A stretch of DNA of 64,000 nt from Amphiura filiformis (lineage: Eukaryota; Echinodermata; Ophiuroidea; Amphilepidida; Amphiuridae): the NCBI RefSeq assembly GCF_039555335.1, contig NW_027305501.1:310001-374000 (forward strand). Reading direction: 5' to 3'. The stretch's first letter is position 1. Every line of letters begins with the position of its first letter. Below are positions 1-64,000 of the stretch, in pieces. Both the position numbers and the translations under genes were made by a program. The notes beneath the pieces are model-generated. The model ran no database searches, was not told where the DNA came from, and saw nothing but the letters and a program-made list of their open reading frames with translations.

Positions 1-10
1 TTTTGTTTAA

Positions 11-363
11 GGGGGTACTACACCCCTGCCCAATTTTGTACCTATTTTTGCATTTTTCTCAAAAATCATAGCGTATTGGGGACAAGTAAGATAGTTATAT
101 TATAGGGGCAAGGACTAAAACTACTGCACTGGAAATTTTATTTCAGCACAGACAACATTTGTGGAGTTACAGTCAAAAATGAGGGGAAACCAATATTTAA
201 TCAATAAATCAATAACTACTTACTTTTGAGTTGCTGAATTTTCAGTACAGAAGTTGTAGTCCTTGCCCTTATAATATACATATCTTACTTGTCACCAATA
301 TGCTATAATTTTTGAGAAAAATGCAAAATTAGGCACAAAATTGGCCAGGGGTGTAGTACCCCC
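11..363. mobile_element. MITE with TTAA target duplication (piggyBac-type)
   Basis: The ends are inverted: GGGGGTACTACACCCCTG on the left, its complement on the right, with similarity continuing about 130 bases inward. TTAA sits directly outside both ends (7-10 and 364-367), which is the target duplication made by piggyBac-type transposases. No ORF is inside, so it is non-autonomous. Assignment to piggyBac rests on TTAA and is inference. Confidence 0.7.
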
Positions 364-367
364 TTAA

Positions 368-2119
368 AACAAGGTAACATTAGCATAGTAAGCAAAGAAA
401 GATTAGGAAATGTAAAGCATATTTATTGCATTGAGAGAGGTATCAAATCGTACTGCATGGGATGAAAGAGGGTTGGTTTCAAATAAAAAGGAATAAAGAT
501 CAGGTTACCATTTCGGTTACGATTGTTAGGAAATCATGTGGGGGGGGGGGGGGGGGGAGCAGAATTATTTTATTTAGAATACATGTATATAGCTTTGCAT
601 ATTTAATTCTAAAGGATTGTTATCCAAGTGGACATAATTATGATATAACTGTAGGTTGTAATACCTGACAATATTGCATGCCTGGTTATTAATTTAACGG
701 AAAGTCGCCGCGATATCAGAGCATTTGAACTTGTTTAACATGTTTAACGACACAAAAGTCATTGTGTATTGGGTGTTTATTAACCCAATAGATTTGTATT
801 TCAAACAAAGATGACAAGCCTATACGCACGGGACTTTAAGGATTTTTTTAAAGTTAAATGTTTTAAATAACACTTAGGTAAATGTTTTAAATAACACTAA
901 GGCCTACAACAAATGCAAATACCGCGCTAGATTTTCCAGGGATAAGAGACCATCCCTCTTTTTAAAAAAAATAAGAAACCATGTTTATTGATAGAATTCC
1001 TGGTTTCTTGATCGACAAAGTAGCGTTCGAAATAGCGCTATCTATCGAAAAGTGTTTTTAGAAGACCTGAAAGGTATTTTTCTTAATTTCGTATTTCAAG
1101 CATTAATTCCCGCTGTATATTACGTGCATTACCTATGCTGTATTTTACTTGCATTCAATGCATATTAGTAAACAGTAATACAATCAAAATCCAAACCAAG
1201 TTAGTTGTCTTATTTATTCTAAGCACATACTTTTGAAACTTAAAGCATTTTGCAAAGTCAATCCAATATAGGGACGCCGCTGTAGCGGGCGCCCTTCAAA
1301 AAGGATATCGCGGGTTGTTTTATGTGATATCCTTTTAAGACCGTCCTCGGGTTCTGGCCAGATTTGTACCGGCCAATTGGAGTTGTTTCTAACTTGTTCC
1401 AACATTAGACAGTTTATGAACAAAACAAAAAATATTGCCAATGAAAAAATGACGAAGTGGTCACAACAAATAGAAATACCAAAATTGGTGTGTGGAAACA
1501 ACAAACGTTTTGTGTTGATTTTGTATTACTAATTTTTAGGATCTTTCTTTCTGAGCTAAAATTTTTTTGCATTTGTGCCCTCATTGTGGGTTTTTAAGAC
1601 AAAATAAAATAAAGGAAACAAACATAATACAAACTTTATCTGCTTGCATTCTCCTTTTTACAGTGTCGTTTCTAATAGCTCATTTGATTTTGTATTACTA
1701 ATGTAAAATAATTTTAGAATCTTTCTTTCTGAGCTAATTTTTTTTGCAAATTCACTGGTCCTCCTACCAAGCACATCGACCTTGGTAGAGTATAAGGTAC
1801 AGTGTAATACTCAATAGTCATGTATCAGTGAATAAAGCTAGTAGCTTCATGATCAGTCCCTCATTTCAAATATAGAGTTTTAGTTTTGGTTTTGGTCACG
1901 TGGTTTCCAATTATCCTGCCTGAGCTCTTGACTGACATGATTATCGATATCTTTGTTTCTATCCTTTGTGATCCGATCTTGAAAATCTGAAGAAACGAGT
2001 TTTTACTGTACAAAAGAATAACGATCCTAATTTTGTGAAATTACAAGAAAAGATGTTTTTGTTTTTTATTTCAGAATTTTTAAACTAATTGAAGTGATAC
2101 AATAGAGAAATATCCAAAC
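368..2119. other. AT-rich non-coding stretch
   Basis: It contains a homopolymer G run at about 540-557 and a short ORF at 1,214-1,504 described separately. The words at about 1,860-1,910 (a CTCATTTCAAATATAGAG core) recur inverted at 32,490-32,556 and direct at about 31,390, marking a dispersed repeat. I see nothing else. Confidence 0.5.
1214..1504 (-). CDS. unrecognised small ORF with one hydrophobic segment
   Basis: This 96-residue ORF has a hydrophobic stretch at about residues 19-35 (VIFSLAIFFVLFINCLM) followed by a hydrophilic segment with WPEPEDGLKR and RPLQRRPYIG. It could be the N-terminal exon of a type II membrane protein or a small secreted precursor; the KR and RR pairs would suit either chance or processing sites. 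I do not recognise a family. It lies downstream, on the same strand, of the signal-peptide exon at 2,514-2,551, but no acceptor joins them in an obvious way. It may be chance. Confidence 0.2.
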   Translation of the reverse strand: MLFPHTNFGISICCDHFVIFSLAIFFVLFINCLMLEQVRNNSNWPVQIWPEPEDGLKRISHKTTRDILFEGRPLQRRPYIGLTLQNALSFKSMCLE

Positions 2120-2790
2120 TCACACATAATAGCCATTTTTATTAAGCTAATTGGGTATATACATGTTTTTGTCTATTATCTCCGAAAATAATATTTAAGA
2201 AACATATCCGACCCTCTCTTCCACAGAGAACTTCGAGGAAATGCAACATGATTTATTCTTACTACATGTATCATTCAAGTGAAATTTCTGAACAGATATA
2301 GTTTTCTTGCCAATATCAAATCACAAAATATGAAAATAATGAGCGAAATGTTAAACCATTTTATTTCATTTCATCAATTATCATAATTGTGATACTTCCA
2401 GCTACTTTTTAAGTACCGTTTTCTTTCGTGCATGTGTGAAAAATGCAATGGTAGGCTTGTAGTAATACATTACACGCGACGTTTATTTTTTCAGTAAAAA
2501 AAATTCAACCTACCTTTGGACAATTATTGCCAAAATCAGCAGCCAAAGCATTTTGTTGTAATCCCAATAATTATTCCACTATATGGGGGAGGGGGGCTAC
2601 ACACAGGCCTTCAACATCATAGGCGAATTGTGAGTGTATGAGTAGCATCGCTATTTTTAAGGCTGTTCATCCAAGACATTTAAATATGATATTTAAATGT
2701 TATGGATGAACATTTATGTCATTCACCAGGAGCGCTTATTTTCACCTGAACTCACCATAGGTGCCGTCATCAGCTGTTGCACACGTTAGA
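2120..2790 (-). repeat. signal-exon segment, copy 1
   Basis: About 670 bp is shared with 5,938-6,610, and its upper part with 56,740-57,190. Shared words include CCGAAAATAATATTTAAG near 2,185 and CATCAGCTGTTGCACAC near 2,770. It covers the putative promoter, first exon and start of the first intron of a - strand gene. This copy also holds a hairpin (about 2,664-2,712) that the other two lack in this form. Confidence 0.7.
2514..2551 (-). CDS. putative signal-peptide first exon, copy 1
   Basis: On the - strand the exon reads MLWLLILAIIVQ plus two bases and runs into a GTAGGT splice donor (phase 2). The product would be an ER-targeted, secreted or membrane protein; the mature part is not identified. 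Support comes from paralogy: the same 38-nt exon, reading frame and donor recur at 6,319-6,356 and 56,854-56,891 with a few substitutions that keep a hydrophobic leader. No second exon can be assigned with confidence. The alternative is a transposed gene fragment that is no longer expressed. Confidence 0.45.
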
Positions 2791-3639
2791 CCCAGACGAA
2801 TAATTTGACATGTTGAATTTTTGCCCCCTATATGTGACCGTCCACGGCGAATGAGCCGTAAATTCCTCCCCCGGTCAATTTTGTTTTATTTCGTGTTTAA
2901 AAATAAATGTCATAAACTTAAAAATGGTATATCATTTGACTTCAAACGATATCCAGAAGCGGGGTTATGGTTTATTAAACTTTGCTCCTTCAACAAAATT
3001 ATAGCTTTTTACGTTTTTACATGTGTCTCTTTTTCCACATTGTTGCAAATAAATATCAAACAGTCATAATTGGCGGTCATTTCAAATCATCTCCAAGTCA
3101 ACGAGGTTTAAGAAAGTTCTCTCATTGTTAATTGTTGGTTATGCATACCTGTACAAAATACAATGCCTGGTAACCCACCACTTGAACAGGATTTAGCAAT
3201 ATAAGCAAACAAAGACCAGAGCTATTAAAAGTTCTATAGCCATCTAAGGTAGAAGCTTATTATCCACTTCAACAATAGGATTATTGATTAGTTTTTGACT
3301 ATCGAAATGAGACGGATGTCGGGCCAGCTTAAGTTACCGATGAATATGACCTTCGTACACATTTTACACCGTAACTCAGAATACAATTTAGGGAATTTAC
3401 GGCTCATTTGTGCTGCCGGGTCACATATGATCATGTAGGGGTTTGTGGGCCTTTTGCAGGTTCACGGGGTTCTAACAGACAAACTTTTTGAATTCAGCAT
3501 ATCCGAATTAACCAAAATAATTTGGTTACCAACTTTTACGCGAACTTGCCGCTTGATATGCTTAAATATGCACATATTTCCAAAATAATAACATAAATTG
3601 TTCATTTAATTTTGATATATTGTTTTAAAATATTGCATT

Positions 3640-3985
3640 TTGATTGCTGATGCTCTTTAAACAAATGTGTTGGTCTCGCTATGTAGTTTATCTAATTATT
3701 CTCTGTATCTTGCTTTTACCGTAATTATATTTTTCATATCATATTAGACCCACCTGTCATGCCTAGCTACATTTCATTTTAAGCTGTTTTAATGTTTGCA
3801 TGCTTTCCTAGTCTTTAAAGTAATGAGCTGGTCTCGCTATGTAATTTTAAACTTTTATTATTGTATTTCTAAATTGATGGGTTTTTTTCTCTTGACATGT
3901 AATGATATTTTTTTTATTTTATGTATTATTTGTGTAGTAAAGCGCTTTGTTCATGAAAAAGCGCTCAATAAATGATGCGTATTAC
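3640..3985 (+). repeat. retroelement-like 3' tail
   Basis: The run AAGCGCTTTGTTCATG followed by AAAAGCGCTCAATAAATG and a short ATTACTTCGTATT tail resembles the 3' ends of SINE/LINE families common in marine invertebrates. TGGTCTCGCTATGTA occurs twice (near 3,672 and 3,829), so two diverged pieces may be present. No coding part remains. The family is not determined. Confidence 0.35.
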
Positions 3986-4367
3986 TTCGTATTATATTTA
4001 TTGGAAAAAACGTTACTAAGTTCAAAATCATGTAGCTTTATAATAAGATTTTCCTCTTTGACCTTTCAATCCTTTGTAACATTGATATTTGTAATTTAGG
4101 GCGGTAATCTTAAAAATGACGACCATCTTAGATTTTGAATTGGCTAATGTGTTTTCCTAATAAACGATTCAAAGGGAGGTAACTGCACATTGTGGTGCTT
4201 GCATTTGATCCCTTGTGACATTAATATTTATCATTTAGTGGCGGCCATCTTGATAAATGGTGGCCATCTTAGTTGTTAATTTGGCTAACGGGTTTTTCCT
4301 AAACATTAACCCATAATGAGAGTATGCGCTAATTATGTTGCTTTATCACCTTGGGCTCGGTTGTCAC

Positions 4368-4760
4368 CAGAGGATGATTTAAGTACTACCCACTGAACAC
4401 TCCACTGGGTTAACTTTGCGGCTAGCGTAACTGTGTGAGTGAACATGACACCACTGCTCGCCCACTGCATAGACGTGCATGGTTAAATTTGAATTTGGAC
4501 AGATATATTTACAATATAAACACATTCAAAATGCTGGTCGATTTCACATTTTATGTTATCTACAGAAGGTGTGACTTATCCTTTATGCATACATCACTTT
4601 TGTTCTAAAATCGACCAAGTAATAATGTCACACACACACAATTCTAAAACAACATCTTTTGCACAGAATTAAATGGGATTTGAAAAGTAAAGTGGCAGTT
4701 GAAACTCTAGTGATAACACTTTTACAGTGCATGATGGGGCTTCCTTAAATCATCCTCTGG
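4368..4760. repeat. short inverted-repeat pair bounding 390 bp
   Basis: CCAGAGGATGATTTAAG at 4,368-4,384 is matched by its complement at about 4,744-4,760. The interior includes an ACACACAC run and no ORF of note. It may be a small TIR element; no target duplication is clear. Confidence 0.35.
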
Positions 4761-4782
4761 ATTGTTACTAATCTGCAGAGCT

Positions 4783-4861
4783 ATGCCGAAAAAAAGCAAG
4801 GAGATTAAGCGAAGCAACTGTCGGCGTCGCCGGAAATTATACAGACTATACCAGAGACGTT
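4783..4861 (+). CDS. candidate basic first exon (unrecognised)
   Basis: ATG opens 26 codons beginning MPKKSKEIKRSN and very rich in Arg and Lys, ending at a GTAAGT donor (phase 1). An upstream CTGCAG could act as an acceptor just before the ATG. The composition suggests a nuclear, ribosomal or mitochondrial N-terminus, but no family is recognised and no partner exon was found. It could be chance. Confidence 0.2.
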
Positions 4862-5254
4862 GTAAGTCAAGTTTTGGTGTAAGGTTGAATAAAGAAAAGT
4901 ATTGTTTACTGAAAAGAAAACTACTAAATATCATTTTTATATTTCTTACATACTGGATTTGCGACTCGATCTTACTTCGCGGAAGAACTTCATTTCCAGG
5001 TCATTTGACCGGTTGAAACATAAATGGCATAGATATATTTTAAGCACGAATTATTAATTCTCACTGCACGGATTTTTTAATCTCACTGCACGATCGTGCC
5101 AGGAGGCACGTTAAAATAGCCCCTGCATGATATTCTAATCTATTTGGCCAAAAATGTTTGCAAAAAATATTTTACAATAACATTTCAAAAACATTTTAAA
5201 AACATTATTGTAGTGTATTTTCCAAAACAACAAAAGTCATTATATGAATAGTAA

Positions 5255-5306
5255 TCTCCTTCGCAGCCAGTTTGGTTACGCGTAACCAAACTGGCTGCGA
5301 AGGAGA
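5255..5306. repeat. perfect 52-bp palindrome
   Basis: Two 26-bp arms meet with no spacer at 5,280/5,281 (centre TTACGCGTAA, ends TCTCCTTCGCAG and its complement). Perfect spacerless palindromes of this size are unstable, so it is probably the remnant of a foldback element or a recent join. Confidence 0.9.
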
Positions 5307-6318
5307 CTATATATGTTTCCAAACACGGAGAACTCTTTTGATGTTCATTGATCTATGTAAATCGTGACCTTCAACGCGCAAAATTAGGAAGGCCACAAAC
5401 GATTAGTTCCCGATAGAGATGCACACAGTTCTGTGGACCATGGAAATTGGTTATTTGCATAATAAATACAATCTTTTTCTAGCACGTTTGTGTATAATGG
5501 TATGTCGTGCTCAAATTCTGATCATACGGTGAAATTGATCTAAAATATTTTTTTATATTTTAGTCCAAGTATTTCTCATCAAGTTGATATACATATGAAT
5601 TTTAATATCACATTTTACTAATATATAATAAAGAAGCGGCCTGCTTTTATCCATATAGGCCTACTTGATTCAGAGTTTATTTTTCTGATAAAAAACAACA
5701 GTATACGTTCTGTGCATTGACATTGTTGGCAGTCCATTCTCTCAAAGCTGGCCATGTTCATCATGACATCACTGTAGTTTCTAGGTCAAATCTGTCTCGT
5801 TCGAAGGAACTCACCGCTTACAGTTTGTTTTTGTGGAAAATCAATTTTAACGACTTATTTTCTCAAATAGAGAGTAATTTTCATTATCCTCATAATATTA
5901 GATTTCCAATGATATGATGTTGTCCGAGTTATATGCCTTTAAGCTAATTAGGCATATACATGTTTTGGCTATTATCTCCGAAAATAATATTTAAGAAAAA
6001 TATCCGACCATCTCTTCCACAAAGAACTGCGAGGAAATGCAACGTTTTTTTCTCTTACTATCATTTAAGTGAGATTTCTGAACAGGATACAATTCTTGCC
6101 AATATCAAATTATAAAATATAAAATTAATGAGGAAAATATGAAACCATTTCACTTTATTTAATTAGATCATAATTGTGATATTTCTGGCTACTTTTAAGT
6201 GTAACTAAAAATATATATTTTTCTTTCATGCATGTGTGAAAAATGCCAGGTAGGGCTGTCTGTTAATACATTCCACGCGATTTTAATCAGGTTTAGTAAC
6301 AAATAAATTTCAACCTAC

Positions 6319-6356
6319 CTTTGCGCAATTAACGCCAAAATCAGCAGCCAAAGCAT
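6319..6356 (-). CDS. putative signal-peptide first exon, copy 2
   Basis: On the - strand it reads MLWLLILALIAQ and then a GTAGG donor, the same length and phase as the copies at 2.5 and 56.9 kb. A TATATA sequence at 6,381-6,386 lies only about 25 bases before the ATG, so it is either a near-leaderless promoter or not functional. One possible acceptor downstream (plus-strand image near 5,690) opens only a short frame. Function is unknown beyond the leader. Confidence 0.45.
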
Positions 6357-6617
6357 CTTGTTGTAATCACAATATTCCACTATATAAACACGGACCTTCG
6401 TCCTCATGGGCGAATTATGTATGTAAGAGTTGTATATATGATTATCGCTATTTTAAAGACTGTAGAAATTAAGCTTTTAAAAAAATGATATCTAAATGTC
6501 ACGGATGAAGATTCATAAGTTGTAGGTAATTGTAAATTATGTCACTCACCGGGAACTCTTTCTCCTCAACTCATGCGGCGTCCGTAGGTGGCGTCATCAG
6601 CTGTTGCACACACTCTC

Positions 6618-7187
6618 AAGGATTCTCGAGTACTAATATACTATAGGATAAGCCACTCGTTTGCGCAAATGAAGTCAGTCATTCAGCCTATGCGCGATAA
6701 TGCATGTGATGGCATAGTACCCCTGTACGTGTAGGAGTGTATCACCTGCGGAAGAGGTGATGCATGTTCACGTCATCGTTTCAAAAAAAATGAAATGGCG
6801 AAAAAACGGCGAACATTTGGTCGAATCTTTCCATTACTATCATATCGTGAAAAACCAAATAGCTGAGGAGTTAGCTCAATATGCTAGGAAATATTCTCTT
6901 CGATGACCCCATGACGAGACTGGCTAAATAAGCTGTATTTTTGCTGGAAAGGGTCCGAATAATTGGCAGTCGATGTGCGCCATCTTGGAAAAATTTAGGG
7001 TACCAAACTACCCAAAAACTGTCAATCAACATAATCTAGGGTACCAAACTACCCAAAACTGTCAATCAACATACCGATGGTACCAAACTCCCTAGTAATG
7101 GTACCAAACTCCCTAGTAACCGTCACTCAAACTGCTGATGTGTGACTTCAATTTTTATACAGGGATTGAACGAGTGTCACGGCCCTG
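6618..7187. mobile_element. inserted element with 8-bp target duplication
   Basis: ACACTCTC flanks both sides (6,610-6,617 and 7,188-7,195), and the paralogous segment at 57.1 kb shows the near-empty site. The right end, read inward, begins CAGGGCCGTGACAC, like a hAT end; the left end (AAGGATTCTC) matches it poorly. A run of GGTACCAAACTACCC and GGTACCAAACTCCCT repeats lies at 7,000-7,110. No ORF. The hAT label is inference from the 8-bp duplication. Confidence 0.65.
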
Positions 7188-7341
7188 ACACTCTCACAAA
7201 TAAAGGTTCCACAAATAGTTCAAGTGATGATGAAGAACGTTTTAAAAACATTTACTCAAAGCTAGAGAGCTTTCGGAATCTAACACTATTCCTTGTTCAC
7301 TCGTGATCAAGTGATCTTAAAGACATTTTTGTCCTCTAGAA

Positions 7342-7374
<33 letters not shown>

Positions 7375-7906
7375 CGTTGTTTAATGATTAATCCTGTGCA
7401 GAATCGTTTGTGCTAACCTTTTGCCATTTCCGTTCAATTCTTATGGAAACAAACAAAACCAAACCAAACAAAACCAAACCAATCTTAACTCTCTTCACGC
7501 GGGTGTCGACTGCAGACGACAAGTTTCAAAAATTTTTAAAAATTCAAAAATTTCAGTAATGTAAATTGTCATGACCATATTTGGGATAAGCATGAAAAAT
7601 GCATTAAAATGAGTACAAACAAGTATTGGTCCAGTAGTTTTTAAGATAGCCCTTGATATTTTGAGAAAAATTTCAAAACTTCAACTTTTTCCGTTGAAGC
7701 GCATGGCTAGCACGCAGAGCATTCGTTTTCTCCATTAGCAATGATAGTCTAATTATATTGTAGAAACGTTTGTTATAAATCCACGTGTTAGTGAACAATT
7801 ACTTCTAAATGACTTGGTAAATTTCTTACCGTGAAAACAAACAAACAAAAACGTTAAGGGTGATTAAAGTGCATGGAACCCCTTTCACCTCAAAATGATT
7901 TTGATT

Positions 7907-8217
7907 AGGGGCGCACCATTAGATTTCCAGGGGGGGCATGGGAGTTTTTTGAAAAAAAAAACTTTGCCCACTAGTGAGAAAAAAAAAAAAACTTTGCCCA
8001 CTAGTGAGACGAAAAAAAAAAATTTTGCCTCACTGATGAGTAAAAAAAAATTTCCCCACCCAACTTTGTATAAAATGTACATTAAAATTGAAAAAAAATT
8101 GGAGCTCTTGGAAGCGAAAAAAAAAAAAAAATTCCGCCGCCTTCGGCGGCGAAAAAAATAAATTCTACCTGACCCAAACTCCCATGCCCCCCCCTGAGAA
8201 TCTAATGGTGCGTCCCT
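7907..8217. mobile_element. foldback element with low-complexity core
   Basis: The left end AGGGGCGCACCATTAGATT is matched by its complement at the right end, and both arms continue into a G/C run and CATGGGAG. The interior is poly-A blocks separated by TTTGCC-type words (7,950-8,160) and a short GCCGCCTTCGGCGGC hairpin at about 8,137-8,151. ORFs across it on both strands are Lys- or Phe-rich artefacts. Confidence 0.75.
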
Positions 8218-8461
8218 TATGATCATCATTACAAATCAAACTTTCGTTACAATATTGTATGATATAAGCACCTCTTTTTGAACATTATACAAATAATTTT
8301 AAAAAGAATCTTAAAAGATTCATTTAGTGTAAACCGATAATAATTATTGTATCATGACAACCATACCCATTCATTTTGCTCGATTAATACAAAATTATTG
8401 GTGCGGCGAAAATTTCCCAGATCATGATGGCACTTGAACTATCTAACTAATTTACTTTCCG

Positions 8462-8500
8462 CTGTGAGAGTAAATACCTATATAGTATTTACTTTCACAG
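8462..8500. repeat. 39-bp hairpin
   Basis: CTGTGAGAGTAAATAC pairs with GTATTTACTTTCACAG around a 7-base loop. No coding context. Nearby at about 8,616, ACAGGGTGTCCCTGAAAG resembles a dispersed transposon end. Confidence 0.6.
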
Positions 8501-8916
8501 TAGATATCGCCACGACAAATCTCACCATGAATGATGATTTAAAACTTGAACTTGCTATCCAGATCATGTCCAGACTATGGGGGTGGTGTCTCGAAACGGA
8601 TGGCCTTAAATAATACAGGGTGTCCCTGAAAGAACTGTATTTGAGTATTTTGTGGTTGAAGAACAAATCCGCTTTAACATACTTTTTGAATTTTGACAAT
8701 TGACCACGCCGTTCTTGAAATATAAAAATTGTACGAAACTCCCTCATTTTCGAACTTTTCCACGGATTCAAATATCAATCGATGATCACGCTGATCTGTA
8801 GTCGGAGTGCTAATTTCATCTTAATTTAATAGTTTGTCTCAAAGCCCCAGCGCGCATTAGTAAAATCGCCCGCTTTTTGTTCGTTATTCAGACTCTTTCT
8901 GACCGTAGGAAAATCA

Positions 8917-10330
8917 TCATCATCATCATCATCATCAGTCGGCTGCGGAGCAGGCGACTACAAGCTTTCTCCAACTAATGCGATCTTGGGCAAGCGAAAC
9001 AATTTTGTTTCCCTTCAGTATCTCCCAGGAGGTGCTGGACATACTGTAAGTACAGTGTGCGCGGCCGTCCCGGTTTCCTCTTCCCATGTGGTGGTATATA
9101 AAGTGCATATTCTTTCACAGGCTGGCCATCTTCAAGACGCAGTGTATGGCCGAGAAATTTGAGTTGATGAATCTTGACTCTGGCAACCAGTGGAGTGGTG
9201 TTGGTCAGGTTGTAGATGGTTTCATTTGGAAGCCGATCCACACGCTTGATGTTTAACATGACTCTGTAGCAAGATGTTGCAAATGCATTTATCTTGTTTT
9301 CCATGTCCTTGTAATTACCCATGACTCGCACCCGTACAGAAAGACAGTAACACACGTTGTCTGAAACAGCTTGATTTTTGTTTCGATTTGCAGGGACGGG
9401 CTTCTCCAAAGGCGTTCCAGTTTCCAGAAAGCAGCCCAGGCTAGTGCTTTTCTTCTTTTTAGGTCTCCAACACTAGAGCCCATCTTGGAACCCAAATACT
9501 TGAAGTCTGTGACATGGTTGATGGTACTACCATAGACTTCAAGTACTGGTTGGGCGTTACAGTTTGCAGTCATATATTCTGTCTTAGGTGCGCTGATGAC
9601 AAGGCCTAGATCTGCTGCTGCAGTTGCAGTCCTAGTAAGCTGCGACTGGGCCCGGTCTATGGAAGATTCCAGCAGGGCAATATCATCAGCAAAATCCAGG
9701 TCATTTAGCATCTTGGCAGGATACCTGCTTGACCGACGTGGGTAGGTAACAATTCCAGAGTCAATTCCAGAAGTTGATTTCATCAGAAGGTAGTCTACCA
9801 GGATAATGAACAGGAATTGTGCCAACACATCACCCTGAAGCACTCCAGTTGTTACTTGGAAAGGCTCTGAGATACTGCCATCTACCATAACGGCACTATT
9901 GGAGTCTTTGTAGAGCACCTGGATGGCATTGACCACAACCTTTAGTATTCCATAATGCCGCAGCACTGAAAACATGACGGACCTGTTGATGGAGTCGAAG
10001 GCTTTTTTGAAGTCCACAAAAGTGACTGTTAAGGGAAGTTGGTACTCCTTGAAGCCTTCCATGATCCGCCTCAAAATGTGTATTTGCTGAGCACAGCTGC
10101 GACCCGATCTAAAGCCAGCCTGGTTGCTTCTCAGTAAAAGATCAATGTGGGGTCGGATCCTGTTCAGAAGGATCTTGTTGTACACTTTTGCGGCAATGGA
10201 CATAAGCGAAATACCACGGTAGTTTGTCATGAGAGAGAGAAAAATTACAGTGTGAAATTTGCTCAGTCTCTGCCAAAATGTGATCGTACGAGCAATCTCA
10301 TTCCCCCTACAAGGCGTTCTATGCATGGCA
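8917..10330 (-). pseudogene. 5'-truncated non-LTR retrotransposon (reverse transcriptase)
   Basis: A 345-residue frame (10,326-9,289) holds an RT core: NYRGISLMSIAAKVYNK, the finger motif QAGFRSGRSCAQQI, the catalytic strand FVDFKKAFDSI, GVLQGDVLAQFLF, and FADDIALL as the A/C-box carboxylate motif. A second frame (9,409-8,975) continues with the thumb and C-terminal segment (LGHTLRLEDGQP, GKRKPGRPR), so one frameshift near 9,290-9,400 breaks the gene. The element ends at 8,917-8,936 in a GATGAT-type microsatellite tail, as in several LINE clades. Endonuclease and 5' parts are absent. The clade is unresolved. Confidence 0.85.
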
Positions 10331-10501
10331 GAGAATTGCGCAATTCAAATTCCATCACTCGTTTACCTTGTAGAACTGAGCGGTTCAGAAAGAGTCCAAT
10401 TCCACACTTCATCAACTTACTTACAGCAATAATGTGTGATTTGCATAAAGAATAGATTCCTATTTAAATGTGTGTTTTCACTGATCACATTATCCTCTGA
10501 A

Positions 10502-10525
10502 TAAAACCGGGTCGACCCGGTTTTA
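10502..10525. repeat. 24-bp perfect palindrome
   Basis: TAAAACCGGG/TCGACCCGG-type symmetry is centred between 10,513 and 10,514, with no spacer. It is isolated in AT-rich DNA. It could be a protein-binding dyad or a foldback remnant. Confidence 0.75.
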
Positions 10526-11590
10526 ATATAAACTAGATTATTGTTAACAATATTGCTAGTATGTCAACAAATGAAAGTTCTTGATTTTGTTGAAATTCTT
10601 CAATACTAAATAATTTTGAATGTCATCCAATTGTAGATCTCTATAGTCACATTTTCGATGTATTAACAACTAGCTATGTAGCAAAGACGTTAACTTCATG
10701 TACAAAACATTAACGATCTTATTTTGTAAACATTGTATACCCATAGCTACTTTAATCAACAATAAATGTTCTGTAATTGTTCATTATCCTTCATTTCTAT
10801 TAGACTTTCAGTGTATTAGCAAGTAGATGTATATATGTATAACAGATGTTATTCATTTGTAAACACTTTTTTTCATTTTTCATAAACATAGGATACCCAA
10901 AGCTATGCTAACAATGAACGTTCATTGACTGTTAGGCTAAGTAAACGTTACAGGATAATATGTATTCAAATTCTGCCTCAAGGTTCCTGCTTAAATTGTG
11001 TTCAAGAATCAACTAAGATTTATTTGGCCCACCTTTTGCCCGTAAATAGGCTGTCAGGCATTATCCAGTGTATTTTTATTACACGTGCCCGGTCTTATCA
11101 CTTGGTACACAATAGCTCACCAATCTGAAAGAAAGCCTGTTTTAATCACAATGGTCAGAATTAAATAGTAAAATGATTAGACAAAGCTACACTGTCCATA
11201 CACTGAGTACAGTCTCATTGCAAGATCATGGGCTAAGTACCAGGTGCGGATCCAGAGGGAGGGGGCGGAGGGGCGCGCCCCGTAAAAATAGCAAAACTAG
11301 GAAAAATGGGGCGCGCCCCCCCGTAAAAACAGGAAAAGGGAAAGGAGAGAAAGAGAAAAGGGAAGAGAAAAGCGAGAAAAAGAGAAGAGAAGGGTTAAAT
11401 TACGCATAATTGAGTAGACCCGTGCCTAAAAACTGCACAGTGGGGTCGATCGAAGGCTTAATAAGCATAGGATAGGCCTAGGCCTACGCCTGTGATTATT
11501 TTAGGCACTTTGTAAGACTTGAGACACACAATTAGGCCTACTAAAGCATGCATGAATTGATGTCAGCATTGACTCCGGGTTAATACTGAC
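10526..11590. other. non-coding stretch
   Basis: Two diverged copies of a block of about 170 bp (words TTTGTAAACA and AGCTA near 10,670-10,760 and 10,855-10,905) are the only structure in the AT-rich part. From about 11,245 to 11,395 the sequence is G-rich, then GA-rich low complexity with GGGGCGCGCCCC twice. No gene seen. Confidence 0.4.
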
Positions 11591-12600
11591 TTTGGTGACA
11601 TGTGACCTAAGTGTCAGCATGATGGTGGACCAGTGCAACTTTTTTTGTTTAAAGCAATTATATAAATGGTGTAAAAATGATGCAACAAATGGCTTCAAGT
11701 GGACCTTCATTTTGCAAAATTTCCCCCCTCAGACACCCGTACGTATGCGTAAACAACTGGCCGTTTTCGCTTTTGTTTCGAACACCCGGCACCTGTACAC
11801 TTTAGGCCTATATTATTTTAAGTAATAACTTAATGATTAGGCCTACAGTAATAGAGAATAATGGTCCACGAATGGCTTCGATTGGGCCTTCATTTTCACA
11901 CATTTCCGAACTTTATCTAACTAAAATTCTACACAAAAATAGTGTCAAAATTGTCCACCAAATGGCTTCAATTGGTCCTTCATTTTGCAAAATTGTCCAA
12001 CTTCTCAGGGGGGAACATCCCCCTCAGACACCCCCTGCGTATGTATAAAGAGGTTACTCTTTTCTTTATGCTTTGGATACCCGGAACTTTATGTTTAGGC
12101 CTAAAGCAATTGAATTTATACAATAATCATGATAATATTGAAAACTTGTCCACGAATGGGAAATGAGCCGTCATGGTCAAAATGGTCCACCAAATGGCTT
12201 CAATTAGGTCTACATTTTGCAAAAGTTTCTCACTTTTGAGGGGGCACATCCCCTCAGACATCCCCCCTGCGTCGCGTAAGCAATTGAATTTATACCATAA
12301 TATTATTGAAAACTTGTCCACGAAAATGAAGGGGATATGAGCCGTCATGGTCATTTCACACATTTTCTGCTCTTTCAAACTCAAATTTTACTATGACACG
12401 ATAAATAGTGTCAAAATGGTCCACCAAATGGCTTCAATTAGGTCTACATTTTGCAAACGTTTCTCACTTCTGAGGGAGCACATCACCCTCAGACACCCCC
12501 TGCGTCGTGTAAGCAATACGCTCTTTCAAACTCAAATTTTACACGATAATAGTGTCAAAATGGTCCACCAAATGGCTTCAATTAGGTTAACTCACTTGGC
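11590..12600. repeat. diverged direct repeats around a CCACCAAATGGCTTCAATT core
   Basis: Blocks pairing CACCAAATGGCTTCAATT with ATTTTGCAAA and a C-rich CCCTCAGACACCCCCTGCG recur near 11,640-11,760, 11,950-12,050, 12,180-12,280, 12,420-12,510 and 12,560-12,600. Related shorter words (GAAGCCATTTG) appear at 13,310-13,340 and 13,490-13,520. Units are irregular, 110-250 bp. Apparent ORFs repeat the same peptide because of this structure. Confidence 0.7.
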
Positions 12601-12721
12601 TTTAAAATAAGTTAATAGGTCTGTCACACTACGACGGACTGGATCAACGTACATCACCGAATACAAAAATATTTTATTCGGTGGAAAAATCACCAGTCCG
12701 GCAGAAGATTCGGTGGGATTT

Positions 12722-13035
12722 TGGGTCCGATTCCCGTTCGTCTCTCTATGCGTTGTGGCCGCTAATAATCCTGCAGGCGTCTTATATCCGATCGTTCAAC
12801 GTTCGACAAATGACCGGATTTGGGGGTCCGATTCCCGTTCGTTTCTCTATGCGTTGTGGCCGCTAATAATCCTGCAGGCGTCTTATATTCGATCGTTCAA
12901 CGTCCGACAAATGACCGGATTTGGGGGGTCCGGATTTGGGGGTCCGATTCCCGTTCGTCTCTCTGTGCGTTGTGACCGCTAATAATCTGCAAGCGTTTTA
13001 TATTCAATCGTTCAACGTCCGACAAATGACCGGCG
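12722..13035. repeat. tandem repeat, unit about 102 bp, 3 copies
   Basis: GGTCCGATTCCCGTTCG recurs at about 12,724, 12,825 and 12,941. The third step is longer because a 14-base GGATTTGGGGGTCC piece is duplicated. Copies differ by few bases, so expansion is recent. Overlapping ORFs here are repeat artefacts. Confidence 0.85.
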
Positions 13036-14229
13036 AATCAGTCGCATGTGGCACCAACAGGGACGTCCACCCTATCAGAAAAGTGGGGGAGGAGAGGGTG
13101 TTTGAGAGGGTTTTTGACCCCTTAGAGGCAGTGACGTAGCAAGCACTTTTTCAGAGGGTGAACAAAGTGGGTAAAGACAACTTTTAAGGGGGAAAACTTT
13201 GACGAAAATGGTCAAATATTGGCGAATAAGTACAAAAGGGCTACAAACCTGATATATCAGGGCAACCAGCGTCCGGGGGCAATAGAGGTGAGAAACCTTT
13301 GGACAATGAAGGCCCAGTTGAAGCCATTTGTCATTTTTTGGATCAATTTTAGCACTATTATTGGGTACTATTTTAGTTTGAAACAGCCGAAATTGGTGAA
13401 AGAAAGCCTAATTGAAGCCATTATATAATATAAACAATTGTTTTAAAAATAACACAGAAGCAAACAGGAAGACTTGTCCATTTTTCAAAATGAAGGTCCA
13501 TTTGAAGCCATTTGCATGGGGACTTTAGGGCCTATTTACATTATTAGGCCTAGGCCTATTGTGTAAAAATTTAGTTTTAAAAATGGAAAATTTGGAAAAT
13601 TGTTTTTGGTGCATCATTTTTACACTATTATTGCCTTAAACAAAAAAAACAAAGAAGGCCCGAACTGATCCACTGACACTGACACTAGATATAAGACTTC
13701 AGACTCGTAATTTCAGGTAAAGCATGCATGGATTGATATGTTAAAGTCAGTAATAGACCTAAGTCCGTCTTAAATACTGACTTTGGTGACAAAATGTCAC
13801 GGGCCCTACATATCGACGGGCCGGCAGTAATTTTCAAAGGCTTTTGGGCCAAGGAACCACATTTAAGCACTGCCTATAATAATCACAGGCCTATACTTAG
13901 GCTTACTACTATCCTGGGCCTACTCAATAACGTACAATTTAACCTTTTCCATGTTTTTTCTTCTTTTTTCTTTCTTGTCAATCACTAAAACTGGTAGGAA
14001 TTTCTACCCTTCAGAAAGTGCCAATCCCTCATTACTACTTACATGCACATGCCTACTAAATTACGTGCAATTTAACTTTTTCTCTTCTCTTCTCTCAATT
14101 TTTCTCACTTTCTTTTCTTTTTTCTCTCCTTTCCCCCTTTTTTCTACTTGTCAGTCACTAAAGTACTGGGGGAATATGATCTTTCATCACTCACCCTTCA
14201 CACAGTCCCCCCCCATCCCATGTTCGATG

Positions 14230-14974
14230 CACATGTTAGCCATAGGCCTACATCCGCACGCGCCTGCGAAACCTTGCAAACACCTGCGGTATATAAACGA
14301 AAGAATAACGAACAAACCCAGGGTATATATACAGAAGAGTACGAACACACATCGGACAACTTCCGAACATGTGTATTCGGCACACTTCGCTGCAAGCTTG
14401 AAAAACTTGAAACGCATTGTCGACGGACTAAACAAACATCACCTAACACGAAACGCATTTGGCGGATAATAGCAGGACATATGAAGAACATAAAACGAAC
14501 ATTGACGAACACTAACGGATTTGCTAAAATACCATCCGTTTCTTATACGGAAGACCGATCCGGTGTAGTGTGACACTAAGACGGTTTGTGTCGCGTACAT
14601 CACCGAATGCAAAAATATGCTATCCGCTAGTGAAGGCCTCACAGGAACGTATTTACAACGAACACGGGCCGAGTGCAACGAACAAATAACGAACATGAAC
14701 GAAAGAAGAGCGAACAAACTCCGCAATATGCAGCACCATACGAACACACATCGGATAAATACCGAACATGTGTATTCGGTACACTCCGTTCAAGTTTTGT
14801 GCATGCACAAAACTTGCCGACGGACTTAACGCACATCACCTAACATGAAACGCATTTGGCGGATGATAGCAGGACATAAAAAGAACATAAAAGCGATCAT
14901 TGACGAACAACAACGGATTTATTAAAATACCATCCGTTTCTTATACGGAAGACCTATTCGATGTAGTGTGACAG
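14230..14974. repeat. two-copy direct repeat of about 350 bp
   Basis: The blocks 14,230-14,575 and 14,625-14,974 share words such as ACGAACACACATCGGA, GAACATGTGTATTCGG, CGCATTTGGCGGAT and ACCATCCGTTTCTTATACGG in the same order. Both end in GTAGTGTGACA. This is the dimer end of the composite element; ORFs on both strands here arise from it. Confidence 0.75.
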
Positions 14975-15318
14975 GCGCATAAATAACAAAATAAAACATC
15001 TTCCAGTCCTAATATTTTAGAGGGTCAGTGAAAACAATGTGGGTTTTCCACTGATATTTTGGGAGAAAATGGGGATGAAGCTGTTGATAGACTGTCTGAA
15101 ACATTCACACTCAAAATCTTTCTGCAAAATTCATGTTTTTTAACTTTTTTATTTGATTTTCAATTACATGGAAAATAAAAATAATAGAAACATAATTTTT
15201 TTAATGATTTTCCTTTCTCAACAACTGACTTGTGCTTGATGACAATCATCATAAATATGTTTATAGTCAATTCAGTATCAGTATAGGAATGTCAGTATCT
15301 TACCTAAATTACAAAATA

Positions 15319-15479
15319 CAGTGGAACACAAAATCTGTTAACACAAAAACCTTATAACAGTGATTTTGAAGTCCCTGGCTTTGCTTTTGTATGTTAAAAG
15401 TACCTGATAACACAAAATGTTGATAACATAAACTCAATCCTGTGGCTCCATAAATTTCATGTTAAAAGCGGTTCCACTG
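15319..15479. mobile_element. short MITE, CAGTGGAAC ends, TA target duplication (copy 1)
   Basis: CAGTGGAAC at the left is matched by GTTCCACTG at the right, with TA on each side (15,317-15,318 and 15,480-15,481). The interior repeats TAACACAAA-type words. Two relatives lie at 18,494-18,642 and 19,561-19,736. Ends and TA duplication fit the Tc1/mariner superfamily, pogo/Tigger branch (inference). Confidence 0.75.
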
Positions 15480-15627
15480 TATGTACGTACAGCAAGGTAT
15501 GGTATCTCTTGTGTCTATGTTCTTTATTGCCTTTATAAAATGCATCTATACATAAGGATATAGAAGCCGTGCATGTTTTTATCCAAATTTCAAACAAAAA
15601 ATTTGTGCTAGCATCCGTAATTAGAGA

Positions 15628-16060
15628 ATAAAGGTATTGTTTTTAGTTTCTTCTGTGCATCTATCATATCATCATATAACACAGACGACATCATTATTTT
15701 ATTGTAAATCAAAGAGGCGAATTTTACGCCGAAAATAATGATGTGCCCGTGTTATATGAGATAGATGCACGATAGCGACTAAATACAATACTTTATTCAC
15801 ATTCTTAAACAATTCAAATAAAATATCATAAGTATAACAAATTTTAATCAATTTAAGTCCTACATTTTAAAATGAATTACCTAGGGCATAAAATTGACCA
15901 GTCCCTTTGTTGCTCTGCGCCTCCGATTGGTTCAAATAGCGAGTATCACGGATCGCATTGATGCACACGCAGCTGAACTGTGTTATATCATGTCATATCA
16001 CACGGATGAGAAGCAATAAGATTGCAGGACCATTCTCAATTGTTTAAGAATGTGGTTTTT
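15628..16060. repeat. nested inverted repeats
   Basis: AACACAGACGACATCATTATTTT near 15,680 is mirrored near 15,730-15,755, and the pairing extends outward to a GTATTGTTTTTAG word at about 15,635 and its image at 15,785. A second pair, ATTCTTAAACAATT at about 15,800 and its complement at about 16,036-16,050, encloses the right side. No ORF. Probably two foldback elements. Confidence 0.55.
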
Positions 16061-16118
16061 TTTTCAATAAACTGTTGGGATCAACTTTTGGTGCATGTTT
16101 TTTGTGGAATAAACTGGA

Positions 16119-16655
16119 GATATCCCTTATGAAAATGGCAAGCATTTTTGCAAGCTTGCAAAGTGGTTGCGCATGCTTGCATTATACAAGGTTGTGCAAA
16201 CAATTCTGCAAGCTTGCGCAAGCTTAATTTTGGAACAATACGGGCATGCGCAAGCAGGCAAATCGGTCCGTTGCATGCTTGCAATTCGCAAGCATGCTTG
16301 CAATCATAAGCATGCTTGCAATTCGCATGTCATGCACTGCAAGCAGTTTGCTTGTTGCATGCTTGCATTGAGCGTGCTTGCGCCCTGCATGACCTCGATC
16401 ACCGCGTGCTTGCCTCTGCATGCTTGCAGTTGCTTGCGCAGGCATACAAGAGCTTGCGCAAGCTTTTATTTGGAACAATATGGTCATGCGCAAGCTTTTA
16501 CTGCAAGCACCCACAGTGTCTTGGCCAATGCTTGCGCAAACAAGCCCATCTTTCACAAGCATGCGCAAGCTTGCAATACGCATGTGCAAGCTTGCAATGC
16601 GCATGCTAAGTGTGCGCACGGGCGATATAGACATCAGGTCCAATTTAATTACAAA
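16119..16655. repeat. dense GCAAGC / GCATGC array, copy 1
   Basis: For about 490 bases nearly every 10-15 bases carry GCTTGC, GCAAGC or GCATGC, often fused as GCAAGCTTGC, GCATGCTTGC or TTGCGCAAGC. The array is therefore made of overlapping short palindromes rather than a fixed-length unit. Flanks (ATCCCTTATGAAAATG on the left; AATTAAATTGGACCTGATGTC on the right, read on the - strand) match those of the inverted copy at 26,205-26,652. ORFs through it on both strands are Cys/Ala/His-rich artefacts. Confidence 0.8.
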
Positions 16656-16659
16656 TATA

Positions 16660-17385
16660 CGTATTTCGCCTGTAACTGTAAACCTACTAATTCGTATTTT
16701 TACACAACATTCATGTTTCTTCAATCTGCAGCAGTTTATTCATAGATACATCAGTTTTTGCCATCTTTTCGCTTCATATTTTACTAAAGTACACATACTT
16801 TAGAGCGGTTTAACTGATGTTTACATCCATGAACAAGTGGATGCATTGTGATGTAATTCTGATTACATTTCATATTTTTGTCTATTGAGATGGCAGCAAG
16901 CTGAGAGCCGATGAACAAATTTCATGACACAGTTCTAAAACTTGCTCTACCAAGGAAATAATACAGATAAATACAAAATAATTTTTCTAGACTTGTTTAC
17001 AATGTTCAGTAACATGTTATAGTTGGATATATTTTCAGACAAAATGATACACTTCACATCTGGTTGTTGTGCTTGGCAATTAAATTCTTCTTTCAAGTAA
17101 CTACAGTACAATCTTGCAAAATAATATGACTTTCTACATGTGTAGTTATTTCACCCGGCTGTACCTTAAACATTGATTTTGCATTCTACATGTAGTTGTG
17201 TTAGTTCACTGCTACATGTTTTTGGTTCCCCATTTACACCTTGAAGCTAAGCTGTTAACTAATCAAGAATGAAAGACATACTGGATTAATAATATCAATA
17301 ATTGTTGGAAACATTTCATATCATTTTACATAATTCATAGCTACGATACGTAGGAGCAACACGTTTTCCAAAAAAATACTGATCA
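16660..17385. other. non-coding stretch
   Basis: AT-rich sequence without a convincing ORF, splice-bounded exon or repeat that I can recognise. Confidence 0.4.
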
Positions 17386-17387
17386 TA

Positions 17388-17962
17388 TACGAGGGAGTAT
17401 CTAAAAGTTTTGACATCGCCCGGAAGTGAAAGAGCTATTATACCGATGAAATTGTGTCAGTGTAATCACTGGTCCTTATGTACATAATGGTCCAAAAATA
17501 CTTTCTTTACAGGTGGCGCTAGATGGGCAGTAGGCGCATAACCTGCAAGATGGTGAAAATTGAGGCACGCAGCGTGATTAAGTTCCTGCATTTGAAGGGT
17601 TAGACCTACAATGCTCAGAAAATCTATGATGAAATGAAAGCAATCTACGGTGATGATTGCCCATCATATGGCACTATTGCTTTTTGAAAAGCTCACAGAT
17701 GAGCCAAGAAGTGGACGTCCATCACTTACAGATGATGCGGCCACAGTGAAAAAACTCAAGAAAGTGGAGGACCTTATCATGAAAAGGTTATGCGCCTACT
17801 TCCCATCTAAGCGCCACCTATGAAGAAAGTAAACATACTTATGAGACCATTTTTGGACCATAATGTACATGTATAAGGACCAGTGATTACAATGACAAAA
17901 TTTCATCAGTATAGCTCTTTCACTTCTGGGTGATGTCAAAAACTTTTGGATATCCCCTCGTA
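17388..17962 (+). mobile_element. internally deleted mariner element
   Basis: TIRs read TACGAGGGAGTATCTAAAAG at the left and the near match TACGAGGGGATATCCAAAAG from the right, with TA on both sides (17,386-17,387; 17,963-17,964). From ATG at 17,550 a decayed transposase N-terminus is readable: MVKIEARSVIKFLHLKG, a stop, then YNAQKIYDEMKAIYGDDC, the first helix-turn-helix of mariner transposases. The catalytic D,D,D domain is missing. At 575 bp it is under half the usual 1.3 kb. Confidence 0.85.
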
Positions 17963-18493
17963 TATTGCAACAGGTTCAGCAGGTTTGGTTGGTAAATAAA
18001 GAACTAAAATAGACTTAAACCATCAAAAACCATGCTAAAAAACTGTCTTCTTGCTAAAAACTGCTTGGTTTCGATCGGTGGTTTGACAGATTCAAAACAT
18101 GATCATGCTGATTTCATTTCGCAGTATAGATATTTTAAGTCTATCTATCCAGATGTAATTTACATAATAAATAAGCATCATTGGCAATAGGTTTACCATT
18201 TTCACCCCCATGTGGCAGCCGAAATCAGTGCGTATTTTATTGAGCGCATCAGCTTCAAATCGCTATCATTCGTTCAAAGCGCTGGTGTACACGCTTAAAG
18301 ACGCTACATAGATACACGAGCCGAAACAGCTTTCTCAACGCGTTAACGTCACTGTCACATTAGGACGAAAAATGGTATAGTCATCCAGCAAATACACTCA
18401 AATGTTCCTTTTTTTAAAATTGTCAATTTAAAATCAAACAATAAAAGGCTGGTTAATGTGGCTTAAATGATGTTACATAATACACTGTAGATA

Positions 18494-18642
18494 CAGTGGA
18501 AACTGCATGGTTACCCTGTTTACACAAGATTCTGAAACACAAAAAGTCCCAAGCATAATTTAAACAATTAACAAAAGACCTGATTACACACAACCCTTTC
18601 AATCTGAGGCCCAGACAATTTTGTGTTAATGAGGTTCCACTG
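18494..18642. mobile_element. short MITE, CAGTGGAAAC end, TA target duplication (copy 2)
   Basis: CAGTGGAAACTGCATGG at the left pairs with AATGAGGTTCCACTG at the right; TA flanks at 18,492-18,493 and 18,643-18,644. The interior has TTACACAA and AACACAAAAAG words like its relatives. No ORF. Confidence 0.75.
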
Positions 18643-19560
18643 TATATTTTTAGATTATTAGCTGTGCATATTCATGAGGCCTAAAAATGCATTGCCCTTA
18701 GAGCTCCAAAGTCAAGGTCCGTCGGACATAACTATTCTTTATATATTTTTACCATAATATTAAAGAGTTGCTTGTTATGAATTACAAACAGGTCAGATAT
18801 TTGACCAATTTTATAAAACAATCAAAAGTTTTGATCGATCCATTTTACACTGCCTCAAAATGAATCAAAAAATGGTTAAGTTTCATGCGCATGACTCCGA
18901 TAAATCCGTCTTTGACAAGCAAAATTAGTGCAAAGTTCTTTTTTCACATGACTTTTTTGTGTAACATCTTAACTCGTCATTTTGCATGGCTGATTTATGT
19001 AGAGCATTTTCTTCTTGGTGCGTTGCCATTGTTGGAAGTCTATTCCTGCTGCAGTAGGGTCACATTTCAGCAGCAACTGAAAGCAAATTGTAGATAAGTT
19101 ACTGTTAGTTACACTTCAATTAGCAAAATGAATATTCCGCTTACATCTGAAACAACACCGTTCAGAAAAAATATTTTGTGTTGGTGAGAAATTAGGATCA
19201 TTAAAGTTTTTCACTTTATTTAGTTTAATATAGCCTCATCAATTAAACCAACACAAATTGTTTTGGTGAACATTCAAAATGGAATTTTGACAACTTATGA
19301 CAAAGGTCAGGAAACTTTAATAAGGAAAATCTTACACTTCTAAAATTTTAGTCAGGGTCTACAAAAAATGTATGGCGGGTCAGATATTTCCACATCACTT
19401 TTTCCCCACCAGGGCTTTTTTCACCAGGGCAGTGAAGGATACAAATTTACATTTTAATGAGTACGGGAATTAAGCATAGCCCCATTTTTCTTCATCAAAA
19501 GTGACATGTTGGTGCCAGTATCAGAAGAAAGCTCATTTCTCATAACCAAGTAAAATAATA

Positions 19561-19736
19561 CAGTGGCAACTCGTTAACACAAACCCTCTTAACACGAAGT
19601 TCCTGATAACAAGAAGTATGTTTTACATTCCAAGCATACATTTCACATGTGTTATTAGAACTGGATAACACGAACTCCTGATAACAAGAAGTAAAATTTG
19701 AATTCTGCACAACTTTGTGTTAATGAGTTTCCACTG
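19561..19736. mobile_element. short MITE, CAGTGGCAACTC end, TA target duplication (copy 3)
   Basis: CAGTGGCAACTCGTTAACAC at the left pairs with GTGTTAATGAGTTTCCACTG at the right; TA flanks at 19,559-19,560 and 19,737-19,738. It is the clearest of the three copies and shows the family's AACACAA interior words. Confidence 0.8.
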
Positions 19737-20250
19737 TACCGTATACAATTTATTGCTTGAGATATTTAAGTTTTGTTTGATGGTACGAACAAAAATGTAG
19801 GGAATTGGGATTACCACACCGGAACGGAAGGAAGTGCATCATGTACTATCCTATGGGGAACTGTTGTAACCATTTTTGTTAAATTTATATCGAAACCGTA
19901 CCTTTGGTATTTGAGTGAATTCCTCCAGACTGTAGACAGTGTGTATGATATATCCATTGAGTCTTGTACTTTTCAAGCATCACGGTTGCCTGTGAAAAAA
20001 ATGCATGAAATTAAAAATGGTATTTGACAAGCTGTACGTCTGAGCGTAAGTTTTGGGTGGCGAAGCGATATTAATTGCAGACCATGCACAGAGCATTTGG
20101 TTTTTGGTTGTGAAACTTTTTTAAACTGTTGCGATTTTGTCGTTCACAGGCTCTTTCGAATGGTAGTGACAGGTACATGACTACATGTAAGTCACATGAA
20201 AATTTTCAAGCGCAATATTGAGATTATCATCGCTGTATTTTGAAAAGTAA

Positions 20251-20703
20251 CACCCTAGGATAGCAAAAGTATACATTTTTGGAAAGCTCTTGGCCCAAGG
20301 ATTAAAAAAAACCCTTAACCTTAACATTAGTTTAATGTCTACAGGCGTGATACCCTAAAAAAATATTTTTCAACACATTTACACCAACGGGTTGAAATGG
20401 TATAAAAATCCACCAGACATTTTCTTATACCGGTACACATTGTTTTTCTATCGTTCAGCTCTATATCATTACATTAGAAAGCTAATGGTCTCAACTTTTC
20501 AAAACTGCATGAAGAATTAAGGGGTACACATGAATCAGTACCAGTAACCAAAATAAGCTTCATCTAAAATGAAAAAAAAAAAAATGCTTGCATTTTATAC
20601 ATTATTTCTTTCCACATACACTCTACATTAGTTCTGATACCATTTTTAGATTCCTTGGACCAATAGCTTTCCAAAAATGTATACTTTTACTATCATAGGG
20701 TGT
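20251..20703. repeat. foldback element of about 450 bp
   Basis: The left arm (CACCCTAGGATAGCAAAAG, GTATACATTTTTGGAAAGCT) is complemented at 20,650-20,703 with few mismatches. Each arm is about 55 bp. Interior has no ORF. A non-autonomous DNA transposon is the simplest reading. Confidence 0.7.
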
Positions 20704-21519
20704 ATAGATTTCTAAATATGACCATTGGTACCCAAATCGGTGCATGACAGAAAAATTAGACCGGTGACCCAAAATCGGGTGATCTACCGTACCTTGCTCA
20801 CCGATAGCTTCACATTCGTTTCAGGGTTGTAGCTAGACCAAGTTGAGTGCCGCTAATTTTACTATCAAATTAGAGTGCTGGCTCGGGGCACAATCTTTTT
20901 AGCGAACATGCGGGTCAGGGAATAGGAAAGGGGTATACCCCCAAATTTTTTTTTAATTTTAAAAAATGTTTAATTTTTTTAAATTTTTTTTTTTTTTTTT
21001 TAGTGCGGTTGGCGCCGGTCCATGCCGGTAATTGGCTGACCGACCAAGCGCTACAACACTGCATTCTTTGCTAGAGACTAGAGAGACAGATTCGCTAAAG
21101 CATGACACTTTCTGTGTATTTAAAAGCAATGGAAGTACACTTCAGTAAACACAGCTGATCACATCGGGCGAACGCATCAAAAAATTTAGACTTTTCAAAA
21201 TAGGCCAATTTTAATTATGACGGTCGACAGTACTTTGGATCCAAGTTTAAAAATTAACAGAATAAATATCATCCGTTGCTAATGCTATACTATTTGCTAA
21301 AAATGTCAATGCTGTTCGACCAAAAAACGATAGCAACATATTATAAACTCAGCATCGAATGAGTATCGTGTACAAATTGAAGCTAGAGTTCTCATCGAGT
21401 CCGTGCCGATACCTACTGAAAAAAAACCCGATCATGCGACAGTTTCATATGCTACTGCTAGTCTCTTAAATTGTAGTCAAACTAGTAGTTCTCAACATGC
21501 TCAAGTAACACTGTGCATA
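20704..21519. other. non-coding stretch
   Basis: It contains an A/T-only block with homopolymer T (20,945-21,002). No gene or clear repeat otherwise. Confidence 0.4.
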
Positions 21520-23330
21520 CTAGGGTGCATCAAACGCCCCTCATGTCAATGTAATTTTTTGCTCATATGATTAACGTGTGCCACTTGTCAAGTTAAATAA
21601 GTGGTCCAAATTTAAATTCAAACGGAGGTCGGGAAATGGGTCCACCAAAAGCTCAAAGTTTGAACGTTATTTGCATGTATAACATATAATTACACATGAG
21701 GCAGCTATTTAGTTTTTGGTACTTTATGACATGCACAATAAAGGCTGCCTCATTGATTTGTGCACTAAGTAGCCAAAATGTATCATCTCAATGATCTCAT
21801 ACTTACAAATCATAATAATCATGCTAGGATGATGTCACAGGTTATAGATATGCCTTCAAAATGAATAGCTGCCCCATGTATTCAAATACATAATAAAGCA
21901 TACATATCTCTTATAGTCTTATTTGGTGTTAATTCACTTTACGGTTGCCATCAGAAAGGAGTCAATAGATAACCAGTTAAATACAATGATGCTTCTGCTT
22001 GAGCAGTGAACAATTAAAAAGCCATTATATTATTTATATTACCATTGCTAAAGATACTGCCCATGAAGTGAAAGTTACTAGTTTAGTCTTAATCACGGCT
22101 ATCGCTATACAGTTTACGCTTCCGCAAATTTGGTGTCTTCTTCCGATCTTGCTCCACCACCTGCAGAACATTCTGATAATGTTTCTCACTGTGGGCTGTA
22201 GCCAGGAAATCGGCACTCAGTTTCACACCACGTTCCGCTGCGTCATTAACCACATTGATGGCTTTTAACATTGTTTAAGGAGGATAGATACGCTGGGGAT
22301 TCTGGCCATGTGTCTACGTCATCTGTTAAGAACAATCTGCAAGATGCTCATAGTAAACCAAGAGTCTCTGCCGGCAAAGTCAGCTAAAGCTGTTGTTTGT
22401 GTGATGTTCTCATCAGAGAACTTAGGCTTACCAAAGCCTGAACCATACCGATTAGTTGGTGTGACCATCACTTCATCGGGTTTAACTGCGAGAAGCCTAC
22501 TAGCAAGAGCTTGTTTCTCCTGTGGTGGCACCTTATCACTGAAGAGAGCCAGTGGGATCATTTCTTGGGAGATGTACCACAGATGTCGTTTCATGGCTTT
22601 TAGGGCACTTGCAGCAACATCAGCATTGACATCAGAATACTTAAACAGCCCACAGTGAGAAACATTATCAGAATGTTCTGCAGGTGGTGGAGCAAGATCG
22701 GAAGAAGACACCAAATTTGCGGAAGCGTAAACTGTATGGCGATAGCCGTGATTAAGACTAAACTAATAACTTTCACTTCATGGGCAGTATCTTGAGCAAT
22801 GGTACATGTAATATAAATAATATAATGGCTTTTTAATTGTTCACTGCTCAAGCAGAAGCATCATTGTATTTAACTGGTTATCTATTGCCTCCTTTCTGAT
22901 GGCAACCGTAAAGTGAATTAACACCAAATAAGACTATAAGAGATATGTATGCTTTATTATGTATTTGAATACATGGGGCATCTATTCATTTTGAAGGCAT
23001 ATCTATAACCTGTGACATCATCCTAGCATGATTATTATGATTTGTAAGTATGAGATCATTGAGATGATACATTTTGGCTACTTAGTGCACAAATCAATGA
23101 GGCAGCCTTTATTGTGCATGTCATAAAGTACCGAAAACTAAATAGCTGCCTCATGTGTAATTATATGTTATACATGCAAATAACGTTCAAACTTTGAGCT
23201 CGCGGTGGACCCATTTCCCGACCTCCGTTTGAATTTAAATTTGGACCACTTATTTAACTTGACAAGTGGCACACTTTAATCATATGAACAAAAAATAACA
23301 TTGACATGAGGGGCGTTTGATGCACCCTAG
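21520..23330. mobile_element. 1.8 kb element made of a 680-bp inverted repeat
   Basis: The left arm (21,520-22,199) and right arm (22,645-23,330) are near-identical inverted copies, ending CTAGGGTGCATC at both termini. TGCATA directly flanks both sides (21,514-21,519; 23,331-23,336), a 6-bp target duplication. The 445-bp spacer and part of each arm derive from a decayed protein gene. High arm identity implies a recent event. A 6-bp duplication is known for Polintons but is not proof; the superfamily is open. Confidence 0.8.
22034..22714 (-). pseudogene. fragment of a widespread but uncharacterised protein family
   Basis: From the right arm into the spacer, the - strand reads GLFKYSDVNADVAASALKAM, KRHLWYISQEMIPLALFSDK, then GFGKPKF and TTALADFAG. 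After a frameshift near 22,270-22,310 it continues NVVNDAAERGVKLSADFL and YQNVLQVVEQDRKKTPNLRK to a stop inside the left arm. From memory this resembles uncharacterised proteins in cnidarians, arthropods and echinoderms that end in a 'VVNDxAERGVKL...QxVLQVV' motif; I cannot name a function. The C-terminal part is present twice, once per arm. No intact start or frame remains. Confidence 0.6.
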
Positions 23331-23336
23331 TGCATA

Positions 23337-23950
23337 CTCTCATGAACTGTGCAGTGTGCATCTTGTAGGTATCCCAGGCAAACCTTAGTTAACACATTTG
23401 CTAGTCAGCCAAATTCGCCGAAAATGTCAATGCATATTTACATAGAAATTTAAAACAACTGGCAAGAAGGAAACCTACATAAATATGTTTTCTATACTTC
23501 ACTTGACCCAAATATATGATTTTTATGGTGATAAGACAATCGCACATGGAATTTTAGAGGATTTTGATAGCAGTTCCATTGAAAAAGCTGCTATCATAAT
23601 GAGACTAAGATCTAGAAACACCCCGAAATGCCGTTTTGGGGAATTTTGCTAGCTGAATCTTTTTGATGAAAGTCAATCTTTGACAAGATGTAACTTTGCT
23701 ACGGAAAGTGCTATGAAAAACGGTTTTCAGTTTTGGCTTTGTTTACTCAAGGGCTTTAATTTGATGATATATATAAAATGATGCAGTTTGATGGCAAATT
23801 TGAATTCACCTTGCATACCTACATCTTGTGCTGTATGGTACATCATAGTCCTGCCAGCAAGACTTCAGTCTTTATCATAAACATAATGACATCGTCACGC
23901 GTCATCATGTACCGTACTGTACATATCATGCCAAAATTTTATTTCAGTAT
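23337..23950. other. non-coding stretch
   Basis: No ORF, exon or repeat that I recognise. Confidence 0.4.
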
Positions 23951-23956
23951 TTAATA

Positions 23957-24370
23957 CACGTGTCACTTGTATGACCCACTCCATGACCCCCGGGGGTGGT
24001 GAGTCACTTTACAAAGGTGCGTCGGATTTAACTATACCATGACCCACATGTGCGTCTAAACAATGACGGACATTTGCCGACAATGACTGAGCCCCTCGTC
24101 AAAATTGTGACGCACATGTTAAGGATTATGACTGTCCTCATGACGCAAATTTGACTCACCATTTAGGTATTTTGACTGACACTGATGCACCTATAAACCA
24201 TTGACGCACCTAGGTAAAGTGACGGACACTGACGCACCCCTCGGGGTATGTTGTGACGCACATATATTGAGTAAATGACCGTACCCTCGTCACTAATTGG
24301 TTGGTAAATGACCCAACCATGACGCACATCCCCCGGGGGGTCCTAGGGTGGGTCATACAAGTGACATGTG
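23957..24370. mobile_element. TIR element rich in TGACGCAC words
   Basis: Ends CACGTGTCACTTGTATGACC and its near complement at the right, with TA just outside both. CCCCCGGGGG occurs near both ends. The interior repeats TGACGCAC, TGACGGAC and TGACTCAC about a dozen times at irregular spacing. No ORF. Confidence 0.7.
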
Positions 24371-24806
24371 TATAATACTACAATACTAGTACATGTACAT
24401 GTCACATGAATAGGTAAGCTAAAAGTAAAAGCTTATCAATTTGATTTTAAAAATTAAATCAAAATGTCGACTGTATATATACTTACAGTTTACACACCCC
24501 AGGTACACACACCTCGAGCTGCCACTCATCAGCCGATATCGTCATGCATGTCCAAGTTGTCTATCATGCATTTGCATGGATGGTTAACGGTTGTCCGGAC
24601 CGTGCATCATCACAATCTCAGAATCTGCTGTTTAAGCTTTACTACGTTGTGTCACTATCATATTTGTCTTAATGGCGATACTCGGCCTCAATTGTTAGTG
24701 AACCCAATAAAATTCCTTTTCTGTAACGCAAAATTTGGCCCAAAATTTTGACAAAAACTGCAGCTCCAACTGCCATGACTGTTTGAATGTGTAAGCTGCC
24801 ATGATA
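24371..24806. other. non-coding stretch
   Basis: A short ORF at 24,464-24,751 has no recognisable domain. Nothing else seen. Confidence 0.35.
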
Positions 24807-24814
24807 TTTCCGGT

Positions 24815-25263
24815 CAGTGTTGCCAAAACTTTTCAGCTTCAATCGGCGCGGCGCATTGACTCGCCAGGCCGCGGTAAAGGATTCTCAAGTAGCCCAATTT
24901 TCTAAGCTTCCAAAAAAGCGCCCAATACCGGATATTTGGGCGGATTTACCCGAATTTAGAACGCAAAACACCCAATTGGGCGGAAAAACACTTGACTTTG
25001 AAACTTCCGGTACTTACTGGGAAGTTACTGACCGATCAATAAATGGTCACAAAACCCATTGTAATTTCAATTTGGAGCTTCAAAGACTCAAAACCTTTAT
25101 AAATCGGCTAAATTGAAAGGAAAATAAATCAAATTAGTGCCGCGGCCTGAGACTGTCAAAAGTAGCCCAATTTTAGACAAGTAGCGGCATGCTTTTTTGA
25201 GTAGCGGCAAGTGATCGCCAAGTAGCCCAATTGTGCGCCTAAGGCGCGGCGTTGGCATCACTG
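24815..25263. mobile_element. hAT-type MITE with perfect 8-bp target duplication
   Basis: The ends are CAGTGTTGCCAA and TTGGCATCACTG (one mismatch). TTTCCGGT sits immediately outside both (24,807-24,814 and 25,264-25,271). Both features are diagnostic of hAT transposons. AGTAGCCCAATTTT-type words recur inside (24,889, 25,162, 25,220). The 99-residue ORF inside is not a transposase. Confidence 0.9.
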
Positions 25264-25349
25264 TTTCCGGTTGCAGATCCCTTTTTTTTCTAGATGCAGA
25301 TGATTTTGTTCATGTTTAAAAACATGAACAAAAATTCCCTTTAAAAAGG

Positions 25350-25760
25350 GATGGTTAGGGACTGAGCCCGGGGAACTGAGTAATAATGAGCCCAGGGAGA
25401 GGGGAGGGTAATATTTCGGGGAGGGGGGGGGCAAGAAATTTTGGCAAGCCAAAAGGGGGGGCAAGCAATTTTGGCAAGCTGGGGGGAAGCAATTTTGACG
25501 ACATTTATGGGGCGCCTTTTTAATTAAACGCTAAGGCTTGGGAAAACAGTATGGAAACGCTTTGATATGCAAAATTTCCAGCTTGCTGTGCTCTTAACAT
25601 ATATCTAGACCATTTAAGGTTTGGAAATTGGGATCCCAAAAATTAGCATGTTCAAAGGGGGCAAAAGATTTTTTAGGCGGGGACTGAGGTGGGGGGATCG
25701 ATTTTGGCAGGCCAAGAGGTGGGGGAGGGGCGATTTTTGGCGGGCCTTTCGGAAATTTTA
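25350..25760. repeat. G-rich low-complexity tract
   Basis: Runs of GGGGAGGGGGGGGC with GCAAGAAATTTTGGCAAGCC-type words repeated at 25,430-25,490 and again, altered, at 25,690-25,750. This is typical of decayed repeat DNA. No gene. Confidence 0.6.
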
Positions 25761-26204
25761 CCCCCCTGCTCATAATTATTGTACAGCCCCTTAGTTGCCT
25801 CAGATGCCCATTTTGTATTCTTATACAAAAATACCGACTTATTTATTATTTGTAGCTAGAAAAATGGACATCAGTTGGAAAGAATTTGGAGTGGTATTCA
25901 GAGAAAAAGATTCTTAGAGGCTAATTATGCCCTGTACTCATGAGGGGATAATTCAATATTGGTTAGGGCAAACAAAATGGACAGGGGAGCAATTTTGGCA
26001 GGTGGAAACAAATCTGAAGAAACAAAATTTGCAGTAAAAAAATAATCTAAAGAACAAAATTTTTGCATTTTATTTTATTCATTTGTTGCATTGATTTTTT
26101 AGGTGGAGCATTAATTTGATTCTCTGAATTGCGACGTGCCCGAGGCATTACAATTTATTAGATTGTGCCGCCCGGATTGTGCTTCCAAATTTTGTTCAGT
26201 GCAA
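25761..26204. other. non-coding stretch
   Basis: AT-rich sequence, no recognisable gene or repeat. Confidence 0.35.
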
Positions 26205-26652
26205 AGTTCTGCAATTAAACAGTTGGTCTGACGGCTATGTGCTTGCATATCGCGGCAGGTGCTTGCTGCATGCAAGCAGACAGGTGCTTGCATTGCAAGC
26301 TTGTTTTGCGATTACAATTTGCAAGCACATTGATGCTTGCAGGATGCATGCAGCTGGTTTGCTTGCAGTGTGTGCAGTTTGCAAGTGCTTGCGCAACCTT
26401 TCGCAAGCACTTGCATGCATCCGCAAGCTAAATGCTTGCAGTGCATGCAGTTTCCATAGTGCTTGCGCAACCTTTCGCAAGCTCTTGCATGCATCCGCAA
26501 GCTCAATGCTTGCAGTGTTTGCAGTTTGCATAGTGCTTGCGCAAGGTTGTGCATGCTTCGCTGTTACTTGCGCAAGCTTGCAGCAAGCGTGTACATGCTT
26601 GCTGCAAGGTTGTGCAAGCTTTTTTTGGTGATTGCATTTTCGTAAGGGATTG
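26205..26652. repeat. dense GCAAGC / GCATGC array, copy 2 (inverted)
   Basis: The same family as 16,119-16,655 in the opposite orientation, with matching outer flanks (AATTAAACAGTTGGTCTGACG at left, ATTTTCGTAAGGGAT at right). Internal words differ from copy 1, but a local block is tandemly repeated (TTGCGCAACCTTTCGCAAGC near 26,388 and 26,463). ORFs on both strands are Cys/Ala/Leu/His-rich by composition. Confidence 0.8.
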
Positions 26653-26739
26653 GTATGTTTCTATTTAACTGAGTTGAACATTCAGGGCCATTTTATGACT
26701 AACTAGTCACATATAGGCTCTAAGTCATTGTATAAATAC

Positions 26740-27085
26740 TTCAAATACACAACTATATTCCAATTTCTCTTACCCAGTAGACAAAACGTTTCAATGTTGG
26801 GTTACATGTACACAAAATATATAAAGTGTTTTTTTAACATTCGTAAAACATTCTTAAAACTTGAAGCAAAATATTCTAACATGATGATTTTAAGTGTGAC
26901 AAAATATTTTGCACAAATGTTTGCCGACAAGTATCTTGTTTAAATTTTGATATTTTTGAAACGTTTTAAAAGCATGTTCATAACCTTGATATAAGTTATC
27001 CAACATTCAAATGATATTAAAACATTTTGACCAAAACCAAAACATGTTTATAACACTTTAAAATATTTTTGTGTTTGCTAGGTAT
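26740..27085. repeat. dispersed repeat with AAAACATTTT and GTGTTTGCTAGG words
   Basis: AT-rich repeats of ACATTCTTAAAAC, AACGTTTTAAAAGCATG and AACACTTTAAAATATTTTTG end in TGTGTTTGCTAGG. A relative lies at 63,385-63,715, ending TTTTGTGTTTGCTGG. No coding content. Confidence 0.5.
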
Positions 27086-28758
27086 AGCCTACTGAAACAC
27101 AGCCTTGGCCACTATAAATGATGTATTTGAAACTCTTATTGTTACAAAAATAAGTATAGGAAACAAGGGATACTGTTCCTGCCCACCCCCCCCCCCCCTT
27201 AATTCTTGTTGAAAGTCAGATCACTCAAGCCTCAATGTCAAAAAGTTATTTTCTTCATTTAGTCAATCGTCCTATGACATCAAAGGATGGATCACATGGA
27301 TTGGGAACTCCCTTAGTCCCTAGTCTAGGACTCCATACCTCTATTTAGCCAAAAGGCTCTCAAACTGTTTTGGGGTTTAGACATTGAGAAAGTCATCGCA
27401 GACAAAGGAGACCCAAACCAAGGTTTAAGTCTTTGATTTCCAGCATTTTATATTCATACGAAAAACTGCTATACACTCCTTGTTTCATATTGCAATTCCC
27501 AAATTTGAGTTCTTTATGATCAGCAGCTCTATGTGATGCAGCACATCAAAAGGCAGGGGGAGGTGTTGCTGCAAAGTGCTTTTCAGCCTCAGGATATAGA
27601 TTTAAATTTAGTAAGACTGACAAAAATAAATAAGGAAAATAATGAGAATTTGGGATGCTTTTTTACCTACTAAATATGAATGCCTTGATCAATTTTAGCA
27701 AATGAGGTGTCATTTTAAAGCTTCCAAAATGTTTTCAAAGCAGAAATACTGAACTCAAAATTGACTTCACCTGCAAAGTTCCCCCTTTTGATATGCTGCA
27801 TCCCAACAAATCTTTGTCTTCAGCCCATTCTGAAAATTAACAAGATATAATTTTCCTCGTATTGCATATCATGAATTGATTTTCTGGTCAAAGATGGGCT
27901 GAACAACAAGGGTTGAGTTTTACATGCAATAAATTCTTAGGCCATGAAGGAGCTACCGAGTGAGATCATTACTTGCACCTAATTCAGTCAGTGAGCATGA
28001 TGTCACTTGTGATAGATCGCTCCATCATCACATTGGTTGTTTTCGCCAGGATTTGGTTGTTCCATCTTATGCCCCTAACTGTTGCACTCAAGGGGAAATA
28101 ATAATAAAAAAAAATATTAAAAAAAAAAAAACCTCTTGGTGAAACATAAAATAAATACCTCTTTGTGAAACAATTCCAAAAGTTCAATTTTTTTATCAAG
28201 GAAATCAACTTCAAATAATTACAAAAGAAAAGGTAAATTAATATTCTATGCTGAGAAAATTGACTGGAACTCAAAGCCCCGGAATAAAGCAATAGTGATT
28301 TCACAAGGGTGTCTCATTTTACAGATGTGAGAAATTGGTAAGTGCAATAGATGGAACAGCCTGTGATAGAATTGAGAATCAAGTCACTATGTGTGGGTCA
28401 CAAGCAAATGATATAGGAAAAACAAATTTAAGTATTGAAAACATATTTAGACTGAAGTCCAGTAGGTGCATGAAGTTGAAAAAACATTTTGTTGGAGGCA
28501 GACTATCAACTTAAAGTTAAGTAAACTAAAAAGTTTACTCAGTTTAATCAACTTTGATTCACACAAATCTGTTTCCTAGATGTTTGCGAGAATGTACTCT
28601 CCGATTCTCATCAAAATTCTGACCGTTCTTGAAAATGATGGCAACACTGTCAGGCCCACAGTATGTTGAATGGCACTCTTTCGGACGCGGATACTTGATG
28701 AGTGACCTTCCGGGATATAACCCTATTCATCTATTGATGCATACATGTACAAGCAACG
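27086..28758. other. downstream flank or 3' UTR side of NUP43, no other gene
   Basis: It holds a C-run (27,184-27,198) and A-runs (28,107-28,133). On the - strand this lies after the NUP43 stop; an ATTAAA-type polyadenylation signal can be read at 28,543-28,548, but the true transcript end is unknown. Confidence 0.4.
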
Positions 28759-28994
28759 CTACCGACAGAATATGTTGCTAGCCACAAAAATAGCTTCTCC
28801 GTCTGTGCCGCACACCAGCCGGTCACCGTCCACGTCCAGGGAGTTGATCGGCATGGTGTTTGCAGGCAGTACTTCGTTGGTGTTAATTGGTCTGCTAGGG
28901 TCTGTTGATAACCATGGGCTTATGTGATCTGCACTTGAGGGTTTGTTGGGTAGACCACCAAGACCAAATCCACCTCCTACGCCTACTCCTGTGG
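28759..28994 (-). CDS. nup43: nucleoporin NUP43, C-terminal exon
   Basis: NUP43 is a WD40-propeller subunit of the Nup107-160 (Y) complex of the nuclear pore and acts at kinetochores in mitosis. The exon opens after a TTTTTTACAG acceptor and reads a Gly-rich start, then ISPWLSTDPSR, LPANTMPINSLDVDG, DRLVCGTDGEAIFVASNIF and a TAG stop. This matches from memory the end of vertebrate NUP43 (SSWLSTDP..., LSVNTLDV, LVCGTDAEAIYV). The hydrophobic residues in the preceding open frame are intron translated in frame. Upstream exons, expected at higher coordinates on this strand, were not found; the last intron may be long or the exons hidden among repeats. Confidence 0.85.
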
Positions 28995-29159
28995 CTGTAA
29001 AAAAGAGGATTTTAAAGATAGAATTAAATAGTAAGTATGTATTCTTATATTGGAAACAATTGGTGATGGTAGACAATCATAGCAAAATAATGGTGAATCA
29101 TGAATCAATAGTAGCAGAGGTACAAGTTTAATTTCCACACGCACACACACACACCTACG

Positions 29160-29455
29160 TGCATGGGCATTCGAAGCGAGGACTTGTGATACACATGTGT
29201 GTATTGTGCGTCTGTCCCGGCATTCAAAGCGAGGACATTTTCACAAACAACAAATTCAAAGTGAGGTCACCTCACTTTGTTTGTAAACGTGCATACAAAG
29301 TGTGTGATAATAGCCTATACCCCCTATAGGAAGAGTGTTATCCAATGCACACACTCACAAAGTGAGGACTCAGATTTTGACCTCATTTTGTCAAAATGTC
29401 CTCACTTTGAATGTGGGAAACTATATCTTGTCCTCGCTTTGAATGGCTCAAGCGA
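29160..29455. repeat. inverted repeat with CATTCAAAGCGAGGAC words
   Basis: GCATTCGAAGCGAGGACTTG at the left is complemented by CTTGTCCTCGCTTTGAATG near 29,428-29,446. Internal copies of the same word (29,222; 29,252) and a GTGAGGTCACCTCAC palindrome (29,260-29,274) lie inside. A CA microsatellite (29,140-29,153) sits just before it. Probably a small DNA transposon. Confidence 0.6.
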
Positions 29456-29568
29456 ACACAAGTTCACCATTTTTAAGAACTTACACATATACCAAATACT
29501 AGTTTATAACCTTTTCTCAGACCAAAACAATGATTCTTCAATACCATTATAAACAGGAATGACATCTC

Positions 29569-30320
29569 ATTTTTTATTTTTTTATTTATCAAGGTATAAA
29601 ACAATCCAGAAAGCAGGTCACAGACCTGATACGCCTGGGTGACAATTACAAATATGTATAAAAACAACAGACAAAGCAACAACAAAATGCATACAATAGC
29701 ATAACATTCAAAGGCAAAAAAGAAATCACAGATTATTAAGACGCTGAACAACTTGAGGAATGGTAGATTGCATGTACCTGGTTCGCTTACAGCGAGGAGG
29801 ATCAATCTGCTGGGCATACCTAAGATTCCTACCGTGCCGATCACCTTTGGATTTAGGCAGCATTTGAGAATGTTTAGCAGACGCTTGCAAACCTTGGCCA
29901 AATCGCACCAACAGCTGATCTCTCCTCTCACATAAGGAAACCAAACCTAGTTTCTCCAAAGCAGCCCGATAAGATGTGTAGCTCTGGCCCACGAAGCATT
30001 GAAGCGTCTCAAAACATAAAGCATATACATTCGTCTAGAGGCGCGAGAAATCATTGAATTGACTTGAGTAGTCCAACTAAGATCACTTTCTATGGTGATA
30101 CCAAGAAGTTTCATATTCTGAGGGGCATCTAAAACAGAAATTCAGAGTCAAAGGATTGAAGGAATGCTCCCTTTTCAAAAAACTGATGTGCATAATATGA
30201 CATTTGGAAGGTTTTGGTAGCATGTCATTTTTGTTGCACCACTCACCTAAACCATCAAGATCTTTTTTGCATTTGTGAACAACCACCTGTCTTAGCATTA
30301 CAAATAAGATTACATACAAC
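29569..30320 (-). pseudogene. 5'-truncated LINE, RT C-terminus plus polyadenylated 3' end
   Basis: Three overlapping decayed frames on the - strand read RT thumb motifs: KDLDGLGEWCNKNDMLPKPS followed by KCHIMHI, then LGITIESDLSWTTQVNSM, RMYMLYVLRRFNASWA, and finally LEKLGLVSLCERRDQLLV and PPRCKRTRYMQSTIP before a stop near 29,726. The 3' tail ends TTTATACCTTGATAAATAAA with A-runs. It is a dead retrotransposon, unrelated in detail to the LINE at 8.9 kb. Frameshifts lie near 30,100 and 29,990. Confidence 0.8.
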
Positions 30321-32676
30321 TACAAAAATGTGTGTGGGTGTATGGTGGTGGAAGCAATTGATAACATACCGACACCGGCAAATTGCCCACAAGTCTTACT
30401 TTAGCACCGTTTAAGCTCATATGCCCATGGGAAGCCAATATTAGTGTGGCTGGACAAATGTGCTCCAATTTAGTGCAAATTTCAATCTTAGGAAATTCAG
30501 AGATGAAGTTCCCTTACATCTTTGGTCTCAAACCATCTCACTGACCAAAGATGTACAGTACATTGATAGAAGAAGATGATGAGTAAATTACACGGTGCCA
30601 TAAATCAAGTTTTTTAAACAACAAACTTTACTCTACCAAATGCTCATACTTTGGAAAATTTAAGTTTGTGGTCCGATAAAAGTTTTTGGTTCGAAAAACT
30701 AAGTTGAAAAGTAAACAGTATGTCTCAAAGCTTGGGAAGATTTTGAAATCTATGTGGATTTTGGCAGACTCAAAATTAGTTTGAGATTATAACTTTCAAA
30801 ACTTGCCATTATACACATAATGAAATATTTTCATTCATTGAAAGTGTTAATCACATTTTTCAACAAAATGCTTTTAAACATATAGTTAAATGTGGAAAAA
30901 AAATGAAAGTTTTTCTGGGACAAAATGTACACTGCAAAACAAACAAGCACGGCAGATTTGAGACATACAATTTATTTTGCCTGTAAAAGGCCGAGATAAG
31001 TTTTATAGTGTGTTTAGTCTCACGTTGAGAGTAGCGCCATGTTGGATTTTGCTGTGGCAGATACTAATCTTTCACAACCTTTCATGATGTTTTCACCCTG
31101 GAACATGTATTAAACATTATAAAACCCTAAGAAGCTATACGTAACTTAAGTGTATACATGTTGATGGGCCAAGTGGACTTACGGTCTTCTTGCGCTCATG
31201 TCTTCATATTGTAATAGCTTTCTAGCTTTGCCACCTCCATATCACTACGAGAGCTGGTGTCGGTTTAAGCAATTATTTTCCTCCGATCAAACGCAACTAA
31301 TTTGTCTTGCTGTTAATTATTGAACTTCAAAGTTAACGGTATTAGAAGCTTGAGAATACATTTTAAAATCTTTGATTGCAAATCATTCATTCCCTCATTT
31401 CAAATATATAGTTTTGGTTTCTCTTTTGTTCAGAAACCAAAAATCAAGGGATTAAAAAGTAGAGCTGATCTGGTCTGCAATCATAACACTATTATGCTGG
31501 GAGGACACAGTATAGGGTATATAACCAGAAGTATACAATAGCCTATTGTGCTAACATAATTATTATCATGATTGATATCGGAAATCTATCCCGCGGACGA
31601 CAGTTGATGCTCTCTGTCGACGGTAGGTGGCATATTACACTCACGAGTTCTAGGCCTAGAAATCATATACATGCGCGTATATTGAAGGATGGGGTGGGGT
31701 GGGGGGATTTGTTTGTTTGAAACATAAACGATGCATGGAGATGATTTGATTATGAATTAGTTTATTATCCCCGGAAGCACAACCCATACCTCTTTAAGAG
31801 GGGCTCCCTCCCTATATAACCACATCTTCCCTAAATTACCCCTTTCCCCCTCCTCCTCCCATACATTCGGTATCTTCATCTCGAGCTCTCCTCCCCCTTC
31901 TCTTTCACTTCCAATGCTCTCTCTCATTATGTTTCTCTCTCTCCCGGCCCACACACCCACACACACCCCTACACATCACACAATCTCTTCTCCCCTCTAT
32001 CTTCTACTTTTGCAGTAAAAATTGCTTCAGTAAAAGTCATTAGGTTATTAGAGGTCATATAATGGCCTTCCATCGATTCTGGTACATGGGATTAAGGACA
32101 TGAATCGATTTTGTTTATAGCACCTATACAATTACAATGGTGGTCCCTTTTGTAATGTCGAATGCAAATATTTCGATGGTCTATATATTTTCACAGTGAA
32201 ATCAGCTCAGGCTATTTCGTAGTCTCAAGTCAATGCTTTCAAACTAAATCAATGGTTTCAAATGTAGACTGCTTTGTTCGACTTCTCTGCTCGTGAATAT
32301 TGCACTGCGAAATTTAAACATTTCTTTTGTATACTTAGATCAGGTAACTCGAAAATCCTGTAATTTTATTCGTCACACCACTTATAAGAAACTGAAACCA
32401 CAACCGAAACTACCTGTCACAAATGTTTAGTTTTAAACAAAAGGTAGAAACAATGAGTTCGATATCTTGTGATTCAAGTGGTTAGGCAGGACAATAGAAA
32501 ACCACGTGACCAAAACCAAAACCAAAACTAAAACTCAATATTTGAAATGAGGCACTGACATCTAGACGAATACTTACCTGGGAGTGGCAAGGAATCGAGA
32601 TTAACCCCGAGAGTGAAATCGGCATAATAAAAAAGGAGCGGGAGGGATAATATTATATATAAGGATAATATTCCTG
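30321..32676. other. non-coding stretch
   Basis: CTCATTTCAAATATATAG near 31,394 and its inverted relative ending near 32,556 bound about 1.16 kb that may be one repeat element (also related to 1,860-1,910). A CT-rich tract (31,800-31,990) and a GGGGT run (31,690-31,707) are low complexity. ORFs on either strand here have no recognisable domain. Confidence 0.4.
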
Positions 32677-32745
32677 CTGAGGAGCATCAGTTGGTAAGTT
32701 TTCATATACATAATATTTTTACTCGTATTAAACTGGAACCAAAGA

Positions 32746-32841
32746 TTAATCCGGCATTATAATTTGTCGCTGATTTAGCATAGTGTCGTATGACGAACTT
32801 TTGACAAACCACTCCTGAGTATTATAGCACCGTTTTCCGTC
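32746..32841 (-). CDS. candidate terminal exon, copy 1 (unrecognised protein)
   Basis: After a TTTTTGTTTTTGCTGCAG acceptor the - strand reads DGKRCYNTQEW, then FVKSSSYDTMLNQ and QIIMPD and stop (31 residues). Copy 2 has the same exon with an in-frame 30-nt difference. In copy 1 the preceding exon (near 33,160) has lost its in-frame ATG through a one-base insertion, so this copy is probably a pseudogene. Function unknown. Confidence 0.3.
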   Translation of the reverse strand, partial: DGKRCYNTQEWFVKSSSYDTMLNQRQIIMPD

Positions 32842-33599
32842 CTGCAGCAAAAACAAAAATATATCGAAAATTAGTTGTTTCCCGAAGTAATTATTTCTCG
32901 CATTATAGCCATAATGTGTGATTTGCTCCACAGCAACGCCCTTAATTTATTTTCGAATTTATACTTTTGCACACAATAAAATTTAACATTTATAATATAA
33001 CCAGAGATCTCCGGTTTTATTCTGAGTTCACTGATCGAGTACTGGATAAACACAACGCGTGCGTGTGTACATTGAATCATTGACTCAATCAAGTACAGTA
33101 TAAATTGTAATACTGTATACATATTGCTATTTGTCTTACGTCTTCTTTGAACATCACATCAGCTGCGTGTAGCTCTATTTATCATGATAATAATAGAATG
33201 GTTTGGGGCTGTGGTGACGTGAGTAGGGGTGGTTTGGGGTTAAAGTGTATAGGTGCGCCTGACTACAGAGCTATGGCTACAGAGCGCATAGCTCTGTAGC
33301 TATGGCGCCTATGTTCAAGGGTATTAGGTTTGTAAGGCATCATTGCAGCGAAGTTTGAAAAGTGGTGAGTTAGACTAGACGATGGTGGCCGACGTCATTT
33401 AACAGCCTATAGCGTAATCAAAACAGATAATATGACGGCAACACTGCCTGGACGTTGGACGCAATTATTTTTCCCTCAGCCGAGGTGCGCTTATAGCTCT
33501 ACTGGTCCCGTTACGGAAAAAAATGGACAACATATATTTCCCATTGCAATATAAATATTTTTACATGAAAATAAATAATATTGGACTCAAAAAATGAAT

Positions 33600-33670
33600 G
33601 TGAAGAAAAAATATCTTCGCCGGGATTGGGGATCGAACTGAGACCGCCGGCGTCGCAGGCATAGCTAAAA
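33600..33670 (-). repeat. tRNA-derived SINE-like sequence
   Basis: The - strand reads GTGGTGTAATGGATTTTAGC (A-box-like) and CAGTTCGATCCCCAATCCCG (B-box and T-arm-like) about 30 bases apart, as in the head of a tRNA-derived SINE. The acceptor stem does not pair, so it is not a working tRNA. It lies in the 800 bp unique to copy 1. Confidence 0.5.
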
Positions 33671-35329
33671 TCCATTACACCACGTTTACATTGCTTAGAA
33701 CAGGGGAATTTTCAGTACATATTATAACATATCGTGCGTTATTTGTACAAAAATTCAAAAACAGTACTTACAATGAGGTGCACTGTCGCACCTCAACGGA
33801 TTTAGACAGATAAAATATTGCTTGATAAAATACATACGCTTTTGGAACTATTTGAGACATTTTCGTGTTTACGTGTTAAAGTATCGAAATATCTCAACAA
33901 TAGCTTTACGCCGCAGAGTGACGATATACAAAGTCACAAGGTGTTGTGGTGTAATATAATGTAGAACGCCGCTCCTGGGGTGAAATCTATAAAAAAAAAT
34001 TGGGACTGTTAAATGAAAGTCCATAAACGTTACCCTAGGCATAAATGCTGATGAGCGTTGTTCCAAAAACACACCATTAATGTCAAAACAGTGCAAACTT
34101 TACCCTTATTCCCAAAACGACGTGCGAAAATCTAATCCTTTTTCCACGTGTTTATTAAAAGCGAATACGAAGCTTGTATATATCTGCGTGGGTCCCCCGG
34201 GGCAAAAAATAATACTTAAAACAATGCTGTGACGTCACCAATTCTTAAAATTGGCCCTCAAAGTCATAATAAGAGTCCAATACAAGAATCAACTGCAGAA
34301 ATTCATACTTTAATAATCTATCTTCATGTATAACCGGTTATTTGGGATAATGACCCTCCCGTTATCTTGCTATTTCATGACAAAATCAGCCAGCGAGTCT
34401 CTCTTACCAAGGCCAAAATATTTCAGGGCTCCCGGTTTGGTTTCTTGATCGCTAGCGCGTATTGGCCGTTGGCGGCGGGTGTTAGCGTCAAGCTGATACA
34501 CGCATTGTAGGCGCTGGAATGAATAGTCATTTTCTTCGTTTTGCCTCATTTGTTTGGCTCGAAATTAAAAGGGGACAATGTGATCAGTAGATCACTACCA
34601 AGAGTGATGAAAAAGGCAAGCAGAAAAAGAAGTGGTAGCCCAGCAAAAGCATGAAAATACAAAGGCAACTGTTGGGTCCCCTTTCATGGGTGGGCAGAAT
34701 CAGCACCAAAATGATCTTTGTTCGCATGCAGTAGTTGCGTGAGTAGCACAAAATGTTTAATTAGCGTGTATTTGTATTTATATTTATAAATTTATTTATT
34801 TATGTATTTATGTATTTATTGATTTATTTCTTTATTTATTCCTTTATTTATTTCTTTATTGTGTGGATGGGTCTGAGAGGGTGTGGGGCCTAGGCATATT
34901 ATAAAACTTCACATTTATTTTAAATTTCTTATTTCGTTTTATTTGTTGAATACAAACTATGAGAAGGATATTTGGAAACAAAAGGACTTTTGTGCAAGAA
35001 AATATAATTTAAAACAATGACGTAGGTTACAGAAAACAATTTTTGTAAAATCAATGAATCTGAAAATTTCAAACAAATGCTGACATTCTTGGGAAGGAAT
35101 GATGGTATTAAACAAAACTCAATTTACATTTTATCGATAAATCCAGTTGGAATAAAAAGAAATCCATAATTTTAATGTCATTGTTAGGAACAAATAATGT
35201 TCAGTGCTCGGAATAAACGCTATACATAAAACGTAATGCGCAACAAAAACCGGCGGACCATCGTAGGCCAGTAAAAATCAGCCCCAAAATCTCCAAAGGT
35301 CAAAATAATTGCAACATGAATTCTATTTT

Positions 35330-36050
35330 CGGAAAATGTTGCTCTTAAATCTCTATTGTAACATACTCAAAGTCTACCAAAATCAACCTCTGCGAAAGAT
35401 GTGTAAAGTTGACTTTTTCAAAATGGCAGCCAAAATGCCGTACAAAATAGACAGTTGTGATTTCAATATTATATGAGTGTCCATATGGGAATTGGGTGAC
35501 ATTTTGACCTATAAATGCTCTTATGCCCTAACCGTTTCATAAATATTTATTTGTCTGCGTAGTTTTTGTTCAAAATTTCAAAATGGCCGCCAAATACGTT
35601 CATTATGGGTTGTGAATACAGACAGGGCAATTAACTTTTCACCATAGAAGCTGAATCAGTATTAAAATAGTACATGTTAGTTATGAAAATGTTGCTCTTA
35701 AGTCTCTATTTTAACATACTCAAAGTCTACCAAAATCAACCTCTGCGAAAGATGTGTAAAATTGACTTTTTCAAAATGGCAGCCAAAATGTCGTAAAAAA
35801 TAGACAGTTGTGATATCAATATATATGAGTGTCGGGATGAGTGTCCATGTGGGAATTGGGTGACATTTTGACCTTCAAATGCTCTTATTCTCTTACCGTT
35901 TCATAAATATTTATTTGTCTGCGTAGTTTTGTTCAAAATTTCAAAATGGCCGCCAAATACCGTCATTATGAGTTGTGAATACAGACAGGGCAATCAACTT
36001 TTCACCATAGAAGCTGAATCAGTATTAAAATAGTATACATGTAAGTTATG
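35330..36050. repeat. direct duplication, two copies of about 353 bp
   Basis: AAAATGTTGCTCTTAA starts each copy (35,334 and 35,687), and TCAGTATTAAAATAGTA ends each. Identity is very high, with a 14-base extra GTGTCGGGATGA piece in the second. Contains GGCAGCCAAAATG and GGCCGCCAAATAC in each. Confidence 0.85.
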
Positions 36051-36389
36051 ATCCACATATTATGTGTATCGGATACTTTAGAGTAAATATTTGAATGGTA
36101 ATTAGATGGACGGTCCTAATATAACATTCAATACAGCGTTGTCAAACATTTCTCCCACAAAGAGCTACCGGTTCGATTCTAAAGGCCTATAAATCAGGGG
36201 TGATTCGAAAAGGTGATTTATTGTCAGCATGACTGCAATATGACTGTAACTTATTTTTACTGTTCCACTTGAATAATTCTGGGGGCGACGATATACTTCG
36301 CCAGGGTCCGGGTCTCTCCCATAGGCTTGAGGATCGCTGATGTTTGATTATGCGCTCTGATTATCAGGCAGGCGGCATCGGTTCAGGCT

Positions 36390-37690
36390 CGGGTGTGGCT
36401 TCGCCTATTAGGGCTGGTGGCCAGCGTTCGGAGCTGCCACTTGCGTGGAGATACAGCTATACTTCCTCGAGCAGTTGCAAGCGTGGCGGCATCCTCAGAG
36501 CCTCATAATTCCGGTCCCTCGGCAGCTCCAATCCTGCCTCTCCTGGTGGATAAATCAACTCAGTATGACAGCATGACCGTTGCGTTTTACATCAACAGGG
36601 AGGGGGCTTGCTTGTCGGGGTGGGTCAGTCCTCATCTCTCTTGTCTAATTGAGTGGCACCTCACTCAGTAGTATGCATGTATCGGTCCATCTTTCAGAGG
36701 TTAGATCGTCCCATCAGAACCATTAGCTTCCGCCTTACTTCACCCGGGATTAAGGGCGTTAGGCCGGGACACCATGCAGGAGAGTTGGGAGGGCATATTC
36801 GGTATAATGCCTTCCCTCCCATTGCCATGATCCTTCTGGTTCTGCTGAAGGTAGCCAATTCTTGGAACTGATTACTCCTTTTAGCCGCTTTCTCTGGCCC
36901 AAGCAGTGGCTTGTTCTCCCGCCTCCTGTATCTTCTCGTGGGAGAACTAGTCAGTCGTCTATGCCGCGTAGATCTTCTCACAGTTCCGCCACGCCACCGG
37001 CACCAGGTACATATGGAGGTGATTAACAACCTCCACCTGACTGTTTGGCGTACTTCCGCCAGTCCATCCAGACAGCGGGCCATTAATATTCGGTTGCTGC
37101 GCTTGCTGAAAGGCAAGGCAACAGTCAACTAGACAGAATTACGATTCGCGACTTCGCCGATTCTACATGCCTCGTACCGCTTAAGCATTCAATACTGTCA
37201 TTTTAGCGATTCATCATGACTTGGGGGGAGGTGGGGTATATGACGGTCTTATCGAGTCCAGCACTTGCGGACCTCATTAAGAGCATGGTGACAGAAAGAC
37301 CTCCAGTTCGCTCCCTGGTTCCAGAATGGGACTTCATGCTGGTGTTGCAGTATCTACCCAAGGCCTTCGAACCCACGGAGGACCTCTCTCGTTGCAAGAC
37401 TTGACACTCAAGACTGTGTTCTTGATGACAGTAGCCTGCGGTCGACATTGTTCAGTTATGTTCTGTCTATAGACGAGCACCACCTACGCTTCACCACTGG
37501 GGTAGTCTCTATCCTTCCTCGGGCTGGGTTCCTGGACAAGAACCAGACCATGCCCTGTCCTTTACTCGTTAACCGATGTGCCTACCTGATCTGGTTCTCA
37601 TTGCGGGTATATGCCATGAAACCGTCACGCCCAGTCAGGGCTCTGAGAGGGTACATTGCGCGTATCAAAGAGATCGTGGGAGGTAAGTAG
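36390..37690 (+). pseudogene. decayed DIRS-type (tyrosine-recombinase) retroelement
   Basis: Broken plus-strand frames spell RNase H-like DSMTVAFYINREGACLS, then the C-terminal block NAFPPIAMILLVLLKVANSW and FSRLLYLLVGELVSRL. These are followed by recombinase core-binding motifs RPPVRSLVPEWDFMLVLQYL, LSIDEHHLRFTTGVVSIL and FLDKNQT. The order, RNase H then tyrosine recombinase, is that of DIRS-like retrotransposons. Stops and frameshifts occur every 60-90 codons, and the RT core upstream of 36,390 and the catalytic end of the recombinase are not readable. Dead copy. Confidence 0.7.
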
Positions 37691-39490
37691 AGTTGCTCAG
37701 TGTTTACCCCACTCAGAAGTGAGAGGGAAATACGCAAGCACATAATACTTACCTCTCACGAACTGAGAACTGACCCGCGTTTTAGGCGTTCCATCTCGCG
37801 AGATCGTCCTACGGGCACACGTAGAGGGTCACAAGAAACGTGCGTTGGTGGGGCGATATGTCGTTAGGGTTTGGTGATACCGGGCATCCCCGTTCCTCTG
37901 GGGTGTCAAAACCTTTTTCTGTGGTACAGAGGGTTTCTTGTGGTCCCAAACTATCAGTTTGTGTTTACAAGTGCTAATTATTTAATTCCATATTTAGTGA
38001 TGGAATAATGACCGTTCCAGCTATTTTGGCGGCCATTTTGAAAACTTACAAGTGAGAAAAAGTGATTAATCTTATTTCAGACCCTCGAAGCATGGCTTGA
38101 AACATACGAATCGTGTGACTATTACTAATAAGTGACATAGTGAGTCTGTTTTCTATATTTTGTCCACCATTTTAATCATTTTGGAGGCCATTTTGAAAAA
38201 AATCGATTTATCCATATTTCGCAGAGGTTGATTTTGGTAGACTTTTAGTATATTGATAAGGGCACCTAATAGAAATGTTTTCCGCAAAAAAATTCCATGT
38301 TGCAATTTGTTTGACCTTTTCAGCTGATTTTACTGGCCTATCGTCATCTGCAGACCCTATTCGGAACGGTATAGCAATTGAAATGGCAGCCATGACAATT
38401 CTAAGTGTCAGAGGACATGTCTCTAGTTCGATTCCACAACCATTCATACCTATCACCTGTATTATCATACGAATTACCCCGTGGAGGCCTCTTGGTGGAA
38501 AGATTTTTTAATTCGATGGGGTCTATGCTGTCCCTAAATTGAGAATGGACTGTCCCACTCGATTTGTGAAAAGGTCGCGAACACTTTTGGTGGACCCAAG
38601 TAAGTGCTTACATTGAGGCAAAACTGAAAAGAAATGGGGTTTCAAATTGAACTTGAAATTTGAAAAGTATAAATTCTGTTGGGACTAAGATTGTGCTAAC
38701 ACTTTTCTTTAATGACTTTGACCACATTTTTTTATTTTTTTAAATATCTTGGTGATTTGTATGCTGAGAATTCCCGCAGGGTTCGCATATTCATGAGAGT
38801 CGATCGTTCGAACGCCCGTGTCAGGCGGCGGATGACATGATAGAGAGAGACGGCAAAACTGCTCAACCGTATGGCACTTTCCACACAATCGGAACACGGA
38901 AGTAAATTGGGACTGAATTTGGCAGCTGCCGTGACCACTCAAAAAATTGTGATTTTATATGTGCCGAACAAAAAAACAGACAGCTGCCCTCATTCGTAAA
39001 CACTCGAGTCACGGAAGATACGCGGTACTATAACGCATCGTAGGCCACTGGTGGAGGCAGTCTAAAAGCAGATGACGTCATGACGTATACCATGCTCACT
39101 TATATCTACAGAGGTCAGTCACCAGGCTATTGTCAATAGCCTTGGTCAGATGTCCCTCGGCCCATTATGCGTCTCAAAACTATTAAACAGGTCGGAACAA
39201 AATGGCCATGCGTGGCTCTGGATTCAATCTACCATAATGGCGATTTCTGCCATGAAGATATCGGGGCGATGACACCGTGCGGGCGATGACACTGTGCGGG
39301 GCTGTGACAGTCTTTTTTTTATCTGTCGTTTATTTTTAAATATTGCTGGTTACAGCTACCGCGTAACTCTAATTGAATATATCGATCGTAACGCAGAACT
39401 GGCAAAGAGCCTGAGCAGATCAGAAAATATCATTATTTTTGAATTAATTTGCTTTTCAATCAAATCTTCCGTCTACAATTTTCTAGGCAT

Positions 39491-39543
39491 ATGGGCTCGA
39501 ATAGCGACGGAACCTATACGAACCTGCTGAGGAGCATCAGTTG
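39491..39543 (+). CDS. candidate short coding exon (unrecognised)
   Basis: A pyrimidine-rich TTTTCTAG acceptor is followed at once by ATG and 17 codons (MGSNSDGTYTNLLRSIS) and then a GTAAGT donor, phase 2. The exon spans the point where the two halves of the duplicated unit meet. The other copies keep only its left part (43,090-43,112) or right part (32,677-32,696). No family recognised. Confidence 0.25.
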
Positions 39544-39595
39544 GTAAGTTTTCATATACATAATATTTTTACTCGTATTAAACTGGAACCAAAGA

Positions 39596-39721
39596 TTAAT
39601 CCGGCATTATAATTTGTCGCTGATTTAGCATAGTGTCGTATGACGAACTTTTGACAAATCTGTCAAAATCTATGAATGAAACGATACTCCACTCCTGAGT
39701 ATTATAGCACCGTTTTCCGTC
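39596..39721 (-). CDS. candidate terminal exon, copy 2 (unrecognised protein)
   Basis: After a GCTGCAG acceptor the - strand reads DGKRCYNTQEWSIVSFIDFD, then RFVKSSSYDTM and QIIMPD and stop (41 residues). Compared with copy 1 it has ten extra codons in frame (SIVSFIDFDR), which argues that the frame was under selection. It joins in phase 0 to 40,011-40,055. Unknown function. Confidence 0.35.
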   Translation of the reverse strand, partial: DGKRCYNTQEWSIVSFIDFDRFVKSSSYDTMLNQRQIIMPD

Positions 39722-40010
39722 CTGCAGCAAAAACAAAATATATCGAAAATTAGTTGTTTCCCGCAGTAATTATTTCTCGCATTAAAGCCATAATGTGTGA
39801 TTTGCTCCACAGCAACGCCCTTAATTTATTTTCGAATTTATACTTTTGCACACAGTAAAATTTAACATTTATAATATAACCAGAGATCTCCGGTTTTATT
39901 CTGAGTTCACTGATCGAGTACTGGATAAACACAACGCGTGCGTGTGTACATTGAATCATTGAATCAATCAAGTACCGTATAAACTGTATACATATCGCTA
40001 GTTGTCTTAC

Positions 40011-40055
40011 GTCTTCTTTGAACATCACATCAGCTGCGTGTAGCTCTATTATCAT
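40011..40055 (-). CDS. candidate exon upstream of the 39.6-kb terminal exon
   Basis: ATG (40,055) reads MIIELHAADVMFKED and meets a GTAAGA donor in phase 0, matching the phase of the next exon across a 289-bp intron. A second in-frame ATG lies at 40,085. A diverged tandem copy of this exon and donor lies at about 40,130-40,200. Unrecognised. Confidence 0.3.
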
Positions 40056-41040
40056 GATAATAATAGAATGGGCGAGATTATACACGCATTATAAGCGCTA
40101 TCCGTGTTGACGTATAATCTGTGTGTATATCGGTATTCGTCTTACATCTTGTTTGTTCGTCCCAGCTGTGTAAAACTACGGTAATATTCATCACAATAAT
40201 ACGATCATCCAGATATGCAATGGTTTGGGGCTGTGGTGACGTGAGTAGGGGTGGTTTGGGGTTAAAGTGTATAGGTGCGCCTGACTACAGAGCTATGGCT
40301 ACAGAGCGCATAGCTCTGTAGCTATGGCGCCTATGTTCAAGGGTATTAGGTTTGTACGGCATCATTGCAGCGAAGTTTGAAAAGTGGTGAGTTAGACTAG
40401 CCTATAGCGTAAATACAAATTTCATAGTGATATATCTGCGTGGGTCCAAAAGGGAAAAAAATAATACTTAAAACAATGCTGTGACGTCACCAATTCTTAA
40501 AATTGGCCCTCAAAGTCATAATAAGAGTCCAATACAAGAATCAACTGCAGAAATTCATACTTTAATAATCTATCTTCATGTATAACCGGTTATTTGGGAT
40601 AATGACCTCCCGTTATCTTGCTATTTCATGAAAAAATCAGCCAGCGAGTCTCTCTTACCAAGGCCAAAATATTTCAGGGCTCCCGGTTTGGTTTCTTGAT
40701 CGCTAGCGCGTATTGGCCGTTGGCGGCGGGTGTTAGCGTCAAGCTGATACACGCATTGTAGGCGCTGGAATGAATAGTCATTTTCTTCGTTTTGCCTCAT
40801 TTGTTTGGCTCGAAATTAAAAGGGGACAATGTGATCAGTAGATCACTACCAAGAGTGATGAAAAAGGCAAGCAGAAAAAGAAGTGGTAGCCCAGCAAAAG
40901 CATGAAAATACAAAGGCAACTGTTGGGTCCCCCTTTCATGGGTGGACAGAATCAGCACCAAAAATGATCTTTGTTTGCATGCAGTAGTTGCGTGAGTAGC
41001 ACAAAATGTTTAATTAGCGTGTATTTGTATATTTTATTAA

Positions 41041-41104
41041 TTATTTTTATATTAATAAATTTATTTATTTATTTATGTATTTATTTATTTATTTATTTAT
41101 GTAT

Positions 41105-41143
<39 letters not shown>

Positions 41144-41165
41144 TTCCTTTATTTATTTATTTATT
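41041..41165. repeat. TTTA microsatellite
   Basis: About 28 units of ATTT with occasional ATGT and ATTCC interruptions. The copy-1 counterpart (34,770-34,860) is shorter, so length differs between paralogues. Confidence 0.95.
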
Positions 41166-41490
41166 GTGTGGATGGGTCTGAGAGGGTGTGGGGCCTAGGC
41201 ATATTATAAAACTTCACATTTATTTTAAATTTCTTATTTCGTTTTATTTGTTGAATACAAACTATGAGAAGGATATTTGGAAACAAAAGGACTTTTGTGC
41301 AAGAAAATATAATTTAAAACAATGACGTAGGTTACAGAAAACAATTTTGTAAAATCAATGAATCTGAAAATTTCAAACAAATGTTGACATTCTCGGGAAG
41401 AAATGATAGTATTAAACAAAACTCAATTTACATTTTATCGATAAATCCAGTTGGAATAAAAAGAAATCCATAATTTTAATGTCATTGTTA

Positions 41491-42012
41491 TTATCTATTC
41501 ATTTTACCTTGACAGTCGCGGGGGTCCTTTCGAACGTTCCAATGAGTCAAATAGGGCCCAAACTTACGCCAGAGTGAACACGATAATGCGATTGATTTTC
41601 TTACACGTAAAATACGGCCAATTCAGAGAGAAAATCTTGTTTGTCGTATAGGGCCTACTATAGACAGTTACTTTTTGTTGGCCGCTGAGCTATATCTTTT
41701 CAGATACTTCATAACGCGTTTCCATTAAGTTGACAAGCTATTTCCCCTTGCTTTAAAGAGAGCACAAATATGCACACAGTATATGGACAATTGAATGAAT
41801 TGAATTTGTGCTAGGATTTCACTTAATGTAACTATTTTTTTAATTTTATAAATATAATACCTCATACCTAATAAGATAATATTGTAAAGGCCATAGATAT
41901 ACGCACTCATGCATAGGGAGACAAACATGATAAAGTTAATCTGTTCTTTTCATTCTCGATCATTAACCTTTGGAACATTTCGCATGCATATTGTTTGTCT
42001 CAATGCCTTCTC
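41491..42012. other. single-copy spacer between unit copies
   Basis: About 520 bp linking the right half of copy 2 to the left half of copy 3. No ORF of note and no recognised repeat. Confidence 0.4.
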
Positions 42013-43112
42013 GGTATAGCAATTGAAATGGCAGCCATGACAATTCTAAGTGTCAGAGGACATGTCTCTAGTTCGATTCCACAACCATTCATACCTATCA
42101 CCTGTATTATCATACGAATTACCCCGTGGAGGCCTCTTGGTGGAAAGATTTTTTAATTCGATGGGGTCTATGCTGTCCCTAAATTGAGAATGGACTGTCC
42201 CACTCGATTTGTGAAAAGGTCGCGAACACTTTTGGTGGACCCAAGTAAGTGCTTACATTGAGGCAAAACTGAAAAGAAATGGGGTTTCAAATTGAACTTG
42301 AAATTTGAAAAGTATAAATTCTGTTGGGACTAAGATTGTGCTAACACTTTTCTTTAATGACTTTGACCACATTTTTTTATTTTTTTAAATATCTTGGTGA
42401 TTTGTATGCTGAGAGAGTCGATCGTTCGAACGCCCGTGTCAGGCAAAACTGCTCAGTCGTATGGCACTTTCCACACAATCGGAACACGGAAGTAAATCGG
42501 GACTGAATTTTGCAGCTGCCGTGATCACTCAAAAAATTATGATTTTATATGTGCCGAACAAACAAAAAAAGACAGCTGCCCTCATTCGTAAACACTCGAG
42601 TCACGGAAGATACACGGTACTATAACGCAGCGTAGGCCACTGGTGGAGGCAGTCTAAAAGCAGATGACGTCATGACGTATACCATGCTCACTGACATCTA
42701 CAGAGGTCAGTGACCAGGCTATTGTCAATAGCCTTGGTCGGATGTCCCTCGGCCCATTATGCGTCTCAAAACTATTAAACAGGTCGGAACAAAATGACCA
42801 TGCGTGGCTCTGGATTCAATCTACCACAATGGCGATTTCTGCCATGAAGATATCGGGGCGATGACACCGTGCGGGGCGATGACACTGTGCGGGGATGTGA
42901 CAGTCTTTTTTTATCTGTCGTTTATTTTTAAATATTGCTGGTTACAGCTACCGCGTAACTCTAATTGAATATATCGATCGTAACCATGGTTAACGCAGAA
43001 CTGGCAAAGAGCCTGAGCAGATCAGAAAATATCATTATTTTTGAATTAATTTGCTTTTCAATCAAATCTTCCGTCTACAATTTTCTAGGCATATGGGCTC
43101 GAATAGCGACGG
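42013..43112. repeat. tandem unit, copy 3 (left half only)
   Basis: Matches 38,365-39,515 at high identity with small deletions: 27 bases at about 42,416 and 28 bases at about 42,443, both present in copy 2. It ends abruptly at GGAACC where the AGCACATCA element begins. Confidence 0.85.
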
Positions 43113-43790
43113 AACCTGATAGCACATCAAACACATCGAATTGCATTTTGAAAACGAGGAATTTCCTTCTGATATCAAATAGTTTTGATATTTTGAAGTT
43201 CGCGATATAATACAAATTTTATGGCAAATTATTAAAGTTTGATATTTTTTAATATTTTTTTTTTCCTCGAGGTAAATCGTTTAAATCTAATGATATGTAC
43301 TTAAATATGTTAAAGTGTATGTAGCTGAGATGAAAAGCCGTCCATCATATCAAAATCTTATCCTTTCGTATTGAAGATATAATTGTTTTTTTTCCAAAAA
43401 CACCAAAACAAATTTAGGTATTTTTGTGAAAAAACAGCTCTCAGGTCCCACGGTTACGCTATTTATGGATTTTTGTCATTTTTTTTAAATCCCAAAATGT
43501 CACATTTTAACGTCATATGTTATTGTGCATAACACATGGCATATGGTTATTTAATATCTACGAACAAAATCATCACTTATTCAATACATGGGTGAAAATG
43601 AGATTTTTTGGTGGTTTTTGTGCAGTTTTGAACAAAAAATAGTAACTTTTACGTGGGATTTTTTTAATGGCTTATGCGTCATGGAAAGTGTGTCAATTTT
43701 TCAGATGGATGTTTGGATCAACGAAGTCTATGTTCTACCGCATTATCAGTACCCCGGGTTCTAGGTTCGAGCACATCAGCTATAAATTGA
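43113..43790. repeat. dispersed repeat beginning AGCACATCAAACACATCGAA
   Basis: The first 150 bases match 63,863-64,000 (AGCACATCAGACATATCGAA, TTCTGATATCAAATA, TTTATGGCAAAT). The far end is not defined. It sits at the broken end of unit copy 3 and may have caused or filled the breakpoint. Confidence 0.6.
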
Positions 43791-43794
43791 GTGG

Positions 43795-44130
43795 GATCAT
43801 AGCACAGTGTCATTGCCCGATATCTTCATGGCAGAAATCCCCATGATGGTAGGTCGAATCCTCTAGTTCGTCAACAGCCACGCATGGTCATCTACAGAGG
43901 TCAGTGACCAGGCTATTGCCATAGTCTCAAAACTATTAAACAGATTGGAACAAAATGACAGTGAGCCTGGTATGTCATCTGCTTTAGACTACATGTACCT
44001 CCATCAGTGGTCTACACTGCGCTAGTACCGTGTTATGTTGCGTAACCCTAAGTGTTGACGAATGCGGGAGGACAGCAGTCATTTTTTTGTTCTGCACATA
44101 TAAAATCTGAATTTTTGTCAGTTTTTGAGT
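43795..44130. repeat. inverted, diverged copy of the unit's left half
   Basis: CCCGATATCTTCATGGCAGA, CCACGCATGGTCAT, AGGTCAGTGACCAGGCTATT and AACTATTAAACAGATTGGAAC correspond, partly reverse-complemented, to 38,940-39,270. It is clearly older than the copy at 42,013-43,112, so the unit has duplicated more than once. Confidence 0.55.
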
Positions 44131-45630
44131 TCAAAACGCACGATTGATGTTCAATACGCGCACTTAAGATTATCATGTTCTATAAGTGCAATAATTATTG
44201 GGTTTTTTTAAAAGCAAAAATGACGTGAGATATTCATCATTTTCTTCCCCGGTATCCAAAGATCTATCGTCTGAATAACAATATAGCAGATACACCACTC
44301 TACGCTAGTGCAAAACTCGGCTGCCCAATTCCCTAGCCCACCTCAGGTGGTATGCGCCGTCATTCTCTGAATTCAGTAAATTTCCATCGTCAACCGTGTA
44401 ATTGAATGGGATTATTTTGAAATTTTAAAACGCTTGAAATATCACAAACAAATAGGCCCATGTTAATAAATAACATAAATACAAGCTAAACCGTTGTTGT
44501 TCGATAATGAACCCCACAAAACTATCCGAGTATATGGAAAATGCCATACGGCCGAGCGGTTTTGCCAGCTCTCTCCGACCATCATGCCACTCGCCGCCTG
44601 ACCCACCTAAAAAAGACAAGAGCGCGAGCGGTTACTTCAAATTATCTCATTACCACCATGGGGATTAATCGTTCAGGAATTCTATAGAGACGGTAAGACA
44701 TTGTCCCCTCAACATGTAAAAACAAGTTAAAGAAGGAATCGTCGAAAATGCCTTTTTATTGAAATAAATTGGCCAATAAAGGTCAATCCCCATTACCACC
44801 TATTGACAACCTATGTTGTGATGTTTCCTAGGTAACGAAACATGGTTACAACTTTTTGGCCCCTGTGTGGACAAAAAAACTGACCACCCCCATTTTGCTT
44901 ATAACTCAAGAACGGTATGTCGCAGATAGGTCAAACTATACTTTTTCTGAATCCTTGCAATGACAGAAATAAGTTGGTGTGCTTGTTAACCAGATTTGAG
45001 CAACTTTGAAATTTGACCACTGTGTTGACCTTTAACTTTGAATGTGGCCGGAGTGCCGGGAATTATTTTTTGTCAACAACTTGAATGTGTTATAGAACCA
45101 TAAAAGGAAGTTAAAAGTTGGTTTGGTAGATTCCGGGGGGGGTCATCATTAAATTCCCGTATACACCGGACTACAATATGCATGGTCTATTGACTAACAT
45201 GTCTATGAATAATCTTTAGCAACAGTATACAACAAGAACTGTCTTAACGTGGCTGTATACTCTAGACACTGCTTCTTTCTCGAAATTGAGCTTTTTTGAA
45301 ATGTATGTACTTTGTTATATTTTTTTATAAATACTGGGAAAGAAAATCCGGATTTGTAAACTCCAACTGCTCTATTTTATGGATTTTATTTCGCTATTTC
45401 ACTCGTTTCCGCAATTTAAAAGAAAATCTTTGATGTCCATCCGGGTGCACGTGCGGAACAACGCATCGCGTTCCCTATTTCTTTCACTTATGTATACCTG
45501 TTCTTATCAGAACACCGAAAGCTTGTCAGACGCCTTAATCAACACCCCTCCTACTGGATTGTCGGGCTCTAATCTTTGTGACCTTTAATGACATGCTTAA
45601 TAACCATACTTTCTCTACTTTCTCTTTACG
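44131..45630. other. non-coding stretch upstream of the receptor gene
   Basis: Short ORFs (44,425-44,619 on -, 45,379-45,588 on +) carry no recognisable domain. No repeat recognised. Confidence 0.35.
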
Positions 45631-45635
45631 TTTAG

Positions 45636-45699
45636 AAACAGTCAGGCTATGTTCCAAACAGTGACATTTTACAACACGGTCAAGATTCCGGCAACAGTG
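45636..45699 (+). CDS. candidate upstream exon of the LRR receptor gene
   Basis: A strong polypyrimidine tract ending TTTAG precedes 64 open bases (KQSGYVPNSDILQHGQDSGN) and a GTAAGT donor in phase 1. The phase agrees with an acceptor at 46,883-46,884 in front of VPLWDSPHRC in the receptor's N-terminal region, so both may belong to one transcript. The peptide itself is hydrophilic and unrecognised. No signal-peptide exon was found upstream. Confidence 0.4.
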
Positions 45700-45884
45700 G
45701 TAAGTCAGCGCATAAAAGTAGATGCACTAAATTGTTGAACGTACCCTTAGGTATTCTCCATCTTCAGAAGAAATTGATTTGAAACTGTTAAGTGTCTGAA
45801 AGTTTAACGTCTGAAGCCAATTCATCAGCATCGGATATCTACTGTCTAAACCCGAGCTTCTTTCCGGCGTTCGTTCCAACAACT

Positions 45885-46625
45885 TCCGCTAGAGCGGGAA
45901 GAAACATCATCTCAACAACCTTGTGTAATCAGAAACTTAATTAACACCTTTCTCGCTAGAGTGGGAAGAAACAAGATCTTAACAATCCGATGTAATCAGA
46001 AACATTCCACCTTTCTCCGGCAAGAGCGGGAAAAAACAAGATCTTTTCAATCCGATGTAATCAGAAACATTCCACCTTTCTCCCGCTAGAGCGGGAAGAA
46101 ACAAACGTCTCAACAATCCGGTGTAATCAGAAACCTACCGTTTTTCTCCGGCTAGAGCGGGAAGAAACAACGTCTCAGCAATCCGGTGTAATCAGAAACC
46201 TACCGTCTTTTTACCGGCTAGAGCGGGAAGAAACAATGTCTCAGCAATCCGGTGTAATCAGAAACCTACCACCTTTCTCCGGCTAGGGCGGGTAGAAACA
46301 ACATCTCAGCAGTCCGTTGTAATTAGAAACCTACCGTCTTTTTCCGGCTAGAGCGGGAAGAAACAGCATCTCAGCAGTCCGTTGTAATTAGAATCCTACT
46401 GCCTTTCTCCGGCATCGGATATCTATCACACCTCACCTACTGTCTTCCGGCGTTCGTTCCCACCACTTGAAGCCAACATCAAACTTTGTGAACCGAGGAG
46501 AGAATTTCCCCGGCTAGAGCGGAAAGAAACAACATCACAAAATCCGTTGCAATCAGAAACCTAACACCTTTCTCCGGCTAGAGGGGAAAGACACAACATC
46601 TCAGCAATCCGGTGTAATCAGAAAC
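45885..46625. repeat. minisatellite, unit about 65 bp, roughly 10 copies
   Basis: GGCTAGAGCGGGAAGAAACA followed by ATCTCAGCAATCCGGTGTAA and TCAGAAACC repeats at 45,888, 45,955, 46,018, 46,085, 46,150, 46,216, 46,283, 46,347, 46,503 and 46,575. A longer block starting GGCATCGGATATCTA interrupts it at 46,412-46,500 and also occurs just before the array (45,830-45,880), so a higher-order unit was duplicated. It lies in the probable first intron or 5' flank of the receptor gene. Confidence 0.9.
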
Positions 46626-46884
46626 TTCTGTACACTCACTATTGATAAGCCATGATGTAATTGATACCTCTGTTGAAACAGTTGGACTATTTTGCTTCTG
46701 TCCAGGTTTATGTGCCAAAGGTTAGAACATGTAGTAAGCATCAAACACCAAGTTTTAAATTGGCAGCACATTCAAAAATAAATTTAAAATGGCAAATTTG
46801 AGCATATTCCGAATCAACCCTTTTTGTATTCTTGTTCCCTTATCTTCTTGAATCTGGTGTTTCATGTCATTACTGAATTGCAAG

Positions 46885-47784
46885 TTGTTCCTCTCTGGGA
46901 TTCTCCTCACCGGTGCACACTCGCCAGGGATAAACGACAAACAATTGATGAAACCACGTTCACTTTCAATGGAGATTCAGCCCGAACTTGCAGCTTGCAA
47001 ATAACATCATCAGAAGGAACCGGGGTTTTGTTGCGGATGCTTCAAGGAATGCCTCGTGATTCATTTTGTACGTGGACAACCAAGGGATCTTTTGAACTGT
47101 CAGAAAAGATATGTGGTCATTGCAGCAAACGAATCCTGTTCAACTTTATTTCCCCATAGTGAACTCCAGCTAAATCTGCATGGTAATGCCAGAGTCCTTA
47201 TCAATAACATACCAATAAACCAGTCTCTGTCTTTGTGCTCAGAAAGTGATGATGAAAAACAACAGGTTATTTCCGGAGAAGTCACAAAGCATTGTGATAG
47301 ATATGAATTCAATCACACTATTTTTTGTCGGCAGTCCTCTGAATATACGTGTTCCGTTGACTTTCCATCGGATTGCAATGCTACTATTGGTAACAGATAC
47401 GCAGAATTCACGTGTCACAACCCTCAGATTAGTCACACGGCTTTGGTAATTTATCCAGACGGTATCACCACATTAGACCTGTCAGAACAAACTATAGTGG
47501 AGGTCTCCCAAAATGCTTTCATCAGTCTGCCACGTCTGGAGAAGATTGATATCAGATCGAATAAATTATCTAGACTACATTCCCTGGCGTTTACGGGTTT
47601 AAAATACTTATCATATCTAAATTTAAACGAAAACCAATTGGTCACATTGAATGCCTTTTTATTCAAACATTTGATCACATTGAATATTTTGTCCCTCCAA
47701 GTGAATGAGTTACATACATTACAGCCGGGATTGTTCAAGGGGTTGATCAATCTTGAAAAGTTGGACCTCTATAAAATCAAATAA
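46885..47784 (+). CDS. N-terminal part of the LRR 7TM receptor (CUB-like plus first LRRs), frame-shifted
   Basis: One frame reads VPLWDSPHRC, DETTFTFNGDSARTCSLQ and TSSEGTGVLLRMLQG, like the first half of a CUB domain. The reading then passes to the +1 frame at about 47,040-47,150 (NCQKRYVVIAANESC, LQLNLHGNARVLINN), a Cys-rich linker (TCSVDFPSDCNATIG) and about four LRRs (ITTLDLSEQTIVEV, LEKIDIRSNKLSRL). That frame stops at 47,782-47,784, where a run of five A in later repeats has only four (CTCTATAAAATCAAATAA), and the main frame resumes. So two shifts of opposite sign separate this part from the 1,767-residue frame. They could be assembly errors or real inactivating changes. Confidence 0.6.
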
Positions 47785-47801
47785 TTTCATTAGATGAGGA
47801 A

Positions 47802-50800
47802 TTGTTCAATGAAACGCGTAAGCTGACTGCACTGTATTTAGGTGACAACAATCTGACTGTTTTACAGAAAGGGTTGTTCAACGGGTTGACAAAACTTGAA
47901 AGGTTGACTCTCTTTAAAAATCAAATAATTTCATTAGATGAGGAGTTGTTCAATGAAACTCGTAAGCTGACTTTACTGAATTTGGGTAACAACAACCTGA
48001 CCGTTCTACCGAAAGGGTTGTTCAAACGTTTGACAAACCTTGATTATTTGTATCTCGATGCAAATCAAATCATTTCATTAGATGGCGATTTGTTCAATGA
48101 AACTCGTAAGTTGAGTGACCTGCATTTAGATGGCAACGACCTGACCGTTCTACCGAAAGGGTTGTTCAAACGTTTAACAAACCTTGAATATTTGTATCTC
48201 GCTGCAAATCAAATCATTTCATTAGATGGCGATTTATTCATTGAAACGCGTGAGCTGATTTTACTGAATCTGTTTGACAACAAATTGACCGTTTTACCGA
48301 AAGGGTTGTTCAAAGGTTTGATAAACCTTGAAATGTTGTACCTCTATGAAAATCAAATCATTTCATTAGATGCGGAGTTGTTCAATGAAACTCGTAAGCT
48401 GACTATATTGGACTTGGATGGCAACAACCTGACCGTTCTACCGAAAGGGTTGTTCAAACGTTTAACAAACCTTAAACAGTTGTATCTCGCTGCAAATCAA
48501 ATCATTTCATTAGATGGAGATTTGTTCAATAGAACGCGTAAGCTGACTTTACTGGATCTGGACGACAACAACTTGACCGTTTTACCGAAAGGGTTGTTCA
48601 AAGGGTTGGTAAACCTGAAAACGTTGTACCTCATTGAAAATAAAATAATTTCATTAGATGCGGAGTTGTTCAATGACACTCGTAAGCTGACTTCACTGGG
48701 TTTTCAAGGCAGCAACCTGCCCGTTCTTCCAAAAGGGTTGTTCAAACGTTTGACAAACCTTGAACAATTGATTCTCGCTTCAAATCAAATTATTTCATTA
48801 GACGGAGATTTATTCAATAGAACACATGAGCTAATTTTCCTGTTTCTGCTTGACAACAAATTGACCGTTTTACCAAAAAGGTTGTTCAAAGGTTTGATAA
48901 ACCTTGAATATTTGTACCTCTATGAAAATCAAATCATTTCATTAGATGCGGAGTTGTTCAATGAAACTCGTAAGCTGACTGTACTACAGTTATATGGCAA
49001 TAACTTGACCGTTCTACCGAAAGGGTTGTTCAAACGTTTAACAAACCTTAAACAGTTGTATCTCGATGCAAATCAAATCATTTCATTAGATGGAGATTTA
49101 TTCAATGGAATGCATGAGCTGACTTTACTGCGTCTGCACGACAACAACTTGACCGTTTTACCGAAAGGGTTGTTCAAAGGATTGGTAAGCCTTGCAACGT
49201 TGTACCTCTACAAAAATCGAATAATTTCATTAGAATTTGAGTTGTTCAATGAAACTCGTAAGCTGTCTGAACTGTATTTAGGCGACAACAATCTGACTGT
49301 TTTACCTAAAGGGTTGTTCAAAGGGTTGACAAAACTTGAAAAGTTGCACCTTTTTGGAAATCAAATAATTTCATTACATGCGGAGCTGTTCAATGAAACT
49401 CGTAAGTTGAATGACCTGCATTTAGATGGCAACAACCTGACCGTTCTACCGAAAGGGTTGTTCAAACGTTTAACAAACCTTGAACAGTTGTATCTCGCTT
49501 CAAATCAAATCATTTCATTAGACGGAGATTTATTTAATAGAACGCGGGAGCTGACTTTACTGTCTCTGTTTGACAACAAATTGACCGTTTTACCGAAAGG
49601 GTCGTTCAAAGGTTTGATAAAGTTGAAAACTTTGTACCTCTTTGAAAATCAAATCATTTCATTAGATGGAGATTTGTTCAGTAGAATGCGTAAACTGACT
49701 GAACTGGAACTTAGTAACAACAACCTGGCCGTTTTACCAAGAGGGTTGCTCAATGGTGTGATGAACCTAGAAGTGTTGCACCTCTATGAAAATCAAATAA
49801 TTTCCTTAGATGGAGATTTGTTCAGTAGAATGCGTAAACTGACTCATCTGGAACTTAGTAACAACAACCTGACCGTTTTACCAAAAGGTTTGCTCAATGG
49901 TGTGATGAACCTAGAAGAGTTGCACCTCTTTGGAAATCAAATAGTTTCATTACAGGAAAATTTGTTCAATGAAACGAGTAAGCTCAATGTCCTGCTTCTG
50001 CATAACAACAACTTGACCATTTTACCAAAAGGGTTGTTAAATGGTTTGATAAACCTTGAACTGTTGTACCTCTATAGAAATAAAATCACTTCATTAGACG
50101 GAAATTTGTTCAATGAAACGAGTAAACTGACTATCCTGCGTCTGTATAACAACAGCCTGACCGTTTTATCGAAAGGGTTGTTCAAAGGTTTGATAAACCT
50201 TAGAGCAGTGTCCCTTTCTGGAAATCAAATAATTTCATTAGATGCGGAGTTGTTCAATGAAACTAGTAAGCTGACTCACTTGACTCTGTCTGACAACAAC
50301 CTGACCGTTTTACCGAAAAGGTTGTTCAATGGTTTGACTAAACTTGAAGTTTTGTACCTCAATGGAAGTCAAATAATTGCTATTGATGCGGAGTTGTTCA
50401 ATGAAACTAGTAAGTTGACTGCCCTGTTGCTTAATAACAACAATCTGACCATATTACCAAAAGGGTTGTTCAATGGTTTGATAAACCTAGACGAGTTGCA
50501 CCTCTATAGTAATAAAATCACTTCATTAGATGGAGATTTGTTCAATGAAACAAGTAAGCTGACTACCCTGTATCTGTTAAACAACAGCCTGACCGTTTTA
50601 CCTAAAGGGTTGTTCAAAGGTTTGATAAACCTCGCAGCATTGTCCCTCTCTGGAAATCAAGTAATTTCATTAGATGCGGAGTTGTTCAATGACACTAGTA
50701 AGCTGACTGACGTCAGTCTTGGTGACAACAACCTGACCGTTTTACCGAAAGGGTTGTTCAAAAGTATGACAAAACTTGAAGAGTTGTACCTCTATGAAAA

Positions 50801-53105
50801 TGAAATAATTTCATTAGATGATGATTTGTTCAATACAACGCGTAAGCTGACTATTCTGTCTGTGTCTGCCAACAACTTGACCCTTTTACCGAAAGGGTTG
50901 TTAACTGGTTTGATAAACCTTAAAGTGTTGGACTTCTCTTACAATCGTATCATTTCATTAGATGCTGATTTGTTCAATAGAACGCGTAAGCTTACTAGCC
51001 TGTCTATGGCATTCAACAACCTGACCGTTTTACCAAAAGGGTTGTTGAATGGTTTGATAAACCTTAAGATGTTGGACCTCATTGCAAATCAAATCATTTC
51101 ATTAGATGGAGATTTGTTCGATGCAGCTAAAATGTTGGTTTTCCTTGCACTGACGCACAACAATATATCAGCTATTCCAAAAGGGCTTTTTAAAGAGCTA
51201 ATAAACCTTGAGAGACTAGATATTAGCATAAATCAAATCATTTCATTGGATGGAGATTTGTTCAATGCCACTACTAAGCTGACTAAACTTATCATAGCTG
51301 TGAACAAATTGAAACATCTTCCTAAGCAATTGTTTTGGGGACTTCATAGCCTGAATATTTTAGACATCGGTAAAAATGAATTGATATCAGTAGATAATAA
51401 ATTGTTTCAAGATTTGTCTAACTTACATTTTTTGTCCTTATCAGGTAATAAATTTGTGAAAATAGCACCTAGTTTAGTTTCGAAGCTTGTTAATTTAAAC
51501 ACTCTAGGTTGCGCAAACAACTCATTGACTGATTTAAATCACAAAATATTTAAGCGATTGAAACACTTGCAATATTTGTTGTTGCAAAACAATCAGCTGC
51601 AGGTCTTGCATTTCCTAATATTCAAAAATACAATAAACCTGCGTCATCTGGATTTGTCTGGTAACCAGCTTACTGATATTCCAAATATTACCTATTTAAA
51701 GCAACTTGATTTTATTGACTTACGAGATAACAGACTGACTATGATAGATAAGTATACATTTATTGACCTACCAAAGCAGACAGAAGTTAGTGTAAGCCAA
51801 ACTGAAATTTGTGAATGCTATGTACCAAGTGATAATTGTACAGCTTTAGAGGAGAGATCACCGTATTTGACATGCGACAGGTTATTGTCTGATAAGGCAT
51901 TGATGGGCATGATGTGGGTTATTGGTGTGAACGCCCTAGCTGGAAATATTTTTGTTTTAAGCAGGAAAAAAACAAAAGACGAAAAAGGTAAAGTTCAAAC
52001 CATCCTGCTTACCAATCTGGCGCTGTCTGATTTACTCATGGGCATGTATATGCTAGGTATCGCATCCGCTGATATTTATTTTGGTGAACATTTTCCTATG
52101 CGTGCTGAGTCCTGGAGAACGGGTGTCACGTGCAGAATTGCTGGCGCAATGGCAATACTATCCAGTGAAGCTTCTGTTTTCTTTGTGACATTGATAAGCA
52201 TTGACAGATTCATAAACATTCGATTTCCTTACTCTCATCGAAAGTTGAGAAAAAAGTCATCAACTTACGTAGTTTTCTTTCTTTGGCTGCTTTCTCTGGC
52301 ACTAGGCATTATTCCAACTGTTTTATCCGGAAAAAATTATAGATTTTACGAGAACTCTCACGTGTGCATAGGACTTCCTCTGGCTAAATTGGAAAGGTTT
52401 AACAAGACAGTATCATTCACTTGGATAGATTCTCATAATGACACTTCCTATCAGAAGTTTTTTGTCGATTCTAAATCTCTCGGCCATGTTGCTGGTTTGT
52501 ATTATGCGTCGGCACTATTTCTAGGTCTTAATGGCATCTGCTGCATTGTTATACTGTTGTGTTATGTAGAGATTGTGCGATCTGTCAAGAAGTCATCAAA
52601 ACAAGCAGGACGCGAGTTAGAGTTGAAACAACAGATAAAAATGACTGCCAAAGTCTCTGCCATCATTCTTACGGATTTCTTTTGTTGGGCACCGATTATT
52701 GTGCTTGGGATATTGGTACAAAGTGGGGTAATGACTCTGTCCCCTTCAGTATTCGCATGGTCTGTTGCAGTCATTTTACCTATTAATTCTGCCATTAACC
52801 CGTATTTGTACACAATTGCCGCACTTATCAGCAATTATCGCAAACAACGGAAAGCTGCTCAACTTGAAAACAAAATAGATCCACCTCAACAATGGGATCA
52901 GAAGCCTTTACGACAAATACATCCGGATGAGAATTTACAACAAAAGGCACATCCTTTGTCCATAAACCAAAGACAGCTGTGTAGTCCTCAAGACATAGAG
53001 CTACAAACTATATCTAGTGGTCAACAAAAGCATGATAGTGTTCAACATCATTCAGAAGACGATGTGTTGCCTAATGAATCTAAAGAAGCCGGGGCAAACA
53101 TGTGA
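47802..53105 (+). CDS. giant LRR-containing G-protein-coupled receptor (GRL101/relaxin-receptor-like)
   Basis: The 1,767-residue frame has three parts. Residues 1-1200 are 25 tandem 48-residue units, each two LRRs, on the pattern LFNETRKLTxLxLxxNNLTVL then PKGLFKGLxNLExLYLxxNQ and IISLD. Residues 1201-1345 are about five divergent LRRs. A Cys-containing cap (CECYVPSDNC, LTCD) leads to a class A 7TM domain from about 1366 (TM1 MMWVIGVNALAGNIFVL; TM2 NLALSDLLMGMYML; SIDRFINI in place of DRY near 1465; TM6 FFCWAPIIVLGIL; NPYLY near 1664) and a Gln-rich tail. FNET and NNLT give two N-glycosylation sequons per unit. By analogy with RXFP/GRL101 the LRRs bind an extracellular ligand and the 7TM couples to G protein at the plasma membrane. 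Everything lies in one exon. The first Met is internal to an LRR; true translation must begin upstream, but the frame is broken there. Confidence 0.9.
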   Translation: MFNETRKLTALYLGDNNLTVLQKGLFNGLTKLERLTLFKNQIISLDEELFNETRKLTLLNLGNNNLTVLPKGLFKRLTNLDYLYLDANQIISLDGDLFNETRKLSDLHLDGNDLTVLPKGLFKRLTNLEYLYLAANQIISLDGDLFIETRELILLNLFDNKLTVLPKGLFKGLINLEMLYLYENQIISLDAELFNETRKLTILDLDGNNLTVLPKGLFKRLTNLKQLYLAANQIISLDGDLFNRTRKLTLLDLDDNNLTVLPKGLFKGLVNLKTLYLIENKIISLDAELFNDTRKLTSLGFQGSNLPVLPKGLFKRLTNLEQLILASNQIISLDGDLFNRTHELIFLFLLDNKLTVLPKRLFKGLINLEYLYLYENQIISLDAELFNETRKLTVLQLYGNNLTVLPKGLFKRLTNLKQLYLDANQIISLDGDLFNGMHELTLLRLHDNNLTVLPKGLFKGLVSLATLYLYKNRIISLEFELFNETRKLSELYLGDNNLTVLPKGLFKGLTKLEKLHLFGNQIISLHAELFNETRKLNDLHLDGNNLTVLPKGLFKRLTNLEQLYLASNQIISLDGDLFNRTRELTLLSLFDNKLTVLPKGSFKGLIKLKTLYLFENQIISLDGDLFSRMRKLTELELSNNNLAVLPRGLLNGVMNLEVLHLYENQIISLDGDLFSRMRKLTHLELSNNNLTVLPKGLLNGVMNLEELHLFGNQIVSLQENLFNETSKLNVLLLHNNNLTILPKGLLNGLINLELLYLYRNKITSLDGNLFNETSKLTILRLYNNSLTVLSKGLFKGLINLRAVSLSGNQIISLDAELFNETSKLTHLTLSDNNLTVLPKRLFNGLTKLEVLYLNGSQIIAIDAELFNETSKLTALLLNNNNLTILPKGLFNGLINLDELHLYSNKITSLDGDLFNETSKLTTLYLLNNSLTVLPKGLFKGLINLAALSLSGNQVISLDAELFNDTSKLTDVSLGDNNLTVLPKGLFKSMTKLEELYLYENEIISLDDDLFNTTRKLTILSVSANNLTLLPKGLLTGLINLKVLDFSYNRIISLDADLFNRTRKLTSLSMAFNNLTVLPKGLLNGLINLKMLDLIANQIISLDGDLFDAAKMLVFLALTHNNISAIPKGLFKELINLERLDISINQIISLDGDLFNATTKLTKLIIAVNKLKHLPKQLFWGLHSLNILDIGKNELISVDNKLFQDLSNLHFLSLSGNKFVKIAPSLVSKLVNLNTLGCANNSLTDLNHKIFKRLKHLQYLLLQNNQLQVLHFLIFKNTINLRHLDLSGNQLTDIPNITYLKQLDFIDLRDNRLTMIDKYTFIDLPKQTEVSVSQTEICECYVPSDNCTALEERSPYLTCDRLLSDKALMGMMWVIGVNALAGNIFVLSRKKTKDEKGKVQTILLTNLALSDLLMGMYMLGIASADIYFGEHFPMRAESWRTGVTCRIAGAMAILSSEASVFFVTLISIDRFINIRFPYSHRKLRKKSSTYVVFFLWLLSLALGIIPTVLSGKNYRFYENSHVCIGLPLAKLERFNKTVSFTWIDSHNDTSYQKFFVDSKSLGHVAGLYYASALFLGLNGICCIVILLCYVEIVRSVKKSSKQAGRELELKQQIKMTAKVSAIILTDFFCWAPIIVLGILVQSGVMTLSPSVFAWSVAVILPINSAINPYLYTIAALISNYRKQRKAAQLENKIDPPQQWDQKPLRQIHPDENLQQKAHPLSINQRQLCSPQDIELQTISSGQQKHDSVQHHSEDDVLPNESKEAGANM

Positions 53106-53367
53106 AATCTGTGATAGCAGATTGTTATCAAGAACGATGCATCATGTGAAGCTATTTTATCGTACTCTATGAAATATGTATGCCTTACTTTAATAGTAGT
53201 TAGTTGTAGTAATATATCGTACCACCAAGACTAGCTGGTCATATTATCTCTCTCTTGGTCATTGAATGAACATGTAGTAGTTGATCTCAGCTATGGCACG
53301 ATTTAGGGCAAGGTTGAAAAAGTGAGGAAATTGAACATCACAAAAAACATCACCGGATACGCCCTCT
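53106..53367 (+). other. 3' flank of the receptor gene
   Basis: Presumed 3' UTR after the TGA at 53,103-53,105. No canonical AATAAA is seen before the tandem repeat. No other gene. Confidence 0.4.
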
Positions 53368-53783
53368 GTTTTATTTCATCACTCACAAAAAATTGATTTC
53401 TTATGTATTACTTTGTTTCGTGATGAAAATCGTGATGTTTTATTTCATCACGCTCTAAAACAAACGATTTCCTATGTATTACTTTGTTTTGTGATGAAAA
53501 TCGTGATGTTTTATTTCATCAAGCTTTAAAACAAATTGATTTCTTTTGTATTACTTTGTTTTGTGATGAAAATCGTGATGTTTTATTTCATCACGTTCTA
53601 AAACATATGATTTCTTATGTATTACTTTGTTTCGTGATGAAAATCGTGATGTTTTATTTCATCACTCTCGAAAAATTGATTTCTTATGTATTACTTTGTT
53701 TCGCGATGAAAATCGTGATGTTTTAATTCATTAAGCTTTAAATCAAATGATTCCTTATGCACTACTTTGTTTTGTGATGAAAT
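53368..53783. repeat. tandem repeat, unit about 71 bp, 6 copies
   Basis: GATTTCTTATGTATTACTTT and GTTTCGTGATGAAAATCGTG, then ATGTTTTATTTCATCACG repeat near 53,395, 53,466, 53,538, 53,609, 53,679 and 53,749. The word TTTCATCAC pairs with GTGATGAAA, so each unit can form a hairpin. Confidence 0.9.
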
Positions 53784-53895
53784 GTTACCCCTTTACTCCG
53801 CAATCCTTTGACATATCTTTTAGGCATAACACCGCCCCTCAGCGTGATGTTACCCCTTTACTCCGCAATCCTTTGACATGTCTTTTAGGCATTAA
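53784..53895. repeat. 64-bp direct duplication
   Basis: GTTACCCCTTTACTCCGCAA followed by TCCTTTGACATRTCTTTTAG occurs at 53,784 and again at 53,848. One base differs. Confidence 0.9.
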
Positions 53896-54389
53896 TTAAT
53901 CAATATTTTTTTAATGATTTACCATAATTCCAAACATGTCAAGCAATATGTCAAATTAAAGCTAATGAATGATTTATAAATTGGTTAGAGCACATTTTGC
54001 AAAATGCATTTAGTATTTTAGTTTCAAAATTCCAAACATTCTATTCCAATTTTTTGCTATACACGCACAGGAGCTGTACTTTTAAAATCCGCGCCTAATC
54101 AATAATGAGTCTTTCATTCCATTGTCAAAGTAGTGTGCTCCCTGTAGCATTATGGAGTGACCAGGTCCTAGAGCACACCACTCTTTGTCATACATACATT
54201 CTCCAAGCCACAATTCCCTAACATAATATGAAATTTAAAAAAAAAAAGTAAATTTAGTTCGGCAGAGGTGCGGTTCGAACGTACCTTTGGCCACCCTTAC
54301 CTAAATCATTAGCCTTCAAATAGCCTTCACAAAGCGGTCGCCAATAGTGGTCATCATAGCGGTCAAATGCCATATGACCGCTAAAGTTA

Positions 54390-54710
54390 TTATAGCGGTC
54401 ATATAGTATTCTGTAGTGAAAAATTAGCCTTCCTATTCGACTACCCTTCGACTACCCTTCGTATGATGCGAATTATGCAAATGAGCCACGCTAACTAATG
54501 GTCGACCACTAGTGGACCAGTAAGCCGAATGCTATACTAATGGTCGACCAGTAAGCCGAATACTAATAGTGACCAGTAGTATTAGCGGTCGACCACTAGT
54601 GGACCAGTAGGCCAAATGCTATACTAGTGGTCGACCAGTAAACCGAATACTAGTGGTCGACCACTAATAACAGGACCATGCAGTAAGTCAAATGCTATAC
54701 TACATGTAGC
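54390..54710. repeat. irregular repeats of GGTCGACCACTAGTGGACCA
   Basis: GGTCGACCACTAGTGGACCA and GGTCGACCAGTAARCCGAAT alternate at least five times between 54,500 and 54,670. GGTCGACC and CACTAGTG are themselves palindromic. Upstream, AGCGGTCAT words repeat at 54,340-54,400. No ORF. Confidence 0.7.
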
Positions 54711-54732
54711 ATAGGATACATGTAAGCTGAAT

Positions 54733-55332
54733 CACCCATAGTGGGTAGGAGAACATGAAAACTAATATGAGATACTGTATTAGGATCACATATTAAGTAT
54801 CATGTGAGAGTATACTCTTGTACTCCAGAAGACAGGATCACATATTAAATATTTGACACCATAGAATATAAAAACTAGTAATTTGATAAGTTAAAATAAG
54901 ATTTTTAACGGAATAAATCTAAATAATATGATTATGCAGTTTATTCCGTTAAATATTTACTCCATAATTTCCCTCATTCTTCAGGCCCTGCCCTCTATCG
55001 GGTGCTAATTTAAAGTTTAAGCTTGATTGCTATTGTTTCTTTGTAAGCCTGCGGCGCAACCTTGAACAATATTGTCTCTTTGTAAGCCTGCGGCGCAACC
55101 TTGAACAATATTGTCCTTGAGATAACATCCCGTAGCCACCCCCAGCCAGCCCCATACCTCATTTCAATTTTTAACATACCCATATCCTTCTTTTTATATT
55201 CCATAGTGTCGCACATTTAATATGTGATCCTGTCTTCTGGAGTACAAGAGTATACTCTCACATGATACTTAATATGTGATCCTAATACAGTATCTCATAT
55301 CAGTTTTCATGTTCTCCTACCCACTATGGGTG
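54733..55332. repeat. foldback element, 125-bp arms
   Basis: The left arm (CACCCATAGTGGGTAGGAGA ... GGATCACATATTAAATATTT, 54,733-54,856) is complemented at 55,213-55,332 almost base for base. The 350-bp centre has a perfect 40-bp tandem duplication (TTGTAAGCCTGCGGCGCAAC at about 55,041 and 55,081). No transposase. Confidence 0.85.
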
Positions 55333-55344
55333 GCTGAATAGGGG

Positions 55345-56135
55345 TTTGCGTACATGTTTTCCAGCAAATGAGAACACACACAGGATTTTTCACCCTAAAC
55401 TGTGGACTTACCTCCAACCGAGGACAGTCCTCAGTCTCAAACTGCTGCAAAAGACCTCAAATGCACGCTAAATGCATTATAGTGATTTGCTCAAAACTGT
55501 GAACCATACGTGTAAAAACTACAGTCAGCTGTTGAAGGATAAAATTCTGTTTCGTATCATACGCAAAAAAACATCCCCCATTTTAGTCCACAGTTAGGTG
55601 ATGAAAACACGATACACATGTCCGTGCTTAGATATAGCAATACACACTATCCTCGGTTGGCGCAAACATACACAGAGGTGGTAGGGCTTATGTGTTTACG
55701 GACAAACAATTGGACACGCACATGACATTTCACATTTAAACTGTGGACCACTCTGCAATGGGAGACCTTCCTCAGTTTCGGAGGTCTGCAAACGAGCACA
55801 ATTGCACATGTATAATGCATTTGTGAGATATCTCTATCGTGTATTAAATATACCGTCCGCAGTTGCTTAGGTAAATTGCATCTCATACACGTACACACCC
55901 CTACACACACAAAAACGGTGAAAACAGCCTCAGCTAGTTTGTCAATTGAATGCATTTTAGAAGTTAGCGTTTGCATAGTCCTATTCCCCTGTGGCCACAT
56001 TTGGAATAACACCGGCAGGGTGGTGTGTGTGTGTGCATGTATTGATCAGGGTTTTCTTAATGCCAAATGAGGGCACACACCATTTTTCTAGAAACAAGGA
56101 CCTATACATGCCATAGGGGATATTGTACGGGCGAA
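55345..56135. other. non-coding stretch with direct repeats
   Basis: AAACTGTGGAC followed by GAGG-type blocks occurs at 55,396 and 55,738, and CAAATGAGNNCACACAC occurs at 55,365 and 56,065. They look like two relatives of one dispersed repeat. An ORF on the - strand (56,012-55,647) has no recognisable domain. Confidence 0.4.
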
Positions 56136-56137
56136 GG

Positions 56138-56735
56138 GAGTAGAGACTGTTCTGGTTGGCTTGGTTTGTCATGTTTTCGACACCACAGAATGTATATACT
56201 TGTATAAACATTTCTGTAAATTTGAAATCATGACAAATTATCCGGCTGATGATCGGTATACCCAATGATCGTAAGTGAGGGTATTCCGTGAAACTTTAAG
56301 TAACGGTTGCCTTGCCAGAGGTCTATACTTTGAATTTGTTTCTATAGCTCACCTGTAATGGGTTTGAGCACTCTAAATTCCAAAGTTAGTCACTTGTAAA
56401 GTAAACTTGTTATAATACACCCCCACTATTTTTAGTGGTTGAGCACTCTCGACTACTTTTGGAGTAGAGACTGTTCTGGTTGGCTTGGTTTGTCATGTTT
56501 TCGACACCACAGAATGTATATACTTGTATAAACATTTCTGTAAATTTGAAATCATGACAAATTATCCGGCTGATGATCGGTATACCCAATGATCGTAAGT
56601 GAGGGTATTCCGTGAAACTTTAAGTAACGGTTGCCTTGCCAGAGGTCTGTACTTTGAATTTGTTTCTATAGCTCACCTGTAATGGGTTTGAGCACTCTAA
56701 ATTCCAAAGTTAGTCACTTGTAAATTAAACTTGTT
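56138..56735. repeat. tandem duplication, period 323 bp
   Basis: 56,138-56,415 and 56,461-56,735 are almost identical (GGAGTAGAGACTGTTCTGG to CACTTGTAAAKTAAACTTG), separated by 45 bases of unrelated sequence. The second copy runs directly into the signal-exon segment copy 3, so the duplication lies in that gene's presumed first intron. Confidence 0.9.
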
Positions 56736-56739
56736 ATAA

Positions 56740-57250
56740 CTAAAAATATATATTTTTCTTTCATGCATGTGTGAAAAATGCCAGGTAGGGTTGTCTGTTA
56801 ATACATTCCACGCGACTTTAATCAGGTTTAGTAACAAATAAATTTCAACCTACCTTTGCGCAATTATCGCCAAAATCAGCAGCCAAAGCATCTTGTTATA
56901 ATCACAATATTCCACTATATAAACACGGACCTTCGTCCTCATGGGCGAATTATGTATGTAAGAGTTGTATCGCTATTTTAAAGACTGTAGAAATTAAGCT
57001 TTTAAAAAATGATATCTAAATATCACGAATGAAGATTCATAAGTAGTACGTAATTGTAAATTATGTCACTCACCAGGAACTCTTTCTCCTCAACTCATGT
57101 ATCGTCCATAGGTGGCGTGATTAGCTATTGCACACACTTTCAGAAATAAAGGTTCCAAATGAACCTAAAATGATCTTTTTTGTCCTCTAGATGGACCGCT
57201 TAAAAAAAAAAAAAAAAAAAAATTCTTTAATGTTTCTTTAACCCTGAGCA
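56740..57250 (-). repeat. signal-exon segment, copy 3
   Basis: Matches 6,200-6,610 and 7,188-7,450 continuously (AACTAAAAATATATATTTTT to the A-run at 57,203-57,221 and beyond), without the 570-bp insertion of copy 2. It represents the state before that insertion. Confidence 0.8.
56854..56891 (-). CDS. putative signal-peptide first exon, copy 3
   Basis: Reads MLWLLILAIIAQ with two extra bases before a GTAGG donor, matching the exons near 2.5 and 6.3 kb. One acceptor 300 bp on (TTCAAATTTACAG, in the duplicated block below 56,735) would open about 27 further codons to a stop, giving a peptide of about 40 residues. That join is only a possibility. Secreted or membrane protein; function unknown. 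Confidence 0.45.
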
Positions 57251-57689
57251 GAATCGGCATTTAGGGCTATTGAACCTTTTCCAATTCCGTTGAAGGCTCC
57301 ATGAGGAGAGATTTTTAAACTATTTTTGAGAGTGTGTATGCTATAAACATGATAAACAAGTCATGTGCCAAAAAAAATCAGTTTGAGTAAAAATAATGTC
57401 CAACAAGTTCCTTATAAATTGGCACGCTTGTAGCCATAACAGTTTTATGACACAAATAAAAGTATAATGTCCGAAATGCAAGCAAAATGCAAAATTTGTG
57501 ACGATAAAAAACACAAACAAATGAAAATCTACTGAAGCACACACAAATACCATGTGCTTATTGCCGTGCGTGTTGTTATTTTACATAAAATACTTCAATA
57601 AAAGCATGCAATTTTGAATACAATGTAAAAACTCTTTATTGTATAATGTTGTAAAAGTTCAGCGCTTGTACTAATAAAATTGTATTCAT
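57251..57689. other. non-coding stretch
   Basis: AT-rich, no gene or repeat recognised; the - strand ORF at 57,341-57,553 has no domain. Confidence 0.4.
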
Positions 57690-58266
57690 AAAACTGGCCT
57701 CAAAAAGAAACTTATAATTTTTCACAAGTCCATAAAATGAACTAAACTTGCACACAGGATTACTTCAATACTCTACTCTAAACACTGGTCGGTAACCAAA
57801 CAGTTGTCCAACTTACACAACAGCAAAATGCACTGACATAGAACAGCTTCCTGGACCACATTCACAGCCAAATATTTGGCACCTAACGCAAGAAATCTGT
57901 GAGTAAGTGGAGTAATGTGGAACAAGACCTGTTTCTTGTAGGAAGTGTGTGAAAAGTAGAAGTAGCCCCGTTCAACACTATTCCATTTATTCTTTGGAAA
58001 TAATCACCCGTGTAAAGATCTTGTACGCATTCTCACAAATTTCCTTTGCTGGGTGGCAATTATTTGCCTGTGAATGTGGTCCACGAGGCTGTTCCGTGTC
58101 AGTGCATTTTGCTGTTGTGTCAGCTGGATAGCTGCTTGGTTACTGACATGTGCTTAGAATAGAGTATTGAAGTAATCCTGTGTGTAATTTTTGTTCATTT
58201 TTATTAACAGGATTTTAAGATGTGACATTGTTAAAAATTATAAGTTTCTTTATGAGGCCAGTTTTT
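57690..58266. repeat. foldback element, arms of about 180 bp
   Basis: AAACTGGCCTCAAAAAGAAA and CTTATAATTTTT at the left are complemented at 58,232-58,266. Pairing continues through CACAGGATTACTTCAATACT (about 57,755) and its image near 58,165, and GTCCAACTTACACAACAGC and its image near 58,110. Old, with several indels. Confidence 0.75.
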
Positions 58267-58365
58267 TACTGACTTTTTTGTTTAGAATGGTTTCATAATT
58301 TGCGAATGTCGTTCATTTTCTTATTTGTTCATGATCATGTTCTAATTAAAAATACAGGCGTAATT

Positions 58366-58643
58366 CTATTCAATAAACTGTAGATTACATAAAAAGTGGG
58401 TAATGGTGAATCCAACGGACAAGGACACAAAACACATCAAGGATCAATAAATGATACAAGAGGATACCTTGAATATGAACAACAGGAAAGAAAAAAGCAA
58501 GGTACACCAACTTGATGTGAGGAAACAAATAGATTACATGTTTGTACGAATCCACACCTCTCTTTACGAATCCACACTTAACTGTAGATTCGTGCAGAAA
58601 AGTGTTGATTCGTAGAAAATAATCTACAGTTTATTGAATAGAC
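58366..58643. mobile_element. MITE with 22-bp TIRs in the channel gene's 3' end
   Basis: TCTATTCAATAAACTGTAGA at the left is complemented exactly at 58,623-58,643. The interior has a TACGAATCCACAC word twice. The right TIR starts only about 20 bases after the stop codon of the channel gene and, on that gene's strand, supplies an AATAAA (58,630-58,635). Confidence 0.75.
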
Positions 58644-58661
58644 TGACGTCATAGCAATGGT

Positions 58662-58901
58662 TTAAAAAATCACATAAAACGTCCAGTAATATGCATTAAA
58701 CGCAAGAAACGCCAAAGCAAACAACACTCTTGCTAATTTATCCATGTGCTCGGCACTAAATCCTGTATACTCCGATTTCGATGGTCCGTTTGTCAATTCC
58801 TTTGCGTGTGCTCCGCTGTTCTCATTTGCTGATGGGCTGGTGCTGTCGTTCGTGCAGAGGCTGTCGTCGGGTTTTAACTTTGATGCATCATTAGATTTCT
58901 T
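58662..58901 (-). CDS. Cys-loop ligand-gated ion channel, last exon (TM4)
   Basis: After a TTTTGTCATCTTTTCCAG acceptor the - strand reads 79 residues: a hydrophilic cytoplasmic loop (KKSNDASKLKPDDSL ... GPSKSEYTGF), then AEHMDKLARVLFALAFLAFN and AYYWTFYVIF and stop. The motif (I/M)DKxxRxxFxxxFxxFNxxYW is the TM4 end of pentameric channels of the glycine/GABA-A/glutamate-gated chloride group. It joins in phase 0 to the TM3 exon at 63,075-63,176. The cytoplasmic loop of about 55 residues is short for the family. Anion selectivity and ligand cannot be told because the TM2 and binding-site exons lie outside the window. Confidence 0.85.
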   Translation of the reverse strand, partial: KKSNDASKLKPDDSLCTNDSTSPSANENSGAHAKELTNGPSKSEYTGFSAEHMDKLARVLFALAFLAFNAYYWTFYVIF

Positions 58902-59263
58902 CTGGAAAAGATGACAAAAATAATAATTTAATGATTACATTAAATGTATAGGTGTAAAATTAATGATTGTTACGTTACCCTTAACTGAATTCCTATGATT
59001 TTTGACAGATTTTAAAGTCTTTATATTCAGTGATACCAGCGAAAGTGTTTGGAAAAAAAATGTGTATAAATTGCCTAAAAGCAAAAGATAAGTCATTAAA
59101 ATTATCATTAGGTATTTTGAAATGAGGAAAACATCAGTATTGACAAAGTTGACGCCCATTCAAATGTACATGTAGCTAATTTGTCTACTATAGAGAAATA
59201 CAGATTCATATAAAAAGTCTTCTTTGTCTTTACACACAGGTTTTCGCCATAACAACTATAATA

Positions 59264-61455
59264 GTGTAGTCAAAAAAATCAATTCCGTGACCATTCTCTG
59301 GCTAGTAAGGTTTTACGATTGATTTGACTTCTATGGACTATTTAGAAAAAAATTAGCCCCCATGTCCCTCGCGAAAATCCCGGCATTTTTCGCTAGAGGG
59401 CAAAATCCAAAATGGCCGCCGCCACCATTTTGAAAAATTAAGTTTTGAACCAGAGCACCTATAATCATGTAGAAAGACACTTTTTCGGGTATGTCGAGCA
59501 CAAGGATTCCGATTCTGACATTAATTTGACATTACGGCATCATTTTCACCCATAAATCCAAGATGGTGGCCGGCACCATCTTGAAAAATTTCGTTCTAAA
59601 ATCGTGTACAAAGACACTTTTTTGGATAAATCGACCACAAGGATATCTGACATTACTTTGACATTACGTCCTCATTTTTACCCAGAAATCCAAGATGGCG
59701 GCCGCTGGTGCCATCTTGAGAAAAATAAGTTTTGAACCAGAGTACCTAAAATCGTGTACAAAGACACTTTTTCAGGTAGGTCGACCCCAAGAAATCCGAA
59801 TCTGACATTAATTTGACGTTATAACATAAATTTTGCCCAGAAATCCAAGGTGGCCCCCAATTGGTAGAGCGTAAATGTAATTCTTGAGTGGGAGCAGGAG
59901 CATAAGTGTGTCATTTCCGCCTTATTTGGGGTTTATGTCCCTTATCTGGGGGGTTAAACTGCTTTATCTTGAGTTTACATTACTTTTCTAGGGATAAGGC
60001 GCCTTATCTGTGGTTTAGACAGCCTTATCCGGGGTTTACTTTCCTTACCGGTGGCTAAGATGCCTTCAAACCTTAGCATATCGCAGTCGAAACCCAGATA
60101 AGGCATCTAAACCCCAGATAATGCGCCGGAACCCAGATAAGGGACGTAGACCCCAGATAAAGCAGTCTAAACCCCAAATAAGGCGCCTTAACTCTAGATA
60201 AGGGTCGTAAACCCCAGATAAGGGTCGTAAACCCCAGATAAGGCACCTAAACCCAAGGTAAGGCGCCCTAACCCCAGATAAGAGACGTAAACTCGGATAT
60301 GGCAGTCTAAACCCCAGATAAGGCGCCGTAACCCCCGATAAGGGACGTAGACCTCAGATAAAGCAGTCCCAACCCCAAATAAGGCGCCTTAACCCTAAAT
60401 AAGGAACATAAACCTAGGATAAGAGAAGTACACCCCAAATAGGCAGTCTAAATCCCAGATAAGACGCTTTAACCCCAGATAAGGCATCTAAACCCCAGAT
60501 AAGGCGCCTTAACTTCAGATGGGGGACGTAAACCTAGGATAACACAGTCTAAGCCCCAGATAAGGCATCTAAACCCCATATAAGGCGCCTTAACCCCAGC
60601 TAAGAGACGTAAGCCCAGATAAAGCAGTCTAACCCCCAGATTAGGCGCCTTCCATCAGATAAGGAACGTAAACTCCAGATAAGGCATCTAAACCCCAGAT
60701 AAGGGACGTTAACCCCAGATAAAGCTGAAATGATATACCTAATGCTTCCATATCCATTAATATTTCATAATTAGCCAAAAAAGGGAGTTAATTCGTGATC
60801 CTAGGTGCTCCCACTCAAAAATTACATTTACGCGCTACCAAATGGGGGCCATCTTGGATTTCTGGGCAAAAATTATGTTATAACGTCAAATTAATGTCAG
60901 ATTCGGATTTCTTGGGGTCGACTTACCCGAAAAAGTGTCTTTGTACACGATTTTAGGTACTCTGGTTCAAAACTTATTTTTTCAAAATGGCACCGGCGGC
61001 CGCCATCTTGGATTTCTGGGTAAAAATGAGGTCGTAATGTCAAAGTAATGTCAGATTTGAAATCCTTGTGGTCGATTTATCCAAAAAAGTGTCTTTTTGT
61101 ACACGATTTTAGGTCCTCTGATTCAAAACTAAATTTTTCAAGATGGTGCCGGCCACCATCTTAGATTTCTGGGTAAAAATGATGCCGCAATGTCAAACTA
61201 ATGTCAGAATCGGAATCCTTGTGCTCGACATACCCGAAAAAGTATCTTTCTACATGATTATAGGTGCTCTGGTTCAAAACTTAATTTTTCAAAATGGTGG
61301 CGGCGGCCATTTTGGATTTTGGCCTCTAGCGAAAAATGCCGGGATTTTCGCGAGGACATGGGGCTAATTTTTTCTAAATAGTCCATAGAAGTCAAATCAA
61401 TCGTCAAACCTTACTAGCCAGAGAATGGTCACGGAATTGAGGTTTTTGACTACAC
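59264..61455. mobile_element. 2.2 kb foldback with 600-bp arms and a GATAAGG core
   Basis: GTGTAGTCAAAA at the left (TA just before) and its complement at the right (TA just after) bound two inverted arms (to about 59,880 and from about 60,840). Each arm holds three diverged sub-repeats of about 140 bp with AAGATGGCGGCCG and GACACTTTTTCGGGTA words. The centre is the minisatellite at 59,925-60,730. No ORF. It lies in the intron between the TM3 and TM4 exons of the channel gene. Confidence 0.85.
59925..60730. repeat. GATAAGG minisatellite with an orientation switch
   Basis: About 30 units of 20-22 bp on the pattern AAACCCCAGATAAGGCGCCT / AACCCCAGATAAGGGACGTA fill 60,075-60,725. The first part (59,925-60,060) holds the same unit in the opposite orientation (CCTTATCTGGGG). 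Linkers alternate between GCGCCTTA, GGACGTA, GCATCTA and GCAGTCTA. Confidence 0.9.
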
Positions 61456-61730
61456 TACTAGTAGGCTATGTTAGACGTCTACTAATAAAGTTGCCAAAAT
61501 CTTAATTTTACGATACCCCGGATGACCAATTCACTGAATAGCCTTTAACCAAATCACGAATACTTTTTATTCGTTGTATAATCTTTACGATTGGTTTCTG
61601 TTGGCGGTGAGTGGTCCGAAATTTTTACACGAGTTTTATACCTAATTACATGAAAGCTCAAACATTCTTATTCAGTTTTAAGTGGAGCTATTAAAGTCCA
61701 CAGCCTTGTTGATTTTTGCGAGTCTGAAGT

Positions 61731-62151
61731 CTTTAAAGGGTGTCTTCGGCAATCACAACACTATGCCTTATATGATAGAAAATTTATTATCAAACACGAA
61801 TCATGTGGTTTTAATTTAAACAAACTCATATTGACCATAAAAACGAATTAATACAGCTGTCTCTCAACACGCGATATTCAAAATTCCCGAGTGCCAAAAT
61901 TGTCGAGTGCAATGACGTCCCAGTAATACAATGAAGGTTGACAACAATCGAGCACAAATAACCACGACGTCATTGCACTCGACAATTTCGGCGCGGGAAT
62001 TTTGAATATCGCGTGTTGAGAGCCGGGTGTTTTTATTCAATTTTATGGTCAATATGAGCTTGTTTTAAATAAAACCATGCGAGTCGTGCTTGATAATTAT
62101 TTTCCTTACATATAAGGCATAATGTTGTGATTGCCGGAGTCATCCTTTAAA
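61731..62151. repeat. foldback element, arms of about 185 bp
   Basis: CTTTAAAGGGTGTCTTCGGC at the left is complemented at 62,132-62,151. The inner arms CTCAACACGCGATATTCAAA (61,863) and TTTGAATATCGCGTGTTGAG (62,003) match exactly, with a short 46-base centre. No ORF. It also lies in the channel gene's last intron. Confidence 0.85.
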
Positions 62152-62159
62152 AAGTGTCA

Positions 62160-62375
62160 CAAATACTGCGACATTCAAATTTTACGCGCCACGGGGGGCA
62201 TGGAGGGTGCAAATACCCCCAATCAGAACTCTTGCCCCCCCCAGTAAAACCCAAAATTACAAAAATTCCACTTTTTACGGCATTTTTGCCCAAAATTTGT
62301 TGATTTTGCCCCCTGAAATTCACTTTGCCCCCTAATGCCCCGCGAAAAAAATTCCTGGCTCCGCCACTGCTTTTG
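62160..62375. repeat. decayed repeat ending GGCTCCGCCACTGC
   Basis: C-runs alternate with AAAATT and TTTTGCCC words and end in CCTGGCTCCGCCACTG, a common terminal sequence of non-autonomous transposons in invertebrates (recalled). Family not determined. Confidence 0.45.
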
Positions 62376-62399
62376 ACATTGAAGATTTTGGTTTATATC

Positions 62400-62592
62400 G
62401 GACACTGCATGTACATCGATCGTAGAACTTCATTCTGAAATGTCTTACATCGATCATAGACCTTCATTCTGAAAATGTCTTACATCAGGTACATCGATCG
62501 TAGACCTTCATTCTGAAATGTCTATGATCGATCGTACACCTTCATTCTGAAATGCCTTACATCGATCGTAGACCTTCATACTGAAATGTCTT
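62400..62592. repeat. tandem repeat, unit about 37-50 bp, 5 copies
   Basis: ATCGATCGTAGACCTTCATT followed by CTGAAATGTCTTAC repeats at 62,416, 62,451, 62,492, 62,527 and 62,562 with small length changes. Confidence 0.85.
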
Positions 62593-63060
62593 GCCCTTTC
62601 GACCCATACCTATATCTATGAGTGGAAAACCCTGGCAAAGCATTATTTGAACGTTGGCTAATGTGTTTATTAGCACTACTAGCTAAAACAGCAGGGGAAG
62701 CTGCAATGATGAGGCATTTCTTAAGATTCAATATCCAGATAATTTGTTTGCACATTGGATAGTTTGACATTTTATTTTCATCTTCCATTTCTGGTCAATT
62801 GATTTCAATAATATCATTTTTATTTTGAACTTGGGCGTACCGGGGCTACCGAGCTGGGGAGGGGGCAAAATTTCAAACCGTCCCGCTGATCCGCTACTAA
62901 AATAACTCTACTGGGTCAAATGCACGTGAAAATATTAACGATAAAATGGGCCGAGATTTATAGGACAATTGTACCTTGGTCAATTTTGTCCCCCGGTATT
63001 TCGAGCCGGGAAACTTCCCTCTTCCCCCTCCCCGATCGGTATGCCTCTGATTTTGAACAA
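62593..63060. other. intronic stretch
   Basis: CGTACCGGGGCTACCGAGCT near 62,836 and a weak inverted relative near 63,030-63,050 may be ends of a small element. No coding content. Confidence 0.35.
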
Positions 63061-63074
63061 AAGAAATACTGTAC

Positions 63075-63176
63075 CATTTTCCTGTCCTGAAGTACGATAA
63101 GATAGTTAGTCATGGCATATTCTATCAGCGAGAGGAAAACGAAGATAAGACACGCGGCCATCCATATATCTATAGC
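63075..63176 (-). CDS. Cys-loop ligand-gated ion channel, TM3 exon
   Basis: A TTTTTCCTACAG acceptor opens 34 codons: AIDIWMAACLIFVFLSLI, EYAMTNYLIVLQDRKM, then a GTACAG donor in phase 0. The (K)A(I/M)DIWMxxCxxFVFxxLxEYA motif is TM3 of glycine/GABA-A/glutamate-type channels, and an intron just before AIDIW is usual in this family (recalled). It precedes the TM4 exon at 58,662-58,901 across a 4.2 kb intron. The signal peptide, ligand-binding domain, TM1 and TM2 exons must lie beyond position 64,000. Confidence 0.88.
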
Positions 63177-63261
63177 CTGTAGGAAAAATCAGACATATTG
63201 TGGACATGTCCTTAAAAACCCTTTACCCCCGAATAGCCAGTATCGGGGTATATCATTTTCT

Positions 63262-63375
63262 TTCCCTGATCTTATTTTCACATACCACTGTCAGCAGCAG
63301 AATGGTAAGGGTTATTATTATTGGTTGGAGCTCTCCCCTGTTGACGATGGTATATGAAAATAAGATCAGGGAAAT
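63262..63375. repeat. 114-bp foldback
   Basis: TTCCCTGATCTTATTTTCAC at the left is complemented at 63,355-63,374. The arms are about 26 bp with one mismatch. Overlapping ORFs on both strands come from this structure. Confidence 0.8.
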
Positions 63376-63384
63376 TCGGCAAAC

Positions 63385-63715
63385 ATATAACGTTTTAAAC
63401 GGGTTATATGTTTGGTAAAAACGTTTTAATAACATTAAATGTTGGGTTATATAAAGGTTCCGGGTTTTTAAAACGTTTTGTGTGAAAACATATACAACAA
63501 CATTTTTAAAATGTCAAAATGTAACGTTATTGCTTTGGCCAAATATTTCGTCTGCATAAAAGTAACAATATATCAGAATATTTTGCAGTAAGTTTTCAAA
63601 AATGTATTTGAATGTTTTGAAAATGTTATATACCCTATACCCCACATTTAAACGTTTTATGGCAACCGTTTATAAACCTTTTGTGAATAAAGTCACGTTT
63701 TGTGTTTGCTGGAGA
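63385..63715. repeat. dispersed repeat with AACGTTTTA words
   Basis: ATAACGTTTTAAACG, AAAACGTTTTAATAAC and AAACGTTTTGTGTG recur, ending TTTTGTGTTTGCTGG. Related to 26,740-27,085. Confidence 0.5.
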
Positions 63716-63862
63716 GATTAAAATTGAAAGGAGACATATCTGACTGTAAAAGCTAACATTTTTAGAAAAGAAATTGATACTAATTTATTTTTATAGAAAT
63801 GTTACAATATAACTTTAAGGGATGGGGTATGAACGTTTGGACAGTATTTATTGTGGGACATT

Positions 63863-64000
63863 AGAGCACATCAGACATATCGAATTGCATTCTGAATACG
63901 AAGAATGTCCTTCTGATATCAAATAATTTTGATTTTTTGAAATTCGCAATGTAATACACATTTTATGGCAAATCATTAAAATTGATATTTTGATATTTAA
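63863..64000. repeat. start of an AGCACATCAGACATATCG repeat, cut by the window end
   Basis: Aligns with 43,118-43,260 at high identity. Confidence 0.75.

Follow-up and report, generated by a model that had tools for sequence, protein, structure and literature searches.

In the excerpts of the literature on which we draw, LRR recognition systems are somatic (the variable lymphocyte receptors, VLRs, of jawless vertebrates), intracellular (plant NLRs, and fungal repeat NLRs without LRRs) or based on whole-gene differences (the GRL101 cluster of a snail). The LGR family (RXFP1/2, the glycoprotein-hormone receptors, LGR4-6 and GRL101) combines an LRR ectodomain, a cysteine-containing hinge and a class A seven-transmembrane (7TM) domain, and is alike in these respects to the locus described here, which lies in a window of 64,000 nucleotides of genomic DNA from the ophiuroid Amphiura filiformis. 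According to the available parts of PMC9545775 and PMC4079206, LGRs carry about 7-9 LRRs (types A and C) or 14-18 (type B), against about 60 in the present gene, and the largest counts are 26 LRRs in a sponge receptor and 34 in LGR-15 of Trichoplax. We found no LGR with more than 34 LRRs, or with an LRR array that is tandemly repeated at the DNA level, in those parts of the open-licence literature that were accessible. Unlike the family, the array reported here is recognisable as a DNA-level tandem repeat. As to the LDLa module, which marks type C receptors in the accessible text of PMC11863921, no LDLa-like pattern was found in the six frames of the window, where the 5' exons of the gene are not delimited.

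Among animals, variation in receptors of this architecture has been described for the snail Biomphalaria, where the GRL101-like LRR-GPCRs of the schistosome-resistance-associated SudRes2 region have varied extracellular domains and some of the genes occur in one haplotype only (PMC12297450, in part). In that account 10 of the 12 GRL101-like receptors carry a C-type lectin and LDLa and the variation is by whole genes, whereas here it lies between units within one gene, and neither a C-type lectin nor LDLa was found. The same excerpts place the validated variants in a neighbouring non-GRL101 gene and leave the role of GRL101 itself unproven; by analogy, the cluster may be the nearest animal lead to a recognition role, if an indirect one. 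A chemosensory role suggested by expression for GRL101 of a starfish (PMC6267866, in part) is not decisive for the present receptor.

The nearest systems that would work alike are, again by analogy, the fungal HNWD/NLR arrays and the highly variable plant NLRs. The fungal arrays (het-d, het-e; WD, ANK and TPR repeats) share with the present one a conserved framework and positively selected binding-face residues (PMC1805685 and PMC4986451, in part), the selection here being seen in a one-tree codon model and in hand-picked pairs of units. They are, however, intracellular, with repeats up to 100% identical and a proven length polymorphism, whereas the product of the present gene is a predicted GPCR with a mean protein identity between units of 62-64% (92% in the best pair), in comparison with the cut-off of >85% internal repeat identity given in the available part of PMC4986451. 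Highly variable plant NLRs have their variable residues on the concave LRR surface, as here, but are intracellular and vary among alleles rather than among the units of one gene copy (PMC8226289, in part). VLRs are built of 24-residue LRRs with a concave binding surface (PMC3308329, in part), as proposed here, and are assembled somatically from flanking cassettes, whereas the present array joins its 7TM domain continuously in genomic DNA. No LRR cassette was found elsewhere in the window. PRDM9 is a nuclear DNA-binding protein, unlike the present receptor. Its zinc-finger array is, like the present one, a repeat array, and in the excerpted text of PMC5120217 no other human gene has a higher dN/dS between the repeats of one protein.

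Layout of the receptor gene

The main open reading frame (ORF), on the + strand at 47775-53105, is uninterrupted over 1776 codons and in Pfam matches LRR_8 (3.4e-227) and 7tm_1 (3.4e-28) together. Codons 1-1200 consist of 25 units of exactly 48 residues apiece (47775-51374), each made of two 24-residue LRRs, just as a preliminary description of this DNA had it; the 144-bp spacing is exact, with no indel. Tandem Repeats Finder reports the repeat at 47731-51123 (period 144, 23.6 copies, 77% matches, score 3182), and 300-nt reference copies show 24 recurrences at a spacing of 144. The LRRs total about 60, namely 55 in register in the main ORF, 4 upstream in another frame and 1, counted by inspection, that straddles a break between the two frames. 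For the main ORF this count derives from 56 motif matches, one of which was off register and was dropped; 50 begin inside the array. The gene comprises the following features.

47160-47774 (+): N-terminal stretch with a cysteine-containing segment, then four LRRs and the beginning of a fifth, in a frame unlike that of the main ORF (ORF 47005-47784; Pfam LRR_8 1.8e-17; four LRR motif matches; acceptor-like site immediately 5' of 47160)
47775-47784 (+): frame break, where two ORFs overlap in different frames and the 24-residue LRR period is unbroken (ORFs, comparison of A-runs)
47775-51374 (+): coding array of 25 x 144 bp with 50 LRR starts, units 24-25 degenerate (ORF, Tandem Repeats Finder, spacing, motif counts)
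48145-49269 (+): block similarity at a lag of 4 units, 48145-48693 against 48721-49269, 88.7% over 549 bp
49647-49934 (+): adjacent units 14 and 15, 93% identical (identity table; bootstrap 100 in both trees)
49962-50813 (+): block similarity at a lag of 3 units, 49962-50381 against 50394-50813, 86.4% over 420 bp
51375-51800 (+): five more LRRs, judged by their start motifs, non-homogenised and running into the hinge
51801-51905 (+), limits approximate: hinge with cysteines C1346, C1348, C1355 and C1367 (ORF residues)
51906-52860 (+), limits approximate: class A seven-transmembrane domain (Pfam, PDB sequence matches)
52861-53105 (+): cytoplasmic tail and stop codon (ORF)

The 25-unit array is free of cysteine. 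It has 39 N-glycosylation sequons, of which unit position 12 accounts for 20 and position 26 for 16 (36 of the 39 together), and from these two positions the glycans would align along fixed edges of the solenoid.

Matches of the 7TM part to PDB sequences are strongest for RXFP1 (1.3e-31), followed by TSHR (1.7e-28), FSHR and LHCGR; the LGRs are succeeded by an unnamed class A chain (8w1z, 4.5e-24) and by other class A receptors from 5e-14. LGRs make up nine of the ten best distinct PDB sequences, the tenth being 8w1z, and the match that follows is 10 orders of magnitude weaker. In a comparison by halves, RXFP1 is the top match overall (4.2e-32), with TSHR ahead on the first half of the 7TM domain (80.8 vs 68.6 bits). 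The ectodomain of LRRs stands directly before a class A 7TM domain that is closest to those of other LGRs, and the hinge between the last LRR and TM1 holds four cysteines; the LRR number departs from the 7-9 or so of type C LGRs. These matches uphold the earlier assignment to the G-protein-coupled receptors and support an LGR-type receptor whose 7TM domain belongs with those of the relaxin and glycoprotein-hormone receptors.

A search of the window, with 46601-53200 masked, for a second receptor copy or LRR cassette gave only two chance-level matches in tblastn (E 0.55 and 0.81) and none in blastn at E up to 1. Pattern scans of public sequences, two covering viral contigs and a third covering bacterial/archaeal genomes, returned 5, 8 and 23 matches, none of which was confirmed as a relative. 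Matches to NCBIfam bacterial LRR proteins are far under their cut-offs, and Pfam matches on the array such as T4_Cef and NMD_SH3, although they pass their cut-offs, are regarded as spurious matches to the repeat.

Divergence and rearrangement of the units

The term 'nearly homogeneous', which had been applied to the repeat, overstates its uniformity. Mean pairwise identity is 74% at the nucleotide level (range 55-93%) and 62% at the protein level over all 25 units, and 77% and 64%, respectively, over units 1-23; units 24 and 25 are degenerate, with a best match to any other unit of 65% nucleotide identity. Identity between two units reaches at most 93% of nucleotides and 92% of residues. Synonymous difference between units 1-23 has a median of 31% and a minimum of 7.5%. 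Even the closest units are separated by a synonymous difference of 7.5-10%, and no exact stretch shared in register is longer than 69 bp, so the array is not a young hypervariable minisatellite. It is neither young nor nearly homogeneous, and the number of units was probably not altered by collapse in the assembly.

Similarities in register of at least 200 bp number 12, at unit lags 1-7, 9 and 10, the strongest being those at lag 4 and, in the second half of the array, at lag 3. Such multi-unit similarities indicate that blocks of units were duplicated or exchanged in the past. The account of higher-order structure in the preliminary description holds in a restricted form. The alternation of two unit types in units 2-13 is followed by 9 of 11 adjacent pairs, but with an exact p of 0.067; the 288-bp period is detectable in units 2-10 only (lag-2 identity p 0.018, lag 4 p 0.014, tested against shuffled unit order in a range that was picked after the type labels had been seen), and not across units 2-13 (p 0.21).

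Substitution at the concave positions

Variation among the units is mainly located, as had been proposed, at the LxLxx positions of the concave face. The eight concave positions of the unit (19, 21, 23, 24 and 43, 45, 47, 48) have the eight highest entropies of the 48 in units 1-24, with a mean of 2.82 bits against 0.72 at the other 40, a value reached by 0 of 100,000 random sets of eight positions; the eight-residue concave sets of the 25 units are all different. In an AlphaFold model of units 11-22 (mean pLDDT 92.3, pTM 0.87; input a 6-row alignment of window translations), strands occupy unit positions 19-23 and 43-47 in every repeat, the last one being shortened by the end of the model, and structural matches of this model include LRRTM2, LGR4, Toll and TLR3. 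A single-sequence model of the last LRRs, hinge and 7TM domain had a pLDDT of 38.6 and was left unused. The LRR consensus occupies the non-concave positions, so concave variability is expected in any LRR protein. Such enrichment being uninformative by itself, substitution rates were compared.

Over ten disjoint pairs of units, hand-picked from the identity table (20 of the 25 units, omitting 2, 7, 13, 24 and 25, and including a few pairs, e.g. 16-19 and 22-23, whose members are not each other's closest unit), concave positions have a pN/pS of 1.94, convex-exposed positions 0.83 and framework positions 0.18. The concave value derives from 60.75 nonsynonymous changes per 194.8 sites and 7.25 synonymous changes per 45.2 sites, so that few synonymous changes underlie the contrast. 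Set against the pooled synonymous rate (55/321), concave pN (61/195 sites, rounded) is again in excess (Fisher one-sided p 0.00017). Neutral simulation yielded a median pN of 0.15-0.17; none of the 400 runs made for each of three transition biases attained the observed concave value of 0.312, and 0.5-2.25% of runs attained the concave ratio of 1.94. Synonymous rates in the ten pairs vary by class (0.229 framework, 0.109 convex, 0.161 concave), and relative to the framework synonymous rate concave pN is 1.4-fold higher.

All pairs of units 1-23 together give a concave ratio of 1.46 (unit bootstrap 1.22-1.78), compared with 0.44 for the other 40 positions. Taken separately, units 1-13 give 1.36 and units 14-23 give 1.89; little excess (1.11) is visible in the second LRR of the unit within units 1-13. 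A codon model of units 1-23, with shared branch lengths and a single tree assumed although the units may have exchanged sequence, gives omega of 4.10 for concave, 0.74 for convex-exposed and 0.24 for framework positions, and for the concave class an omega of 1 is rejected (2dlnL 82.7, or 83.7 when the concave codons are left out of tree building). The concave beta-sheet positions thus show more amino-acid change than expected under neutrality, and the framework is constrained; outside the framework constraint is weak, the convex-exposed positions being near neutral. This comparison of concave with framework rates had been named beforehand in the preliminary description, for which an absence of excess at exposed positions was one of two results that were to count as contrary evidence, and its outcome is the opposite. 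Repeats of one protein generally outpace orthologues in divergence, and commonly change quickly once duplicated, so that part of the concave signal may be an old and now fixed burst, although most comparisons in the study concerned gave values below 1 (PMC5120217, in part).

Explanations for the array

We consider it fairly probable, at about 0.6, that the gene encodes an LGR-type receptor whose ectodomain was enlarged to about 60 LRRs by duplication of 144-bp units and selected for new binding surfaces. The two-LRR unit would have been duplicated repeatedly, at times alone and at times as part of a block, within a coding stretch that has no interruption. As its length is a multiple of three and each copy contributes precisely two turns, units can be added to the array or removed from it with frame and fold intact. 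By analogy with other LRR receptors the concave face would bind ligands, and the biology of LRR receptors suggests that binding would be signalled by way of the hinge to the 7TM domain, and from there to a G protein. Selection would have favoured new binding surfaces, which a receptor for recognition (in immunity, allorecognition or chemosensation) requires, and an excess of change on the putative binding face is what selection for the recognition of new or diverse targets should produce. The rapidly evolving recognition system envisaged earlier is partly supported by the concave excess (pN/pS 1.94, omega 4.1); the array is not young and includes no pair more than 93% identical.

A more ambitious version of this reading, which we put forward tentatively and with some doubt, is that of a germline-diversifying recognition GPCR, in which 144-bp two-LRR cassettes would be duplicated, lost and exchanged inside a single coding stretch, so rebuilding the concave ligand face, and individuals would differ in binding surface while using one G-protein pathway. 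Such a gene would be an animal equivalent, acting outside the cell, of the HNWD genes for nonself recognition in fungi. If true, a GPCR with a long in-frame cassette array and a diversifying binding face would represent a further route to recognition diversity in animals. The array also bears on the role of the orphan GRL101-like receptors of invertebrates.

Alternatively, the gene might be an ordinary fixed LGR with a long ectodomain and one ligand, whose units diverged once at the concave face after duplication and are now conserved. The lack of any visible very recent duplication, given lowest synonymous differences between units of 7.5-10%, agrees with such a history, as do the fast phase and subsequent conservation predicted by general repeat biology (PMC5120217, in part) and the records of LGRs with 26 and 34 LRRs. 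We nevertheless hold it to be rather unlikely: the concave pN/pS exceeds 1 in both halves of the array and the codon-model omega is 4.1, no concave residue set recurs in the 25 units, and about 60 LRRs are more than the LGR counts in the available parts of PMC4079206 and PMC9545775.

Another explanation is raised by the frame break ahead of the array, which is absent from the preliminary description. The LRR ORF at 47005-47784 stops where the main ORF starts in a different frame, the LRR period being continuous, and the A-run at the break has one base fewer than its counterparts in units 2 and 11. An intron across the break was set aside on inspection, as the 24-residue period continues over it. 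As assembled, with its one-base break, this copy is either a recent null allele or the product of an assembly error, and because of the break its function is only putative. Further upstream, the stretch 46788-47160 includes an unassigned cysteine-containing segment. The frame may change a second time there, near 47155, but an acceptor-like site just 5' of 47160 (one of eight such sites listed, with an exon start at 47160) could also mark an intron boundary. The frame-joined N-terminal stretch appeared CUB-like by eye, but Pfam to E 10 gave no CUB match, and no known domain was recognised by Pfam across the suspected frame change.

The one-base break at 47775-47784, the suspected change near 47155 and a start codon in frame with the upstream LRRs that is not settled by eye would all be consistent with a pseudogene or a dying receptor copy. 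This explanation appears improbable, as 1776 codons are open where the ORF without selection would be expected to acquire about 13 stops per 0.05 substitutions per site, and as framework constraint persists (0.18 in the ten pairs). A real loss of the gene would have to be recent, because the main ORF holds no stops.

Neutral concerted evolution alone, by which a coding minisatellite was homogenised by conversion and its concave sites are simply unconstrained, matches the strict 144-bp spacing, the block similarities and the near neutrality of the convex-exposed positions (0.83), but is improbable with a concave pN that exceeds the simulated neutral value in every one of 1200 runs and is 3.4 times the convex-exposed pN.

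Other repeats and a probable mobile element occur in the window besides the receptor gene favoured above as an enlarged LGR. A reverse transcriptase ORF at 9292-10344 on the - strand (Pfam RVT_1 3.3e-28) probably belongs to a LINE-type element; the ORF at 8978-9472 that overlaps it has no Pfam match. Minisatellites flank the receptor gene at 45888-46414 (65 bp x 8) and 53367-53782 (71 bp x 5.9). A 324-bp unit present in 1.9 copies with 99% matches at 56137-56739 represents a recent duplication, and a 20-bp repeat of 31.5 copies, which also has a 181-bp period, extends over 60093-60723.
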